Source: Rhodovulum adriaticum (GTDB lineage Bacteria; Pseudomonadota; Alphaproteobacteria; Rhodobacterales; Rhodobacteraceae). From it: DNA of 64,000 nt. The position numbers were made by a program, and so were the translations under genes. Location of the stretch: the NCBI RefSeq assembly GCF_004345735.1, contig NZ_SLXL01000004.1, positions 124,001-188,000 of the forward strand, in the 5' to 3' direction. Positions 1 through 64,000 of this stretch are shown one piece after another (positions within the stretch are counted from its first letter, which is position 1; every line of letters begins with the position of its first letter). The notes under the pieces are model-generated. The model was given only the letters and a program-made list of their open reading frames with translations, did not search any database and had not been told where the DNA came from.

Positions 1-1
1 C

Positions 2-481
2 GGCGGCATCCTGCTGGGCCGCAACTATCATTTCGAGGTCACCCGTCCCGGCGTGGGCATCTATGGCGGCGATCCCTTCGTCGAGGCCGCGCCGGTGGCC
101 TACCTGTCGCTGCCCGTCATCCAGACCCGCGAGGTCGAGCCGGGCGAAAGCGCCGGTTACGGCTGCACCTGGACCGCCGGGGATACCTGCCGCCTGGCCA
201 CGGTTGCCGCCGGATACGCCGACGGGCTGTTCCGCGCGATGGGCAATCGCGGCCACATGTTCCACGAAGGCGTCCCCTGCCCCATCGTCGGGCGCGTGTC
301 GATGGACCTAATTACCGTCGATATTTCCCACCTGTCGGTGATCCCCGAGGCGCTGGAAATCCTGGGGGCCGATCAGACCGTGGACGATGTGGCCGACGCG
401 GCCGGTACGATCGGGTATGAAATCCTGACCTCCCTTGGGCAACGCTATACCCGCAGCTACGCGGGGGGACCGGGGGCATGA
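2..481 (+). CDS. alr: Alanine racemase, C-terminal part (cut by window start)
   Basis: This is the C-terminal part of a PLP-dependent alanine racemase, which interconverts L- and D-alanine for peptidoglycan. The 5' end lies before base 1; the frame is open from base 2. The RPGVGIYGG segment matches the end of the barrel domain, AGYGCTW matches the region of the second catalytic base (tyrosine), and VGRVSMD lies in the C-terminal beta domain of the family. The stop TGA overlaps the ATG of the following permease gene (ATGA), which suggests co-transcription. Identification is from family motifs. Confidence 0.93.
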   Translation, partial: GGILLGRNYHFEVTRPGVGIYGGDPFVEAAPVAYLSLPVIQTREVEPGESAGYGCTWTAGDTCRLATVAAGYADGLFRAMGNRGHMFHEGVPCPIVGRVSMDLITVDISHLSVIPEALEILGADQTVDDVADAAGTIGYEILTSLGQRYTRSYAGGPGA

Positions 482-1257
482 TCCTGGCGCCCGTCGCCGC
501 GCTTGGCCGCTCGACCCTGTCGGGGCTGGCTGCGCTGGGGCGGATCGGGCTGTTCTGCATCGCCACGCTGGCCGCGCTGGTACGCCCACCCTTCTACATC
601 CGCGAATTCGGCCATGCGCTGTGGACCATCGGCTATAACAGCCTGCCGGTGGTGGGCCTGACCGCTTTTTTCACCGGCGGCGCGCTCGCCTTGCAGATCT
701 ACGAGGGCGGCTCGCGGTTCAACGCGGGGCAGGTCGTGCCCTCTATCGTGGCGATCGGCATGACGCGCGAACTGGGGCCGGTGCTGGGCGCGCTGATGGT
801 GGCCGCCAGGGTGGCCTCTTCCATCGCGGCGGAAATCGGCACGATGAAGGTGACCGAACAGATCGACGCGCTGGTGACGCTGTCCACCGACCCGATGCGC
901 TATCTGACCGTGCCGCGCGTTCTGGCCGCGACCCTGTGCCTGCCGGTGCTGGTGGCGATGGGCGATTCCATCGGGATTTTCGGCGGTTACGTCGTGGGCA
1001 CCGGGCGGCTGGATTTGAATGCCGCCGCCTATCTGGAAAACACCGTCGAGTATCTGGAGCCATGGGACGTGACCTCGGGCCTGATCAAGGGGGCGGTGTT
1101 CGGCTTCATCGTAGCGGTGGTCGGCTGCTATTTCGGAATGAACTCTGGCCGCGGGGCGCAGGGCGTGGGCCGGGCCACGAAATCGGCGGTGGTCACGGCC
1201 TCGGTCCTGATCCTGGCGGCCAACTACCTGCTGACAGAGCTGTTCTTTAGCGCATGA
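478..1257 (+). CDS. MlaE-type ABC transporter permease
   Basis: This 259-residue inner-membrane protein is the permease of an Mla-type phospholipid/lipid transporter that helps maintain outer-membrane lipid asymmetry. Several hydrophobic segments are visible. The MlaE signature MTRELGPVLGALM, followed by ARVASSIAAEIGTM and TEQIDAL, lies at about residues 94-131. It overlaps alr by four bases and its own stop overlaps the ATPase start by four bases, so the three genes are probably translationally coupled. No MlaD-like substrate-binding gene follows immediately, which is a small departure from the classic operon. Confidence 0.93.
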   Translation: MILAPVAALGRSTLSGLAALGRIGLFCIATLAALVRPPFYIREFGHALWTIGYNSLPVVGLTAFFTGGALALQIYEGGSRFNAGQVVPSIVAIGMTRELGPVLGALMVAARVASSIAAEIGTMKVTEQIDALVTLSTDPMRYLTVPRVLAATLCLPVLVAMGDSIGIFGGYVVGTGRLDLNAAAYLENTVEYLEPWDVTSGLIKGAVFGFIVAVVGCYFGMNSGRGAQGVGRATKSAVVTASVLILAANYLLTELFFSA

Positions 1258-2000
1258 TTGAACTTGTCGACCTGCACAAGGCCTTTGGCGCCAACCGGGT
1301 CCTGCGGGGCGTGAACCTGCATGTCCCCAAGGGCAAGAGCATGGTCATCATCGGCGGGTCGGGGACCGGGAAATCGGTTCTGCTGAAGTGCATCCTGGGG
1401 CTGGTCAAACCCGACGCGGGCCAGATCCTGATCCAGGGCAAAGACACGGCCAAGGCCGATCGCGACGCGTTCCTGGCCCGTTTTGGCATGCTGTTCCAGG
1501 GCGGTGCACTGTTCGACAGCCTCAGCGTCTGGCAGAACGTGGCGTTTCGCCTGCTGCGCGGGACACAGAAACGCCCCCGGGCCGAGGCCCGGGAGATCGC
1601 CATCGAAAAACTGCGCCGCGTCGGCCTGAAACCCGAGGTCGCCGACCTGTACCCGGCGGAATTGTCGGGCGGCATGCAGAAACGCGTAGGCCTGGCCCGC
1701 GCCATCGCAGCGGACCCCGAGATCATCTTTTTCGACGAACCCACCACCGGGCTGGACCCGATCATGGCCGGCGTCATCAACGAGCTGATCCGCGAAATCG
1801 TGGTGGAAATGGGCGCCACGGCAATGACCATCACCCATGACATGTCCTCGGTCCGCGCCATCGCCGATGACGTGGCGATGCTGCATGACGGGGTGATCCA
1901 GTGGACCGGGCCGGTCGGCCGGATGGACGCGTCCGGCGACCCCTATCTGGACCAGTTCATCCATGGCCGCGCCGAAGGGCCGATCGAGGCGGTGCGGTAG
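1254..2000 (+). CDS. MlaF-type ABC transporter ATP-binding protein
   Basis: This is the 248-residue ATPase partner of the preceding permease. Walker A GGSGTGKS is at about residues 34-41, the signature LSGGMQKRV at about 137-145 and Walker B EIIFFDEP at about 156-163. The signature with GGMQKR is characteristic of the MlaF group. The start ATG overlaps the permease stop (ATGA). Its stop TAG shares one base with the GTG start of the next gene. Its expected role is to energise lipid movement between the outer and inner membranes. Confidence 0.93.
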   Translation: MIELVDLHKAFGANRVLRGVNLHVPKGKSMVIIGGSGTGKSVLLKCILGLVKPDAGQILIQGKDTAKADRDAFLARFGMLFQGGALFDSLSVWQNVAFRLLRGTQKRPRAEAREIAIEKLRRVGLKPEVADLYPAELSGGMQKRVGLARAIAADPEIIFFDEPTTGLDPIMAGVINELIREIVVEMGATAMTITHDMSSVRAIADDVAMLHDGVIQWTGPVGRMDASGDPYLDQFIHGRAEGPIEAVR

Positions 2001-2440
2001 TGACCTACGCCCTGCGTATCGCCAACCTCGCCCTGCTGATCCTCTTCCCCGTCGCGTGGTTCGCGCCGCTTTTGCGGGCGGGGCTGTTGCCGCTGTTCGG
2101 GCTTTCGGAAATCTCGGTGATTTCGGGGTTGCAGGCGCTGTGGGAAACGGATGTGGCACTGGCGCTTCTGGTCACGCTGTTCGCCCTGTTCGCGCCATAT
2201 CTGAAAACGCTGGGGCTGGCATTGATCCAGTTCGGGCTGGCCTCGCCCCGGTTGCTGCCGGCGCTCCACCTGCTGGGCAAGCTGGCGATGGCGGACGTGT
2301 TCCTGATCGCGCTCTATATCGTGGTGGTCAAGGGCGTGGGGCTGGCGCGGGTGGAAACGGCCTGGGGCCTATACCTGTTTACCGGCTGCATCCTGGCCTC
2401 GCTGACGCTGTCGCTGGTCGAAACGCACCGCAATCGCTGA
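2000..2440 (+). CDS. PqiA-like (paraquat-inducible A) membrane protein
   Basis: This protein of about 146 residues has four hydrophobic segments and resembles the PqiA family of inner-membrane proteins, which work with MCE/Mla-type lipid transport in other bacteria. The start is a GTG at 2000 that overlaps the TAG of the ATPase gene (TAGTG). A longer upstream reading would run far into the ATPase gene and is unlikely. Motifs consistent with the family are the central segment with KLAMADVFLIA and the C-terminal LSLVE. The hairpin at 2451-2485 lies just after the stop and may end this operon. Confidence 0.8.
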   Translation: MTYALRIANLALLILFPVAWFAPLLRAGLLPLFGLSEISVISGLQALWETDVALALLVTLFALFAPYLKTLGLALIQFGLASPRLLPALHLLGKLAMADVFLIALYIVVVKGVGLARVETAWGLYLFTGCILASLTLSLVETHRNR

Positions 2441-2450
2441 GCCGGAAAAG

Positions 2451-2485
2451 AAAAACGCCGTGGGAGGGAGGGCCCACGGCGTTTT
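2451..2485 (-). terminator. Strong hairpin terminator facing the minus strand
   Basis: A 13-bp perfect stem (AAAACGCCGTGGG / CCCACGGCGTTTT) encloses an 8-base loop. On the minus strand it is followed by TTTTTCTTTT, an intrinsic-terminator arrangement, and the loop reads CCCTCCCT. On the plus strand it follows the PqiA-like gene and ends in only four T, so it may also act weakly in that direction. I take it as the 3' end of the candidate small RNA described next. Confidence 0.85.
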
Positions 2486-2595
2486 GATACTTGGCGCGTC
2501 GGGAGGGAGGGCCCTCGGCGCCTGGGAAACCTGTGTTGGGAAAAGACACAGGGATCGCCTGCAGGGTGTTTTCTACAGGTTGGGAAAGCCTGTAG
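2451..2595 (-). ncRNA. Candidate multi-hairpin small RNA with pyrimidine loops
   Basis: Reading the minus strand, four hairpins follow one another. H1 (2595-2573) has a 7-bp stem and loop CTTTCCCAA. H2 (2552-2530) has a 7-bp stem and loop CTTTTCCCA. H3 (2522-2493) is imperfect with a CCCTCCCT loop. H4 (2485-2452) is a terminator with the same CCCTCCCT loop. Loops rich in CCUCC-like sequence are known from the Rhodobacteraceae 'cuckoo'/CcsR small RNAs, which carry an anti-Shine-Dalgarno-like CCUCCUCCC in two stem-loops. This copy differs in loop sequence and has two additional UUCCC loops. The 5' end is not certain; a possible promoter lies at 2589-2617. It could also be a processed 3' UTR of the VWA gene that ends at 2662. 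Confidence 0.6.
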
Positions 2596-2617
2596 CGCCG
2601 CAAACGATGAATGTCAA
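2589..2617 (-). promoter_or_regulatory. Possible sigma-70-type promoter for the hairpin RNA
   Basis: On the minus strand TTGACA (2617-2612) is followed after 17 bases by TACAGG (2594-2589). The -35 is perfect and the -10 is poor. The -10 would overlap the first hairpin stem, so transcription would begin inside H1. This makes the promoter uncertain, and processing from the upstream gene is an alternative. Confidence 0.3.
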
Positions 2618-2642
2618 ATGCACCTTTAGGCGTGCGACCACC

Positions 2643-2656
2643 TTGATCCAGATCAA
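2643..2656. promoter_or_regulatory. Perfect FNR/FnrL box
   Basis: TTGATCCAGATCAA matches the FNR consensus TTGAT-N4-ATCAA exactly and is palindromic. It lies just after the stop of the VWA gene (2662) and upstream of the hairpin RNA as read on the minus strand. If the promoter at 2589-2617 is right, its centre is about 67 bases upstream of the start, a distance used by some FNR-activated promoters. No protein gene start lies close downstream on either strand. Confidence 0.65.
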
Positions 2657-2661
2657 ATAGG

Positions 2662-3921
2662 TCAGGAATGTCGCAATTGCCGGATCAAACGGTCCCGCTC
2701 GCCGCTGTCATGGGCGCTGGACAGGGCTGCGGCCAGGTCCTCGATCACCTGGATCGAATGGCCCGCGCGAAAGCAATCCACATGGGGCAGCATCGCGCGA
2801 ATGCCGCGCGCCCTGGGGGCAAAGCCGTCCCAACGCAGCAGCGGGTTGATCCATACCAGCCGCCGGGCAGACAGGTGCAGGCGTTCCATCTCGGGGGCCA
2901 GGCGGCCGCCCTCGTCCCGGTCCAGCCCGTCGGTAATCAGTAACACCACCGCGCCCGTACCCAGCACCCGCCGCGACCAGTCGCGGTTGAAGGCATGCAC
3001 CGCCCCCGCGATCCGCGTGCCGCCCTCCCAGTCCGGGGCCTGCGCGCCTGCCGCGGCCAGGGCCGCATCGACATCGCGGGTGGCCAGCGTGCGGGTGATG
3101 TTGGTCAGACGCGTGCCAAAGGTAAAGGCATGCACCCTGGCCCAGCCCGCGCCCTGGGTATTGGCCACCGCATGCACGAAATGCAGCACCATGCGGGAAT
3201 AGGCCGACATGGACCCAGAGATGTCGCACAGCACCACAAGGTTCGGCCAACGGGTGCGCCTGTTCTTTTGCGCGAAATCGCGGATCTCGCCGCCCTGACG
3301 CAACGCGGACCGCATTGTGCCGCGCCAGTCGGGCAGCTTGCCATGGGGGGCGGAACGGGTGCGCCGGGTGCGGATCGGCGGAACGGGCAGGCGCAGCTTG
3401 GCCAGCATGCGCTTGGCTTCGGCGACCTCGGCGGTGCTCATCTGTTCGAAATCGAGGGTCTTGAGCCGTTCGCGCGCCGATTGGGTCTGCTGGGCGTTGA
3501 TCTCGATCTCTTCGCCCGCCTCGGCGTCGGGCAGGTCCGGCAGGTCGCGTTCCACCCCGTCCAGCAACGCCTCGGCGGCGCGCTTCTCGGCGGCGCGGGC
3601 GGTGCGTTCCTCGGCCACGCCGCGCATCGCGGGCAGCATCATGCTCATCATGTGTTCCAGGAACCGCGGATCGCGCCAGTAAAGCCGGAACACCTGGTCG
3701 AACACCTGCCGGTGTTCGGGGCGCGACAGGAAACAGGCGGCGAGCGTGTGGTAGAAATCGCCGCGTTCCGAAAACCCCGCCGCCTCGACCGCGCGGATCG
3801 CGTCGATCGCCCGGCCCGGCCCCACCGGCAGCCCCGCCTTGCGCAGGGCGCGCGCAAAGTGAAGGATGTTGTGGGACAGCTTGCCGTCGTCGGGGATGTC
3901 GAGGCGGGACAGGTCAGCCAT
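2662..3921 (-). CDS. VWA-domain protein, CoxE-like
   Basis: This protein of about 419 residues has a C-terminal von Willebrand A domain. The metal-binding DISGS (MIDAS) motif is at about residues 233-237, preceded by a charged, helical region. Proteins of this type pair with MoxR AAA ATPases and are thought to act as chaperones for metal-centre or complex assembly. The start at 3921 (MADLSRLD) is chosen because the 24 residues that could precede it come from an intergenic palindrome. The MoxR gene lies directly upstream. No molybdenum hydroxylase or gas vesicle gene is nearby, so the client is unknown. Confidence 0.85.
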   Translation of the reverse strand: MADLSRLDIPDDGKLSHNILHFARALRKAGLPVGPGRAIDAIRAVEAAGFSERGDFYHTLAACFLSRPEHRQVFDQVFRLYWRDPRFLEHMMSMMLPAMRGVAEERTARAAEKRAAEALLDGVERDLPDLPDAEAGEEIEINAQQTQSARERLKTLDFEQMSTAEVAEAKRMLAKLRLPVPPIRTRRTRSAPHGKLPDWRGTMRSALRQGGEIRDFAQKNRRTRWPNLVVLCDISGSMSAYSRMVLHFVHAVANTQGAGWARVHAFTFGTRLTNITRTLATRDVDAALAAAGAQAPDWEGGTRIAGAVHAFNRDWSRRVLGTGAVVLLITDGLDRDEGGRLAPEMERLHLSARRLVWINPLLRWDGFAPRARGIRAMLPHVDCFRAGHSIQVIEDLAAALSSAHDSGERDRLIRQLRHS

Positions 3922-3935
3922 GGCAAACCGCCCGC

Positions 3936-4002
3936 AGGATGGAGAGACCGGGGGGCCGTCTGCCCCCCAGCCACCCCGAGGATATTTTTCCAAAGCAGGA
4001 CA
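3936..4002 (+). repeat. Rhodobacteraceae intergenic palindrome, copy 1
   Basis: A GGGGGGCCG...CCCCCC palindrome is followed by CCCCGAGGATATTTTTCCAA. The layout of G/C palindrome, CCCC-G-GG(T/A)TATTT and CCAA(A/G) matches copies at 21604-21670 and, in part, 9873-9902. It lies between the MoxR-like and VWA genes. Such elements are common in this family; their function is unknown to me. Confidence 0.65.
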
Positions 4003-4011
4003 TGGGACCGC

Positions 4012-4935
4012 TCAGCCGGGGGCGAGCTCGGCGCGGACCTCGTCGAGCAGGCGCTTGGCCTCGGACCCCTCGATCCGCTGGATATCGTCCTGATATTTCA
4101 AAAGCGCCCCGATCGTGTCGGCGATGACCTGCGGGGAAAGGTCGATCACGTCCAGCGCCAGCAGGCATTTCGCCCAGTCGATGGTTTCGGCCACGCCGGG
4201 TTTCTTGAACAGATCCTCGGTACGCAGTTTCTGCACGAAGGCCACGATTTCCCGGCTCAGGGTTTCGGCCGCCTCGGGCGCGCGGGCGTGCAGGATATCA
4301 AGTTCGCGCGCGAAGTCGGGATAATCCACCCAGTGGTAAAGGCAGCGCCGTTTCAGCGCGTCGTGCACCTCGCGCGTGCGGTTGGATGTGAGGATAACGA
4401 TGGGGGGATGGGGCGCGCGGACGGTGCCGAGTTCGGGGATCGTGACCTGAAAGTCGGACAGCGCCTCCAGCAGGAAGGCCTCGAAGGGTTCGTCGGTGCG
4501 GTCGAGTTCGTCGATCAGCAGGACGGGCGGTCCCGCAGCCTGGGGCCGCATGGCCTGCAAGAGGGGGCGTTCGATCAGGTAGCGGTCGGTGAACAGCTCG
4601 TCCTTCAGGGCATCGCGGTCGGCGCCCGGCCCTTCGAAGCCCACGGCCTCGGCGGTGCGGATGGCGATCATCTGTTCGGCGAAGTTCCATTCGTAGACGG
4701 CACTGGCGGCGTCCAGCCCCTCGTAGCATTGCATGCGGATCAGGCGGCGCCCCAGCCCGGCGGCGATGGCCTTGGCGATTTCGGTCTTGCCGGTGCCCGG
4801 CTCCCCCTCCAGAAACAGGGGCCGGCCCAGGCGCAATGCCAGGAACACAACCGTCCCCAAGGCGCGCCCGCAGACGTAATCCTGTCCGTCCAGCATTCCC
4901 TGAACGGCATCGATCGAGCCGATCCTGTCATCCAT
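4012..4935 (-). CDS. MoxR-family AAA ATPase
   Basis: This is an AAA+ ATPase of about 307 residues. Walker A GEPGTGKT is at about 44-51 and Walker B PVLLIDEL at about 137-144, followed by the TSNRTR sensor segment. MoxR proteins act with VWA proteins as chaperone-like remodelers. The start at 4935 (MDDRIGS) is preceded by GGGAGGAC, a good ribosome-binding site, on the minus strand. It lies upstream of the VWA gene on the same strand with the palindrome at 3936-4002 between them, so the two are probably co-expressed. Confidence 0.88.
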   Translation of the reverse strand: MDDRIGSIDAVQGMLDGQDYVCGRALGTVVFLALRLGRPLFLEGEPGTGKTEIAKAIAAGLGRRLIRMQCYEGLDAASAVYEWNFAEQMIAIRTAEAVGFEGPGADRDALKDELFTDRYLIERPLLQAMRPQAAGPPVLLIDELDRTDEPFEAFLLEALSDFQVTIPELGTVRAPHPPIVILTSNRTREVHDALKRRCLYHWVDYPDFARELDILHARAPEAAETLSREIVAFVQKLRTEDLFKKPGVAETIDWAKCLLALDVIDLSPQVIADTIGALLKYQDDIQRIEGSEAKRLLDEVRAELAPG

Positions 4936-5044
4936 ATCCCGTCCTCCCTGCCCCAAGAACTGCACGGGCGAAACCCTGGGTCAAGCCTTGGCGCTTGCCT
5001 TGCCGGCCCAGGCGTGGCTGAGTGGCGGGAAAGGAGTTTCGCCC

Positions 5045-5665
5045 ATGCCCCTGGATCTGTGGTTCGCGTTTCTTGCTGCCTCTATGGTGTTGCTGATCAT
5101 TCCCGGGCCGACGATCCTGCTGGTTCTGTCCTATGCGCTGAGCCAGGGGCGGCGGGTTGCGGTGGCCATGGCACTGGGGGTGGCCCTTGGCGACCTGATC
5201 GCGATGAGCGCCTCTCTGGCCGGGCTGGGGGCGCTGGTGCTGGCCTCGGCCACGCTGTTCACGGTCCTGAAATGGGTGGGGGCCGCCTATCTGCTGTATC
5301 TGGGCATCAAGCTGTGGCGCACGCCGCCGGTGCTGGCCGACACGGTCGATCCGGCGCCGCGCCCGGCGCGCACCATCTTTGCCCATGCGGCGGCGGTGAC
5401 GGCGCTGAATCCGAAATCCATCGCCTTCTTCATCGCCTTCGTGCCGCAGTTCCTGCGCCCCGAGGCGCCGCTTGGCCCGCAATTCGCCATTTTGATCGCC
5501 AGTTTCGTGACGCTGGCCGCGGCCAACGCGCTGGCCTATGCGCTGTTGGCCGACCGGCTGCGCACGCAAATCCGCCGCCCGGCCGTCCTGCGCGCGATGA
5601 GCCGGGCGGGCGGCGGCGCGCTGGTGGGCATGGCGGCCCTGACGGCAACCACCTCTCGCGGTTGA
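5045..5665 (+). CDS. LysE-family amino-acid exporter
   Basis: This membrane protein of 206 residues belongs to the LysE/RhtB translocator family, which exports amino acids or derivatives. The N-terminal helix with IPGPTILLVLSYALSQG and the following ALGVALGDL segment are family hallmarks, and NPKSIAFFIAFVPQF marks the central region. About six membrane spans are expected. The start at 5045 is chosen because it begins at the first membrane helix and is preceded by AAAGGAG about ten bases upstream. The substrate cannot be told from sequence. Confidence 0.88.
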   Translation: MPLDLWFAFLAASMVLLIIPGPTILLVLSYALSQGRRVAVAMALGVALGDLIAMSASLAGLGALVLASATLFTVLKWVGAAYLLYLGIKLWRTPPVLADTVDPAPRPARTIFAHAAAVTALNPKSIAFFIAFVPQFLRPEAPLGPQFAILIASFVTLAAANALAYALLADRLRTQIRRPAVLRAMSRAGGGALVGMAALTATTSRG

Positions 5666-5805
5666 GCACGGCCCGCGAATATCCCGAAATCCCCCCGCGC
5701 GTATCGAAATTCTGCCCCAATGCCGGGGCACACCGGACAGACGGTCAGGCGGGTTCCGGGCGCGACCCCGACCCGCTAGACTGTGCAGAGTCGAGGGGAG
5801 AGCGG

Positions 5806-6747
5806 ATGGACGACCAGGCCGGGATGGAACTCGTGCGGGCGCACTGGCAGGATCTGCTGCCAGGCATCGATGCCGGGGCGGTGCTGGAACCGCTGGGCAC
5901 CGATCACGCCGCGATTCTGGCCCGGGATGAGCCCGTGCTGCTGGTCACATTTGAGGATGCCGCGACACTGGGCGGGGCGCGCGCCGACGGGGCGCCGCTG
6001 GCCGCCACCCTGACCGAGGCCGCGGGCTGGTCGCGCCTGACGCTGGTGGCCCGGGAACGCACATGGTTCCGCGACCCCGACGTCTATGCCTATTTCGACC
6101 AGCTGGTGGATGAGGGTTTCTTCGACGAATTCGACCGGGTGGTGTTCTACGGCACGGGCATGTGCGGTTACGCGGCGGCGGCCTTTTCGGTCGCGGCCCC
6201 CGGCGCGACGGTGATCGTGCTGAACCCGCAGGCCACCCTGACCCCCGAGATCGCGGGATGGGACGACCGCTTTCGCACGGACAGGCGCCGGGATTTCACC
6301 ACCCGCTACGGCTATGCCCCGGCGATGGCCGAGGCCGCCGCGCAGGTTTTCGTGATCCACGACCCAACCGCGCCAGAAAACGCCATGCATGCCGCGCTGT
6401 TTTCCGCTGCGAATGTCACTCGGGTACGGGCGCCGCGAACGGGACACGCTATCGAAACACAGCTGATGGACATGGGCGTACTGCCCGAACTGATCGACGC
6501 CGCGGGCGAGGGTCAGCTCAGTGCCCTGGTCTTTCACCGGCTGTTCCGCGCGCGCCGCCGTCACATGCCCTACCTGCGCAGCCTGCTGGCCCAGTTGCAG
6601 ACCGATGGCCAGATCTGGCGCGCGGCGCTGGTTTGCCGGCACGCGGTGCGCGAACGCAGTTCGCCGCGCTTCCGCAGGCGCCTGGAGAAACTGGAACAGC
6701 AACTGGCGGCAACCGGCCGCAGCCTGCCCCCCGATCCCCAGGCCTGA
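5806..6747 (+). CDS. Uncharacterised Rhodobacteraceae protein
   Basis: This 313-residue protein probably has an alpha/beta fold. The central YGTGMCGYAAAAFSVAAPG segment looks like a nucleophile-elbow or nucleotide-binding turn, followed by VIVLNPQATL and a conserved-looking RRDFTTRYGY. The last 80 residues are basic and helical. Relatives in this family are, as I recall, often labelled phosphoadenosine phosphosulfate reductase, but I see no reductase motif such as the C-terminal ECGLH, so I do not adopt that name. The start ATG follows GGGGAGAGC. It reads toward phnM, so the two genes converge. Confidence 0.7.
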   Translation: MDDQAGMELVRAHWQDLLPGIDAGAVLEPLGTDHAAILARDEPVLLVTFEDAATLGGARADGAPLAATLTEAAGWSRLTLVARERTWFRDPDVYAYFDQLVDEGFFDEFDRVVFYGTGMCGYAAAAFSVAAPGATVIVLNPQATLTPEIAGWDDRFRTDRRRDFTTRYGYAPAMAEAAAQVFVIHDPTAPENAMHAALFSAANVTRVRAPRTGHAIETQLMDMGVLPELIDAAGEGQLSALVFHRLFRARRRHMPYLRSLLAQLQTDGQIWRAALVCRHAVRERSSPRFRRRLEKLEQQLAATGRSLPPDPQA

Positions 6748-6756
6748 GGCACGCAC

Positions 6757-7896
6757 CTACCCCACGCGCAGGCCCTGGACCCAGGTGCCGCGGACGACGG
6801 GCGCCCCCTCCAGCCGCGTCACGCGGATCAGGTCGGCGCGGGCACCCACCTCCAGACGGCCGCGATCGGCCAGGCCAACCGCATCGGCCGGGGCGCGTGT
6901 GACCGTGGCAATGCCACGCGCCATGTCGCCCCACAGATCGCCCAGCATCACCGCCGCCATCAACAGCGCCGCCGGCACGTAATCCGAGGATACGATGTCC
7001 AGCAGATCGGCCTCGGCCAGGTCGCGTGCGGCCACGTTGCCCGAATGCGACCCGCCCCGGATCAGGTTCGGCGCCCCCATCATCACCGCGATGCCGTGAT
7101 CGTGGCAGGCCTGGGCAGCCTCGCGCGTCGTGGGGAACTCGGCCAGGCGGATGCCATGGGCCGCCGAGGTGGCAACATGGTCGGCCGTTGTGTCGTCATG
7201 GCTGGCCAGGATCGCGCCGTAGCGCCCAGCCTCGGCCACGGCCACGCGTTCATGGGCGTCGCCATGGCGGGCGCGCAGTTCCTGCAAGGTGGCGACATGT
7301 TCGATGAACTCGGCCTCGGTCATGTTGTTCTTGCCCATGACATAGGCCTTCAGCTTTGACACATCGCGGAACTGCCGCTGCCCGGGCGTGTGGTCCATCA
7401 GACTGACGATGCCCACCCGATCCTCGGGGCCAAAGGCGGCCATTTCCTCGGTCAGGGTTTCGGAACAGACCTCGGCCCGCAGGTGCAGGAAGTGACTGAT
7501 CCGCAGCGCCGCCCGTGCCCGCAGGTCCAGCAACTCGCTGGCCAACTGGCGGGCATAGGGATCATAGCGGCTTTTCCCCGAGGGGATCGACCCCACCCGC
7601 ATCGCATCGAAAACGGTGGTGATGCCGACGCTGGCCAGTTCCGCGTCATGGGCAACGATCGCGCTGGCATGGGGCCAGTCGACACCGGGGCGCGGCTGGA
7701 TGTGACGTTCCAGGTTGTCGGTATGCAGCTCGATCAGGCCGGGACACAGCATGTCGCCACCGCAATCGATTGCACCGGCGGGCACGCCCGCGCCCAACGC
7801 GATGTCCGCGATTCGCCCCCCTTGCACCCTGATCGAACCCATCACGGTTTCACCGGGCAGGACGAGGGTCGCATTGGCAAGCACAAGATCAGACAT
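6757..7896 (-). CDS. phnM: PhnM, ribose 1-methylphosphonate 5-triphosphate diphosphatase
   Basis: This 379-residue amidohydrolase-superfamily enzyme removes pyrophosphate from alpha-D-ribose 1-methylphosphonate 5-triphosphate in the carbon-phosphorus lyase pathway. The LIELHTDNLERH segment carries the family metal-binding site. It is followed by PRPGVDWPH and, later, MGAPNLIRGGSHSGN and SSDYVP. Length is as expected. The gene stands apart from phnGHIJKLN because the DUF1045 gene lies divergently upstream of it. A second, more divergent PhnM-like gene is at 14843-16024; this copy keeps the standard HTDN motif and is the likely main enzyme. Confidence 0.95.
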   Translation of the reverse strand: MSDLVLANATLVLPGETVMGSIRVQGGRIADIALGAGVPAGAIDCGGDMLCPGLIELHTDNLERHIQPRPGVDWPHASAIVAHDAELASVGITTVFDAMRVGSIPSGKSRYDPYARQLASELLDLRARAALRISHFLHLRAEVCSETLTEEMAAFGPEDRVGIVSLMDHTPGQRQFRDVSKLKAYVMGKNNMTEAEFIEHVATLQELRARHGDAHERVAVAEAGRYGAILASHDDTTADHVATSAAHGIRLAEFPTTREAAQACHDHGIAVMMGAPNLIRGGSHSGNVAARDLAEADLLDIVSSDYVPAALLMAAVMLGDLWGDMARGIATVTRAPADAVGLADRGRLEVGARADLIRVTRLEGAPVVRGTWVQGLRVG

Positions 7897-7975
7897 TCGG
7901 GACTCCTTGATGCGGGGACCGGATTGGGGCAGGACGGGAGGAACAGGGGCTGCTCGTCCCGCTCTGGAGCATCCG

Positions 7976-8665
7976 ATGGAAGGTTACAAGCGTTACGCGA
8001 TCTACTACGCGCCCGAGCCGGGGCCGCTGGCGGACTTCGGCGCCGCCTGGCTGGGCTGGGATGCCGAGACCGGCAAAACCCGCCCCCACCTGGCCCTGCC
8101 CGGCCTGCCGCGCGCGGTCGGGGACTTGACCCGGACCCCGCGCCGCTATGGCTTTCACGGGACCATCAAGCCGCCCTTCCGGCTGGCCCAGGGCAGCGAT
8201 ATCGGGGTTTTGCATCGCTCGACTGCGGCGCTGGCCGGGCAATTGCGCCCCGTCCTGCTGGAGCGGCTGACCCTCTCGCGGATCGGCGGTTTCCTGGCGC
8301 TGACCCCCGGTGGTGACAGCAGCGCATTGGCCGCCATGGCTGGCAGCGTGGTCGAGGCGCTGGACGGTTTTCGCGCGCCGCCGACGGATGCCGAAGTCGC
8401 GCGCCGCAACCCCGACCGGCTGAGCAGCCGGCAAAAACGCCTGCTGGAACGGTGGGGCTATCCCTATGTGATGGAAGAATTCCGCTTTCACCTGACCCTG
8501 ACCGGCCCCCTGCGCGAAGAAGAGGCCGAAGCGACGCGCACGGCCCTGGGCCCGGTGCTGGCCCCGCTCATCGACCGGCCGCTGCGCATCTCCAGCCTGT
8601 GCCTCTTCGGCGAGGCCGAGGACGGTCAGTTCCACAACCTGCATCGCTACACCCTCTCGGGGTAA
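7976..8665 (+). CDS. DUF1045 2H-phosphoesterase linked to phosphonate use
   Basis: This protein of 229 residues belongs to the DUF1045 family found in phosphonate operons. It has the two His-X-Thr motifs of 2H phosphoesterases: FHGT at about residues 60-63 and FHLT at about 171-174. Such enzymes act on cyclic phosphates or 2'-5' linkages. No phnP is visible in this phn locus, so it may open 5-phosphoribosyl 1,2-cyclic phosphate; that is inference. It is divergent from phnM and overlaps phnN tail-to-tail by 19 bases. Its ATG lies a few bases after a GGAG. Confidence 0.85.
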   Translation: MEGYKRYAIYYAPEPGPLADFGAAWLGWDAETGKTRPHLALPGLPRAVGDLTRTPRRYGFHGTIKPPFRLAQGSDIGVLHRSTAALAGQLRPVLLERLTLSRIGGFLALTPGGDSSALAAMAGSVVEALDGFRAPPTDAEVARRNPDRLSSRQKRLLERWGYPYVMEEFRFHLTLTGPLREEEAEATRTALGPVLAPLIDRPLRISSLCLFGEAEDGQFHNLHRYTLSG

Positions 8666-9189
8666 AGCGCGGCCATCATCGCCGCGACGGCGGCCTCCAG
8701 CGGGCCGTCATTGTCGATCCGCGTCACTGCCAGCCCCGCCGGCAGGGCATAATCTGCCCGCGCCAGGCGCGCGGCGATGTCCTGCGCGCTTTCCCGCCCG
8801 CGCCTCGCCAGGCGGCGGGCCAGTGTCTCGGGCCGCGCGGTGACGTGCAGCACCCGCAGCCCCGGATACCGGGCCATCGCACGCCCCAGCACCGCGCGCG
8901 AGCCGTTGAACAGCACGTCCCGCCCCTCGTCCAGCCAGTCGTCGATCTGGCACGGAATACCGTAGGACAAGCCATGCGCCTGCCAATGCAGGGCGAATGC
9001 GCCCGCCTGCAAGCGCCGGGCGAAGTCCGCCTGCGTGACCGGCTCGAAATCCTCGCCGCCCGCCTGCGGATCGCGGGTGATAACCCGGCGGACCAGCCGC
9101 AGATCGGGACGGCGCGCCCTGGCCAGCCCCATCAGGGTATCCTTGCCTACCCCCGAGGGCCCCACAATGGCAAAGAGCCGCCCCGCCAT
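8647..9189 (-). CDS. phnN: PhnN, ribose 1,5-bisphosphokinase
   Basis: This kinase of 180 residues converts ribose 1,5-bisphosphate to PRPP at the end of the carbon-phosphorus lyase pathway. The P-loop GPSGVGKD is at about residues 10-17, and RRVITRDP resembles the guanylate-kinase-like substrate region. Its start ATG overlaps the stop of phnL (ATGA), so translation is coupled. Its 3' end overlaps the convergent DUF1045 gene by 19 bases. It is the last gene of the phnGHIJKLN operon. Confidence 0.94.
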   Translation of the reverse strand: MAGRLFAIVGPSGVGKDTLMGLARARRPDLRLVRRVITRDPQAGGEDFEPVTQADFARRLQAGAFALHWQAHGLSYGIPCQIDDWLDEGRDVLFNGSRAVLGRAMARYPGLRVLHVTARPETLARRLARRGRESAQDIAARLARADYALPAGLAVTRIDNDGPLEAAVAAMMAALYPERV

Positions 9190-9869
9190 CACGCCGCCCG
9201 CACCGCAAAGGCCGACACGTCCACCTCGCGCTCGCAGACCTGCGCACGCGCCCCGGCGTCGTGAAAGATGCCGATGATCGCCGCACCGCGCGCCTTGGCG
9301 GCCTCGATCAAACCCAGCACGACGGCACGGTTCACCGGGTCCAGACTGGCGGTCGGCTCGTCCAGCAGCAGCGCGGGATAGGCATGGGCAAAACCGCGCG
9401 CGATGTTCACCCGCTGCTGCTCCCCCCCCGAAAAGGTGGTGGGGCTCAGCCCCCAAAGCGTTTCGGGGATGTTCAGCCGGGTCAGCAATTCAGCCGCCCG
9501 CGCCCGCGCTGCCTCGGCGCTTTCGCCCACCATCAACAGCGGCTCGGCCACCACCTCGATCGTCGGCACCCGGGGCACCACGCGCAGGAATTGGCTGACA
9601 TAGCCCAGCGTGTGGCGGCGCAGCGCGATGATCTGGCGCGCCTCGGCCCCGGTGACCTCGACGCCCCCCACGGCGATCCGGCCCGCGGCGGCCCGATAGT
9701 TACCATAGATCATCCGCATCAGCGTGGATTTCCCCGCGCCCGAGGCCCCGGTCAGCGCCACGCATTCGCCCGGCGCCACCCGCAGCGTCGCCCCCGCCAT
9801 GACCGGGATCACCGCGCCGCCCTGGTTATGCAGGGTAAAGCTCTTGCCCACGTTCTCGATCTCGATCAT
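9189..9869 (-). CDS. phnL: PhnL, carbon-phosphorus lyase ABC-type subunit
   Basis: This ABC-ATPase of about 226 residues is associated with the carbon-phosphorus lyase complex rather than with transport. Walker A GASGAGKS is at about residues 41-48, and FSGGEQQRVNIARG and LLLDEPTASLD follow. The start at 9869 (MIEIENVGKS) is chosen because the possible upstream residues fall in a repeat-like intergenic sequence. It follows phnK and overlaps phnN by four bases. Confidence 0.94.
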   Translation of the reverse strand: MIEIENVGKSFTLHNQGGAVIPVMAGATLRVAPGECVALTGASGAGKSTLMRMIYGNYRAAAGRIAVGGVEVTGAEARQIIALRRHTLGYVSQFLRVVPRVPTIEVVAEPLLMVGESAEAARARAAELLTRLNIPETLWGLSPTTFSGGEQQRVNIARGFAHAYPALLLDEPTASLDPVNRAVVLGLIEAAKARGAAIIGIFHDAGARAQVCEREVDVSAFAVRAA

Positions 9870-9872
9870 CGG

Positions 9873-9902
9873 CCTGTCCTTCTTCTTGGCCCAAATACCC
9901 AT
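9873..9902 (-). repeat. Rhodobacteraceae intergenic element, partial copy 3
   Basis: On the minus strand the sequence reads GGGTATTTGGGCCAAGAAG followed by AAGG, just upstream of phnL. It matches the tail of the element at 21604-21670 (GGGGTATTTTGCCAAGAAG followed by AAGG). The G/C palindrome part is missing here. Confidence 0.5.
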
Positions 9903-9929
9903 GGCGCACCGCCGCAACGCGCGCGCCGC

Positions 9930-10727
9930 CTAGACTTGCAGAACCGAACTGACCAGCAGTTGCGTATAGGCATGCTGGGGATCGTCCAGCACCTGATCGG
10001 TCAGCCCGGCCTCGACCACATGGCCCGATTTCATCACCATCAGCCGGTCGGCCAGCAGGCGCACCACCGCCAGGTCATGGGTCACCACGATGGCCGACAG
10101 CCCCATTTCGCGCACCAGCCCGCGCAGCAGATCCAGCAGGCGGGCCTGCACGCTGACGTCCAGCCCACCCGTCGGTTCATCCATGAAGACCAGCCGCGGC
10201 CCGGTCACCAGGTTGCGCGCGATTTGCAACCGCTGCTGCATCCCCCCGGAAAAGGCCGAGGGCCGGTCGTCCACGCGATCGGCGGCAATCTCGACCCGGC
10301 CCAGCCAGTCCAGCGCGCTGTCGCGGATGTCGCCGTAATGGCGCGCGCCGACGGCCATCAGCCGTTCGCCCACATTGCCCCCCGCGCTGACCCCCATGCG
10401 CAGCCCGTCGCGCGGGTTCTGGTGGACGAAGGCCCAGTCCGTGCGCGCCAGCATGCGGCGTTCGGACTCGCGCATCTTGCGGGTGTCCTTCAGGCCCTCG
10501 GTGCGGGTGTCGAACAGCACCTCGCCGCTGTCCGGGGCCATCTGCCCCGAAATGCAGTTCAGCAGGGTCGATTTGCCCGACCCGCTTTCGCCGACGATGC
10601 CCATCACCTCGCCCGGATACAGGTCAAAGCTGACATCGGCGCAGCCGATCCGCCCGCCATATGATTTCGACAGCCCACGGACGGAAAACAGCGGGTTGGC
10701 CTGCTGCCAGGCGTTTGCATCGATCAT
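9930..10727 (-). CDS. phnK: PhnK, carbon-phosphorus lyase ABC-type subunit
   Basis: This 265-residue ABC-ATPase binds the PhnGHIJ core in characterised systems. Walker A GESGSGKS is at about residues 46-53, the signature is FSGGMQQRLQIAR, and LVFMDEPTGGLD follows. The start ATG overlaps the phnJ stop by four bases. A 60-base gap to phnL contains the repeat-like element at 9873-9902. Confidence 0.95.
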   Translation of the reverse strand: MIDANAWQQANPLFSVRGLSKSYGGRIGCADVSFDLYPGEVMGIVGESGSGKSTLLNCISGQMAPDSGEVLFDTRTEGLKDTRKMRESERRMLARTDWAFVHQNPRDGLRMGVSAGGNVGERLMAVGARHYGDIRDSALDWLGRVEIAADRVDDRPSAFSGGMQQRLQIARNLVTGPRLVFMDEPTGGLDVSVQARLLDLLRGLVREMGLSAIVVTHDLAVVRLLADRLMVMKSGHVVEAGLTDQVLDDPQHAYTQLLVSSVLQV

Positions 10728-11608
10728 CCCGCGGTCTCCTCTTCCTCATAGGGGGCGGCCATCGCGCCCCGGTGCCCTGCGGCCCGGCGCGCGGCGCAGT
10801 AATCGGTGTCAGAACAGACGAACATCCGCCCGCCGTCGTCGTCCACGATCACCTCGTCCAGATAGGTATGCTCGGCCCCGCACAGGGCGCAGGGATGCTC
10901 GGCCTTGGAGGGATCGAATGGGTAATCCTCGAAATCCAGGCTGACGACGCGGCTGTAGGGCGGCACCGCATAGATGCGTTGTTCCCGCCCTGCCCCGAAC
11001 AACTGGAGCGCGGCCATTTCCATCTTGGGGTTGTCGAATTTCGGGATCGGGCTGGGGTCCATCACATAGCGCCCCTCGACCTTGACCGGGTAGGCATAGG
11101 CGGTCGCGATCTCGCCGTGGCGCGCGATATCCTCATACAGCTTGACGTGCATCAGGCCGTATTCCTCCAGCGCGTGCATCTTGCGCGTCTCGGTTTCCCG
11201 TGGCTCAAGAAAACGCAGGGGCTCGGGGATCGGCACCTGATAGACAAGGATCTGACCTTCTTTCAGCGGCTCCTCCGGGATGCGGTGGCGGGTCTGGATG
11301 ACGCTGGCATCCTCGGTATGCTCGGTCGTGGCCACGCCCGCCGTACGCTGAAAGAACTTTCGGATCGACACCGCGTTGGTGGTGTCGTCGGCGCCCTGGT
11401 CGATCACCTTGAAGCAATCCTCGGGCGTCAGGACCGCCGCCGACACCTGAACCCCGCCGGTGCCCCATCCATAGGGCATGGGCATTTCACGGCTGGCAAA
11501 GGGCACCTGGTAGCCGGGGATCGCCAGCGCCTTCAACAAGGCGCGGCGGATCATCCGTTTTGTCTGCTCGTCAAGATAAGCGAAATTGTATTGGTCCATT
11601 TCCTTCAT
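10724..11608 (-). CDS. phnJ: PhnJ, radical-SAM carbon-phosphorus lyase
   Basis: This 294-residue catalytic subunit cleaves the carbon-phosphorus bond of ribose 1-phosphonate 5-phosphate. The unusual radical-SAM cysteine pattern C-X2-C-X21-C-X5-C is intact, with cysteines at about residues 240, 243, 265 and 271. The start at 11608 (MKEMDQYN) follows GAGGGCGG; a second in-frame ATG is three codons later. Unlike its tightly packed neighbours, it is separated from phnI by 208 bases, in which a small plus-strand gene is likely (11666-11809). Confidence 0.96.
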   Translation of the reverse strand: MKEMDQYNFAYLDEQTKRMIRRALLKALAIPGYQVPFASREMPMPYGWGTGGVQVSAAVLTPEDCFKVIDQGADDTTNAVSIRKFFQRTAGVATTEHTEDASVIQTRHRIPEEPLKEGQILVYQVPIPEPLRFLEPRETETRKMHALEEYGLMHVKLYEDIARHGEIATAYAYPVKVEGRYVMDPSPIPKFDNPKMEMAALQLFGAGREQRIYAVPPYSRVVSLDFEDYPFDPSKAEHPCALCGAEHTYLDEVIVDDDGGRMFVCSDTDYCAARRAAGHRGAMAAPYEEEETAG

Positions 11609-11665
11609 CTTTCCGCCCTCTTTGCCTGACAGGATCGTGTCGGGTAGCCACGCAAGGACCGCGCC

Positions 11666-11809
11666 ATGGACTGGATCACCACAGTCACCTTCGACCAGAT
11701 CGCGCTGAGCGTGATCGCCCTGGCCCTGCTGCGCGCGGGGGCCGTTGCGCTGTTGCCGGACCACATCGCAGGCCCCGGCGGCTGGCTGGTCAATACCGGC
11801 AGCGAATAG
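11666..11809 (+). CDS. Possible 47-residue membrane protein nested in the phn operon
   Basis: A short plus-strand frame lies in the 208-base gap between phnI and phnJ, which are on the other strand. It begins MDWITTVTFDQIALSV and contains one hydrophobic segment (IALSVIALALL). Nearly all third codon positions are G or C, the pattern of true genes here, and AAGGAC sits seven bases before the ATG. The length of the gap also suggests that something is encoded there. I do not recognise a family. The alternative is chance coding-like sequence in a high-GC spacer. Confidence 0.45.
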   Translation: MDWITTVTFDQIALSVIALALLRAGAVALLPDHIAGPGGWLVNTGSE

Positions 11810-11816
11810 ACCCGGT

Positions 11817-12914
11817 TCATTCCGCAGCCTCCCGGTCGGCTGCCGCCTGCGCGGCGCTGGCCTCTGCCCGGATCTTGCGGATAAGTTCCAGTTCGGACTG
11901 GAAATCCACGTAATGGGGCAGCTTGATATGCTCCAGAAAGCCCGAGGCCTGGATGTTGTCGGCGTGGTACAGCACGAATTCGGCATCCTGCGCGGGCGCG
12001 CCGGTGTCATCCTCGCCCAGCTCTTGCCAACGCAGGGCGCGATCCACCAGCGCCATGGAAATCGCCTTGCGTTCCGTATGGCCGAAGGTCAGGCCATAGC
12101 CGCGGGTGAATTGCGGCGGCTCGGTTTTCGACCCGACGAACTGGTTCACCGTTTCGCATTCGGTCAGCTCGACCTCGCCGATCTCGACGGCGAAGCCCAA
12201 CTCGGGAATGTCCATCTCGACAGTGACAGCGCCGACACGCAATTCGCCCACGAAGGGGTGGTTGCGCCCGTATCCGCGTTGCGTGGAATAGGCCATGCTC
12301 AGCACGAACCCCTCGTCGCCGCGGGCCAGCGCCTGCAGGCGCAGCGCCCGGTTGGCGGGCAGTTCCAGCGGCTCGCGCGTCAGGTCGGGCGGCGTGTCCT
12401 CGGCGGCCGGTTCAGGCTGGATCAGCCCGTCGCGGTTCAGATAATCGGTGATGCGCGGCATCGGCGCGGGGTCCGCCTGCGCGGTTTCGGCCTGGGGCAG
12501 CTCGCCCTCTGCGGCCAGTTTGAAATCCAGCAGGCGGTGGGTGTAGTCAAAGGTCGGCCCCAGCACCTGCCCGCCCGGCGCATCCTTGAACGTGGCCGAG
12601 ATGCGCCGGTCGCAGCGCATCGCCCCGGTATCGACGGGCCGCGAGGCGCCCAGCCGGGGCAGCGTGGTGCGATAGGCCCGGATCAGGAAGATCGCCTCGA
12701 TCAAATCCCCGCGCGCCTGCTTGATCGCCAGCGCGGCAAGGTCGGGGTCATAGAGCGAGCCCTCGGCCATCACGCGGTTCACCGCCAGCGCCAGTTGTAC
12801 CCGGATCTGGGCCACCGACAGTTCCGCGACAGAGGGATCGCCGCGGCGTTCCTCGGCCAGCCAGGCATGGGCGTTGTCGATGGCCCGTTCGCCCCCCTTG
12901 ACGGCGACATACAT
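11817..12914 (-). CDS. phnI: PhnI, carbon-phosphorus lyase core subunit
   Basis: This 365-residue core protein, together with PhnG, PhnH and PhnL, transfers the phosphonate to the ribose of ATP with loss of adenine. It begins MYVAVKGGERAI, and RGYGLTFGHTERKAISMALVDRAL is typical of the family. Its start shares a base with the phnH stop. Length is normal. It is the third gene of the minus-strand operon that starts at phnG. Confidence 0.96.
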   Translation of the reverse strand: MYVAVKGGERAIDNAHAWLAEERRGDPSVAELSVAQIRVQLALAVNRVMAEGSLYDPDLAALAIKQARGDLIEAIFLIRAYRTTLPRLGASRPVDTGAMRCDRRISATFKDAPGGQVLGPTFDYTHRLLDFKLAAEGELPQAETAQADPAPMPRITDYLNRDGLIQPEPAAEDTPPDLTREPLELPANRALRLQALARGDEGFVLSMAYSTQRGYGRNHPFVGELRVGAVTVEMDIPELGFAVEIGEVELTECETVNQFVGSKTEPPQFTRGYGLTFGHTERKAISMALVDRALRWQELGEDDTGAPAQDAEFVLYHADNIQASGFLEHIKLPHYVDFQSELELIRKIRAEASAAQAAADREAAE

Positions 12915-13492
12915 CAGGCGTCCTCCACTTTTGTCGTGCGGGGCAGCGCGGCCACGCGTTCCCCTGCGGTGACGATGAAATCCAGCCCCAGCGGGAACAG
13001 CGCGGCATTGGCGCGGAAGGCAGCGGGTTCGGGCAGGTTCAAACGGTGTTCATGCTCGATCCCCGGGCCGGTCAGGCGCGCGCCCTCGTCCTTCAGCGCA
13101 TCCAGTTCCACGATCAGCGTTGCCGAGCGGTCGGGGTATTCCGGCACACCGATGCGGTAGGCGTCGAGCGGCAGGAGCCCCGCCCAGTCGCCCACCGCAA
13201 AGGCGGCCTCCGCCGGCGCGGTGAGTGGCGCGCCGGTATGGAAGGTCAGCCATTGCCGGATCTCCGGCGTATCGAACCGCCCGGCCAGGTGCACCGGCGT
13301 CGTTCCATCGGCCAGCACCAGCAGCGCCGTTCCCGCCGCCACCGACAGCGGCGCGGGCGGGGTGGCGCCAGTCACCGGGTAGATGCGGCCGGGGCGCGCC
13401 ATCGCCTCCAGAATCGCGCGAAAGGCGCGGGCCGCGTCGCACGGGGCGTCGGAAAAGCCGCCGGTCAGGGCGGCGGTATCGGGTGTCATCAT
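12914..13492 (-). CDS. phnH: PhnH, carbon-phosphorus lyase core subunit
   Basis: This 192-residue core subunit of the PhnGHIJ complex has no known independent catalysis. It begins MMTPDTAALTGGF, and the ARAFRAILEAMARPGRI segment is a family hallmark. Two adjacent ATG codons are possible starts; I give the first. The spacing to phnG is three bases. Confidence 0.94.
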   Translation of the reverse strand: MMTPDTAALTGGFSDAPCDAARAFRAILEAMARPGRIYPVTGATPPAPLSVAAGTALLVLADGTTPVHLAGRFDTPEIRQWLTFHTGAPLTAPAEAAFAVGDWAGLLPLDAYRIGVPEYPDRSATLIVELDALKDEGARLTGPGIEHEHRLNLPEPAAFRANAALFPLGLDFIVTAGERVAALPRTTKVEDA

Positions 13493-13495
13493 CGC

Positions 13496-13942
13496 TCAGT
13501 CCTCCCCGCGAACCATGGTGAAGAACGCAACTTTCGTGGCCTCGGCCCGCGCCGCGCGGCTGGCGGCGGCATCGGCCATGTCCTGCGCCAGCGGGGCCAG
13601 CAGGCCCCGGCGCAGATCGTCGGCACGATCCGTCTGCATCAGCGCATCGACCAGCGCGGCGCGGCGGGCCTTGGCCTTGTCCCGCCCCTGCACATAGGCG
13701 TGGCCGTCGGCGCCCTGCTTCAGCCGTAGCGCGCAACGCGTCACGGTCATTTCCCCCAGGTTGAAGGGCGCGCCGGTACCGCCCATGCGGCCGCGAACCA
13801 TCACCCCGCCGGTTTCAGGCGCGCGCAGCCAGTGAAAGGCAGGATCGTCTATCCCCAGAGTTTTCCACAGGGCCTCCAGCCGGTCGGCCGGCGCCCGGGA
13901 CAGCAACCCCATCCATCCTTGCCGCGTATCGAGATCGGTCAT
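13496..13942 (-). CDS. phnG: PhnG, carbon-phosphorus lyase core subunit
   Basis: This 148-residue core subunit is the first gene of the phnGHIJKLN operon. Family segments are RQGWMGLLSRAP and FNLGEMTVTRCALRL. The start at 13942 (MTDLDTRQ) is chosen because the possible upstream extension runs into the operator-like repeat at 13959-13986. It is divergent from phnF, whose product is expected to repress it. Confidence 0.95.
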   Translation of the reverse strand: MTDLDTRQGWMGLLSRAPADRLEALWKTLGIDDPAFHWLRAPETGGVMVRGRMGGTGAPFNLGEMTVTRCALRLKQGADGHAYVQGRDKAKARRAALVDALMQTDRADDLRRGLLAPLAQDMADAAASRAARAEATKVAFFTMVRGED

Positions 13943-13958
13943 TGGACAACTTGCCCGC

Positions 13959-13986
13959 TTGTCTAGATTGATATACAACTAGACAA
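13959..13986. promoter_or_regulatory. Likely PhnF operator
   Basis: A perfect inverted repeat TTGTCTAG-N12-CTAGACAA with an AT-rich centre lies between the divergent phnG and phnF starts. Its symmetry and position fit a GntR-family dimer site that would control both genes. The AT-rich centre contains possible -10 sequences on both strands. Confidence 0.75.
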
Positions 13987-14042
13987 CTCCTTACGCCCCG
14001 CCCCCGAGTCGCGCAAGACCACCCAGATGAAGATTTGATGAC

Positions 14043-14765
14043 ATGGCCCGCACTTCCCTTTGGACCGCGATCGCAAACACCCTGCGCGACGAAATCGGCG
14101 CCGGACATTATCGCCCCGGCGACAAGCTGCCGACCGAGGCCGAACTGTCCCGCCGCTTTGGCGTGAACAGGCACACGGTGCGCCGCGCGCTGGCCGATCT
14201 GGCCGAGGCCGGGTTGGTGCAGGCCCGCCGCGGCGCCGGGGTTTTCGTCGCCGCCCGGCCGACCGATTACCCGCTGGGCCGCCGCGTCCGGTTCCACCAA
14301 AATCTGAAGGCCGCCGGCCAAAGCCCCGACAAGACGATCTTATCCACCGAAACCCGCATGGCCGACACGCGCGAGGCCGAGGCGCTGGCCCTGCCCGAAG
14401 GCGCGGCCGTTCATGTCTACGAGGGTATCTCGCTGGCCGATGGCGCGGCCCTGGCCCTGTTCCGCAGCGTCTTTCCCGCAGAGCGTTTCCCGGGCCTGCC
14501 CGCGGCGCTGACCGAAACCCGATCCGTGACTGCCGCGCTGGCCCGGTTCGGCGTGACGGACTATACTCGTGCCTCGACCCGGCTGACGGCGAAACTGGCC
14601 ACACCCACCCAGGCGTTGCACCTGTCCTGCCGTGAAGGGGCGCCGATCCTGCGCACCGTCAGCATCAATATCGACCCCGACGGCCGCCCGGTCGAATACG
14701 GCCATACCTGGTTTGCAGGCGACCGGGTCAGCCTGGTGGTCACGCCCGACGCCCCGGGCAGCTAG
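14043..14765 (+). CDS. phnF: PhnF, GntR/HutC-family phosphonate regulator
   Basis: This 240-residue repressor has an N-terminal winged helix-turn-helix (PTEAELSRRFGVNRHTVRRAL at about residues 31-51) and a C-terminal UTRA ligand domain ending in EYGHTWFAGDRV. It is divergent from phnG with the operator-like repeat at 13959-13986 between them. The second phnM-like gene follows on the same strand. It probably represses the phn operons until a phosphonate or phosphate signal is sensed. Confidence 0.92.
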   Translation: MARTSLWTAIANTLRDEIGAGHYRPGDKLPTEAELSRRFGVNRHTVRRALADLAEAGLVQARRGAGVFVAARPTDYPLGRRVRFHQNLKAAGQSPDKTILSTETRMADTREAEALALPEGAAVHVYEGISLADGAALALFRSVFPAERFPGLPAALTETRSVTAALARFGVTDYTRASTRLTAKLATPTQALHLSCREGAPILRTVSINIDPDGRPVEYGHTWFAGDRVSLVVTPDAPGS

Positions 14766-14768
14766 CAA

Positions 14769-14790
14769 TCGCGCGATGTCATACGCGCGA
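14769..14790. promoter_or_regulatory. Inverted repeat between phnF and the second phnM
   Basis: TCGCGCG-N8-CGCGCGA directly follows the phnF stop. It could be an operator or a short hairpin. No T-run follows, so an intrinsic terminator is unlikely. Nothing else supports a role. Confidence 0.35.
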
Positions 14791-14842
14791 TACAGAAACA
14801 GGTTATCCACAGAGAAATTTCCCAACATTTCGACGTCTTTAA

Positions 14843-16024
14843 ATGCCTCAGCCCCTTCACCCCCTGCGTTTCACCGGCGCCAAGATCCTGCGCGACGGAG
14901 AGATGCAGCAACGCTCGCTTTCCATCGCGAACGGACGGATCACCCAGGGCCCCCTGCCCGAGGTCGACCTGTCCGGCTATCTGATCCTGCCGGGGATCGT
15001 GGACCTGCATGGCGATGCCTTCGAACGCCATGTCTCGCCCCGGCCCGGCGCGCCCTTCGACCTGTCGGTCGGGCTGGCCGCCGCCGACCGCGATGCGGCG
15101 GCCCATGGCGTGACGACCGCGTGGCTGGCGCAAAGCTGGTCCTGGGAGGGCGGGCATCGCGGCCCCGACCATGCAGAGGCGGTGATGACCGCGCTGGACG
15201 CCTACCGGCCGCATATGCTGACCGATCTGCGCCTCCAGATCCGCTGTGAAACCCACATGGTCGATACCGGCCCGCGCCTGCTGGACGCGATCGAGCGGCA
15301 CCGGATCGACTATGTCGTGTTCAACAATCACCTGGACGAAGTGCTGGATCTGGTCGAGATCCGCCCGGACCTGCTGCATCACTGGGCCCGCGCCGCCGGC
15401 TGCACGCCCGAGGCCTATCGCGCCCGCATCGCCGAGGCCAAGGCCCGCAGCCACGAGGTGCCGCGCCATCTGTGCCGCCTGGCCGACGCCTTCGACGAGA
15501 TGGGCGTGCTGTACGGCAGCCATGACGATCCGGACGGCGAGACCCGCGAACACTTTTCCATGATCGGGGCGCGGATCGCCGAGTTCCCAACCTCGCGCCG
15601 GGCGGCGGCGGCGGCCAAGGCGATGAACGATCCGGTCCTGATGGGCGCGCCCAACGTGGTGCGCGGCGGATCGCAGGCGGGCAATGCCTGCGCGGCGGAC
15701 CTGATTGCCCAGGGGCTGTGCGATGCGCTGGTTTCGGATTACTACTACCCCGCCCTGTCCCATGCGGCCTGGCGCCTGGTCGATCTGGGCCTGGCCAGCC
15801 TGCCGCGGGCCTGGGCGATGATCTCGGAACGTCCCGCCGAGATCCTGCGCCTGCCCGATCGCGGGCGCCTGGATGTCGGACGGCGCGCGGACCTGTGCGT
15901 GGTGAATGCGCAGACCCGCGCCATCGAAATGACCATTTCCGGGGGGCGGCTGACCTATCTGGCCGGCGAGGCGGCCCATCGGTTCGCCCATCGCGTCCAA
16001 AGCTTGAACATGGCCGCAGAATAA
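14843..16024 (+). CDS. Second PhnM-like amidohydrolase
   Basis: This 393-residue amidohydrolase is homologous to PhnM but divergent. The metal-site segment reads VDLHGDAFERH instead of LHTDNLERH, while MGAPNVVRGGSQAGN and SDYYYPAL are retained. It is likely an alpha-D-ribose 1-methylphosphonate 5-triphosphate diphosphatase or an enzyme for a related substrate. It follows phnF on the plus strand after 77 bases. No clear ribosome-binding site precedes the ATG at 14843. It may widen the substrate range of the locus or be regulated separately. Confidence 0.85.
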   Translation: MPQPLHPLRFTGAKILRDGEMQQRSLSIANGRITQGPLPEVDLSGYLILPGIVDLHGDAFERHVSPRPGAPFDLSVGLAAADRDAAAHGVTTAWLAQSWSWEGGHRGPDHAEAVMTALDAYRPHMLTDLRLQIRCETHMVDTGPRLLDAIERHRIDYVVFNNHLDEVLDLVEIRPDLLHHWARAAGCTPEAYRARIAEAKARSHEVPRHLCRLADAFDEMGVLYGSHDDPDGETREHFSMIGARIAEFPTSRRAAAAAKAMNDPVLMGAPNVVRGGSQAGNACAADLIAQGLCDALVSDYYYPALSHAAWRLVDLGLASLPRAWAMISERPAEILRLPDRGRLDVGRRADLCVVNAQTRAIEMTISGGRLTYLAGEAAHRFAHRVQSLNMAAE

Positions 16025-16123
16025 TCGCGTCTGTCACGCCGTTGTTGGAAACCCCGCCTATCAGGAGAGGGCGTTATCCAGCCCGGCTGGCGAAAGCCTA
16101 TTCAGAGAATTTCATCTTGCTAC

Positions 16124-16146
16124 GGGGCGGTCCAAGGGGCCGCCCC
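16124..16146 (-). terminator. GC-rich hairpin after the phn transport operon
   Basis: GGGGCGG-N9-CCGCCCC forms a stem directly downstream of the acetyltransferase stop as read on the minus strand. No clear T-run follows, so it may be a weak terminator or an RNA-stabilising hairpin. It lies between convergent genes. Confidence 0.4.
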
Positions 16147-16153
16147 AATTGCC

Positions 16154-16777
16154 TCAGCCGCCATATTTCTCAAGGAAAGCCTCGATTTCCAGCACTCGGA
16201 AATCCTGCAAGGCGTCGCGCAGGCGGGCGTGATCCCAATCCCACCAGGCCAACGCGATCAGCCGGTCTGCGATGGCGGCGGGAAAGCGCGCGCGCAGCGG
16301 TTTGGCCGGGACACCGGCCACGATCATGTAGGGGGCCACGTCGCGGGTAACCACGGCCCCGGCCGCCACGACAGCTCCGTGGCCGACCGTGATTTCGGGC
16401 CGGATGACCGCCCCGTGCCCGATCCAGGTATCGTGCCCGATCTGCGCCCGGCGGCTGGCACGATGAGCAAAGAAATCCGGGTCGTTCTGGGCATCCTCCC
16501 AGTAATCGGCGGATCGATACAGGAAGTGATGCAGGCTGGCGCGGTGCATCGGGTGATCGGTCGGGCCGATGCGGGTGAAGCTGGCGATATTGGCGAACTT
16601 GCCGACCGTCGTGTTGGCGATATCGGCGTAGCGGTCGCAATAGGAATAATCGCCGATCTCACTATTCAGCAGGCGCGACCCCTGCCCGATCTCGACGAAG
16701 CGGCCAAGCTGGCAATCGGTCAGCGTGGCATCCGCGTGCAGATAGGGTGTTTCAGCTGTAAGACGCGGCAACGGCAA
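16154..16777 (-). CDS. Phosphonate-associated hexapeptide acetyltransferase
   Basis: This acetyltransferase of about 207 residues has a left-handed beta-helix of hexapeptide repeats (IGHDTWIGHGAVIRPEI, VVAAGAVVTRDV) and the family ending MIVAGVPAKPL. Members near phn genes are known as phosphonate-linked acetyltransferases; the acceptor is unknown to me. I chose a TTG start at 16777 because AAGGA lies six bases upstream and the family begins around here. An ATG at 16849 would add 24 residues and overlap phnE by 20 bases. It is last in the phnCDEE operon. Confidence 0.85.
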   Translation of the reverse strand: MPLPRLTAETPYLHADATLTDCQLGRFVEIGQGSRLLNSEIGDYSYCDRYADIANTTVGKFANIASFTRIGPTDHPMHRASLHHFLYRSADYWEDAQNDPDFFAHRASRRAQIGHDTWIGHGAVIRPEITVGHGAVVAAGAVVTRDVAPYMIVAGVPAKPLRARFPAAIADRLIALAWWDWDHARLRDALQDFRVLEIEAFLEKYGG

Positions 16778-16829
16778 TGGCTTTCCTTGTGGCGGGGGGA
16801 TCTGGAGCAGAGAGAACGGCGCGGCGCGG

Positions 16830-18155
16830 TCAGTGCCCGCCGCCCGCATCCCCCTTGATCAGGCGACGGCGCAGGATGCCCGACAGCCAGTCCATGAACA
16901 CCACCATCAGAACGATCAGCACGATGTAATAGGTGACCTCTTCCCAGTCCTTCTGGGTGATGATCGCCTGGGTCAGCAGCAGGCCGATCCCGCCACCGGT
17001 GATCGCACCGATGATGGTCGCGCTGCGGGTATTGGATTCCAGATAGTACAGAACCTGCGACAGCAGCACCGGCGTAATCTGCGGGATGACGCCAAAGCGG
17101 TAGCGCGACAGAACCGGCGCGCCGGTCGATTGCACGCCTTCGATCTGCTTGTCATCGACGTTTTCCAGCGCCTCCGAAAACATCTTGCCGAAACTGCCGG
17201 TATCGGTGAACAGGATCGCCAACGCCCCGGTCAGCGGCCCAGGGCCAAAGGCGCGGGCCAGCACGATGGTCCAGATCAGCGCATCCACCCCACGCACGAA
17301 GTCAAAGACGCGGCGCACGCCGAAGCGCACCGCCATGACCGGGGTGAAGTTCTTGGCCGCGAGGAAGGCCAATGGCAGCGCCACCATCGCCGCGCCCATG
17401 GTCCCGAGGAAGGCCATCAGCACGGTTTCGAACAGCGCCCAGGCCACCTCGCCGTGGCGCCACATCGCGTTGTTCCAGAAATCCGACAGGGCACCGGACA
17501 GGTTGGAATGGTCGGGATCGATGCGGGGGCCGAACAGGATCTCAGCCAGGCCATGGCCGTGATAGGGGCTGTCCAGGGTGAAGAAGAACAATTCCCACCC
17601 AAGGAAGTAGCGGAACACCTCGGTCTTGTTGCGGGTGACGGTGACGCGGCCCGCATCGGTGGTAATGGCCAGCCGGTTCTTGGATACGCTGATCCAGTCC
17701 GGCACGTCGTCGCCCAGATTGTTCTGTACGCCCCGGGCGCGGCTGATCGTGCCCTCGATCACGCCATAGCCGGGAATATCGTAAGAGAACCCGTCATCCC
17801 CGATAAAGGTCACGACATGGCCATCGCCCAAGTCGATCACCGTGCGGTCGTCCTGTTGCGCAACCCAGGCAGGCGGCGTGTCGGGGGCGTAGGTGCCCTT
17901 GCGCTCGCCCTCGATGGCGACTGTGACCTCGCCCGAACGGTTGTCGCGGGTGACGTGGGTCTTGTAGCTGTAGCTGTCGGCGACCAAGGCGCGGGCATTG
18001 TCCGCGCGCGCCCGCTCGGCCACACCGGCGAAATCGAAGGCGACGGCGATATAGGCCAGATAGGCCAGGATCGCGACAGGCATGGCGATGGTCAGCAGGC
18101 GCTTGCGCCCGATCAGGCTGGCGGCCTCGGCTTTGAGCGTTGCAGTCTGGCTCAC
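16830..18155 (-). CDS. phnE: PhnE, phosphonate ABC permease (long copy)
   Basis: This 441-residue permease has one N-terminal membrane helix and a large periplasmic segment at about residues 45-175 that is absent from the shorter PhnE next to it. A typical PhnE domain with the EALENVDDKQIEGVQSTGA coupling region follows. It starts with GTG at 18155, overlapping the stop of the first phnE by four bases. The two permeases probably form a heterodimer with PhnC. Confidence 0.92.
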   Translation of the reverse strand: MSQTATLKAEAASLIGRKRLLTIAMPVAILAYLAYIAVAFDFAGVAERARADNARALVADSYSYKTHVTRDNRSGEVTVAIEGERKGTYAPDTPPAWVAQQDDRTVIDLGDGHVVTFIGDDGFSYDIPGYGVIEGTISRARGVQNNLGDDVPDWISVSKNRLAITTDAGRVTVTRNKTEVFRYFLGWELFFFTLDSPYHGHGLAEILFGPRIDPDHSNLSGALSDFWNNAMWRHGEVAWALFETVLMAFLGTMGAAMVALPLAFLAAKNFTPVMAVRFGVRRVFDFVRGVDALIWTIVLARAFGPGPLTGALAILFTDTGSFGKMFSEALENVDDKQIEGVQSTGAPVLSRYRFGVIPQITPVLLSQVLYYLESNTRSATIIGAITGGGIGLLLTQAIITQKDWEEVTYYIVLIVLMVVFMDWLSGILRRRLIKGDAGGGH

Positions 18156-19027
18156 GACACGGGCCTCCCCTGGGTCAGGCGGTTGCGGAAGTGACTAGAA
18201 ATCTGGTCGAAGAAGACGATGGCGCCGAAAAGAAGGATGAAGATCGCCGCGGCCTCGTCGAACTTGCCCTGGCCCCAGGACATGGCGTTCTTCAGCTCGT
18301 AGCCGATGCCGCCCGCACCGACGAAGCCCAAGATGGCCGAGGCGCGAATGTTGATTTCAAAGCGCAGCAGAGCATAGCTGAGGTAGTTGGGCGCAACCTG
18401 CGGCAGCACGCCCAGGTACATCTTTTGCATCCAGGTGGCGCCGACCGATTCCAGCCCTTCCAGCGGCTTCATATCGGCGTTTTCATTGACCTCTGAAAAC
18501 AGTTTGCCCAAGGCGCCGCCGGTGTGAAAGGCGATGGCGATCATCGCGGGCACCGGGCCGCCGCCCAGCACGAAGATCAGCACCAGCGCGATCACGATTT
18601 CCGGGATCGCGCGCATCACGTCCATGATCCGGCGGAACAGCGGGATCAGCCGGGGAAAGCGGGCAAGCCCCCGGGTCGACAACAGCGACAACACGATACC
18701 CAGCAGCCCCCCCACCAGGGTAGACACGGCGGCGATGTTGATCGTTTCGATCAGCGCGGGAAAGAAATGGACCAGATGACCGGGCAGCAGGGCCAGCTTC
18801 TCGCCCGCCTCGGCGACCACCATGGCCGGAAAGTCGAAGATGTTGTGCAGCCCGTCCCAGAAGCCGCCCGCGTTGCGGTCGTTGGCCACCATGAAGCCAG
18901 AGGTCATCAGCGCGGCGAACACGATCAGCATGACGCCGGAATACAGCCGCCTGCGGCGTGTCAGCGCCATGTAGTGTTCACGCGTGTCAAAGACGCCGGA
19001 TGCGCCCTGGGTCGCGAAATCTGCCAT
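18152..19027 (-). CDS. phnE: PhnE, phosphonate ABC permease (short copy)
   Basis: This permease of 291 residues has about six membrane helices and the PhnE coupling motif SEVNENADMKPLEGLESVGA. The start at 19027 (MADFATQG) is chosen over an upstream start inside the hairpin at 19053-19082. It lies between phnD and the long phnE and completes the transporter. Confidence 0.93.
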   Translation of the reverse strand: MADFATQGASGVFDTREHYMALTRRRRLYSGVMLIVFAALMTSGFMVANDRNAGGFWDGLHNIFDFPAMVVAEAGEKLALLPGHLVHFFPALIETINIAAVSTLVGGLLGIVLSLLSTRGLARFPRLIPLFRRIMDVMRAIPEIVIALVLIFVLGGGPVPAMIAIAFHTGGALGKLFSEVNENADMKPLEGLESVGATWMQKMYLGVLPQVAPNYLSYALLRFEINIRASAILGFVGAGGIGYELKNAMSWGQGKFDEAAAIFILLFGAIVFFDQISSHFRNRLTQGRPVS

Positions 19028-19052
19028 CTGGGATGTCCTTCGGGAAACGGCG

Positions 19053-19082
19053 ACGGGCCCGGGGATCATCCCCCGGGCCCGT
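19053..19082 (-). terminator. Intercistronic hairpin between phnD and phnE
   Basis: A 12-bp GC-rich stem (ACGGGCCCGGGG paired with CCCCGGGCCCGT) lies right after the phnD stop. There is no T-run. In operons with a periplasmic binding protein such hairpins often raise the ratio of binding protein to permease; that role is inferred. Confidence 0.7.
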
Positions 19083-19098
19083 GCGGAACGTCGGAACC

Positions 19099-20001
19099 TT
19101 AGTTCGACTTGGCTTTGCGGGCCTCGACGATCGAAACGTAGGCGTCGTGGCTGATCGGCATGAAGCCTTTGGATTCACCGGCCGCAACCTGATAGTAGCA
19201 GTCGTAATCCATCGCCGGCATCGAGGCCATCAGCGCGGTCATCTTGACCTTGACGTCCTCGGGCAGGGCCTTGCGCAGGACGATCGGGCCTTCCGGGATC
19301 GGCTTGGAGCGCCAGATTTCGACCAGGTCGTTCATGTCGATCAGGCCGGCATCCACCGCCTTGCGCAGGGCGCCCGAGTTGAAGCCGTCTTCCCAGTCGC
19401 CCAGACCGTCGGCCCAGGTCACGCCGGCGTCGATGTCGCCGTTGTTGACCGCAACGATGGTCTGCTCGTGGCCGCCGGTGAACACCACGTCACCGAAATA
19501 GTCGCCCGGCTCCATGGTGGCGCCGGTGGTCTGCGGAATCTCGATCGAGGGGATCAGGTAGCCGGAGGTCGAGTTCGGATCGCCGAAGCCGAAGACCTTG
19601 CCCTGCATGTCCTCAAGCGAGGCGACACCGGCATCCTTGCGGGCAAAACCGATCGAGTGGTAGCCGTAGCCGCCGTCCACGTTGACCTTGACCAGCACCG
19701 GCTCGACCGCTTCGGGATCTTCGAGATAGGTCTTGGCATAGCCCGAGGCACCCAGCCAGGCCATGTCGATGGTGCCGCCCAGCAGGCCCTGGATCACGCC
19801 GTTATAGTCGGCCGGGGCGAACAGCTTGGTTTCGACACCCAGCAGTTCCTCGGTCTGGGCGCGCAGGCACTCGTTCGAGTTCAGGCGATCCTGGGCGTTT
19901 TCGCCGCCGAGGATGCCGATGCGGAATTCGGTGATCTCTTCGGCCATGGCCGGGGCGGCCAGGGCGGTGGTGGCCACGAGGGCGGCAAGCAGTTTTTTCA
20001 T
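19099..20001 (-). CDS. phnD: PhnD, phosphonate-binding periplasmic protein
   Basis: This protein of 300 residues has an N-terminal signal peptide (MKKLLAALVATTALAAPAMA). The mature protein has family motifs GGTIDMAWLGASGYA and FGFGDPNSTSGYLIP, which bind phosphonate oxygens in PhnD/PtxB proteins. It delivers substrate to the two PhnE permeases. It follows phnC after 65 bases and precedes the hairpin at 19053-19082. Confidence 0.95.
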   Translation of the reverse strand: MKKLLAALVATTALAAPAMAEEITEFRIGILGGENAQDRLNSNECLRAQTEELLGVETKLFAPADYNGVIQGLLGGTIDMAWLGASGYAKTYLEDPEAVEPVLVKVNVDGGYGYHSIGFARKDAGVASLEDMQGKVFGFGDPNSTSGYLIPSIEIPQTTGATMEPGDYFGDVVFTGGHEQTIVAVNNGDIDAGVTWADGLGDWEDGFNSGALRKAVDAGLIDMNDLVEIWRSKPIPEGPIVLRKALPEDVKVKMTALMASMPAMDYDCYYQVAAGESKGFMPISHDAYVSIVEARKAKSN

Positions 20002-20066
20002 CGGTCTCTCTCCAGGTTGGTGGCACTTCCCGGACGCCCGGGAAGCGGATGAAAAGCAGGCACTCG

Positions 20067-20891
20067 TCAGAGCACTTCGACTTCCTCCATCATCGCGCGG
20101 GCATTGGCGTCCAACGCGTCGATGGAGGTAGAGGTCGATGCCTCGGAGAAAGAGGCATCGGCCCCGTAGATGTCGCGGGCCACGCCGGTGGTCAGCTGTT
20201 CGGGCGTGCCGTCGAAAACGATCCGGCCTTCGCGCATGCCGATCACCCGGTCGCAATAGCGCCGCGCGGTATCCAGCGTGTGCAGGTTGGCGACGACCAT
20301 GCGGCCGTCCTCTTCATGGATGCGGCGCAGCGCATCCATGACCACCTGCGCGTTCATCGGGTCCAGGCTGGCGATGGGTTCGTCGGCCAGGATGATCTTG
20401 GGGTCCTGCATCAGCGCGCGGGCGATGGCGACGCGCTGTTGCTGGCCGCCCGACAGCGCCTCGGCCCGTTTGGCGGCCTGCTCGGCGATGCCCAGGCGTT
20501 CCAGGATGTCGATGGCGCGATGAATGTCGGAGGTCGGGTAGAGGTTGAACATGGTGGCCAGCGCCGAGTGCCGGTTCAACGTGCCGTGCAGCACGTTCGA
20601 CACCACGTCCATGCGCGGCACCAGGTTGAACTGCTGGAAGATCATCGCGCAATCGGACTGCCAGGCGCGCTTTTCCGCGCCTTTCAGCGACAGCACATCG
20701 CGCCCATCGAAATGGATCGCGCCCGCGGTCGCGTCGGTCAAGCGGTTGACCATTCGCAGAAAGGTCGATTTGCCCGCGCCAGAGCGCCCAATGATGCCGA
20801 CAAAGGCCGGCTTGTCGACGGAAAAGGCGACGTTATCCACCGCAGTATTACGGCCGAATACCTTCGTGACGTTCTCGACACTGAGCAGCAT
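20067..20891 (-). CDS. phnC: PhnC, phosphonate ABC transporter ATPase
   Basis: This ATPase of 274 residues is the first gene of the phnCDEE-acetyltransferase operon. Walker A GRSGAGKS is at about residues 35-42, and [17 protein letters not shown] and [11 protein letters not shown] follow. The start at 20891 (MLLSVENV) is preceded by GGGGGAAGC. Possible PhoB-type repeats are upstream at 20929-20972. Confidence 0.95.
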
Positions 20892-20928
20892 GCTTCCCCC
20901 ATGTTCGCACAGGCGGTGCCTATCGACG

Positions 20929-20972
20929 TCACACGACGGGTTTGTTACGCATTCTTGAACCTTTTGTGACGG
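20929..20972 (-). promoter_or_regulatory. Possible Pho box array upstream of phnC
   Basis: On the minus strand four units repeat every 11 bases: CCGTCAC-AAAA, GGTTCAA-GAAT, GCGTAAC-AAAC and CCGTCGT-GTGA. The 11-base period and the first unit resemble PhoB sites (CTGTCAT plus four AT-rich bases). The middle units match poorly. It lies 38-80 bases upstream of the phnC start. Confidence 0.45.
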
Positions 20973-21074
20973 ACGTTCGCGGTTGTCGGTGGGGCCGTTC
21001 TGACCCATCCTGCACCCGCGGCAGCCCCGCGCCGCCGCCGATCCAGACGCCCGATCACCCGCAGGAGACACCCC

Positions 21075-21572
21075 ATGGAGCGCTTTATCCCCGGCCCGGA
21101 CACCCAGCGTCAGTACCGCGACACGCTGGGCGCCTATGCGACTGGCGTCACGGTGGTAACGGTCGCGTCCCCGGAGAGCCCGGTGGGCATGACCGCCAAC
21201 AGCTTTGCCTCTGTTTCGCTGGACCCGCCGCTGGTTCTGTGGTCGCCCGCGCGCAATTCAAGCCGGTTCGCGGCGATGACCGGCGCCGAACGCTTTGCCA
21301 TCCATGTGCTGGGCGCGGGCGAGATGGACCTTGCCCTGCGCTTCGCCCGGTCTGGGCGCGCCTTTGACGGGGTGGCGATGGAGCCGTGCCCCAACGGCCC
21401 GCCCCTGCTGGGCGAGGGCTGGATCGCACGCCTGCTGTGCCAAAGGGTGGCCGTCCATGACGGGGGCGACCATGCCATCGTGATCGGCCGGGTCGAGGAA
21501 GCGGCCCGCCGCGAAGGACCGCCGCTGATCTTTGCCGGGGGGGCCTACGGGGATTTCAGCCCGGCCGGGTAA
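21075..21572 (+). CDS. Flavin reductase-like domain protein
   Basis: This 165-residue protein belongs to the FMN-binding flavin reductase family, which supplies reduced flavin to monooxygenases. The segment [16 protein letters not shown] at about residues 16-31 and [18 protein letters not shown] are hallmarks, and [10 protein letters not shown] follows. It is divergent from phnC. GCAGGAGAC precedes the ATG. The partner oxygenase is not in the window. Confidence 0.9.
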
Positions 21573-21603
21573 CGGCGCGCCGGTTTCGGCCCGGTTTGCA
21601 CCG

Positions 21604-21670
21604 GACCGACCCGCGGGGGGCCAGCCCCCCGCACCCCCCGGGGTATTTTGCCAAGAAGAAGGGGCGGCAG
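21604..21670 (+). repeat. Rhodobacteraceae intergenic palindrome, copy 2
   Basis: GGGGGGCCAGCCCCCC is followed by CACCCCCCGGGGTATTTTG and CCAAGAAGAAGG. It is the most complete of three related elements in the window (see 3936-4002 and 9873-9902). It lies between the convergent flavin reductase gene and soxF. Confidence 0.7.
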
Positions 21671-21713
21671 GTCATGCATACGCCAACCCGCCCAGCAGCC
21701 CCGCCACGAAAAA

Positions 21714-21736
21714 GGCCCCGCCGGGCGGGCGGGGCC
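21714..21736 (-). terminator. Terminator at the end of the sox operon
   Basis: GGCCCCGCC pairs with GGCGGGGCC, with a 5-base loop. On the minus strand the stem is followed by TTTTTCG, directly downstream of soxF. This is a convincing intrinsic terminator for the sox genes. Confidence 0.8.
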
Positions 21737-21758
21737 ATTCGATTTCAGGTGCCGGGGA

Positions 21759-23024
21759 TCAGCCGAACATGTCGGCGGTGATCCCGGCATACCAGCCAAG
21801 GCTTTCCTCATAGGTGGCCTTGCGCAGGGCGGCATCCTCGCCGGTCTGGCTGATGAAGCCATCCACCTTGGCGATCTTTTCCTCGGTCGCCTGGTAGGAG
21901 GCGCCGACTTTGACCCCGTCATCGGTGTCGATCAGCGACCAGCAGGTGTTGGAGAATTTCGCCGGGAAGGCGCGGCTGCCGGTCAGGGCCGCACGCACCG
22001 CCATCGCCGCCACCTTGGCCTGGCTGTTCGCCGAGAAGCCGGATTTGGGCATGTCGCCCGCGATGGTCGCGTCGCCGAGGACGTGAATATTCTCGTCCAT
22101 CCGGCTTTGCATCGTGGCCGGAACGATTGGGCAGAAGCCGCTGGCATCGGTCAGCCCCGCCACCTGGGCGATATGACCCGCCTTTTGCGCCGGGATGACG
22201 TTGCAGACATCGACCTTTTCCACCGAGCCGTCGATATCGACGGTCATCGCATCGGGATCGACGCTGACATTGCCGCCGCCGAAATCGGGGCCCAGCCATT
22301 CGACCATGCCGGTATAATGCCGTTCCCAGCCCTCCTGGAACAGCGCCATCTTGGAGAATTTCGGCTTGGGGTCGGCGACGAGGATCTTGGCGGTCGGGTT
22401 CCGCTCTTTCAGGACATGGGCGACCATCGAGATCCGTTCATACGGCCCCGGCGGGCAGCGATAGGGATTGGGCGGCGCGACCATGCAGAAGGTGCCCCCC
22501 TCGGGCATGGCCTCGATCTGGGCCTTCAGCAGTTGCGTCTGGCTGCCCGCCTTCCACGAATGGGGCATCTTGTTCTGGGCGGCGGTGCTCCAGCCCGGGA
22601 CGGCGCCATCGACGAAATCGATACCCGGGGCAACGATCAGCCGGTCGTAGGCAAGGCTGTGGCCGGCGGCGGTGCTGACGGTTTTCGCGTCGCGGTCCAC
22701 GCCGATCACCCAGTCATGCACGACGTTGACACCGTATTCGGAGGCCAGGCCGCCATAGTTGTGGGCGATGGAGTTCAGCTCGCGGAAGCCGCCGATATAG
22801 AGGTTGGAGAAGAAGCAGGTGTAATAGGTGCGTGTGGGTTCGATCAGAATGACGTCGATCGCCCCCTGGCTGTCCTTGGCGATATAGCGCGCCGCTGTCG
22901 CGCCCCCTGCCCCGCCGCCGACGATCACGACGCGCGGCTTTGCCTGACCGATGGCGCGGGGGGCCGACAGCGCGGCGCCAAGCGCCAGGCCGGTCCCCAA
23001 GAAACTCCGTCTGTTCAAGGTCAT
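21759..23024 (-). CDS. soxF: SoxF, flavocytochrome c sulfide dehydrogenase flavin subunit
   Basis: This FAD protein of 421 residues oxidises sulfide in the periplasm with a cytochrome c partner. A Tat signal (NRRSFLGTGLALGA) is followed by the dinucleotide-binding motif VVIVGGGAGGATAAR, and YYTCFFSN and MDENIHVLGDA are also family segments. The start at 23024 (MTLNRRSF) follows AGGGAGGAAC. The diheme cytochrome SoxE, encoded just upstream, is its usual partner. A terminator follows at 21714-21736. Confidence 0.93.
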   Translation of the reverse strand: MTLNRRSFLGTGLALGAALSAPRAIGQAKPRVVIVGGGAGGATAARYIAKDSQGAIDVILIEPTRTYYTCFFSNLYIGGFRELNSIAHNYGGLASEYGVNVVHDWVIGVDRDAKTVSTAAGHSLAYDRLIVAPGIDFVDGAVPGWSTAAQNKMPHSWKAGSQTQLLKAQIEAMPEGGTFCMVAPPNPYRCPPGPYERISMVAHVLKERNPTAKILVADPKPKFSKMALFQEGWERHYTGMVEWLGPDFGGGNVSVDPDAMTVDIDGSVEKVDVCNVIPAQKAGHIAQVAGLTDASGFCPIVPATMQSRMDENIHVLGDATIAGDMPKSGFSANSQAKVAAMAVRAALTGSRAFPAKFSNTCWSLIDTDDGVKVGASYQATEEKIAKVDGFISQTGEDAALRKATYEESLGWYAGITADMFG

Positions 23025-23083
23025 GTCTGTTCCTCCCTGGACATGATATGCGCGTTTCCCAAAGCGCGAGGCCAAGCCCGGCG

Positions 23084-23800
23084 TTACCGGCCGAGCGTGG
23101 CGAAATAGGCGGCCAGCGCGGCGATCTCTTCATCCGAGAGGCGGCTGGCCATCATCTGCATCACCGGGTGGGGACGCAGTTTCTGTTTGTAGGCATGCAT
23201 TGCCAGAACGAAATTTTCCTCGGGCCACAGGGTGATCGAGGGAATCCCCCTGTCCGACCCGTCGCGCTGGTGGCAGGTGGTGCATTCGCTGGCAAGGTAT
23301 TCGCCATAGGCCGCGTCACCCACGATGGCGAGCGTTTCGTCGGAAAGGGTCGGCAAGGCGGCCAGCGCGGTCGGCGCGGCCTCGGGGATGTTCGACGGCT
23401 TGTCCGAGAATTCCCGCAAAAAGGCCAGAAGGTCCGCCCGCTCGGTCGGGTCCTCCAGCCCTTCGAAGCCCATCCGTGTGCCGGACACCAGCACGCGGGG
23501 ATTTTCGATATAGGCGTCCAGCGTTTCCAGCGACCAGATCAACCCGTCGCGCCCCATCCGCATCATCGACCGGGAATAGGGGAACCCCTCGACCGAGGCC
23601 ATGCGACGACCGAAAATTCCGCTGAGCGGCGGCCCGATCCCGATTTCGGCGTCGGGGCCGATCTGATGGCACCCGCTGCACAGAATCCACACATCGGCGC
23701 CTGCCTCGGGATCCCCGATGGCCTGCGCCGTTTCTTCGGCGACGCCCTGTCCGACCCCTCCCAAGGTCAGGACAAGAGCCAGAATGAAACTCTCCCTCAT
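23084..23800 (-). CDS. soxE: SoxE, diheme cytochrome c
   Basis: This periplasmic protein of 238 residues has a signal peptide at about residues 1-21 and two heme sites, CSGCH at 41-45 and CTTCH at 173-177. It resembles the SoxE cytochrome that accepts electrons from SoxF or SoxCD. Neither of two ATG starts (23800 or 23812) has a strong ribosome-binding site. A terminator-like hairpin at 23931-23962 separates it from soxD and an AT-rich region with a TATAAT lies just upstream, so soxEF may have its own promoter. Confidence 0.88.
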   Translation of the reverse strand: MRESFILALVLTLGGVGQGVAEETAQAIGDPEAGADVWILCSGCHQIGPDAEIGIGPPLSGIFGRRMASVEGFPYSRSMMRMGRDGLIWSLETLDAYIENPRVLVSGTRMGFEGLEDPTERADLLAFLREFSDKPSNIPEAAPTALAALPTLSDETLAIVGDAAYGEYLASECTTCHQRDGSDRGIPSITLWPEENFVLAMHAYKQKLRPHPVMQMMASRLSDEEIAALAAYFATLGR

Positions 23801-23882
23801 AGGGCGAAGCATGCAATGGGATACCGAATCTATCAACTGTTTTTCCGGTAGCGCGCAATAAAAATTCTCAAATGTTTTCAGA

Positions 23883-23911
23883 ATTATACTAATAAGACCC
23901 ACTGCTGTTCC
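23883..23911 (-). promoter_or_regulatory. Possible promoter for soxEF
   Basis: On the minus strand a perfect TATAAT (23888-23883) lies 17 bases from GGAACA (23911-23906), in an AT-rich stretch that stands out from its surroundings. It is about 83 bases upstream of soxE. The -35 is weak. Confidence 0.4.
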
Positions 23912-23930
23912 GGCTGGGCCACGATCAAAG

Positions 23931-23962
23931 AAAAATGGCGGCCCCCGATCGGGGACCGCCAG
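23931..23962 (-). terminator. Terminator-like hairpin after soxD
   Basis: TGGCGGTCCCC-GAT-GGGGGCCGCCA-like arms are followed on the minus strand by TTTTTCTTTG. It lies 24 bases after soxD. It probably reduces readthrough into soxEF. Confidence 0.75.
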
Positions 23963-23985
23963 CCAGTTCGGGAGGTTAACCGGCG

Positions 23986-25020
23986 TTAGTTGAAGGTGCG
24001 CAGATAGGCGATGACCGCCTCGCGATCCTCGTCCGCGCGCAAGCCCTGGAAGGACATGCGCCCCTTGGGAATGACCGCGCGCGGGCTTTCCAGATAGGCG
24101 TCCAGCGTATCGTGATCCCAGATCATGCCTTCTTCGGCGGCCTTGACGACACCGGGCGAGTAGCGGAAGCCATCGGCTTGGCCGACCTTGCGCCCGACCA
24201 CGCCGTTCAGCGCCGGACCGACCCGGTGCTGGGCGCCTTCGCCCACCTGATGGCAGGATTTGCACTGACGGAAAACGCGTTCGCCAGCGGCCACCAGTTT
24301 CGGATCGGGCATCGCGATGGGCGCGGTTGCCTGCGCCTCGGCCGCGGCCTTGATCTCTTCCTGCTCCTTGACCACTTCTTCGGATACTTCTTCCGGGGTC
24401 ACGTCCAGAACGGCGGCACGCATCGTGATTTCCACCGTCTCCTTGCAGTTTTCCATGCAAGGTTCGGCATTCCAGAAATGCGCCTCGGACGCTTCGCGGT
24501 CATCGACGATGAAGCCGTCCGCGTTGGGCATTTCCACATCCAGGAAATTCTCGTTGGTCAGGACGAAGTCGTCATCGACCAGATAGTTCGAATAAAGGAT
24601 GTAGGCGGTGATGGCGTACACCTCGTCCGTGCTCAGCGATTGCGCGCCGCCGAAGGGCATCGAGCGGTGCACGTAATCCCACACGGTCGAAAGGTACGGC
24701 CAGTACGAACCGACGGTCTTCAGCGGGTCCTCGTCGGCAAGGGTATCCTCGCCGCCGGCCAGTTTCGGCCAGTTATCCACGCCCTCGGCGAATTCGCCGT
24801 GGCAGACCGCGCAGTTTTCCGAAAACAGCATCTCGCCATCCTCGACCGAGCCGGAACCCGCCGGCAGGCCGGTGCCATCGGGGGCAACGTCCAGATCCCA
24901 GGCGGCCACTTCCTCGGGCAGCGCGGGGCGTCCCAGGCCGAATTTCTCGGCGAAGGCGGGCGCCGCAGCCAGGGTAGAGGCCAGCGCCGTTCCGATCACC
25001 AGATTACGAAATCTCGACAT
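23986..25020 (-). CDS. soxD: SoxD, diheme cytochrome of sulfane dehydrogenase
   Basis: This 344-residue cytochrome c has a signal peptide (to about residue 24) and two heme sites, CAVCH at 70-74 and CKSCH at 253-257. A Glu/Ala-rich linker at about 208-235 precedes the second domain. With SoxC it oxidises the SoxY-bound sulfane sulfur. Its start overlaps the end of soxC by 17 bases. Confidence 0.95.
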   Translation of the reverse strand: MSRFRNLVIGTALASTLAAAPAFAEKFGLGRPALPEEVAAWDLDVAPDGTGLPAGSGSVEDGEMLFSENCAVCHGEFAEGVDNWPKLAGGEDTLADEDPLKTVGSYWPYLSTVWDYVHRSMPFGGAQSLSTDEVYAITAYILYSNYLVDDDFVLTNENFLDVEMPNADGFIVDDREASEAHFWNAEPCMENCKETVEITMRAAVLDVTPEEVSEEVVKEQEEIKAAAEAQATAPIAMPDPKLVAAGERVFRQCKSCHQVGEGAQHRVGPALNGVVGRKVGQADGFRYSPGVVKAAEEGMIWDHDTLDAYLESPRAVIPKGRMSFQGLRADEDREAVIAYLRTFN

Positions 25021-26275
25021 TCTCCGCCTCCCCTTTCGCGTTGACCCACCAGGTCTGGATGCCGTTGTTGTGATAGATCGAGTTCAGGCCGCGCACCTCG
25101 CGCAGCTGATCCTTGGTCGGCTGGACATAGCCGGTGCTGTCCATCGCGCGGGATTGCAGGAACATCTCGGACCCGTCCCAGGTGATATCCAGGTAGAACC
25201 GGCTAAGCGCCTTGTCCTGCCCTTCCTGGGCCAGGCGCGCGGTGGCCCACGTCTTGCCGCCATCGGTGGAGACATCGACCCGCGTGATCGAACCGCGGCC
25301 CGACCAGGCAAGCCCGGTGATGACCAACGGGCCGGGGCCGTGCTTGATCGGCGACTGCGGGCTGGGGCTGGTGATGACGGACTTGGCGTCCATCTCCCAG
25401 GTCCATTTCCGCGATGTACCGTCTTCCAGCGTGTCGGTGTATTTCGAGGTTTCCTCGCGGCTTTCGATAGCCTGGGTCGTGACCTCGATCCGGCGCAGCC
25501 ATTTCACCCACATGTTGCCTTCCCAGCCGGGGACGACCAGGCGCACGGGATAGCCGTGTTCCTTGCGCAGCGCCTCGCCATTGGCCTTGAAGGCCACCAG
25601 CACATCGTCCATCGCCTTTTCCAGCGGGATAGACCGGCCGTTGGAGGAGGCATCGGCACCCTCGACATAGACCCATTTGCCCTCGGGCTTGACCCCGGCC
25701 TCTTCCAGCAGGGTGCGCAGCGGCACGCCGGAATATTCCATGTTGTGGATCATGCCATGGGTGAACTGCGCGCCGTTCAGCTGCGCACCGGCCCATTCCA
25801 TGCCCGAGTTCGCCGCGCATTCGCAGAAATAGACACGGTTTTCACGGGGGAAGCGTTCAAGGTCCGCGTAGGTAAAGATCAGCGGCTGATCCACCAGCCC
25901 GTTGATCATCAGCCGGTAATCTTCCTTGCGCAGTTCGATCGCGCCGGAATGGTGCCGCTCGAACGCGCAGCCCTGGGGCGTGATCGTGCCATCCAGCGCG
26001 TGAATCGGGGTAAAGTTGATCGAGCTGATCGTATCGGCGGTCAGCCATTCCACGTTGCGGCGGATCACATCGTCTTCGTATTCGATGGGCAGGCCATAGG
26101 GCACCGCGTCCACACCATCGCCCAGACCCTGCGCCCAGGGTTGGACCTCGGTGATCAGCGGGTCGGGTTCCTGCGCGGCATGGGCCGCCCCGCCCGTGGC
26201 AATCGCCCCGCCCGTTGCAATTCCCGCCTTCAGGAAACCGCGGCGCGTGGTCGAGGGTTGTGACTTGTCCGTCAT
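25004..26275 (-). CDS. soxC: SoxC, molybdenum sulfane dehydrogenase subunit
   Basis: This 423-residue sulfite-oxidase-family protein carries the molybdenum cofactor of sulfane dehydrogenase SoxCD. It has a Tat signal (TTRRGFLKAGIATGGA) and the cofactor-ligand cysteine in CAANSGMEW at about residue 153; the C-terminal dimerisation domain is present. It overlaps soxD by 17 bases. Presence of soxCD predicts complete oxidation of thiosulfate to sulfate without sulfur globules. Confidence 0.95.
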   Translation of the reverse strand: MTDKSQPSTTRRGFLKAGIATGGAIATGGAAHAAQEPDPLITEVQPWAQGLGDGVDAVPYGLPIEYEDDVIRRNVEWLTADTISSINFTPIHALDGTITPQGCAFERHHSGAIELRKEDYRLMINGLVDQPLIFTYADLERFPRENRVYFCECAANSGMEWAGAQLNGAQFTHGMIHNMEYSGVPLRTLLEEAGVKPEGKWVYVEGADASSNGRSIPLEKAMDDVLVAFKANGEALRKEHGYPVRLVVPGWEGNMWVKWLRRIEVTTQAIESREETSKYTDTLEDGTSRKWTWEMDAKSVITSPSPQSPIKHGPGPLVITGLAWSGRGSITRVDVSTDGGKTWATARLAQEGQDKALSRFYLDITWDGSEMFLQSRAMDSTGYVQPTKDQLREVRGLNSIYHNNGIQTWWVNAKGEAENVEIS

Positions 26276-26344
26276 GTCGGCAACCTCCTCCTCCGAACTC
26301 GGATTGTTTCGTCTTTGATGTTTCGCGTTCCGGCTGCCGGGAGC

Positions 26345-28036
26345 TTACGCCCCCGTGACCTTGACCGACTTGTTGGGATCGACATGCACGGTGCCCTGCC
26401 GCTTGATGTAGCTTTCCACCACATCCCAGATCGGCGGCCCCTCGGTGCCCTCGTTCACGCTGGCCCAGCCGGACACGACATAGGTCTTGGCCGGGTCGAT
26501 GGCCTCGCCGGTTTTCAGCAGGGTCATGTTGGTGATCCGGCTGCCCTGGGCCTTGGACACGTCGATGTCGTAGCCCATGCCGCCCACGCGCACCATGTCC
26601 CCGCCCTGCTGGTAATAGGGATCGGGGTTGAACAGGTTGTCGGCCACATCTTCGAGGATGATCTTCAGCGTTTCGCCGGTCATCTCGGAACGATAGGCGT
26701 TCGGGTAGCTCATCGAGGTGGCGTTGAACACGTCCTCGCGGGTGATGGGCGCACCGGGCAGCAGGCTGGGCCCCCAGCGGAAACCGGGCGAAAGCGCGAT
26801 ATCGGCCTCGCGCTCGTCGATCAGCGCGTTGCAGATCAGATCGTCCCAGGTGCCGTTGAAGTTGCCCCGGCGATACAGCAGGCTGTCGGTGGTGCCCAGC
26901 ACCTCCTCCATCTCGGCCTTGTAGGGAGCGCGCTCGGCCTCGATCAGGGCGGACATGTCCGCATCGGGTTCGATCACGTCCGAGAAGATCGGGATCAGCT
27001 TGTGACGGAAGCCCATCATCCGGCCATCGCGCACGTCCAGGTCCAGGCGGGTGACGAACTTGCCGTTGGACCCGCTGGCGATCAGCATCGTGTCACCGAC
27101 CAGCACGGGTTCGGGCAGCGCATCATGGGTGTGGCCGGTCAGGATCACGTCGATACCGGGCACCTGGGCGGCCAACTTGCGGTCCACATCGAAGCCGTTA
27201 TGCGACAGCACCACGACCAGATCGGCGCCCGCATCGCGCACCTCTTGCACCACCTCGTTCATGCGCTCTTCGCGCACGCCGAAGGACAGGCCGGGGAACA
27301 TCCAGCCGGGGTTGGCGATCGGCATGTAGGGGAAGGCCTGGCCGATCACGGCGATCTGCGCGCCGCCCCGTTCGAACATCTGGTAGGGTTCGTAGGCGGG
27401 TTCATCCCATTCGGCATCGAAGATGTTGGCGCCCAGGAACGGGAACGGCAGGTCGTCCACGATCTCGTTCACCCGGTCGATGCCCAGGGTGAATTCCCAA
27501 TGGCTGGTCATCGCGTCCGGCTTCAGCGCGTTCATGACGTTGACCATGTCCTGCGCCTGCGTTTTCAGGCAGGTATAAGAGCCGTGCCAGGTGTCGCCGC
27601 CATCCAGCAGCAGCGCATCCGGGCGGTCGCCGCGGATCGCGTTGATGACGGTCGCCACACGGTCCAGGCCGCCGACCTTGCCATAGCCCTTGGCCAGGGA
27701 CACGAAATCGACATAGGTCAGGGCATAGGCCTCGGGCGTGCCCGGCTTGATGTCGAACATCTTGAGGAAATCCTCGCCGGTCACATGGGGCGGCTTGCCC
27801 GTGACCGCGCCGACGCCAAGGTTGATTTCGGGTTCGCGGAACCAGATCGGTTTCAGCTGGCCATGGATGTCGGTGACGTGGATCAGGGTCACATTGCCGA
27901 ACGTGTCGAATTCCAGCAGCTGGTCCTGGGTCAACGCCTGCTGCGCGGCCAGACGGGCCCAGTTGCCCACCCCCGACGCACCGTAGATGGCCGAGGCCGC
28001 CACCGCCGTCTGCAGGAAATCTCTGCGCGAAATCAT
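26345..28036 (-). CDS. soxB: SoxB, dimanganese sulfate thiohydrolase
   Basis: This 563-residue periplasmic hydrolase releases sulfate from SoxY-bound intermediates. It has a Tat signal (MISRRDFLQTAVAAS) and metallophosphatase motifs HVTDIHGQ (about residues 53-60), DGGDTWHGS, LSHNGFD and TGHTHDA. Length and motifs are standard. An intercistronic hairpin lies between soxA and this gene. Confidence 0.96.
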   Translation of the reverse strand: MISRRDFLQTAVAASAIYGASGVGNWARLAAQQALTQDQLLEFDTFGNVTLIHVTDIHGQLKPIWFREPEINLGVGAVTGKPPHVTGEDFLKMFDIKPGTPEAYALTYVDFVSLAKGYGKVGGLDRVATVINAIRGDRPDALLLDGGDTWHGSYTCLKTQAQDMVNVMNALKPDAMTSHWEFTLGIDRVNEIVDDLPFPFLGANIFDAEWDEPAYEPYQMFERGGAQIAVIGQAFPYMPIANPGWMFPGLSFGVREERMNEVVQEVRDAGADLVVVLSHNGFDVDRKLAAQVPGIDVILTGHTHDALPEPVLVGDTMLIASGSNGKFVTRLDLDVRDGRMMGFRHKLIPIFSDVIEPDADMSALIEAERAPYKAEMEEVLGTTDSLLYRRGNFNGTWDDLICNALIDEREADIALSPGFRWGPSLLPGAPITREDVFNATSMSYPNAYRSEMTGETLKIILEDVADNLFNPDPYYQQGGDMVRVGGMGYDIDVSKAQGSRITNMTLLKTGEAIDPAKTYVVSGWASVNEGTEGPPIWDVVESYIKRQGTVHVDPNKSVKVTGA

Positions 28037-28108
28037 GTCTCAGCGTTCCTTTTTCGGGGGCTCCACACATTCTCACATGCGCGGAACTGAATGTATTTTG
28101 ACGAAGAA

Positions 28109-28136
28109 GCCCCGCGCCAGTCGCCCGGCGCGGGGG
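28109..28136 (-). terminator. Intercistronic hairpin between soxA and soxB
   Basis: CCCCGCGCC pairs with GGCGCGGGG just after soxA as read on the minus strand. CTTCTTCG follows, a poor T-run, so partial termination or mRNA stabilisation is more likely than full termination. The plus-strand side ends in GTTTT but no gene reads into it. Confidence 0.6.
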
Positions 28137-28144
28137 TTTTCGGA

Positions 28145-29005
28145 TCAGTTGCGGACGGACGGTCCTTCGACCGACAGGCCATTGCCGCGCGACGCGACGT
28201 AGAGTTCAAGCGCCACGAATTCCGGCGAGCCCGGCTTGAAGGTCTCGGCGCGGGTATCCCGCACGCAGCCCTTGAAGCGCGCATGAACCGTGTTCAGCTT
28301 GGCGTTCTTCAGACGATAGGTCGGGAACCCGTTGATGTGACCCTGGCTGAGGTGATCTGCCCGAATGTAGTAGTCATAGTTTTCTTCGTGGCAGTTCGCG
28401 CAGGACAGCTCCAGCTGGCCGTAACGGGTGTAATAGATTTCCTGTCCCTTTTCCCAGGTCTCTTGCGCGGGGCCATCGATGGCAACGTCCACGGGCATGC
28501 CGCGCGACACCGACGAGATCAGCGCCACCATGGCCGCCATGTCGCCGCCATCATACTTGTAGGCATCGGCGCCCATGCGATCGGTCCGGCATTCGTTCAC
28601 CATCTGCTCGATGGTGCGCACCTCGCCGGCCGCCTCGTTCCACTTGGGATAGACGGCGCGGACCCCCATCATGCCCTCTGCCACGTCACCATGACAGTCG
28701 GCACAGGCCTTTCCCGCGGTCCCTTCGGCGGTATCCCAGGCCTCTTGCGCCCCATCGACGAAGATCATGCCGGGATTGTCGAAATCGTCCATCTGCAGGG
28801 CCTGGGTTTCCGAGGTACGGAACGTCCAGCCAGAGCGGATCGTGTCCAGGTGCCCCTCCAGATGCGCAGGCGCGTCCGTCTTCGTCACCATGCGGATTTC
28901 ACCGTTGACCACCAGGTCGGCCTCCGGGTCCGCGGCGGCAGCCCCGGCGCCAAGCGCCAGAGCCGCGACCGAAGCGGTCATTACCTTGAACGATGCTTTC
29001 TTCAT
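28145..29005 (-). CDS. soxA: SoxA, diheme c-type cytochrome of SoxAX
   Basis: This 286-residue protein has a signal peptide to about residue 25. Two heme sites, CADCH at 101-105 and CANCH at 202-206, show the diheme form. The catalytic cysteine that becomes a persulfide heme ligand is in GCVRDTRAE at about residue 247. With SoxX it joins thiosulfate to the SoxY cysteine. The start codon follows AAGGGAGGGAAACG. Confidence 0.96.
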   Translation of the reverse strand: MKKASFKVMTASVAALALGAGAAAADPEADLVVNGEIRMVTKTDAPAHLEGHLDTIRSGWTFRTSETQALQMDDFDNPGMIFVDGAQEAWDTAEGTAGKACADCHGDVAEGMMGVRAVYPKWNEAAGEVRTIEQMVNECRTDRMGADAYKYDGGDMAAMVALISSVSRGMPVDVAIDGPAQETWEKGQEIYYTRYGQLELSCANCHEENYDYYIRADHLSQGHINGFPTYRLKNAKLNTVHARFKGCVRDTRAETFKPGSPEFVALELYVASRGNGLSVEGPSVRN

Positions 29006-29043
29006 GCGTTTCCCTCCCTTGAAACGTCCGCGCCAAGCGCCGT

Positions 29044-29373
29044 TCAGCCGATCTCGACGGTCTTGGCGGTCTCGTAGACAGAGCCGTCGTCGTCGTACCA
29101 GGTGAACTTCATCTCGCCGGCTTCGGGGATCGTCGCCTCGAACTCGAAATACGGGTTGGTCGAGATCGCCGGGGCCAGCGCCACGTCGATGATGTTCTGG
29201 CCGTTATAGTCGCAGGTGAAGCGGTTGATGATCGAGCGCGGAATGACGTTGCCATCGCTGTCCTTGCGCTGACCGCTTTCCATCTTGTGGCTGATCAGGG
29301 TCTTGATGACCACGGATTCGCCGGCGGACGCCTTTTTGGGGGCCTTCACGCGGGGTTTGACACCACTTGCCAT
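29044..29373 (-). CDS. soxZ: SoxZ, sulfur-carrier partner
   Basis: This 109-residue protein has no signal peptide and travels with SoxY through the Tat system. Family segments are VVIKTLISHKMESGQRKD and ITNPY-like AISTNPYFEFEATIP. It lies between soxY and soxA at normal spacing. Confidence 0.95.
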   Translation of the reverse strand: MASGVKPRVKAPKKASAGESVVIKTLISHKMESGQRKDSDGNVIPRSIINRFTCDYNGQNIIDVALAPAISTNPYFEFEATIPEAGEMKFTWYDDDGSVYETAKTVEIG

Positions 29374-29394
29374 TTGTCTTTTCTCCTCAGATCT

Positions 29395-29814
29395 TTAGCC
29401 GCCGCAGCCGCCGATGGTGACTTTCACGGTGTTGCGGGCCTGCACGAAGCTGCCATCGGCCATCTTGGCGACAGCGACCACGTCCTGCGTGCCCGCAAGG
29501 CGGATCCGGGTGGAGGCGCGCTGCGCACCGGCCAGCGGACCGAAATTGAAGGTGGCCACATCCGGGGTCGGGTTGCCCGAGGCCAGCACCAGGATCGACA
29601 CGGCGCCCGGCGCGTCCACCTCGATCGGCACGGTGTTGCCGTTTTCGGCGATTTCCGGCGTGGTCAGGGTGATACCGCTGTCGCCCACCGACGCACCGCC
29701 GGTGAACTCGGCGATCATGTCGTCGGCGGCAGCCATCGCGCCGCGCACCGGCAGCATCAGGGTCGCAGCCACACCGGCGCCGACGGCGAGTGCTCCACGT
29801 CTGGTGAATTCCAT
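29395..29814 (-). CDS. soxY: SoxY, sulfur-carrier protein
   Basis: This 139-residue protein holds sulfur intermediates covalently on its C-terminal cysteine. The characteristic GGCGG terminus is present, with the cysteine at residue 137. A Tat signal (FTRRGALAVGAGVAATL) is at the N-terminus. The start at 29814 (MEFTRRG) follows AAAAGGAGAG on the minus strand. Confidence 0.96.
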   Translation of the reverse strand: MEFTRRGALAVGAGVAATLMLPVRGAMAAADDMIAEFTGGASVGDSGITLTTPEIAENGNTVPIEVDAPGAVSILVLASGNPTPDVATFNFGPLAGAQRASTRIRLAGTQDVVAVAKMADGSFVQARNTVKVTIGGCGG

Positions 29815-29849
29815 CTTTCTCTCCTTTTGCGGATCTGTCCCCGGGGGGA

Positions 29850-30332
29850 TCATTCGTCTTCGAGCGTCAACAGGTAGGCGATGACGTCTTCGATCTGCTG
29901 GGCCGACAGAAGCGGCTCGATCGCGCCCTCGGCCGCCTTGCCGGTGTAGCCGTTGCCGGGGCGGATAAAGCCGTCGGTCTTGTAGTAGGCGGGCATCACA
30001 GTGCCGTCGAAGACGTTCTTCGAGTTGACCAGGATGCCGCGGATCATCGCCACCGGGTAACGATGCGGCAGACCGTCCAGCATCGGCCCGACCTCGCCGT
30101 GGAACGGCACATCGTGGGACATCTCGGTGATCTGGTGGCAGGAGACGCAGTTGCCGAGGCTCTTGGTCCCGACGATCTTGCGGCCCCGCTCCGGATCGCC
30201 CGGCTGGTCCGTCAGCGGCGCGGGAACGAACCCGTATTCGTCCATCACGACCTCGCCCGGCGCGACCACTTCGGCAGTGGCCAGGCCCGTCGTGGCCATC
30301 AGGACCAGGGCTCCTAGTGCGGCCTTTTTCAT
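29850..30332 (-). CDS. soxX: SoxX, monoheme cytochrome of SoxAX
   Basis: This 160-residue cytochrome has a signal peptide (to about residue 20) and a single heme site CVSCH at 62-66, with a methionine ligand region TVMPAYYK. It is the electron-accepting partner of SoxA. The start at 30332 (MKKAALG) follows GGGAGGAGTCTTGAGA. The gap to soxW carries the operator-like repeat at 30392-30423. Confidence 0.95.
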   Translation of the reverse strand: MKKAALGALVLMATTGLATAEVVAPGEVVMDEYGFVPAPLTDQPGDPERGRKIVGTKSLGNCVSCHQITEMSHDVPFHGEVGPMLDGLPHRYPVAMIRGILVNSKNVFDGTVMPAYYKTDGFIRPGNGYTGKAAEGAIEPLLSAQQIEDVIAYLLTLEDE

Positions 30333-30391
30333 TCTCAAGACTCCTCCCAGTGTCTTTTCCCTGAGACAAAACGTAGCGGAGGTGCACCGCG

Positions 30392-30423
30392 GTATGCAAC
30401 AACAAATATAGTTTTCTGCATAC
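30392..30423. promoter_or_regulatory. Likely SoxR operator between soxW and soxX
   Basis: A perfect inverted repeat GTATGCA-N18-TGCATAC lies about 60 bases upstream of soxX. Part of it, ATGCAACAACAAAT, matches ATGCGAAAACAAAT in the soxS/soxV gap. SoxR is known to bind both of these regions in related bacteria. Confidence 0.72.
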
Positions 30424-30477
30424 AAAAGAGTGCAGTTTTTTCAGCTACTTGCCCGGCAAAAATATGCGTTCCGGATG

Positions 30478-31044
30478 TCAGTTTTGATCTTCGGCGAGAG
30501 TCCGCGCGACGTATTTCTGGAAATGCTCGTCGCCCTCGTATCCCTTTTCCAGAACCCATTGCAGCAACGACCGGGTTGTGCCCTTTCCAAAGGCGCCCGG
30601 CATGGTTGCAACGGCAGCCTCGGCGGCGGTTCCGCCCTCTGGCACCTCCTCGGGCATGAACATCAGCGTTGGCGTGAAAAACACCCCCCACCGCTGGGCC
30701 ATTTCCTTTTCCGACAGCGCGGTGCCGTCGAAATCGGTCACCTCGACATCGCCGAACAGGTTCATCTGCACGACGAAGTAGTTCTCTTCGATCAGGGCCT
30801 TGATCCGCGGATCGGGAAAGACCTCTTCGTGCATCTTGCTGCAATAGATGCAGCCGCGCTGTTCCCAGATCACCAGCATGCGCTTGCCCTCGGCGGTGGC
30901 CTCGGCCAGATCCTCGGACATGTCCTTGAAGGTGTCGCGCAGCCATTCGGGCTTGTGCAGGCCGTCGTCCCCCATCGGCGCGGCAGCCAGAACCGGGGTG
31001 GCAACCGCCAGGAAACCGGCGGCCAGAAGCGAAGTCAGTTTCAT
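30478..31044 (-). CDS. soxW: SoxW, periplasmic thioredoxin
   Basis: This 188-residue protein has a signal peptide to about residue 20 and a thioredoxin fold with the redox pair CIYC in EQRGCIYCSKMH. It is reduced by SoxV and in turn helps keep SoxYZ active. FFTPTLMFM holds the cis-proline. The start follows AAGGGAGGAGAAA. It lies 20 bases after soxV. Confidence 0.93.
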   Translation of the reverse strand: MKLTSLLAAGFLAVATPVLAAAPMGDDGLHKPEWLRDTFKDMSEDLAEATAEGKRMLVIWEQRGCIYCSKMHEEVFPDPRIKALIEENYFVVQMNLFGDVEVTDFDGTALSEKEMAQRWGVFFTPTLMFMPEEVPEGGTAAEAAVATMPGAFGKGTTRSLLQWVLEKGYEGDEHFQKYVARTLAEDQN

Positions 31045-31064
31045 TTTCTCCTCCCTTGCTGAAG

Positions 31065-31802
31065 TCATCCGATCTTGCTGAACCAGGGCACGTTCTCGAT
31101 CATGAACTGGGCGATATAGCTGATCGAGTTGGTCGCGATCAGCACCGCGAACAGGATCAGCATGACGCCCATCGCCTTTTCGACATGGCCCAGGTATTTG
31201 CGGTTGCGCTGCATCCAGCGCAGAAACGGTTTGGCAAAGGCTGCCGCGATCACGAAGGGCAGCGTCATTGCCAGCCCGTAGACCAGCAGCAGCAGTGCGC
31301 CGCGCATGACGTCGCCCATGCCGCTGGCCACCATCAGGATCGCCGCCAGCGCCGGCCCGACACAGGGCGTCCAGCCAAAGCCGAAGGCCAGCCCCATCAG
31401 GTAGGCGCCCAGAATCGTCGTGGGCTCTGCCTTCGATTCGATTCGCGCCTCTCGGTAGAGGAACGGGATTCGCAACACGCCAAGGAAGTGCAGGCCGAAC
31501 ACGAACAACAGCGCCGCGGCCACGTAGGACAGTTCGTCCTTCCACTCGCGGAACCCCTGCCCCAACGCGGTCGCCCCCATGCCCAGCAGCACAAAGATCG
31601 AGGTCACCCCGAGGGCAAAGAAAACGGCTGAAATCACCAGCCTGCGCACGGCGCCGGGCGCGATCTGGTCCTCGCCGCGCAGCTCGTGCATCGAGATGCC
31701 GGCCATGTAGCACAGATAGAACGGAACGATGGGCAGAATGCAGGGCGACAGGAACGAAAGAATGCCCGCGATGGCGGCCCCACCATAGGAAATTTCCAGC
31801 AT
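31065..31802 (-). CDS. soxV: SoxV, CcdA-family electron transporter
   Basis: This 245-residue membrane protein has six helices and the two conserved cysteines of the CcdA family, in FLSPCILPIVP and WTPCVGPALA. It passes reducing power from the cytoplasm to SoxW. The start at 31802 (MLEISYG) follows AAGGGAGGGCC. It is divergent from soxS with operator-like sequence between. Confidence 0.94.
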   Translation of the reverse strand: MLEISYGGAAIAGILSFLSPCILPIVPFYLCYMAGISMHELRGEDQIAPGAVRRLVISAVFFALGVTSIFVLLGMGATALGQGFREWKDELSYVAAALLFVFGLHFLGVLRIPFLYREARIESKAEPTTILGAYLMGLAFGFGWTPCVGPALAAILMVASGMGDVMRGALLLLVYGLAMTLPFVIAAAFAKPFLRWMQRNRKYLGHVEKAMGVMLILFAVLIATNSISYIAQFMIENVPWFSKIG

Positions 31803-31822
31803 CGAGGCCCTCCCTTGCCGAA

Positions 31823-31857
31823 GATGCGAAAACAAATTACGATTTTTCTATGTAACG
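31823..31857. promoter_or_regulatory. Likely SoxR site between soxS and soxV
   Basis: This AT-rich stretch shares ATGC(G/A)A(A/C)AACAAAT and a following TTTTCT block with the operator-like repeat at 30392-30423, at the same spacing within about two bases. The inverted symmetry is weaker here. It lies between divergent starts and could control both directions. Confidence 0.6.
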
Positions 31858-31869
31858 GGACGCCCCTCA

Positions 31870-32271
31870 ATGAAACGAGTATTTTCGGCATTTCTTTGCG
31901 CCATCTGGGCGCTTGGCGCGCTTGCAGGTCCGGCGCGGGCCGAGCTGGTGCTGGCGATGTTCGAACAGCCGGGTTGTGCCTATTGCATCATGTGGGATAA
32001 CGAGATCGGGCCGATCTATCCCAAGACGACCGAAGGCGCGGTGGCGCCCTTGCGCAAGTTTCAACTGCGCGAAAAGCTGCCCGCCAGTGTCGAGCTGACC
32101 AGCAAGCCGCAATTCACGCCGACCTTCGTGCTGCTGCGCGACGGCGTCGAGGTGGGCCGGCTGGAAGGCTACCCTGGGGAGGACTTTTTCTGGGGATTGA
32201 TCGGCAAGATGCTGCAAGAGCAGCCCGAATGGGCCAGACATCTGGATCAAAAGGGAGGACCAGAGGGATGA
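31870..32271 (+). CDS. soxS: SoxS, periplasmic thioredoxin-like protein
   Basis: This 133-residue protein has a signal peptide to about residue 24 and a CAYC redox motif in FEQPGCAYCIMW. SoxS proteins reactivate SoxYZ by reducing it. It is the first gene of a plus-strand operon and its stop overlaps the start of the next gene (ATGA). Confidence 0.92.
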   Translation: MKRVFSAFLCAIWALGALAGPARAELVLAMFEQPGCAYCIMWDNEIGPIYPKTTEGAVAPLRKFQLREKLPASVELTSKPQFTPTFVLLRDGVEVGRLEGYPGEDFFWGLIGKMLQEQPEWARHLDQKGGPEG

Positions 32272-32762
32272 TGAAGAAACTGGGATTGGCCGCGGCGCTG
32301 GCGCTGTCGGCTGGCGGTGCGCAGGCACAGGATGCCTTTGTGGAATTCAAGGCGCTGAAGCCTGAACTGGCAGCCAAGGCCGCGATGGCGGCAATGACCT
32401 ATTGCCGGGGCGAGGGCTATCAGGTCGGCGTGGCCGTGGTGGACCGTTTCGGCACCCTTCAGGCCTTTGTGCGCGACCGCTATGCCGGCGCCCATGTCGA
32501 GGAAACCGCCCGGCGCAAGGCCTGGACCTCGGCCAGTTTCCGCACCGATACGCTGGCCCTGGGCGAATTGACCGCGCCCGGCACGATCTTTGCGGGCATC
32601 CGCGACCTGAGCGAACCGCTGGCCCTGGGCGGCGGTGTGCCGATCGAACATGCCGGCGCGCTGGTGGGTGGCATCGGCGTATCCGGCGCCCCCGGTCCCG
32701 ATCTCGACGATGAGTGCGCACGCGCCGGCATCGCCGCGATCGAGGACGACATGGGCTTCTGA
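32268..32762 (+). CDS. GlcG/HbpS-family protein in the sox regulatory operon
   Basis: This 164-residue protein has a signal peptide (MMKKLGLAAALALSAGGAQA) and a GlcG/HbpS-like (DUF336) domain. Typical segments are GVAVVDRFGTLQAFVRD and GGGVPIEHAGALVGGIGVSGAP. Some members bind heme or small ligands. It overlaps soxS and precedes soxR by 16 bases, so it may sense or buffer a sulfur-linked ligand; that is inference. Confidence 0.82.
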   Translation: MMKKLGLAAALALSAGGAQAQDAFVEFKALKPELAAKAAMAAMTYCRGEGYQVGVAVVDRFGTLQAFVRDRYAGAHVEETARRKAWTSASFRTDTLALGELTAPGTIFAGIRDLSEPLALGGGVPIEHAGALVGGIGVSGAPGPDLDDECARAGIAAIEDDMGF

Positions 32763-32778
32763 GGCCCGGACACCGCAT

Positions 32779-33171
32779 ATGGCATCAGACGCAGTCCACC
32801 CAGAGGATCCCGCCGACACCGACGCGATGGAACAGCACCTCCACGCCGAGGACATGGTCGATCACGCGGAAACGGCCTCCAGTTTCCTGAAGGCCCTGTC
32901 CCACGAGGGACGGCTGATGATCCTGTGCCATCTGTCCACGGGCGAAAAGACCGTGACGGAACTGGAAACGCTTTTGTCCTCGCGTCAGGCCGCGGTCAGT
33001 CAGCAACTGGCCCGTCTGCGGCTGGAGGGGCTGGTCACCTTTCGGCGCGAGGGCAAGGCGATCTATTATGCCTTGGCGGATGAACGCGCCCGGCGCATGC
33101 TTGACCTGATGTACGACTTGTTCTGCAATGCGCAGAATCCGCCGCCCTCGGCGGCCGGAAAAACGAAGTAG
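32779..33171 (+). CDS. soxR: SoxR, ArsR-family persulfide-responsive repressor
   Basis: This 130-residue ArsR-type regulator has the helix-turn-helix in SSRQAAVSQQLARLRLEGLV at about residues 67-86. Two cysteines, about residues 50 (MILCHLS) and 116 (DLFCNAQ), are 66 residues apart, as in the related persulfide sensor SqrR. They probably form a sulfur bridge on exposure to reactive sulfur and release DNA. Target sites are likely those at 30392-30423 and 31823-31857. Confidence 0.92.
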   Translation: MASDAVHPEDPADTDAMEQHLHAEDMVDHAETASSFLKALSHEGRLMILCHLSTGEKTVTELETLLSSRQAAVSQQLARLRLEGLVTFRREGKAIYYALADERARRMLDLMYDLFCNAQNPPPSAAGKTK

Positions 33172-33206
33172 GAGGCGCCGCGGCGCACTTCTGCCTGGGA
33201 GGGAAG

Positions 33207-34253
33207 ATGGAAGTGATCCCGGTTGGCGCCTGGGCGGCGTTGATTGGCCTTATCACGGGCTGCGTGTTGGGGCTGGCGGCGCGGCTGGGCGATTTCTGCG
33301 CGCTGGGGGCCATCGAAAGCGCCATGTATGGCGGCGACCAGCGCCGTCTGCGCAGTTGGGGCATCGTGCTGGCCACCGGCATCGCGTCCACCTACCTGCT
33401 GGCCGCCATGGGCCAGATCGACCTGCTGAAAACGCCCTATCACGGGCTGCAATGGAACCCGCTGGCCAGCATCCTGGGCGGCGGGCTGTTTGGCTACGGC
33501 ATGGCCCTGGCGGGCAATTGCGGGTTCGGCGCGCTGGCGCGGTTTGGCGGCGGCGATCTGCGGTCGCTCGTCGTGGTGGTGGTGATTTCGATCTTCGGCT
33601 TCGTGACACTGTCCGGCCCGCTGTCGCCGCTGCGCGACTGGGCCTTCCCGCAAATCCCCTCCGATCACATGCAGGGGTTTGCCCATCTTGGCGCGACCTA
33701 TCTGGGGGTGTCGCCGCTGGTTGTGGCACTGGTCATCGCGGCGGGATTTGCGCTGTGGTCCCTGTCCCACGGCCCCTTTCGCGTTGCGCCGCGCCGCATC
33801 GGCTGGGCCATGGCCGTGGGGCTGGCGATCTCGGGCGCGCTGTGGGGCATGAGCCTGCTGAACACGGCCAGTTTCGGCGCCGTGGATGTCGAGGGGCATA
33901 CCTTCACCGCGCCGCTTGGGCGCACGCTGATGTGGGTGATGACCTCGTCGGCGGGGGGGCTGTCTTTTTCCGTCGGCTCTGTGCTGGGCGTATTGCTGGG
34001 GGCGTTCTTGGGATCATGGCGCAAGGGCACCTTCCGCTGGGAAGCCTGCGAAGACCCGCGCGAACTGGGCCGACAGGTCGGCGGTGCGGCCCTGATGGGG
34101 ATCGGCGGCGTGGTGGCCCTGGGGTGTTCCGTCGGCCAGGGGGCGACCGCCTTTTCAACGCTGGCCTATTCGGCGCCGGTCACGCTGGCGGCCATCGTCG
34201 CGGGCGCGGCGCTTGGTCTGCGGCGGCTGATTGCCGGGTTCCAGCCGGACTGA
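33207..34253 (+). CDS. YeeE/YedE-family sulfur transporter (SoxT-like)
   Basis: This 348-residue membrane protein of about nine to ten helices belongs to the YeeE/YedE (TsuA) family, whose members move thiosulfate or other sulfur compounds. Conserved cysteines lie in AGNCGFGALAR and LGCSVGQG. It follows soxR on the same strand, which fits a sulfur importer or exporter of the Sox system; such genes are often called soxT. GGGAGGGAAG precedes the ATG. Confidence 0.88.
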   Translation: MEVIPVGAWAALIGLITGCVLGLAARLGDFCALGAIESAMYGGDQRRLRSWGIVLATGIASTYLLAAMGQIDLLKTPYHGLQWNPLASILGGGLFGYGMALAGNCGFGALARFGGGDLRSLVVVVVISIFGFVTLSGPLSPLRDWAFPQIPSDHMQGFAHLGATYLGVSPLVVALVIAAGFALWSLSHGPFRVAPRRIGWAMAVGLAISGALWGMSLLNTASFGAVDVEGHTFTAPLGRTLMWVMTSSAGGLSFSVGSVLGVLLGAFLGSWRKGTFRWEACEDPRELGRQVGGAALMGIGGVVALGCSVGQGATAFSTLAYSAPVTLAAIVAGAALGLRRLIAGFQPD

Positions 34254-34262
34254 GGCACGCCA

Positions 34263-35138
34263 TCACGGCGCCAGGAACTGCACGTCCTCCAGCGCCTCGA
34301 TCACGAAAAGATCCTCTTCGTAGCGGGCGGTCAGCGCATCGACCAGTTCCGGCGTCCAGCCGGGCAGGTCCAGTTCCTCTTCGACGGCCTCGGGAATGGC
34401 ATACTTGTCCAGAAAGGCGGCGATCACCTTGCGTCGCTGCACCAGATCCGTGGGCGGGTTGGTTTCCAGATAGGCGGACAGCCGCTTGAAACCGGCCTCG
34501 CTCATCAGGGTGGACAGGAAATCCAGGCTGCCGCGCAATTCGACCGAACCGTCATGGCCGGACAACACCTGCAGCAACTCATCCCAGATCAGCGGGGTAT
34601 CCTCGTTGCACCAGACCACCAGTTCCACCTGAGGGTTGGCGTTGCGGATGCGCCGGACCATGTCCGACCAGGCCAGCCGCATCGGATCGACCCCGGCGAC
34701 GAAGGTGGCAAAGTCCTTTTCGTTGCTGCGCTGGAACAGCGCCGGAATAAAGGTCGCCGGGTTGCGCAGCGCCAGGAAAAACGTGCACGGCGCATCCGGG
34801 AACAACTGGGACAGCCAATTCGATTTCTCGCCGGCCATGGGATACAGCATGTGCTGATCCAGCACCTTTTGCGCCATGCAAAGGAAGGACTCGTTGGAAA
34901 AGATCAGGCGGTCGGCAGTGTCCTCATCCATGACCGCGTCCAGGATGATCTGCTGCTGTTCGGCCGAGGCGGCCTGCCCCCGGAGCGAGATCAGCATCTC
35001 GCGCAGCACGGGGCGATAACGGCCCGGCGCGGGCACGATAATCCCCTGCCGCGAAAGCGTGCCGCGGTTCTTGAGCAGGCATTTCAGCAGCCGTCCCTCG
35101 TCCGTGCAATGCGCCCCGATGTGATAGATCATCTCCAT
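34263..35138 (-). CDS. Sulfotransferase-like protein with altered P-loop
   Basis: This protein of 291 residues resembles Rhodobacteraceae sulfotransferase-like proteins. It starts with MEMIYHIGAHCTDEGRLLK where relatives have HIG-H-KTGTT, so the 5'-phosphosulfate-binding lysine and threonines are replaced. FPDAPCTFFLALRNP resembles the second PAPS-binding region. It may be inactive or use another substrate. AAGGAG precedes the ATG with nine-base spacing. It converges with the SoxT-like gene with a nine-base gap. Confidence 0.7.
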   Translation of the reverse strand: MEMIYHIGAHCTDEGRLLKCLLKNRGTLSRQGIIVPAPGRYRPVLREMLISLRGQAASAEQQQIILDAVMDEDTADRLIFSNESFLCMAQKVLDQHMLYPMAGEKSNWLSQLFPDAPCTFFLALRNPATFIPALFQRSNEKDFATFVAGVDPMRLAWSDMVRRIRNANPQVELVVWCNEDTPLIWDELLQVLSGHDGSVELRGSLDFLSTLMSEAGFKRLSAYLETNPPTDLVQRRKVIAAFLDKYAIPEAVEEELDLPGWTPELVDALTARYEEDLFVIEALEDVQFLAP

Positions 35139-35234
35139 CGTCGCCAACTCCTTTACACGTTCAAAAGGGACATCTGGCGGCCGGTATAGCAGCCATTCTG
35201 GACAGGCAAAACGCTTTCCTGTAGGCGAACTCTT

Positions 35235-36899
35235 ATGGCTGATGAAATCACTCAGGCAAGCGCCCCCGCACGGTTTCCGCGCCTGTCGCGCCCCGATCCC
35301 TGGTCCCTGGGGGCGGTCCTGATCGCGGCGCTGGTCCTGATGCCGATCGGGTCGGTCCTGTGGATGGCCCTGACGCCCGAAGACAATATCTGGCCGCACC
35401 TGATCGCCACCACCCTGCCCCGCTATCTGGGCAATACCGGCGTGTTGATGGCTGGCACCGCGCTGCTGGCCGCGGCGGTGGGCACCGGGGCGGCCTGGCT
35501 GGTCTCTGTCTACAGGTTTCCCGGCGCGCGCTGGCTGGAATGGCTGTTGCTGATGCCCCTGGCCATCCCGGCCTATGTGGGGGCGTATGCGCTGGTCGAT
35601 TTCCTGGAATATGCCGGCCCCGTCCAAAGCGGCCTGCGCGCGCTTTTCGGCTGGGACAGCGCCCGCGACTACTGGTTCCCCGAAATCCGCTCGCGCGGGG
35701 CGGCGGTCGTGGTGCTGGCCGCGGCCCTTTACCCCTATGTCTACCTGCTGTCGCGCGCCGCCTTTCGCGAGCAATCCGGCGGCGCCTATGAGGTGGCCCG
35801 CGCCCTGGGCGCCGGGCCCTTCGCCCTGTTCGCCCGCGTCGGCCTGCCGCTGGCCCGCCCCGCCATCGCCGCCGGCGCGGCACTGGTGATGATGGAAACG
35901 GTCAACGATTTCGGCGTTGTCGATTACTTCGCCGTCCAGACGCTGACCACTGGCATCTTCAGCGTCTGGCTGGAAAGCGGCAATGCCGGGGGCGCGGCGC
36001 AGATCGCCACGCTGATCCTGGCATTGATCCTGGTCTTGGTCACATTGGAAAAGACCAGCCGCCGCAACCTTCGCTTTCATAACCTCGGGCGCCACCACCG
36101 CCCGCTGGTGCCCGCCCGCCTGAGCGGGGCGGCGGCCTGGGCCGCGACGATCGCCTGCGCACTGCCGGTGGCGGTGGGGTTCGTTCTGCCGGTCGGTGTC
36201 ATCGCGCATCACGCCCTTGCCAACCCCGAGGCCTGGGCCGCCCCCGGCCTGCTGAGCGCGCTTGGCAACACGCTGACGGTCGGCGGGCTGGCCGCCCTGG
36301 GCACGGTGACGGCCGGGCTGTTCCTGGTCTATGGCGTGCGGCTCAGCGGACGCGCCCTGCCCCGCCTGCTGCTGCCGGTGACAACGATTGGCTACGCCGC
36401 GCCCGGCGCCGTTCTAGGCGTGGGCATCCTGATCCCGATGGCCGCCGCCGACAACGCCCTGGCCGACGGGGTAGAGCGGCTGCTGGGCATCGATATCGGT
36501 CTGGTCCTCACCGGCTCTGCCTTCGCCATCATCTATGCCTATGGCGTACGGTTCTTTGCCATCGCACAGGGGGCGGCGGACGCAGCAATGGGGCGGATCG
36601 CGCCCAGCCTGCCGATGGCCGCCCGCTCGCTGGGGCGCACGGCGCGCGGCACGCTGGCCGAGGTCTACCTGCCGCTGATCCGCGGCTCTGTCGGGACGGC
36701 GCTGCTGCTGGTCTTTGTCGATTGCGTCAAGGAGCTGCCTGCAACGCTGCTGCTGCGGCCGTTCAACTTCAACACGCTTTCAACGCGGGTCTACGAACAG
36801 GCCAGCCTTGAAAACCTCGGCGACGCGGCCCCCGCGGCCCTGCTGGTCAGCGCGGTCGGGCTGGTCGCTGTCGGCTTTCTGGCCCGGGCCAATCGCTGA
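35235..36899 (+). CDS. Iron(III)-type ABC transporter permease (fused, two halves)
   Basis: This 554-residue permease has two repeated membrane domains of about six helices each, as in FbpB/SfuB ferric iron importers. Coupling motifs are EVARALGAGPFALFARVGLPLARPAI in the first half and SLGRTARGTLAEVYLPLI in the second. No binding protein or ATPase gene lies next to it, so its partners are encoded elsewhere. Substrate is inferred from family only. Confidence 0.85.
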   Translation: MADEITQASAPARFPRLSRPDPWSLGAVLIAALVLMPIGSVLWMALTPEDNIWPHLIATTLPRYLGNTGVLMAGTALLAAAVGTGAAWLVSVYRFPGARWLEWLLLMPLAIPAYVGAYALVDFLEYAGPVQSGLRALFGWDSARDYWFPEIRSRGAAVVVLAAALYPYVYLLSRAAFREQSGGAYEVARALGAGPFALFARVGLPLARPAIAAGAALVMMETVNDFGVVDYFAVQTLTTGIFSVWLESGNAGGAAQIATLILALILVLVTLEKTSRRNLRFHNLGRHHRPLVPARLSGAAAWAATIACALPVAVGFVLPVGVIAHHALANPEAWAAPGLLSALGNTLTVGGLAALGTVTAGLFLVYGVRLSGRALPRLLLPVTTIGYAAPGAVLGVGILIPMAAADNALADGVERLLGIDIGLVLTGSAFAIIYAYGVRFFAIAQGAADAAMGRIAPSLPMAARSLGRTARGTLAEVYLPLIRGSVGTALLLVFVDCVKELPATLLLRPFNFNTLSTRVYEQASLENLGDAAPAALLVSAVGLVAVGFLARANR

Positions 36900-36942
36900 C
36901 AGCCCTTGCACGAACCGCCTAGCGCAGCTAGATCGAACCCGC

Positions 36943-37018
36943 GCCCCTATAGCTCAGCTGGTAGAGCATCTGATTTGTAATCAGAGGGTCGGGAGTTCGA
37001 GTCTCTCTGGGGGCACCA
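36943..37018 (+). tRNA. tRNA-Thr (anticodon TGT)
   Basis: A full cloverleaf is visible. The acceptor stem GCCCCTA pairs with TGGGGGC, the anticodon loop TTTGTAA lies in the TCTGA/TCAGA stem, the T-loop is GTTCGAGTC, and the CCA end is encoded. Confidence 0.96.
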
Positions 37019-37207
37019 TCTGCACATTCAACCCACAAGACCAACTGGCCAATCCGCCTCGCTGCCAGGCAGGCTGATACCAGCACGGGCGGAAACCGCT
37101 CACATCCAATAGTCCCTAAGTGACAGCCCCCGGAATCGCTGACGGTCATGTATCAGTTTTGCCTGAGGCAGAGGATTCGCCGGATTCATCAATGAAAACA
37201 GGGCAAT

Positions 37208-37297
37208 TGGCGGAGAGACAGGGATTCGAACCCTGGAGACGGTTTCCCGCCTACACGCGTTCCAGGCGTGCGCCTTCGACCACTCGGCCACCTCTCC
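37208..37297 (-). tRNA. tRNA-Ser (anticodon GGA)
   Basis: On the minus strand acceptor GGAGAGG pairs with the 3' TCTCTCC, the D arm is GGCCGAGTGG, and the anticodon loop CTGGAAC lies between GCACGC and GCGTGT. A long variable arm typical of serine tRNA and GGTTCGAATCC in the T arm follow. CCA is encoded. Confidence 0.96.
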
Positions 37298-37424
37298 GTG
37301 GCGGTTGGTTTAACGGCACCGCGCGACCTTTTGCAAGGGCAACTTCGTCAGAATGTGCGCGGTCTATCAGGGTTTGGCAGCGGCCGGACATCATGGCACG
37401 AAAACGCGCCATCCGGCTGCCGCC

Positions 37425-38150
37425 TCAACGGCTGTCCGCGAGGTGCAGATAGACGCGCCGGTTCTGTTTTCCCTTCTTCTCGATCTTGCCCAGGCGCACC
37501 GCACCGATCTCTGCCGTATGGGCGACATGGGTTCCGCCGCAGGGCTGCAGATCGACCTGATCGGCCCCCTGCCCGATCCGCACCAGCCGCACCCGGCCCG
37601 AGCCCATCGGCGGCTTGACCGACATCGTCTTGACCAGACCCGGATTCGCGGCCAGCGCCGCGTCGGTGATCCAGTCGTCGGTCACGGGCAGATCGCGGGC
37701 GATCAGGGCGTTCAGCGCATCCTCCAGCCCAGCCTTGTCCGCCGGTGCCTCGGGCATGTCGAAATCCAGGCGCCCCTTGTCGGCCCCGATGGATCCGCCG
37801 GTCACGGGCAGCGGCAGGACGACGGACAGCAGGTGCAGCGCGGTATGCATCCGCATGTGCGCATGGCGGCGGTCCCAGTCCAGGTGCTGCATGACTTCGC
37901 AACCGACGGGGGGCAGCGGCGCGCCCGCGGGCGGAACCAGGACGATCTCGTCGCCCTCGCCCTTGACGGTGGTGGTAACCTCCATCTCGCCGCCGTTCCA
38001 TTCCAGCAGGCCGCAATCGCCGGGCTGCCCGCCCCCCGTAGGGTAGAAGATCGAGGCATCAAGAACCACGCCGCCCTGATCCGTATGGCCGGTGACGCGG
38101 GCGGGCGCGGCGCGCAGGTATGCGTCCGCACGAAACAGCGGTGTCGTCAT
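37425..38150 (-). CDS. AlaX-type alanyl-tRNA editing protein
   Basis: This 241-residue protein matches the free-standing editing domain of alanyl-tRNA synthetase, which removes wrongly attached serine or glycine from tRNA-Ala. The zinc motifs HTALH and CGGTH are intact, and FYPTGGGQPGD is the family N-terminal segment. Its start overlaps the stop of the mechanosensitive channel gene by four bases. Confidence 0.92.
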   Translation of the reverse strand: MTTPLFRADAYLRAAPARVTGHTDQGGVVLDASIFYPTGGGQPGDCGLLEWNGGEMEVTTTVKGEGDEIVLVPPAGAPLPPVGCEVMQHLDWDRRHAHMRMHTALHLLSVVLPLPVTGGSIGADKGRLDFDMPEAPADKAGLEDALNALIARDLPVTDDWITDAALAANPGLVKTMSVKPPMGSGRVRLVRIGQGADQVDLQPCGGTHVAHTAEIGAVRLGKIEKKGKQNRRVYLHLADSR

Positions 38151-40540
38151 GCGGGGGCCTTTCCGTCGCTGTTATCCTCGGTCAGCGGTGAGGGCGGCAC
38201 GGCCAGCGCCTCGGGGTTGCGCACCCAGATGTCCCGCTGCGCAAACGGGATCTCGATACCCTCCTTGGCGAAGCGTTCGGCGATCTGGTGGTTCAGTTCC
38301 GTGCGCACGCCCAGCCCGTAGTTGATGTCGCGCAGGATCACCCGCAATTCGAAATCCAGCGAATCCGCCCCGAAGCCCTGAAAGACCACCATGGGCGCAG
38401 GGTTGATCATCACCAGCGGGTGGCTTTCGCCGATCTCTTGCAGGATCTTTTCGACCAGCCTTGTATCGGTGCCATAGGCAACGCCCACGGTCAGGATCAG
38501 CCGCCCGGTCAGGTTCTGCCGGGTCCAGTTCGTCACCATGCCGGACACAAGGTCCGCATTGGGCACGATTACATCGGTCTTGTCGAAGGTCTGAATGCGC
38601 GTCGACCGGACAGAGATGTCCTGCACGATCCCCATCACGCCGCCGACCTCGATCCAGTCGCCCTGGCTGACCGGCCGTTCGATCAACAGGATGATGCCCG
38701 AGACGAAGTTCGATACGATGGTTTGCAGGCCAAAGCCGATACCGACCGAAAGCGCGCCTGCAACGATCGCCAGGGAACTGAGGTCGATGCCCGCAGTCGT
38801 GACCGAGATCACGGCCGCCAGGAAAATCCCGACATAGCCCACACCGGACACCAGCGCCGTCTGCCCGCCGGGATCGATCCGGGTCTTGGGCAGGACGGTC
38901 GTGCGCAGGGTGCCCTGGATCAGCCGGGTGACGGTGTAGCCAATGGCAAACACGATAGCGAAGGTCAGGAAATCGACCGGCGAGATCTGCGTTTCCCCCA
39001 GTGTAAAGCCAGCGGTGAACTTGGACCAAAGCTCGGTCAGGTCGGCGACGCGCGCGCCCCAGATCAACGCCAGCACGGGCAAGGCAAGCACGGCCAGCAC
39101 CAGCCCCAACAAGACCGGGATCAGGGCATCGGCGGCGTTGTCCTCGGTGGTTTTTCCGCGGCCGAGCGCATAGGCGTAGGCATCCGTGATGAAACGTTGC
39201 AGCACCAGGAAGAAACCCAGCAGCGCAAGCGTCAGGATCGAGGGGTAGACGAAGAAGGATGCCGCCTCGTTATAGCCCACCGCCGCCAGCAGTGGGCCGC
39301 CGAGACCGACCGCCATGGCCACACGCCCCAGCAGGCGCATGACCCGCACCCGATAGGGGCGCTCTTCGGCGTCGGAGGGGTCGCTCCCCCTGACATGGGC
39401 ATCCAGCAACTGGCCCATGCGCGACAGCATCAGACCTGCCGTCACCAACAGCGGAAAGGCCAGCACCGCCCGCGTCGCATCACTGTAGCCCTCGAACTCG
39501 GACAGCTCTTGCAACAGCACCGCCAGCGCCAGGATCAGCCCGATGACACCGGAATTGATCCGCCCCTCGCGCTGGCGTTCGGTGGGCAGCTGCAGGATCG
39601 TGTGGCTTATCCCCGTATCGGCAAAGACGCGCCCGCCCAGCCACATCGCGGCCAGAACGGTCAGGCCCAGCTGCGGCAGGATTTGCACGATCCGATCGCC
39701 GCGTAGCCCCAGCAGGCCAGAGCTTTGCAGCGCGGCGGCCAGGGCATAGACGCCCGCAAGCGGCAGCACGATCTGGCCCAGCGATACCAGCGCGCCATAG
39801 ACCTTGCCGGCCCCGGCCGGGGCACGTGTCGCGGCGCGCACAGACAGGGCCTGCATCCAGCGCCGACCGCGGCCCAGCAGCACCAGCGCCACCAAGAGGT
39901 AGAACAACGTGGCGGGCAGATCCTCGCGGATCGTCGCCCGGGCCGAGGGATTGCGCAGGTTGTCGCCAACCTCGCGCCCGATTTCGCCGAACGTTTCTTG
40001 AAACGAACGCAGCCCCGTGGGCCAGTGGGCGGGGTTCAACGGCGACGGCCCCAGGTTCAGCAGTGCGTCGGCCTGACGTTCGCGGATGATATTGTCGATC
40101 TCACGGATCAGGCCATCTGCGCGGCTGTGGGCCTCGACGGCGCGCACGCCGGGGGCCTGCAACTCGGCCAGCTGGGTTTGCAGCTCGACACGGCGGGCGG
40201 CGATCTCTTCAGGTTCGGTGGCGCCTTCCTCGGGTGGGGGGCCAAGCGCTGAAATCTGGTCCCGGATCGTCTTGATGCGGGCGGCATTCGTGCCCTGCGC
40301 CTCAAGGAAGCTGGCGCGCCAGTCGGTCAGTTGGCTGCGCAACTGCTCCAGCGCGCCGCTGGAGGCCCGCCCGGCGGCCAGCACGTCCTCGGCGCGTGTC
40401 GCGATCACCTCCCACTCGGCGTAATCGATCGCGGCCTTTTCCGTGGTGGCCTGCTGCGCATAAAGGGGCGTCACGGTCGGACCCGCGCCGATCAGCACAA
40501 GGCCCAGGCCAAGAAGGATCGCGTACAGCATGCGGGTCAT
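38147..40540 (-). CDS. MscS-family mechanosensitive channel with DUF3772
   Basis: This 797-residue membrane protein has a signal peptide, an N-terminal periplasmic coiled region (DUF3772-like, about residues 30-200), many membrane helices and a C-terminal MscS domain. The pore-lining helix has ALSVGIGFGLQTIVSNFVSG, and ERPVSQGDWIEVGG and PNADLVSG follow. It releases solutes on osmotic downshock. It overlaps cysK upstream and the AlaX gene downstream by four bases. Confidence 0.9.
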   Translation of the reverse strand: MTRMLYAILLGLGLVLIGAGPTVTPLYAQQATTEKAAIDYAEWEVIATRAEDVLAAGRASSGALEQLRSQLTDWRASFLEAQGTNAARIKTIRDQISALGPPPEEGATEPEEIAARRVELQTQLAELQAPGVRAVEAHSRADGLIREIDNIIRERQADALLNLGPSPLNPAHWPTGLRSFQETFGEIGREVGDNLRNPSARATIREDLPATLFYLLVALVLLGRGRRWMQALSVRAATRAPAGAGKVYGALVSLGQIVLPLAGVYALAAALQSSGLLGLRGDRIVQILPQLGLTVLAAMWLGGRVFADTGISHTILQLPTERQREGRINSGVIGLILALAVLLQELSEFEGYSDATRAVLAFPLLVTAGLMLSRMGQLLDAHVRGSDPSDAEERPYRVRVMRLLGRVAMAVGLGGPLLAAVGYNEAASFFVYPSILTLALLGFFLVLQRFITDAYAYALGRGKTTEDNAADALIPVLLGLVLAVLALPVLALIWGARVADLTELWSKFTAGFTLGETQISPVDFLTFAIVFAIGYTVTRLIQGTLRTTVLPKTRIDPGGQTALVSGVGYVGIFLAAVISVTTAGIDLSSLAIVAGALSVGIGFGLQTIVSNFVSGIILLIERPVSQGDWIEVGGVMGIVQDISVRSTRIQTFDKTDVIVPNADLVSGMVTNWTRQNLTGRLILTVGVAYGTDTRLVEKILQEIGESHPLVMINPAPMVVFQGFGADSLDFELRVILRDINYGLGVRTELNHQIAERFAKEGIEIPFAQRDIWVRNPEALAVPPSPLTEDNSDGKAPA

Positions 40541-41571
40541 GTCAGGAATACCTCCGGAAGGTCGCGGCGCGCGGGGCGGTCAAGCCATGGCGGAACGGGC
40601 AGCCCCTTGTCGCGCAGGAAATCGGGATTGAACAGGCGCGACTGATAGCGGGTGCCGTAGTCGCACAAGACGGTGACGATGGTATGCCCAGGCCCCATGT
40701 CGCAGGCCATGCGCATCGCGCCGGCCACGTTCACGCCGGACGATCCGCCTAGGCACAGCCCCTCTTGCGCCAGCAGGTCGTAGACCACCGGCAGGGCCTC
40801 GGAATCTGGGACGCGGCAGCAGAAATCCGGGCGGAAGCCCTCAAGATTGGCAGTGATGCGCCCCTGCCCGATCCCCTCAGCAATCGAGGATCCCTCGGCA
40901 TGCAATTCGCCCGTGGTGTAATAGCTGTAAAGTGCCGCCCCCTCGGGATCGGCCAGCCCGATACGCACCCCGCGCGGTTGCAGCGCCTGCGCCACGCCCG
41001 CCAGCGTGCCGCCCGACCCCACCGCGCAGATGAACCCGTCGACCTTGCCGCCGGTCTGTTCCCAGATTTCAGGGCCGGTGCTGTCGATATGGGCCTGACG
41101 ATTGGCCAGGTTGTCGAACTGGTTGGCCCAGATCGCGCCGTTCGGTTCGGTTTCGGCAAGGCGCGCGGCCAGCCGTCCAGAATAGCGCACGAAATTGTTC
41201 GGGTCGCGGTAGGGTTTTGCAGGCAACTCTACCAGTTCGGCCCCGGCCAAGCGCAGCATGTCCTTTTTCTCGCGGCTCTGGGTTTCGGGGATCACGATGA
41301 CCGTACGAAACCCCATGGACGCGCCCACCAGCGCTAGGCCGATGCCGGTATTGCCCGCCGTGCCCTCGACGATGGTTCCGCCGGGCCGCAACGCCCCGCG
41401 CGCCACCGCGTCGCGGATGATCCACAGCGCCGCGCGATCCTTGATCGACTGGCCCGGGTTCAGGAACTCGGCCTTGCCCAGGATTTCGCAGCCGGTGGCG
41501 TCCGACGGGCCGTTCAGCCGCACCAGCGGCGTATTCCCGATCAAGCCGGCAAGATGTTCTGCCCTGTGCAT
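40537..41571 (-). CDS. cysK: Cysteine synthase-like PLP enzyme of the trg locus
   Basis: This 344-residue cysteine synthase-family enzyme makes cysteine from O-acetylserine and sulfide. The PLP lysine lies in NPGQSIKDRAALW, and GGTIVEGTAGNTGIG and GSGGTLAG are family motifs. In Rhodobacter sphaeroides a cysK lies with trgA and trgB in a tellurite-resistance locus, the same grouping as here. AGGGAGGGCAC precedes the ATG. Confidence 0.9.
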   Translation of the reverse strand: MHRAEHLAGLIGNTPLVRLNGPSDATGCEILGKAEFLNPGQSIKDRAALWIIRDAVARGALRPGGTIVEGTAGNTGIGLALVGASMGFRTVIVIPETQSREKKDMLRLAGAELVELPAKPYRDPNNFVRYSGRLAARLAETEPNGAIWANQFDNLANRQAHIDSTGPEIWEQTGGKVDGFICAVGSGGTLAGVAQALQPRGVRIGLADPEGAALYSYYTTGELHAEGSSIAEGIGQGRITANLEGFRPDFCCRVPDSEALPVVYDLLAQEGLCLGGSSGVNVAGAMRMACDMGPGHTIVTVLCDYGTRYQSRLFNPDFLRDKGLPVPPWLDRPARRDLPEVFLT

Positions 41572-41618
41572 GTGCCCTCCCTAGCCCCTTTCAGTGCTAA
41601 AGCGGGGGCTGCGCGAAC

Positions 41619-42740
41619 TCAAGCCGCGGCACGCAGGCGGTCACGGTTCCGTGCGAGCCACAGCAACGTCAGGATCAGCGGGGCGTTGGCGATCTCGCCG
41701 CTGTCCAACAGCGCCATCGCCCGATCAAAGGGCACGACATGGGCGCGGATATCCTCGCCCTCTGCCGCCAGCCCGCCCAAGCCACCGGCCCCCGCGTGCA
41801 GGTCCGCCTCGCCCACATAGGAATAAAGGAACTCCGCCTTCGCCCCGGGCGAGGAATAGTAGCCATAGACCCGGTGCAGCCGGCCCAGGGTCACACCGGC
41901 CTCCTCTACCGCCTCGCGGCGGGCGGTCTGTTCGGGCGTTTCGCCCGGATCGACCAGCCCGGCGATGGCCTCGACCGACCAGCATTCACTGTCGCCGCGG
42001 GCATAGGGGCCGACGCGGAACTGCTCGATCAACAGAACCGCGTCGCGTGCGGCATCATAGGGCAGCACGGTGGCCGCGTCGCCCGACAGGAACGCCGCGC
42101 GGTTCATCTCCTCGCTCCAGCTGCCGTCAAAGCGGCGATGCCGGAAATCGTATTCCTCGACCGCAAAGAAGTTGGCATAGGGCTGGTGCCTGCGGCGCTC
42201 GTCGAAATCGTCGGGCGTTGTGGGGCGGCGCAGGGTCGTCGGTGCCGGTTCTGCCGCCCGCAGCCGCGCGGCCGCCCGCGCCAGGATCAGGCGGCGGCGA
42301 CGCGCATTGACCGCCGCCGGGCGCATCCCCAGCCCAAGCATCACCTCGTCCACGGCTGCCACCGCAAGGGAGGCGCAGCGTTCGGTCCAGGCCGCATGGT
42401 CCCAGGGCCCGCCGGGGGCTGTGCCCGTCGGCGCGTCGAATGCCAGCGCCTGCAACCTGTCTGCCCCGCAAGAGATCTCAAGCGTTCTGGCCCGCAAACC
42501 CTGGCTTTCCGCGTAATACGCCAGCCGCGCCGCGGCCTCGGGCGGGAGGTCGCGCAGGCATATCCCCTGTAACGTCCCGCCAGGCCCGGGCGACAGCATG
42601 GCCAGCGCCGCCCCGAGCCAAGTGCAAGCACTGGCATCGGCACATTCCGCCGGTTGAAACGGCACCTCTTGCCCCAGAACGCGCGCGCGCAATGGCGCAT
42701 GGCACAGCGTGCCGAACAGGAAGATGGCCTCTGCCGTCAT
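41619..42740 (-). CDS. trgB: TrgB-like NUDIX hydrolase with N-terminal AIG2-like domain
   Basis: This protein of 373 residues combines an N-terminal gamma-glutamylcyclotransferase/AIG2-like region (FLFGTLCHAPLRARVLG) with a C-terminal NUDIX domain. The NUDIX box is complete, with G-X5-E in GLVDPGE and REAVEEAGV after seven residues. NUDIX members of this type hydrolyse ADP-ribose. TrgB is part of the Rhodobacter tellurite-resistance locus. Its start overlaps the trgA stop at 42742 by the shared TGA/ATG bases. Confidence 0.88.
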   Translation of the reverse strand: MTAEAIFLFGTLCHAPLRARVLGQEVPFQPAECADASACTWLGAALAMLSPGPGGTLQGICLRDLPPEAAARLAYYAESQGLRARTLEISCGADRLQALAFDAPTGTAPGGPWDHAAWTERCASLAVAAVDEVMLGLGMRPAAVNARRRRLILARAAARLRAAEPAPTTLRRPTTPDDFDERRRHQPYANFFAVEEYDFRHRRFDGSWSEEMNRAAFLSGDAATVLPYDAARDAVLLIEQFRVGPYARGDSECWSVEAIAGLVDPGETPEQTARREAVEEAGVTLGRLHRVYGYYSSPGAKAEFLYSYVGEADLHAGAGGLGGLAAEGEDIRAHVVPFDRAMALLDSGEIANAPLILTLLWLARNRDRLRAAA

Positions 42741-42741
42741 C

Positions 42742-43185
42742 TCAGCGCCACAGCCTCGCGGCAAGTTCCGTCACCTGCGCGGAAAGAACCCCGCCCCCGA
42801 TCAGCAACAGCATTGCCAGCGGCGCCGTGACCAGCATCAGACCGAATTCGCCGAACAGGGAAATGACGCCGACCAGCGCCTCCATCACGCCATCATAGCG
42901 CTTGTCCAGGGCGCGCTGAAGCATTTCCCAACTGGCATGGGCCAGCAACGCGTAGAACGCCATCACTACGGCCGTCCGGATCCCCGAGGTCACCGCGATA
43001 ACCGGCCCCTCACCCGCCAGCCGCCCCATGATCAGCCAGCCGCACAGAACACCGGCGACCGTGTTTACGTGGAAGAAGTAGCCAAGGTCGGCCTTCTCGG
43101 GAAAGACGGGCACCAGCGCCCAGGACACAAGCCACGCCACCAGCCCGAAGGCAATCGCTGCAACAAGTTTGGCGGCAGTGGGCAT
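42742..43185 (-). CDS. trgA: TrgA-like membrane protein
   Basis: This 147-residue protein has about four hydrophobic segments and resembles TrgA, first described with TrgB and CysK in a tellurite-resistance region of Rhodobacter. The biochemical role is unknown. It is first in the order trgA-trgB-cysK on the minus strand and lies three bases after the cfa stop. Confidence 0.85.
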   Translation of the reverse strand: MPTAAKLVAAIAFGLVAWLVSWALVPVFPEKADLGYFFHVNTVAGVLCGWLIMGRLAGEGPVIAVTSGIRTAVVMAFYALLAHASWEMLQRALDKRYDGVMEALVGVISLFGEFGLMLVTAPLAMLLLIGGGVLSAQVTELAARLWR

Positions 43186-43188
43186 GGG

Positions 43189-44400
43189 TCAGGTGGGCCG
43201 TGTCACGGTGAACTGGGTCACGTCGCAGTTTCCGCTGTGGAAGGTGGCGGCGCAAGAGGTCAGGTACATGTTCCACATGCGCCGGAACCGCGCATCGAAC
43301 CCCAGGGCGGCGATGTCGTCCCATTTCGCGTTGAAGGTATCGTGCCAGCGGCGCAGCGTCTGGCTGTAGCTTTCGCCAAACTCGATAGAGCGGGTCACCT
43401 CTAGCCCGGCGTAGCGGGCCTGGTCGCGCAGCACCGTGGGGCTGGGCAGCATGCCGCCGGGGAAGATGTACTTCTGAATGAAATCGACGCCCTTGCGGTA
43501 AATTTCAAAGCGGCGCTCTTGCACGGTGATGATCTGCAGCGTGGCATGGGCGCCCGGGTTCAGGCATTCGGCCAGCTTGCCAAAATAGATGGGCCAGTAT
43601 TTCTCGCCCACCGCCTCGAACATCTCGATGGAGGCGATGCCGTCGTAGCGGCCGCGCTCATCCCGGTAATCCTGCAGCTTGATTTCCACCCGGTCCGACA
43701 GCCCGGCGCGGGCGATGCGGTCCACCGCGTAATCATGCTGTTCGCGGCTGATCGTCAGGCCCGTCACCTTCAGCCCGCGCTGGCCGGCGGCATATTCGGC
43801 AAAGCCGCCCCAGCCACAACCGATTTCCAGGACGTGATCGCCGGGCTTTACGCCCATTTCATCGACCATCGAGGCGTATTTCTGTTCCTGCGCCTTTTCC
43901 AGCGATTCCTGCCCGGTGCGGAACAGCGCCGAGGAATAGGTCATGCTGTCATCCAGCCACAGGCCGTAGAAATCGTTGCCCAGGTCGTAATGGGCGGCGA
44001 TGTTCTTTTTCGCCTGCCGCTTGGTGTTGCGCTGCAACCAGAAGCGCAGCTTTTCGTAGGCACGCACCAGCCCCTGTCCGGGGAAACCGTCGTAGATTTC
44101 GTCATTGTCGGCATGAACCAGATCCATGAAGGCCATCAGGTCCGGGGTCGACCATGCCCCGTCCAGATAGGCCTCGCAGAACCCCAGGTCGCCCTCGCGG
44201 ATCAGGCGGGCGAACACCTCTGCGTCGTGGATGTCCAGTTCCGCCACGGGGCCGGGGCCCTGCCCCTCGGCGCGAAAGCGCCGGCCATCGGGCAGAACGA
44301 AATCCAGCCGCCCGTGGCCCATTCCATTGGCCACGTCGAATACCTGCGCGAAATAGCGCGGCAGGTCCGCCTGCCCCTTGGTCGTTGTCAGGATTGTCAT
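43189..44400 (-). CDS. Cyclopropane-fatty-acid synthase-like methyltransferase
   Basis: This 403-residue SAM-dependent methyltransferase of the CfaS family modifies unsaturated membrane lipids. The SAM-binding motif VLEIGCGWGGFAEYA is clear, and AHYDLGNDFYGLWLD and FIQKYIFPGGMLPS are family markers. The order phrA then cfa matches Rhodobacter, where both belong to the singlet-oxygen response controlled by RpoE. GAGGGAGCGGGG precedes the ATG. Confidence 0.93.
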   Translation of the reverse strand: MTILTTTKGQADLPRYFAQVFDVANGMGHGRLDFVLPDGRRFRAEGQGPGPVAELDIHDAEVFARLIREGDLGFCEAYLDGAWSTPDLMAFMDLVHADNDEIYDGFPGQGLVRAYEKLRFWLQRNTKRQAKKNIAAHYDLGNDFYGLWLDDSMTYSSALFRTGQESLEKAQEQKYASMVDEMGVKPGDHVLEIGCGWGGFAEYAAGQRGLKVTGLTISREQHDYAVDRIARAGLSDRVEIKLQDYRDERGRYDGIASIEMFEAVGEKYWPIYFGKLAECLNPGAHATLQIITVQERRFEIYRKGVDFIQKYIFPGGMLPSPTVLRDQARYAGLEVTRSIEFGESYSQTLRRWHDTFNAKWDDIAALGFDARFRRMWNMYLTSCAATFHSGNCDVTQFTVTRPT

Positions 44401-44459
44401 CCCCGCTCCCTCGTTTTCCCGTTTATTCTTGCCAAAGCCGGTGGTTCCGGCAATCCCTG

Positions 44460-45881
44460 TCAGAATGTCCGTGCCTCATAGGCTGCCAGCGCGCGCTTGC
44501 GCCCCTCTTCTGCCGTGACGATGGGCGCCGGATAGGCCGCCTTTGGCGACATGTCCCAGGACCGCGGCACCGCGTCGAAATAGGACAGCGCGGTTTCCGA
44601 AGGATGGCGCCGCGCTTCAGCGATCCAGGCATCGACATAGTGCCGTTTCGGATCGAACTTCGTCAGTTGCGTGACCGGGTTGAACACCCGGAAATAGGGC
44701 GTGGCATCCGGCCCCGACCCCGCCGACCACTGCCACCCCATCGCATTGGCCGCCGGATCCCAGTCGATCAGCGTGTCGGCGAACCAGTCCAGCCCGATCC
44801 GCCAATGGGTCATCAGGTGCTTGGTCAGGTAGGAGGCCACGATCATGCGGCCCCGGTTGTGCATGGTGCCGGTGACGTAAAGCTCTCGCATGGCGGCATC
44901 GACGAACTCGATCCCCGTGCGGCCCCGTTTCCAGGCGACAACCTCGGGCGCGCTGTCGTCGGTGTTCCAGGGAAAACTGTCCCACTCTTGCCGCCAGTTG
45001 CCGGTCACGATGTGCGGGGTGTGCCAGACCAGATGATAGGCGAATTCGCGCCAGACAAGTTCCTTCAGAAACGTTTCGGCCCCCGGCTTGCCCTCTTCCA
45101 TCGCGCGGCGGCCCGCATGCCAGCAACTGCGCGGCGAAATCTCGCCATAGGTCAGGTTTTCCGACAGGCGCGAGGTGCCATCGGCAGAGGGAACATCGCG
45201 GGCCTGCGCGTAATCGGCGATCTTTTCGGCGACAAAGCCGCCCAGCCGCCCCCTTGCCGCATCTTCGCCCACGCAGACATGGCGCGCGACAACCGCGGCA
45301 CCCCGGTTCATCGCCGCGCCCATGCGCCAGTCTGACAGCCCCTCGCTCGCCGGCCAGGTTTCAGGGGCGGAAATGCGGGCCGGGGCGGGGGTGGGGTCTG
45401 GCACCTCGCGCCCGCACACCGTTTTCCAGAAAGGCGTGTAGACTTTGTAGAAACCGCCCTGCCCTGTCTCGACGCTCCACGGCTCGAACAACAGGTGACC
45501 GGGCACCGATCGCGCGTCGATCCCGTCGCCTTTCAGCGCCGCCTTGACCGCCTTGTCACGCGCAACGCTGTCGGGGTCGTAGGCGCGCGTCCAGATCACC
45601 GCCCCCGCGCCTGTTTCGGCAACCAGCGCGCGCAGCACGCTCAGCCCGTCGCCCCGGCGCAGGATCAGCCGCGAGCCGGAGCGCGCCAATGCCTGACCGA
45701 ACGCCTCGATCCCCAGCCCCAGCCGCCATTTCGGGGCAGCGCCCAGCCCCTCGACCAGATCGTCATGGATGCAGACCGGGATCACGGGCCGCCCCGACGC
45801 GCAGGCGGCGTTCAGCGCGGGGTTGTCCGACAAGCGCAGGTCGCGCCGGACCCACCACAGGATCGGGGAATGATCTGTCAT
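44460..45881 (-). CDS. phrA: DNA photolyase
   Basis: This 473-residue photolyase/cryptochrome-family protein uses light to repair cyclobutane pyrimidine dimers. The N-terminal antenna domain begins ILWWVRRDLRLSDNPAL. The FAD domain includes SRLSENLTYGEISPR, TGIEFVDAAMRELYVTGTMHNRGRM and ANAMGWQWSAGSGPD, and these carry the Trp electron-transfer region. It is followed by cfa after 59 bases. Confidence 0.94.
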   Translation of the reverse strand: MTDHSPILWWVRRDLRLSDNPALNAACASGRPVIPVCIHDDLVEGLGAAPKWRLGLGIEAFGQALARSGSRLILRRGDGLSVLRALVAETGAGAVIWTRAYDPDSVARDKAVKAALKGDGIDARSVPGHLLFEPWSVETGQGGFYKVYTPFWKTVCGREVPDPTPAPARISAPETWPASEGLSDWRMGAAMNRGAAVVARHVCVGEDAARGRLGGFVAEKIADYAQARDVPSADGTSRLSENLTYGEISPRSCWHAGRRAMEEGKPGAETFLKELVWREFAYHLVWHTPHIVTGNWRQEWDSFPWNTDDSAPEVVAWKRGRTGIEFVDAAMRELYVTGTMHNRGRMIVASYLTKHLMTHWRIGLDWFADTLIDWDPAANAMGWQWSAGSGPDATPYFRVFNPVTQLTKFDPKRHYVDAWIAEARRHPSETALSYFDAVPRSWDMSPKAAYPAPIVTAEEGRKRALAAYEARTF

Positions 45882-45915
45882 CGCATCCTACAAAGAGGCC
45901 CGAAACCGGGCGGGT

Positions 45916-47145
45916 TCAGAGTTCGGTATCTAGCGCGCCGATCAGGCGGTCAACCTCGCCCGGCAGGGTGTAGTGCAAGAGGCTGAGCCGCAAGACGCCC
46001 AGGCCCGGATCCACCCCCATGGCGGACAGCAGTCGCGGCGCGTAGAAATCCCCGCCCCCCGCCAGAATGCCATGGTGCGCCAGCCGTTCGGCGGCGGCAA
46101 CGCCGGGTTCATCCAGCGCGATGGACACGGTGGGCAACCGTCCCCGCCCGGGCCGATCCGGCCCCAACAGACGCAAATCGGGGCGAGTGCGCAGGTAATC
46201 CAGCAGCGGGGACACCAGAAGGGTTTCCCGCGCGCGGATCATCTCGGCGACCTTGCCGGCCCGGCCCCGTGCATCGCGCCCGGCCCGGAAATGCTGATCG
46301 TAAAACGCATCCCAGTAATCCGCGATCCCCGCACAGGCGGCGATCTGGGCGTGATCGGGTCCGGCGGGCACCAGCCGCTTTAGCGGATCATCCGCGTTGA
46401 AGCAGTGCCCCTGGTTAGGCAGCCGATGCGCCAGTTCGCGCCGCACCACCATCAGCCCCTGATGCGGGCCAAAGGTCTTGTAGCTGGAAAACAGGTAGAT
46501 ATCGGCCCCGATCCGGCGCAGGTCCGGCAGGCCATGGGGCGCATAGGACACCCCGTCCACGCAGCTCAGCGCGCCTGCACCGCGCACCATCGCGCAGATC
46601 GCGGCGGCATCGTTAACCACGCCCAGGATGTTCGAGGCATGGGGAAAGCAGACCAGCCGCACCCGGCCGTCCAACAGCCGTTCCAGCGCATCGGGGGCTA
46701 GCTGTCCGGTTCCGGGGTCCACCTGCCATTCGCGGATTTCTATCCCGGCGGCTGCCAGCCGGCGCCAGGGGCCTGAATTGGCCTCGTGGTCCTGATCCGT
46801 CACCACGATGGCCGCCCCCGGTGCCAGCCACTCGCGAAAGGCCTGCGCCAGGACATAGGTGTTGGCCGTGGTGGAGGGGCCGAAATGCAGCTCGTCCCGG
46901 CCCACGCCCAGCAGGGCGGACAGACGATTGCGCGCCTCGTCCATCTCGGCCTTGGCCGCTTGCGCGGCGCGATAGGGCGCGCCGGGCTGAACCTTGTGCC
47001 GGTTGTAGAAGCGGTTCAGCCGCCAGACGGTGTAGCGGCAAGGAAGCGAGCCCCCGGCGTTTTCGCAGAAGACGCGGTCGCGCAACTCGGGGGCTCGGAA
47101 GCCGGGGAAATGGTTGCGAACAAAATCCGCATCGAACGCAACCAT
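45916..47145 (-). CDS. Class V aminotransferase, cysteine desulfurase-like
   Basis: This protein of 409 residues belongs to the PLP aminotransferase class V, in the cysteine desulfurase-like subgroup. The PLP lysine is at about residue 223 in SSYKTFGPH, with CVDGVSYAPHG upstream as the aspartate region. I do not see the flexible catalytic cysteine loop of true IscS/SufS enzymes. The start follows GGAGGTTTC. Substrate unknown. Confidence 0.85.
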   Translation of the reverse strand: MVAFDADFVRNHFPGFRAPELRDRVFCENAGGSLPCRYTVWRLNRFYNRHKVQPGAPYRAAQAAKAEMDEARNRLSALLGVGRDELHFGPSTTANTYVLAQAFREWLAPGAAIVVTDQDHEANSGPWRRLAAAGIEIREWQVDPGTGQLAPDALERLLDGRVRLVCFPHASNILGVVNDAAAICAMVRGAGALSCVDGVSYAPHGLPDLRRIGADIYLFSSYKTFGPHQGLMVVRRELAHRLPNQGHCFNADDPLKRLVPAGPDHAQIAACAGIADYWDAFYDQHFRAGRDARGRAGKVAEMIRARETLLVSPLLDYLRTRPDLRLLGPDRPGRGRLPTVSIALDEPGVAAAERLAHHGILAGGGDFYAPRLLSAMGVDPGLGVLRLSLLHYTLPGEVDRLIGALDTEL

Positions 47146-47254
47146 GAAACCTCCGGTCGGGAATGAACAGCGATCATCCAAACCCGTAACCGGGCCGCCG
47201 GGGCGATGCAAAGCCTTGAAATGCAATGCAATCGCGCTAGCGGCCCGGCAGGCG

Positions 47255-48901
47255 TCACAGGCGCCGTTCGCTGATCAGGCCGCGCACGATGGCAAAGCAC
47301 ATCAAGAGCAGGACCAGCGTGAATGGCAACCCGGTAGAGATCACCGCCGCCTGCAACGCGCCCAGTCCGCCGCCGACCAGCAGCACGATGGCCACGGCAC
47401 CCTCAAAGGTGCACCAGAACACCCGCTGGGGCACCGGCGCGTCGATCTTGCCACCGGCCGTGATCGTGTCGATCACCAGCGAGCCGGAGTCGGACGAAGT
47501 CACGAAGAACACGATCACCAGCACGATCCCGATGACCGAGGTGATCGCCGCCAGCGGCAGCCCCTCCAGCATCGCAAACAGCGACATCGGCGGGTTGTAG
47601 CTGTCGATGACCTCGGCCTTAACCGCGCTGGCCGCCGGGTCGCTGAGCACCTGGTCGATCGCGGTCCCGCCAAAGACGGCCATCCACAGCACACAGACCA
47701 GGCTGGGCACCAGCAGCACGGCGATGATGAACTCACGCACCGTCCGGCCGCGGCTGACCCGCGCGATGAACATGCCCACAAAGGGCGACCAGGAAATCCA
47801 CCAGGCCCAGTAGAAGGCCGTCCAGCCCTGCATGTAGCCGGTATCCTCGCGCCCGATGGGGTTGGAGAGCGCGACCAGTTCCGTGCCATAGGTGGTCAGC
47901 CCGGCGACGAAATCGCCCAGGATGGTCAGGGTCGGCCCCGCCAGCAGCACAAAGAGCAGCAGCAGCGCCGCCACGGCCATGTTGATTTCCGACAGCACCT
48001 TGACGCCGCCATCCAGCCCGCGCAGAACCGACACCAGCGCCACCGCCGTGATCGCCGTGATCAGGATGATCTGGACGCTGGTCGACTCGGTCACGCCAAA
48101 GACGTGGTTCAGCCCGGCATTCGCCTGCTGCGCGCCAAAGCCCAGCGAGGTCGCCAGCCCAAAGAGCGTGGCAAACACCGCCAGCGTGTCGATGACATGG
48201 CCCGTCCAGCCCCAGATGCGCTCGCCGAAGATCGGGTAGAAGGCCGAACGGATCGTCAGCGGCAGGCCCTTGTTGTAGGTGAACAACGCCAGCGCCAGGG
48301 CCACCACCGCGTAGATCGCCCAGGGGTGCAGCCCCCAGTGAAAGATCGTGGCCGCCAGCCCCATCTGGCGCGCGGCCTCGATGTTTTCGGGGATCAGCGT
48401 GCCATCCTCGGCGATGGGCGAAGGCACGCCCAGCGGCTCGGATATCGCCATGTGATAGACAGGCTCCAGCACGCCGAAGAACATCAGCCCGATCCCCATG
48501 CCCGCGGCAAACAGCATCGCGAACCAGCCGACATAGCTGTAATCGGGCGTGGCGTCCGCGCCGCCCAGCCGGACGCTGCCCAGCGGCAGCACGATCAGGA
48601 TCAGGCAGAACACCACGAAGATGTTCGCCGCGCCCAGGAAGAACCAGTCGAAGGTCGATGTCAGGAAGGGCCGCAGCCAGCCGAACATGGCCGCGGCCTG
48701 TTCGGGCAGGGCCAGCGCGTAGAACACGAAGGCCATGATCGTCATCCCGGAAATCATAAAGACCGGGTTATGGATGTCGAAGCCGAAGGGGCCAACGCTG
48801 CCTTCGATGTTGTCCTGGCCGATTTCGTAATCGGTGTCGATCAGTTCCACCGGCCCCTCTGGATCGGGGATACCCTGCTGGTTTGTCGTTTCATCGGTCA
48901 T
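47255..48901 (-). CDS. BCCT-family betaine/carnitine/choline-type transporter
   Basis: This 548-residue transporter of twelve helices belongs to the betaine-choline-carnitine family. The signature FYWAWWISWSPFVGMFIARV with SRGRTVREF is intact. Typical substrates are glycine betaine, choline or dimethylsulfoniopropionate. It is followed upstream by a universal stress protein gene and acuI on the same strand, which makes dimethylsulfoniopropionate a plausible substrate. Confidence 0.93.
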   Translation of the reverse strand: MTDETTNQQGIPDPEGPVELIDTDYEIGQDNIEGSVGPFGFDIHNPVFMISGMTIMAFVFYALALPEQAAAMFGWLRPFLTSTFDWFFLGAANIFVVFCLILIVLPLGSVRLGGADATPDYSYVGWFAMLFAAGMGIGLMFFGVLEPVYHMAISEPLGVPSPIAEDGTLIPENIEAARQMGLAATIFHWGLHPWAIYAVVALALALFTYNKGLPLTIRSAFYPIFGERIWGWTGHVIDTLAVFATLFGLATSLGFGAQQANAGLNHVFGVTESTSVQIILITAITAVALVSVLRGLDGGVKVLSEINMAVAALLLLFVLLAGPTLTILGDFVAGLTTYGTELVALSNPIGREDTGYMQGWTAFYWAWWISWSPFVGMFIARVSRGRTVREFIIAVLLVPSLVCVLWMAVFGGTAIDQVLSDPAASAVKAEVIDSYNPPMSLFAMLEGLPLAAITSVIGIVLVIVFFVTSSDSGSLVIDTITAGGKIDAPVPQRVFWCTFEGAVAIVLLVGGGLGALQAAVISTGLPFTLVLLLMCFAIVRGLISERRL

Positions 48902-48957
48902 GTTGCACTCTTCCCTCTGCTTGCGCCGGGGTTGTTGTTTTCGGTGTTGTCACGGGA

Positions 48958-49383
48958 TCAGCCGTCGTCCTCGCGCACGAGAAAGACAGAGCTGTGGCCA
49001 TGCAGCGCAAGCTTGCCGCCATGGGACGGCCACAGGTAATCGCGCAGCGCAGGCATGTGAGAGCCCATCAGCACCAGATCGGCGCCGATCTCTTGCCGGG
49101 CCTCATGCAGGACATGGTCCAGGTCGATCGCGGGATCGTGGCTGATCATCGCCTTCGATCGCGCGTCATGGCCGTATTTCGCCGCCTCGCCGCTTGCGAA
49201 ATCGGCCAGCTTGGCGGTGAATTCCTCGGGGCTATGGGCCACCGGGCCGGGCTGCGGGGTCGTGACCCCGACATAGGTGACGGGCACCCCGTAATGGCGC
49301 GCCAGATCGCCGGTCACCTCCAGCGCCCGCTTCAACCGGTCGAGATGGGCAAGATCGACCGGGGCAAGGATATGGTTGAACAC
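48958..49383 (-). CDS. Universal stress protein (UspA family)
   Basis: This 141-residue UspA-fold protein starts with GTG (MFNHILAPVDL). The ATP-binding pattern G-X2-G-X9-G is represented by LMGSHMPALRDYLWPS and HGHSSVFLV, which fits only loosely. It lies 56 bases upstream of the BCCT transporter start, a pairing seen with TRAP and BCCT transporters in marine bacteria, and may regulate it. Confidence 0.88.
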   Translation of the reverse strand: MFNHILAPVDLAHLDRLKRALEVTGDLARHYGVPVTYVGVTTPQPGPVAHSPEEFTAKLADFASGEAAKYGHDARSKAMISHDPAIDLDHVLHEARQEIGADLVLMGSHMPALRDYLWPSHGGKLALHGHSSVFLVREDDG

Positions 49384-49534
49384 GTCGCACTCCCCTGTTC
49401 TGGCACCCGGACCAAAGGGGCGACCGCAGCCGCCCGGGACCGGGCGCGCGTGGTTGCTCGTGGGGAAATATCTCAGTTTCGCGCGTGTTTCCCCGGCAAC
49501 AGCCTAGCCGGGAACGCGCAGTGGAACAACCGTC

Positions 49535-49569
49535 GCCCCGGCACGGCCCTGTTTGGCCTGTGCCGGGGC
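49535..49569 (-). terminator. GC-rich hairpin downstream of acuI
   Basis: GCCCCGGCAC pairs with GTGCCGGGGC, with a 15-base loop that itself contains GGCC/GGCC. It lies 43 bases after the acuI stop on the minus strand and has no T-run. The rest of the 228-base gap holds no other recognisable feature. Confidence 0.5.
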
Positions 49570-49611
49570 CGAGGGGTAGGCCAGGGGCGCTTGCCCACAC
49601 CCCCTGCCCGG

Positions 49612-50604
49612 TCAGGCGTTGACGTCCACCACGACCCGCCCCTTGACCTGCCCCTTCAGGATGTCCGCACCCAGGCCCGGCAGGTCGGACAGGCGCGCGG
49701 GCTGGACCATCGCCTCCAGCTTGTCCATCGGCAGGTCGCTGGCGATCCGGTCCCACGCGCGGACGCGGTCGGCATAGGGGCGCATCACGCTGTCGATGCC
49801 CAGCAGGTTGACGCCGCGCAGGATGAAGGGGGTGATCAGCGCCCCCTCGATCGCGGCGCCGCCTGCCAGGCCCACCGCCGCAACCGAACTGCCGTATTTC
49901 ATCTGTTTTAGAACACGGCCCAACATCGCCCCGGCCACCGCATCCACGCAGCCCGCCCAGCGTTCGCTTTCCAGGGGCTTGCGGGTCACCTCGGTCAGCT
50001 CTTCGCGCGGGACGATCTCGGTGGCGCCGAGATCACGCAGGTAATCCTCCGTTTCCGGGCGCCCGGTCACCGCGGCAACCTGATAGCCCAGATGCGCCAG
50101 GATCGCGGTGGCGACCGACCCCACACCGCCCGCGGCACCGGTGACCAGCACCGGCCCGTGTCCCGGTTCCAGCCAGTGATCCTCCAGCGCCATCACCGAC
50201 AGCATGGCGGTCAACCCTGCCGTGCCCACGGCCATGGCCTGCCGCGTGCTCAGCCCCTCGGGCAGCGGCACCAGCCAGTCGCCCTTGACGCGGGCCTTTT
50301 GCGAATAGCCGCCCCAGTGGGCCTCTCCCACGCGCCAGCCGGTCAGCACCACGCGATCACCCGGCTTGTAGCGGTCGTCGCGGCTGTCCTGAACCGTGCC
50401 GGCGAAATCGATCCCCGGCACATGCGGATAGGCCCGCACCAGTCCGCCGCCCGGCCCGATGCACAGACCGTCCTTGTAATTCAGCGTGGAATACTCCACC
50501 GCGACCGTGACCTCGGCATCGGGCAGGCGATCCTCGTGCAAATCCTGCACTGCGGCCGCCGTCTTGCCCTCTGCATCCTTCTCCACCACCAGCGCCTTGA
50601 ACAT
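49612..50604 (-). CDS. acuI: AcuI-like acrylyl-CoA reductase
   Basis: This 330-residue medium-chain reductase of the YhdH/AcuI group reduces acryloyl-CoA to propionyl-CoA with NADPH, a detoxifying step in dimethylsulfoniopropionate use. NYKDGLCIGPG, the nucleotide-binding VTGAAGGVGSVA and LLGIDSVM are family segments. The start at 50604 (MFKALVV) follows GGGAGAGAGA. No lyase or demethylase gene is nearby. Confidence 0.88.
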   Translation of the reverse strand: MFKALVVEKDAEGKTAAAVQDLHEDRLPDAEVTVAVEYSTLNYKDGLCIGPGGGLVRAYPHVPGIDFAGTVQDSRDDRYKPGDRVVLTGWRVGEAHWGGYSQKARVKGDWLVPLPEGLSTRQAMAVGTAGLTAMLSVMALEDHWLEPGHGPVLVTGAAGGVGSVATAILAHLGYQVAAVTGRPETEDYLRDLGATEIVPREELTEVTRKPLESERWAGCVDAVAGAMLGRVLKQMKYGSSVAAVGLAGGAAIEGALITPFILRGVNLLGIDSVMRPYADRVRAWDRIASDLPMDKLEAMVQPARLSDLPGLGADILKGQVKGRVVVDVNA

Positions 50605-50689
50605 TCTCTCTCTCCCTGTCGGGGGCCCTTTCCGGCCCGCTCTCCTCCGACCGAGTCTTGGCAGAGACAATCAGCGATGGCGAGTCCCC

Positions 50690-51238
50690 TCAGCCGGGCG
50701 GCCGCCCGGCGGGCAGATCGTCGTCTGCCGCGGCAAAGAACTGGGCCTCGGTCATGACGCGCGACAGGCGGTCCGCCTGGAAATCGATGTGAACGATGCG
50801 CCGGGTGCGGTTGTCATCGCCGACCCGGCGAAACAGGAAGGACCGATCGGTGAAATGGCCCGGCACCATCAGCCAGCGCACCATGCTGGCGGCAAGACCG
50901 CGATAAGGGGCCACCATTTCGACGATCCACAGCCTGTCGCCCCCGTGCCAGTCCTCGGGGCGCAGAACCTCGCCCGTGATCAGGCGCCGCTCGGCCTCGG
51001 GCGTCATCCAGGCCCAGGTGATCATGCCCCTGGGCACATCGTCAAAGCGGAAGATGCGGAACTGACCCAGGGTCAGGGGCGGTTCCAGAAAGGTCCGCAG
51101 GCCCGCCACCGGCAACGCCGCATGGCGGCTGCTGCGGAACGTCAGGAACAGCATGTCGCCATAGGCGCGCAACAGGTTGGGCGACGGCTGTTCGAGCCGG
51201 GGCAGCGGCGTGCCGGTGCTGTCGGTCAGCCCACTCAT
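50690..51238 (-). CDS. HlyC-like toxin-activating acyltransferase
   Basis: This 182-residue protein resembles RTX toxin-activating lysine acyltransferases. The catalytic histidine corresponds to His39 (SSRHAALPV), and DWHGGDRLWIVEMVAP matches the HlyC active-site block. The usual aspartate before the VAP/IAP motif is Glu107 here. The start overlaps the stop of the Hint-domain gene (ATGA), so the two are made together and the Hint protein is a candidate substrate. No RTX toxin is in the window. Confidence 0.75.
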   Translation of the reverse strand: MSGLTDSTGTPLPRLEQPSPNLLRAYGDMLFLTFRSSRHAALPVAGLRTFLEPPLTLGQFRIFRFDDVPRGMITWAWMTPEAERRLITGEVLRPEDWHGGDRLWIVEMVAPYRGLAASMVRWLMVPGHFTDRSFLFRRVGDDNRTRRIVHIDFQADRLSRVMTEAQFFAAADDDLPAGRPPG

Positions 51239-52218
51239 GACGCGCGGTTCAGATCGGCGAAGAAGCTGCAGTCCAGCAACTGCCCTTCCCAGGGTTTCAG
51301 GCTGGGGCGCACCGCGTCGAAGGCGGCCGTTCCCAAGGCCAGTTCAGGGAACAGCCGGATCAGCTCATCACGGGTGGCACAGTCGAATTCCCGCATCGCG
51401 TAGGGGCCGGGGTGGAAACTCTCGGTCGGCGCACCCTCGGTAAAGATCAGCTCATGCCGGTCGAAAAGAAGGTGGAAATACTCGACCTCGCTTGCCGTGG
51501 TCTCCACAAGGATATCGCGGTCGTTGAGCAGGCTCTTGGCCGGCACCAGAACCTCGGGCTCGCCGAACAGCAATTCGGCCCGCCAGTCGCGCAACCAGAC
51601 CCGGTGCTGCGGCGAGACCAGCAGATCGCGCCGGGGCAGACCATCGCCAAGCGTCCCTGCCCCGATGCGGATAGGGCGCAGGTCCGGGGCCTCTTGCAAC
51701 TCGGCCGGGCCAAGGCGGCGCCGTCCGATCCAGCGGATCGGTACGGCGGGGCCGTCCAGGGTGCACACCCGGCCGCCCAACTCCAGGGCCTCGACCGGAA
51801 CGGGGCCCGCCTCGGTCTCGACCAGCGTGCCGCGCGCAACGCAAATAAGGATGTTGATGACAACCTGATCGTCATCGTCATCGTAGCCGTCATAACCGAC
51901 AACGGTGAAGCTGACGGTCTGGTTGCTGCCCGTCGCCAGGACCGCCGCCCGGTCGACCGTAAAGGTGAATTCGCCGGTCTCGGCATCCCAGGACAAGGTG
52001 CCGAAATCCGGCTGGTTCAGCGCGGAAAAGCTGTAGCCGTCCGCAGCCTCGCCCCGGTCGTCGCTGGGATCGTCGTATCGGACAACGTTGAAATCGCCGC
52101 TGACCGTCGTCGCGCCCGGATCGGCCAGGTCGAGCGTGAAGGTCCACGTCCCGACATCCTCGACGCCGCTGCCGACTGCACCAGTGACCTCACTGATGTT
52201 GTAGGTGCTAATACCCAT
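51235..52218 (-). CDS. VCBS-like/Hint-domain protein
   Basis: This 327-residue protein has no signal peptide. Residues 1-125 look like a beta-rich VCBS/cadherin-like domain with an acidic GYDDDDDQVV. A Hint (hedgehog/intein) domain follows from the nucleophile-like Cys126 in CVARGTLVETEAGPVPVEAL, with SPQHRVWL as the histidine block. The Hint domain may cleave the chain at Cys126. It lacks obvious RTX nonapeptides. The acyltransferase gene overlaps its stop. Confidence 0.8.
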   Translation of the reverse strand: MGISTYNISEVTGAVGSGVEDVGTWTFTLDLADPGATTVSGDFNVVRYDDPSDDRGEAADGYSFSALNQPDFGTLSWDAETGEFTFTVDRAAVLATGSNQTVSFTVVGYDGYDDDDDQVVINILICVARGTLVETEAGPVPVEALELGGRVCTLDGPAVPIRWIGRRRLGPAELQEAPDLRPIRIGAGTLGDGLPRRDLLVSPQHRVWLRDWRAELLFGEPEVLVPAKSLLNDRDILVETTASEVEYFHLLFDRHELIFTEGAPTESFHPGPYAMREFDCATRDELIRLFPELALGTAAFDAVRPSLKPWEGQLLDCSFFADLNRAS

Positions 52219-52745
52219 GATGTACCTGCTCGATGCGCCTCTTGCGGACGCGTTGCTGACAAGATCATACCGATTTGACGGTGATCGGTCCAGCATCCGC
52301 TGACCGCCGCCGCCACGCGCCCTGATCGGGCTTGAACCCCGGCGCGACAATGCCTACCTTTGGAATGCCCCTCGGGGCTATGGCGATAAACGCGCCCGTA
52401 ATAAGCGGATCGGACCCGGGGGCGGTACCCGGCGGCTCCACCAAGCTCCCTCATTGGCGGGATCATGGGGCCGAAACAGGATCGACGGACGTCTAAAGGG
52501 GTTAGCCTTCGCCCGGTGAGCGACCACCGTTATCGGTGCAAGCATGATAGTTGCCAATGACAACCGTGCTCCGGTGGCCGTTGCTGCGTAATGCGGTAAC
52601 CAAACCGAAAACTTGAAGTCCTGTTCCTCTAGCAAGGGCAGGCGGGGTTCGCAGGTACCTGGCAACAGAAACCTGCACTTTCCCCTTTACCGAACGTGAA
52701 CGGTTTTCCGTGACAACGATCCTGCAAACAGGATTGGGGTCCAGG
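52219..52745. other. Gene-free stretch upstream of the Hint gene
   Basis: This stretch of about 530 bases has lower GC than its neighbours and no open frame with the codon pattern of true genes. It probably contains the promoters of the Hint-domain gene (leftward) and of the SnoaL-like gene (rightward). A short GCCCCTCGGGGC palindrome is present near 52367. I see no clear operator, repeat or RNA. Confidence 0.5.
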
Positions 52746-53171
52746 ATGAACCGTACACAACAACTGGAGGACTGGTATCGCCGGGTCTACCTGCAAGGGG
52801 AGCTGGACGCCGTCGAAACGCTGTTCACCGACAGCACGCGGGCACAGGGGCTGATGGCCGACGCCCAGGTCGGCCCCAAGGATATCCGCGTCTTTGTCAT
52901 GGCGCTGATGCATCTGGTCGCTGCCCCCCACTTCCGGATCGTCAAGACGGTGGAGGCCGGCGACTGGCTGGCCGCGTTGATCGAGACCGAGGCGATCCGC
53001 GCCGATACCGGCCAGCCGATCCGCGTCACCGGCCAGCTGATGGCCCGGTTCCAGGATGGCCGGATCGCCGAGGCCTACAACAATTTCGATTTCCTCACCT
53101 TTTTCGAGCAGATGGGCCTGCTGCCAGAGCAATCCCTCGCCCTCGGCATGACGGGACAGAAGATTGCCTGA
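52746..53171 (+). CDS. SnoaL/NTF2-like protein
   Basis: This 141-residue protein has the compact alpha+beta cone fold pattern of the SnoaL/NTF2 superfamily (WYRRVYLQGELDAVETLF near the start, MARFQDGRIAEAYNNFDFLTFFEQMG near the end). Function cannot be inferred; members include small cyclases and isomerases. The ATG at 52746 begins the conserved part. Confidence 0.75.
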   Translation: MNRTQQLEDWYRRVYLQGELDAVETLFTDSTRAQGLMADAQVGPKDIRVFVMALMHLVAAPHFRIVKTVEAGDWLAALIETEAIRADTGQPIRVTGQLMARFQDGRIAEAYNNFDFLTFFEQMGLLPEQSLALGMTGQKIA

Positions 53172-53299
53172 CCCACGCGCCCGGATCGGTTGGCCCGTTC
53201 GGCAATCGGCGGGCGGCGCGGGAATTTGGCTGCCCCCCCTTCCCCTGATCTCCGAATCCCCTATGCTGTGCCCAAGCTCTATGATGGGGTTCCCACCGC

Positions 53300-53776
53300 A
53301 TGTCGCACCAGATCGATTACGGCAAGTTGATGCACGCTGCCATGCGCAGCCTGATTCGAAAGGTGCTCTCGAACGTGGCCGAAAACGGCCTGCCGGGTGA
53401 GCACCATTTCTTCATCACCTTCGACACGACCGATCCCGATGTCGGCGTCGCCGATTGGCTGCGCGACCGCTACCCCGATGAGATGACTGTCGTCATCCAG
53501 CACTGGTTCGAGAATCTCGATGTCGGCGAGGACGGCTTTTCGGTCACGCTGAATTTCGGCGACAGCCCGGAACCGCTGTACATTCCCTATGACGCGATCC
53601 GAACCTTCGTGGACCCCTCTGTCGAATTCGGCCTGCGTTTCGAAACGCAGGAAGCCGAAGACGAGGACGAAACCGACGATCTGCTGCGGGACGACGCCCC
53701 CAACGACACCGCCGCCGAGGATGCGCCGGGCGCCGCCAAGGCCGAGGTCGTCAGCCTGGACCAGTTCCGCAAATAG
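53300..53776 (+). CDS. sspB: SspB, ClpXP adaptor (alpha-type)
   Basis: This 158-residue protein matches alphaproteobacterial SspB, which delivers ssrA-tagged proteins to Clp[24 protein letters not shown] and [19 protein letters not shown] are family segments. An acidic linker ends in [11 protein letters not shown], the conserved C-terminal ClpX-binding tail. Confidence 0.93.
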
Positions 53777-53885
53777 AACCGGACAACCCGGCAGACCACG
53801 ACGCGCCGCCAAGGCGGGCGCGATTGTCAACGCGCGACCGCCCCAGTATAGCTGTCCCGCGCCAAGACAGCAGAGAGGGACACCG

Positions 53886-55279
<1,394 letters not shown>

Positions 55280-55280
<1 letters not shown>

Positions 55281-55462
55281 TGTCCGGCGGCGTGGTCAAC
55301 CTGCGCCAGGCGCGCAAGGCCAGGGCGCGCGATGCCAAGCGCGCCGAGGCCGACGCCAACGCCGCCAAACACGGCCGCACGAAACAGCAGCGCGCGCGGG
55401 AAGAGGCAGACGCCGCCCGCGCGCGCGCGCATCTGGACGGCCACGAGCGCACCCCGGAATGA
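55280..55462 (+). CDS. DUF4169 small basic protein
   Basis: This 60-residue, highly charged protein begins with the DUF4169-like VNLRQARKARAR and is rich in Arg and Ala, probably one long helix. Function unknown. It overlaps fumC (shared A) and the next gene by four bases. The triple overlap suggests co-translation. Confidence 0.8.
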
Positions 55463-55698
55463 GCGGGCGGCCGGTCAAGCATTCACTGACCCTGCGCGGG
55501 CACCGCACCAGCGTTTCCCTTGAGGATGAGTTCTGGGACGCCTTCCGCGAGATCGCGCGACAGGAGGGCAAACCGCTGAACGCGCTGGCCGCGGAAATCG
55601 ATGCGGCACGCGGGATGGAAAGCGGTCTGGCCTCTGCGATCCGCCTTTACGTCCTGCGCCATTACCGCGACCGGGCGAACGGGCCGACGGCCCCCTAG
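55459..55698 (+). CDS. Ribbon-helix-helix protein
   Basis: This 79-residue protein matches a small ribbon-helix-helix family. The beta strand [23 protein letters not shown] and the helix [13 protein letters not shown] are typical. It is probably DNA-binding; the target is unknown. Its stop TAG lies inside CTAG shared with the convergent pgi stop. Confidence 0.82.
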
Positions 55699-57308
55699 CC
55701 TGCCTGCGCGCTGCGCACGAAGCCCAGCAACTGGGCGGTAGAGCCGTCGATATCCGCAGCCACACCATCGCCCGACAGCAGGGGTTCGACCGATTTGGCC
55801 AGTTCCTTGCCCAGTTCCACACCCCACTGATCGTAGGAATTGATCCCCAGGATCACGCCTTCGACGAACACGCGATGTTCGTACAGCGCGATGATCTGGC
55901 CCAAGATGCGCGGCGTCAGTTGCGGATAGATCAGCGTGGTGGACGGCCGGTTCCCCGGAAAGACCCGATGGCGGGCCTGCCGTTCCAGCTCCGCGCCGGT
56001 GAATCCCGCGTCGGCGGCGATCTCGCGCGCCTCGTCCAGGGACCGGCCGCGCATCAGCGCCTTGGACTGCGCCAGCGCATTGGCCAGCAAAAGGCGGTGA
56101 TGATGCGCCAGATCGGGTTCATGCCCCTGCGCGGCAACCATGAATTCGCAGGGCACCACCTGCGTCCCCTGGTGGATCAACTGATAGAACGCGTGCTGAC
56201 CGTTGGTTCCAGGCTCCCCCCAGACGACCGGGCCGGTGGGGCGCAGGGGCGGCGTGCCGTCCATGGTCACGCCCTTGCCGTTACTCTCCATCTCAAGCTG
56301 TTGCAGGTAGGCGGGCAACCGCGCCAGCCGCTGATCGTAGGGCAGCACCGCACGGGTCGCATGGCCCAGCACCTGCGCGTGCCAGATCCCCACCAGCGCC
56401 AGCAGAACGGGCATGTTTTCCGCCGCCGGCGCGGCCCGGAAATGGGCGTCCATGGCCGCCCCCCCGGCCAGGAAATCGTCGAACCGATCCGGCCCGATGG
56501 CAATCATCAGCGACAGCCCGATCGGCCCCCACATCGAGTATCGTCCGCCGACCCAATCCTCGAACCCGAAGACGCGCCCGGGATCGATGCCAAAATCCGC
56601 CGTCTTGTCCAGCGCCGAGGATAACGCCGCGAACTGATCGCCCGGGTCTTGCACCCGCTCTGCCATCCAGGCGCGGGCGGTTGCCGCGTTGGTCATGGTC
56701 TCGATCGTCGTGAAGGTTTTCGAGGCGACGATGACCAGCGTGGTTTCCGGGTTCAGCCCCTTCAGCGTGTCCGCGATATGTGCGCCGTCCACGTTGGATA
56801 CGAAATGCACACGCGGCCCATCATGGTAGGGCGCCAGCGCCAGTACCGCCATCGCCGGCCCCAGGTCCGAGCCGCCGATCCCGATATTGACGACATCGGT
56901 GATCGCCCCCCCCTGCCCCGGATAGGCACCGCTGCGCACCTCATCGGCAAAGGCGCGCATGCGGGCCAGCGTTTCACGCACTCCCGGCATCACGTCGGCC
57001 CCGTCCACCGTGACCGATCCGCCGGGATTGCGCAGCGCGGTATGCAGCACGGCGCGCCCCTCGGTTTCGTTGATCCTGGCACCGGTGAACATCGCCTCGC
57101 GGCACTCGGCCAGCCCTGCGGCCTCAGTCAGGCGGATCAGCAGGGCGCGGGTGTCCGCGTCGATATTGGTCTTTGAATAATCGAACAGCATGCCCTCTGC
57201 GCGGACAGAAAACGCGGGCGCCCGCGCCGGATCCGCGAACAGCGCCGCCAGAGGACGGCCTTTGACCGATTGCGCCTGCGCATCGAGCGCGTCCCAAAGA
57301 TCCTGCAT
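55695..57308 (-). CDS. pgi: Glucose-6-phosphate isomerase
   Basis: This 537-residue enzyme interconverts glucose 6-phosphate and fructose 6-phosphate. The signatures [15 protein letters not shown] and [21 protein letters not shown]-like segment [17 protein letters not shown] are present. Two adjacent ATG codons exist; the second, at 57308, has the better spacing to GGAGGAGG. It overlaps pgl and forms the operon zwf-pgl-pgi. Confidence 0.95.
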
Positions 57309-57976
57309 CATTCCTCCTCCGTCCAGTGAACCGTCGCGCCCTTCAGCACCAGCGCGATCGGCGCGCGCTGCGGATCGGCCAATGCCGCGGCCCGCTCCAG
57401 CGCGGCCCGCTTGGCCGCACCGGTAATCAGGATATGCGTGGAAAGCGCTGCCCGCAGCACCGGCGCGGTCAGGGTAATCCGCGGCTCGGGCTGATCCGGC
57501 GGCGTGATCTGCATTACCGGGGGCGCATCGGGGGCAAGCGCGGACTCCAGCTCTGGCGCGCCCGGAAACAGCGAGGCGGTGTGCATGTCCTCGCCCATCC
57601 CCAGCACCAGCACGTTCAGCGGCAGCGCACGGGCCACCCGGTCGGCCAACCCCGCCATGCCGTCGGCACCGGGCCGCAGCCCCACGAACCGCGCCTGCGC
57701 GGCGGCCCCGGTCAACAGCCGCGCGCGCAACATCCCCTCGTTCGAGCGGGGATGGTCAGGCCCGACCAGCCGTTCGTCCGTAGGCAGGATGCGCACGCGG
57801 TCCCAATCCAGCGAGGTGCCGCACAGATCGTCATAAAGCGGCCCCGGCGTGCGCCCGCCGGGCAGCGCGACGCTGACGCGGTCCTCATGGGTCAGGGCGG
57901 CGTTGATCTCTCCGGCCAGAGTATTGGCCAGGTCGATCATCATCATTTCAGTATCGGCGTATTCGATCAGCTTCAC
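57308..57976 (-). CDS. pgl: 6-phosphogluconolactonase
   Basis: This 222-residue enzyme hydrolyses 6-phosphogluconolactone. The [14 protein letters not shown] active-site segment and [13 protein letters not shown] are hallmarks. It starts with GTG, overlapping the zwf stop by four bases, and ends over the pgi start. Confidence 0.95.
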
Positions 57977-59427
57977 GGTTTCACCTCCCGCCAGCGCCGC
58001 CCATCGCGATGCATCAGCATCAGCGCATCCTCTGGCCCCGAACTGCCCGGGTCATAGGATTGCGGCACTTCTTCGCGCGACTCCCACGCGGCGATGATCG
58101 GGTCGGTCCAGGCCCAAGCTGCCTCGACCTCGTCGCCGCGCATGAACAGCGTCTGGTTCCCCCTTATCACATCCATGATGAGCCGTTCATAAGCGTCCGC
58201 GATGTCGCGGTCAGATGTTCCCAGGGCCTCGGCAAAGGACATGTCCAGCGGCACCTCGACCAGGCGCATGCCGCCCGGTCCCGGCTCCTTGATCGTGACC
58301 TTCAGCTTGATGCCCTCGTTCGGTTGCAGGCGGATCGCCAGCACGTTGGATTTCTGCCCCTCCTGGGCACCGAAGATGGAGTGCGGCGGATCCTTGAAGG
58401 TGATCGCGATTTCCGAGGTCCGCGCGCGCATCCGCTTGCCCGTGCGCAGGTAGAAGGGCGTGCCCTTCCACCGCCAGGATGACACATGCGCCTTGAGCGC
58501 GATGAAACTTTCGGTGCGGCTGGCGGGGTTCTCGGCATCGTCCAGGTAACTGGCATGGCCATTCCCGGCGGCGTATTGCCCGCGCACGATGTCGGCCGGC
58601 TGCACCGGGTCCAGCGCGCGGATCACCTTCAGCTTTTCGTCGCGCACGGCGTCCGGCTCGAACGCGTAGGGCGGTTCCATCGCGATCAGGCACAGCAATT
58701 GCATCATGTGGTTCTGCACCATGTCGCGCATCGCGCCCGACTTGTCGTAATAGCCGCCGCGCCCGGCGACGCCCACGGTTTCGGCCACGGTGATCTGGAT
58801 GTGATCGACGTATTGCGCGTTCCAAAGCGGCTCAAACAGCATGTTGCCGAAGCGGATGGCCATCAGGTTCTGGACCGTTTCCTTGCCCAGGTAATGGTCG
58901 ATCCGATAAATCTGATGCTCGTCGAAATGGGCCGCCAGCGTGGCATTCAGGGCGCGGGCGGTTTCCAGATCGTGGCCGAAAGGCTTTTCCACCACGATCC
59001 GGCACTCCGCCGTGTTCATGCCATGGACGTGCAGCCGTTGCGCCAGGTCGCCGAACAGGCTGGGCCCGACCGAGAAGTAATAGGCCTGGACCACGTCCGC
59101 GCGCATGCGGGCCGCCAGTTCGGGCCACCCCGCCTCGCCCCGCACATCGATCGGCACATAGCCCAAACGGCCAAGGAACCGGTCCAGCGCCACCGTGTCG
59201 CGCAGATCGGCCGGCAGGGTCTCGTCCAGGACGCTGCGCACCTCTGCCCGCCAGGTGTCGTCGGTGAACTCCGTCCGCGCCGCGCCGATGATCCGCGCGC
59301 CCTCGGCCAGTTGGCCCGCCAGATCGCGGCGGTAAAGCGCGGGCAGGATCTTGCGCGTGGCCAGATCGCCCGTCGCGCCGAAGATCACCAGGTCAAACGT
59401 GTCGACCGGGATGACGCGTGAGACCAT
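57973..59427 (-). CDS. zwf: Glucose-6-phosphate 1-dehydrogenase
   Basis: This 484-residue enzyme makes NADPH and 6-phosphogluconolactone. The nucleotide-binding FGATGDLATRKILPALY and the active-site RIDHYLGKE are intact. It is the first gene of zwf-pgl-pgi, feeding the Entner-Doudoroff and pentose-phosphate pathways. Confidence 0.96.
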   Translation of the reverse strand: MVSRVIPVDTFDLVIFGATGDLATRKILPALYRRDLAGQLAEGARIIGAARTEFTDDTWRAEVRSVLDETLPADLRDTVALDRFLGRLGYVPIDVRGEAGWPELAARMRADVVQAYYFSVGPSLFGDLAQRLHVHGMNTAECRIVVEKPFGHDLETARALNATLAAHFDEHQIYRIDHYLGKETVQNLMAIRFGNMLFEPLWNAQYVDHIQITVAETVGVAGRGGYYDKSGAMRDMVQNHMMQLLCLIAMEPPYAFEPDAVRDEKLKVIRALDPVQPADIVRGQYAAGNGHASYLDDAENPASRTESFIALKAHVSSWRWKGTPFYLRTGKRMRARTSEIAITFKDPPHSIFGAQEGQKSNVLAIRLQPNEGIKLKVTIKEPGPGGMRLVEVPLDMSFAEALGTSDRDIADAYERLIMDVIRGNQTLFMRGDEVEAAWAWTDPIIAAWESREEVPQSYDPGSSGPEDALMLMHRDGRRWREVKP

Positions 59428-59503
59428 GGGACTCCCTTTCCCGTGTCGCCCGAGGGCGCGCTATCAATTCTCTACCATGTCCCGGTCACGGCGCAACCGC
59501 GCC

Positions 59504-60088
59504 TCAGGCTTCCAGCTCGGCATCCCAGTAAAGGAAGTCGATCCAGCTTTCGTGCAGGTAGTTGGGGGGGAATTTTCGCCCGGTGTTGCGCAATTCCTCG
59601 GCACCGGGCTGACGCGGTATCTTGCGCAGGGTCATGCCCGCCTGCCGAAGGCTCTTGGATCCCTTCTTGAGGTTGCAGCGCGAACAGGCGGCCACAACGT
59701 TTTCCCAGCTGGTGACGCCGCCACGGGCCCGGGGAATGACATGATCAAAGGTCAGATCCCCACGCGCGCCACAATACTGGCAGGAAAATTCGTCCCTCAG
59801 AAAAAGATTGAAGCGCGTGAAGGCCACGCGCTTCTGCGGTTTGACGTAATCTTTCAGCACCACGACCGAGGGTATTCGGATTTCCCGCGACGGGCTGCGC
59901 ACCACATGGTCGTATTCCGCCACGATATCCACCCTGTCCAGAAAGGCCGCCTTCACCGCCTCTTGCCAGGGCCACAGGGATAATGGGTAGTAGGAAAGCG
60001 GGCGGTAATCTGCATTCAGCACAAGGGCCGGATGGTCCCTCAGGCCTGCCGGCTCACGCACGAATGAGGTTCTGAAATCGCCATCCAT
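59504..60088 (-). CDS. HNH endonuclease family protein
   Basis: This 194-residue protein has a zinc-bound HNH motif: CQYCGARGDLTFDHVIPRA, then GGVTSWENVVAACSRCN. The family is common in alphaproteobacteria as a housekeeping-like gene, and its cleavage role is not known. ATG at 60088 is chosen; a TTG one codon earlier is possible. Confidence 0.9.
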   Translation of the reverse strand: MDGDFRTSFVREPAGLRDHPALVLNADYRPLSYYPLSLWPWQEAVKAAFLDRVDIVAEYDHVVRSPSREIRIPSVVVLKDYVKPQKRVAFTRFNLFLRDEFSCQYCGARGDLTFDHVIPRARGGVTSWENVVAACSRCNLKKGSKSLRQAGMTLRKIPRQPGAEELRNTGRKFPPNYLHESWIDFLYWDAELEA

Positions 60089-60305
60089 CAAGAGACTCCG
60101 CCTCCGCCCCGTCTGTCCGTCCCTGGACCCGAAGCGGGACGCGCCCGCCCCTGACCTGAGAGTTACTATATATGGCGTTCACCGCCTGACAAGCCTCGCA
60201 GATGCGGTAGGCCTGCCCGGTAGGTAGCGCGCATGCGTAACGGGCATGTGACGGGTGGCAAGGTCGGGTTATCGGGCAGGTTGCGGATGGCGCCCGGCGC
60301 GCCCC

Positions 60306-60980
60306 TCACTCTGCCCGCGCGATCCCCAGTTGTTCCTGCATGAAGGCCAGCGCCACGCTCAGCCCGTCCGGCGCGATTCCGTGGCCGGTGCCCTTCATCA
60401 CATGGGCATAGACATCGAACCCCGCAGCAGTCAGGGCATTGCCCGCCTCTGGCAGGGCCTGCACCGGGACAACGTCATCGGCATCGCCATGCACCAGCAG
60501 GACCGGCGGCTTTTCGACCGTGTCGTCCTCCAGCAACTCGGGCCGCAGCAAACGCCCGGAAAAACCGACAAGCCCCGCATAGGCCGGGCTGCGCCGCGGC
60601 CCCACATGCAGGGCCATCATCGTGCCCTGGGAAAACCCGAAAAGGATGGTGTGATCCGGGCCGACCCCCTCTTCCGCGGCGACCTCGTCCAGCCAGGCAT
60701 TCAGGTCGTCCACTGCGCGCAGCATCCCGACCTCGCTGGCCTCCTCGGTGGAACCATCGATCCAGGGCACGGGGAACCACTGATAGCCAAAGGGTGCCCC
60801 GGCGCAGGATTCGGGCGCGTCAGGCGCCAGAAAGGCGGTGCCGGGCATATGCGGCGCCAGGGGATCGGCCAGTCCCAGCAGGTCTGCGCCATTCGCCCCG
60901 TAGCCATGCAGGAAAATCACCAGCCGTTCGGCCTCTCCCTTTGCCGCGCCCGCGCGGCCCGCTTGCAAGCTTCGTGTCAC
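60306..60980 (-). CDS. Carboxylesterase/phospholipase (alpha/beta hydrolase)
   Basis: This hydrolase of 224 residues belongs to the phospholipase/carboxylesterase family. The oxyanion-hole motif HGYGANGADLLGL, nucleophile GFSQGTMMAL, VHGDADDVVP (Asp) and GTGHGI (His) complete the catalytic triad. It starts with GTG and overlaps the glycosylase stop by four bases. Confidence 0.9.
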   Translation of the reverse strand: MTRSLQAGRAGAAKGEAERLVIFLHGYGANGADLLGLADPLAPHMPGTAFLAPDAPESCAGAPFGYQWFPVPWIDGSTEEASEVGMLRAVDDLNAWLDEVAAEEGVGPDHTILFGFSQGTMMALHVGPRRSPAYAGLVGFSGRLLRPELLEDDTVEKPPVLLVHGDADDVVPVQALPEAGNALTAAGFDVYAHVMKGTGHGIAPDGLSVALAFMQEQLGIARAE

Positions 60981-61606
60981 CGGATGCCCTCCCTGTCCTT
61001 GGCCACCCGGTAGTAGGCCCAAAGCGCGCGCGCCGCAACGGCCCGCCAGGGCGCCCAATCCTCTGCCATCGTCCGTAGCGCGCGTTCCCGCGGGCGTTCG
61101 GGCAGATCGAACAGCATCCGCGCGGATTCCTGCAGCGCAAGATCCGCGGGCGCAAACACATCCGCCCGCCCTAACGAGAACATGGCGTAGATCTCTGCCG
61201 TCCAGCGGCCGATGCCGGGCACCTCGACCAGGCGGGTGACGACCTGATCGGTCGGCGTGGTGCGCAAGGCGGGGAAATCGATCCCGGCCGCGGCCAACGC
61301 CCGGGCATAGCGAATCTTCTGCCGCGACAGACCGCAGGCGCGCATCGCCTCGTCCTCGGCGGCCAGGATCGCGGCGGGCTCGGTCAGCCCGGCCGCCTGC
61401 ATGCGGCCCCAGATTGCCTCGGCCGCGGCAACGGAAACCTGCTGGCTGACAATGGCCGACAAGAGTGCGGCAAACCCGTCGGGCCGCCGGCGCAGCGGCA
61501 ACGGGCCGGTCAGCGTCAGAACATGGGCAAAGCGCGGCTCGACCCGCGCAAGGTAGTCCGCCCCTTCGGCAACGCAGTCCTCGGTTTCGATGATCCGTCC
61601 CACCAT
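60977..61606 (-). CDS. AlkA-like DNA-3-methyladenine glycosylase
   Basis: This 209-residue protein has the helix-hairpin-helix GPD fold of DNA glycosylases. LVEVPGIGRWTAEIYAMFSL is the hairpin and FAPADLALQ holds the catalytic aspartate. It removes alkylated bases from DNA. It overlaps the hydrolase gene downstream. Confidence 0.9.
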   Translation of the reverse strand: MVGRIIETEDCVAEGADYLARVEPRFAHVLTLTGPLPLRRRPDGFAALLSAIVSQQVSVAAAEAIWGRMQAAGLTEPAAILAAEDEAMRACGLSRQKIRYARALAAAGIDFPALRTTPTDQVVTRLVEVPGIGRWTAEIYAMFSLGRADVFAPADLALQESARMLFDLPERPRERALRTMAEDWAPWRAVAARALWAYYRVAKDREGIR

Positions 61607-61736
61607 GGGGCGAGTTAGGACACAGACGCCCGCAGGTCACAAGGCATGGCAACGGCCAAAGCCCGCGAAAAGCCACCACCATCGCCTTGGCGACGCGTTC
61701 TTTCCGGCAAGAACCGGATCACAAGCTGTTTGAAAA

Positions 61737-61813
61737 TGGTCGGAGTGAGAGGATTCGAACCTCCGGCCCCTGCCTCCCGAAGACAGTGCTCTACCAGGCT
61801 GAGCTACACTCCG
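61737..61813 (-). tRNA. tRNA-Pro (anticodon CGG)
   Basis: On the minus strand acceptor CGGAGTG pairs with CACTCCG, the D arm is AGCTCAGCCTGG, the anticodon loop TTCGGGA lies in CTGTC/GGCAG, the T arm is GGTTCGAATCC, and the CCA end is encoded. Confidence 0.96.
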
Positions 61814-61881
61814 ACCGTGCCGCGCGGATTAGCCTGCGGCGCGAGGATTTGCAAGGGGGCAATCGCCCGTCCCGCCAAGGA

Positions 61882-61925
61882 AAATGCCCCGCCGGCACGA
61901 AAGCGGCCGACGGGGCGTTTTTCGG
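61882..61925 (-). terminator. Terminator downstream of katG
   Basis: GCCCCGCCGGC-like and GCGGCCGACGGGGC arms form a GC-rich stem flanked by AAAAT and GTTTTTC, so it could work in both directions. On the minus strand it lies 37 bases after katG. Confidence 0.75.
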
Positions 61926-61961
61926 GCTACGGTCGCGCCCCATCAAGGGGCGCGGCCATTG

Positions 61962-64000
<2,039 letters not shown>

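Follow-up and report, generated by a model that had tools for sequence, protein, structure and literature searches.

Behind a gene for a VWA (CoxE-like) protein of Rhodovulum adriaticum, the minus strand can fold into a row of hairpins whose C-rich loops recall the cuckoo/CcsR small RNAs of Rhodobacteraceae. The locus raises the question of whether this row belongs to that family, merely terminates or trims a longer transcript, or constitutes an RNA gene in its own right. We examined it within a window of 64,000 nt, the whole stretch of DNA analysed (contig NZ_SLXL01000004.1, positions 124,001 to 188,000), from a 3.35-Mb assembly of 36 contigs; positions below are those of the window. Elsewhere in the window we noted alpha_tmRNA at 52328-52679 on the plus strand (281.7 bits) and tRNA genes at 36943-37015, 37211-37297 and 61740-61813. 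Our preferred reading, to which we assign a probability of about 0.75, is that the element is a stand-alone gene for a trans-acting small RNA (sRNA), activated by FnrL at low oxygen, whose anti-Shine-Dalgarno loops silence several mRNAs. Its conservation and an FNR-type promoter of its own make a gene under separate regulation the likeliest identity of the element, and this sRNA gene had apparently escaped cataloguing so far.

Four hairpins and an outer stem on the minus strand

The predicted sRNA occupies 2448..2608 on the minus strand (~161 nt), with its start placed by the -41.5 rule described below and its end placed in a U-run. An 11-bp outer stem, P0, is formed by a 5' half at 2598..2608 and a 3' half at 2554..2564 and encloses hairpin H1 (2573..2595, loop CUUUCCCAA); H2 (2530..2552, loop CUUUUCCCA), H3 (2493..2522, loop CCCUCCCU) and H4 (2452..2485, loop CCCUCCCU) follow, all on the minus strand. 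In the minus-strand RNA the loops thus read UUUCCC, UUUUCCC and, twice, CCCUCCCU. H4 has the form of an intrinsic terminator, with UUUUUCUUUU at its 3' side and the U-run at 2446-2455. The initial annotation had proposed four minus-strand hairpins with UUCCC-type loops in H1 and H2, and H4 as a terminator with a U-run, and folding recovered both at 2452-2608. Its extent of 2451-2600 agrees with the hairpin positions but overlooked P0 and falls short of the probable start at ~2608.

Folding of positions 2440-2620 gave -68.5 kcal/mol, whereas 200 dinucleotide-shuffled versions averaged -47.6 +/- 4.0 (z -5.2) and none of them was as stable. The minimum-energy form of H3 in the window sequence has a 4-nt loop (GAGGG-CCCU-CCCUC), as it does in L009 and L011, and an 8-nt CCCUCCCU loop or similar in the other Rhodovulum sequences; unconstrained folding of L011 also rearranged H1 and H2. 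A strict finder (stem of at least 6 bp, unpaired YUCCC), applied to named VWA loci, yielded a background of 0.079/kb (83 hairpins in 1,050,994 bases, both strands, across 80 named VWA loci outside the element region). For the nine named loci of Rhodovulum that carry the element, the same finder reported four hairpins in five, three in two and two in two.

A second copy was absent from the genome below E 0.5, ruling out a genomic repeat family. The PqiA-domain gene beyond the terminator is convergent and ends at 2440, so the hairpins cannot be a leader in the window.

Conservation and compensatory change within Rhodovulum

A 181-nt query was searched against 61 genomes, the source genome and 60 relatives. 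All 16 Rhodovulum genomes, including the source, gave matches at E <= 6.9e-5; relaxing the limit to E up to 1 produced some match in 45 of the 61, and the best one outside Rhodovulum (G023, E 1.7e-4) covered 30 nt. The upstream gene, on the minus strand in an open frame at 2662..3993 (likelier ATG at 3921), matches Pfam VWA_CoxE with E 1.5e-62, bearing out the earlier placement of the hairpins 3' of a CoxE-like VWA gene, and the element is kept in that position in 16/16 Rhodovulum. Loss of the stems in relatives with the same neighbours had been named beforehand as evidence against the RNA; instead, the element stands there in every one of these genomes. When named genomes were scanned with the VWA protein, nine Rhodovulum species were among the ten best loci, at 78-82% identity.

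We aligned the 14 of 16 Rhodovulum sequences that have four hairpins (alignment A1). Left out were L022 and L023 (G010), which have five YUCCC hairpins instead of four, so hairpin number varies within the genus. Changes on both sides were found in 19 of 51 pairs (54 cells). Shuffles of A1 averaged 11.6 pairs and 19.7 cells and reached the observed values in 0/500 cases, and sliding the partners never yielded more than 11 pairs or 16 cells; the structure used for these pair counts was derived from A1's own sequences, which favours it. The covariation score was 0.238, against 0.153 in shuffles (0/500) and at most 0.095 with slid partners. The number of further pair types was not exceptional in A1, being equalled by 54 of 500 shuffles.

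Double-sided changes were distributed over P0 (5/11 pairs), H1 (7/9), H2 (3/7) and H3 (4/11). H4 provides no covariation evidence because its stem is nearly invariant (24/26 columns). Unpaired cells made up 13.4% of A1 and fell mostly in H3, where 72% of cells were paired, a low value that by our reading comes partly from one species group shifted by one column. The loops behave differently from the stems: UUCCC of H1 is invariant in 14/14 sequences on stem columns averaging 60% identity, and UCCC of H2 and CUCCCUCCC of H3 are likewise invariant in 14/14. Constant loops on variable stems are the pattern described for alpha-r14 RNAs in the excerpted text of PMC10746234.

These observations bear on the simplest alternative, namely that the region is only a terminator, in which H4 ends both the VWA operon and the pqiA-like one and the other three hairpins have no function. 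H4 could indeed work as a bidirectional terminator in the window, and at L055, from another genus, the sole YUCCC hairpin found is the terminator hairpin with its CCCUCCCU loop. Termination, however, needs neither double-sided changes in P0, H1, H2 and H3, nor invariant loops, nor the conserved promoter described below, and none of the 16 Rhodovulum had lost H1-H3 while retaining H4. We regard this alternative as very unlikely.

An FNR-type promoter ahead of the hairpins

Upstream of the hairpins on the minus strand, an FNR/FnrL-type box, TTGATCTGGATCAA, lies at 2643..2656, starting 5 nt past the stop codon of the VWA gene, and a -10 element, TGCATT (TRCATY), lies at 2617..2622, exactly 20 nt 3' of the box. 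Class II activators bind centred 41.5 nt before the start. Applied here, this rule puts the start on A2608, the first base of P0, so that a stem would form the very 5' end of the RNA. The box takes the form TTGATNNNNATCAA (TTGATN4ATCAA) in 15/16 Rhodovulum, with a single mismatch in the remaining one, and TRCATY stands at the identical 20-nt distance in 16/16. Searching the 16 genomes for the box, 19-22 nt, TRCAT, 60-90 nt and YTCCC located this arrangement in 15, solely at the sRNA locus; the reversed-pattern control had 0 occurrences. Neither the box nor the -10 element (2617-2656) had been noticed in the initial annotation.

Among the proteins encoded by the genome is a CRP/FNR protein that has an N-terminal cysteine cluster, CSDCPIRHRAVCARC, which we take to mark an FNR-type iron-sulphur regulator. 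At least two further CRP/FNR-like proteins, without the N-terminal cluster, are also encoded, so the predicted box has more than one candidate regulator, of which FnrL is the likeliest as judged from sequence. ChIP-seq of FnrL in R. capsulatus gave the consensus (T/C/A)TGA-N6-TCAA (excerpted in PMC4634722), which the Rhodovulum box fits, at a class II distance from the -10 element, in 16/16 genomes. Such a promoter would make the element a separately regulated gene and not only a variant of cuckoo/CcsR.

The locus may also be more than a single unit. A second FNR-like box was noted just 3' of the terminator at four Rhodovulum loci (L010, L014, L015, L020) and, by eye, at L047, and at L042-L045 a co-directional gene begins, by eye, shortly past the terminator; the locus may therefore hold two FNR-controlled units.

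With a promoter defined, we could weigh the possibility that the RNA is processed from the 3' UTR of the VWA operon mRNA and has no promoter of its own. Its start would lie ~53 nt past the stop codon of the co-oriented VWA gene, and in R. sphaeroides, 3' UTR processing gives rise to PcrX and CcsR1-4 according to the excerpts of PMC8307010. Against such an origin stand the fixed spacing of box and -10 element in 16/16 Rhodovulum and the situation in G346, where the contig with the VWA gene also carries, ~113 kb away, a related array (E 1.2e-14) that has an FNR-type box in front of it (TTGATCTGGGTCAA, followed after 22 nt by TACATC). A 3' UTR origin is on balance distinctly improbable, though less so than a terminator alone.

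The promoter bears equally on the choice of strand. CsrA binds GGA in loops, and the plus strand could be a functional RNA with GGGA loops as in CsrA/RsmA-sequestering RNAs; there, the loops read UUGGGAAAG and AGGGAGGG, and the fold is about equally stable. Fold energy does not discriminate as a strand test, with the minus strand more stable in 8/16. The promoter, on the other hand, sits on the minus strand, the next gene is co-directional with the minus RNA in several species (by eye), and 69 minus-strand G-U cells were counted against 17 C-A cells (G-U if plus), a comparison skewed by the use of a minus-strand structure. Together these points make a plus-strand RNA the most improbable of the readings that we considered.

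Distinction from the genome's own cuckoo/CcsR-type array

The initial annotation had called the element related to but different from cuckoo/CcsR RNAs, and both parts of that description were borne out: its loops share the anti-Shine-Dalgarno character of those RNAs, with ar14 as the nearest Rfam model, yet the genome carries a separate cuckoo/CcsR-type array. The ar14 match reached 36.3 bits (E 1.9e-5; curated threshold 58.8), and the ten further Rfam matches to the element were weaker, all below threshold; the CcsR1 model was absent among these 11 matches up to E 10. The description of ar14 in PMC10746234 cites the paper on the cuckoo family.

The cuckoo/CcsR-type array of the same genome (L195, G000:C2:286877-287027) consists of CTCCTCCC pairs, two tandem units of two CCUCCUCCC hairpins. 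Such pairs coexist with the element in 15/16 Rhodovulum. This array scored 54.8 bits with CcsR1 (threshold 65.3) and 47.2 with ar14 (58.8), neither at gathering. As the genome's own CCUCCUCCC array also falls below threshold, the Rfam threshold is a weak criterion, and the argument for separateness rests on loops, neighbours, promoter and coexistence. Our model R1 gave 145.6 bits to the window locus and 20.1 to the CCUCCUCCC array. By eye, the L195 array adjoins an Mrp/ApbC-like ATPase gene rather than a DUF1127 gene. A DUF1127 (ccaF1-like) gene lies upstream of neither the element nor the array; the two DUF1127 genes (L188, L189) are on contigs other than the window's, and no such array was present in the stretch inspected behind each.

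The element could still be a true cuckoo/CcsR (alpha-r14) member whose loops drifted and which acquired another promoter. Its architecture is of the same kind, with several variable-stem hairpins and constant C-rich loops, ar14 is its best Rfam match, and the Rfam threshold draws no sharp border; R1 also weakly scores ten Rhodovulum cuckoo-type loci (14.8-24.7 bits) and gives 41.9 bits to a cuckoo-like array of another genus (L122). Four observations nonetheless lead us to judge membership unlikely: the CCUCCUCCC loop is absent from the element, CcsR1 is unlisted up to E 10, the upstream gene is VWA_CoxE and not DUF1127, and both kinds occur side by side in 15/16 Rhodovulum genomes. The FNR-type box also speaks against membership. 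Of all the alternatives to a stand-alone sRNA gene, this one retains the most weight.

Related arrays in other Rhodobacteraceae

Across 394 Rhodobacteraceae genomes, R1 matched 33 at E up to 0.1, two of these Rhodovulum. Of the 31 matches outside the genus, three had no locus and the loci of the other 28 were read. Clearly not all 31 represent relatives, because several are cuckoo-like arrays (G081, G357) or, among the other loci read, plain terminators. A TTGAN6TCAA box was nonetheless present within the ~500-nt scanned stretch at 11 of the 28 loci, compared with three occurrences in the remaining 70,160 nt of these loci, and two more loci (G389, G364) have a box further upstream. Seven of the matched loci (G389, G360, G063, G221, G270, G255, G364) lie no more than ~650 nt behind a VWA gene, on the same strand. 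At L150 (G389:C30:5200-9500), an FNR-type box stands behind the VWA gene, and past it come two arrays in succession, in which the part scanned contained at least seven YUCCC hairpins.

In two genera (G027 and G293; L258 and L259), an FNR-type box and a CUCCC-loop array are convergent with infC (Pfam IF3). The upstream gene of G031 (L256), from a third genus, is by eye as in G293, with no infC within 950 nt. The infC-convergent location represents a second conserved place for an RNA with an FNR box and a hairpin array.

Beyond the family, a class-wide sample returned weak matches in five of 288 other genomes (E 1.6e-4 to 8.4e-3), by eye terminators or chance, and the TTGAN6TCAA box was absent from the scanned stretch at those five. 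We tentatively propose, with rather less than even confidence, that FNR-driven 'poly-anti-SD' RNAs form a family that extends across the Rhodobacteraceae and hops between loci, in which evolvable rows of YUCCC hairpins would act as a broad translational brake in the absence of oxygen and loop number would tune its strength or range.

Candidate targets and a proposed mechanism

The pattern GGAGGGAG-N3-11-ATG occurred at 133 sites in the 16 Rhodovulum genomes, against 34 for the backwards pattern; four of the 133 were on the plus strand of the sRNA locus itself. Genes resembling those for ribosomal protein S14 and the RuBisCO small subunit (by eye) recur in a few species among the pattern sites. 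This Shine-Dalgarno pattern search (16 genomes, 37 loci inspected) did not reveal a target mRNA common to most of the genus, and the target step below is therefore drawn by analogy. In excerpts, alpha-r14 loops are described as anti-Shine-Dalgarno motifs (PMC10746234), and for the alpha-r14 RNA NfeR1, some targets are silenced and loop redundancy has been confirmed genetically (PMC7143759).

We envisage that, at low oxygen, FnrL would bind TTGATCTGGATCAA, centred ~41.5 nt ahead of the start, and activate transcription. The product would be an RNA of ~161 nt with P0 at its 5' end and the terminator hairpin H4 at its 3' end. Its four loops, which copy the 16S rRNA anti-Shine-Dalgarno, could pair with the G-rich ribosome-binding sites of several mRNAs, and this pairing would lower the translation and stability of those targets. 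By analogy with alpha-r14, FnrL-dependent synthesis of the RNA at low oxygen would reduce the translation of several mRNAs. The stems may serve chiefly to display the loops, which would leave stem sequence and hairpin number free to vary.

If this is true, the RNA would provide a post-transcriptional arm of low-oxygen adaptation, apart from the stress-induced CcsR RNAs and PcrZ. It might also be one explanation for FnrL sites that are not followed by an annotated gene: in R. sphaeroides, 13 FnrL ChIP-seq sites lack an annotated gene, two of them before RSs0019 and RSs2461 (PMC4263372, in excerpt). The array further offers a natural series for how the number of like loops sets sRNA strength.

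Comparison with known small RNAs

Among FnrL-linked sRNAs, PcrZ is like the element in belonging to a low-oxygen circuit linked to FnrL (excerpts of PMC8307010) and unlike it in the different loops of the fold at its published position. Orthology with PcrZ was ruled out, with no YUCCC hairpins at the published R. sphaeroides coordinate (PMC6238624, in excerpt) and no R1 match. Near that position, downstream of PcrZ, the R. sphaeroides genome (G090) carries the FNR box TTGATGCGGATCAA, which PMC4634722 (in excerpt) lists as the FnrL site belonging to cytochrome b561 RSP0820.

Pos19 (RSs0019) and StsR (RSs2461) of R. sphaeroides resemble the predicted sRNA in having an FnrL-type promoter site, by excerpts of the ChIP-seq report that places FnrL sites in their putative promoter regions (PMC4263372). 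Neither is recognised by R1, since its best match across the entire R. sphaeroides genome had an E value of 5.7. Behind the R. sphaeroides VWA gene, there was no box and no array within 420 nt.

More distant FNR- or metabolism-linked RNAs can be compared by their descriptions, available in excerpt. FnrS of E. coli and AniS of Neisseria, the latter made under oxygen limitation (PMC5362039), are set apart in that these descriptions do not present them as anti-Shine-Dalgarno hairpins arranged in a row. IsrR (Staphylococcus) and NmsRA/B (Neisseria) share with the element C- or UC-rich unpaired regions directed against the Shine-Dalgarno sequences of several metabolic mRNAs (PMC9410917, PMC5362039), but belong to other phyla, and IsrR is Fur controlled.

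The alpha-r14/cuckoo RNAs (RF02344; SmelA075, NfeR1) likewise consist of a row of variable-stem hairpins with an anti-Shine-Dalgarno motif in every loop (excerpts of PMC10746234 and PMC3927594), whereas in our element UUUCCC, UUUUCCC and CCCUCCCU loops take the place of CCUCCUCCC, an outer stem accompanies the four hairpins, and the promoter is of FNR type. CcsR1-4/RSs0680a (RF02791) are also RNAs of Rhodobacteraceae with C-rich anti-Shine-Dalgarno loops; unlike the element, RSs0680a has two stem loops with the motif in each (PMC3927594, in excerpt), and the CcsR RNAs are cotranscribed with the DUF1127 gene ccaF1 from an RpoHI/RpoHII promoter (PMC10253847, in excerpt). Among the matches listed in our open-access literature search, we found neither a Rhodovulum sRNA of the four-hairpin kind nor an FNR-driven anti-Shine-Dalgarno array, nor the combination of these two themes. 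By the tests run, the element has a cuckoo/alpha-r14-like build and an FnrS-like kind of control and is a clear member of neither group; it joins the multi-loop anti-Shine-Dalgarno sRNAs, such as cuckoo and alpha-r14, with the FNR-controlled sRNAs, exemplified by FnrS and by the FnrL sites before RSs0019 and RSs2461 in R. sphaeroides.
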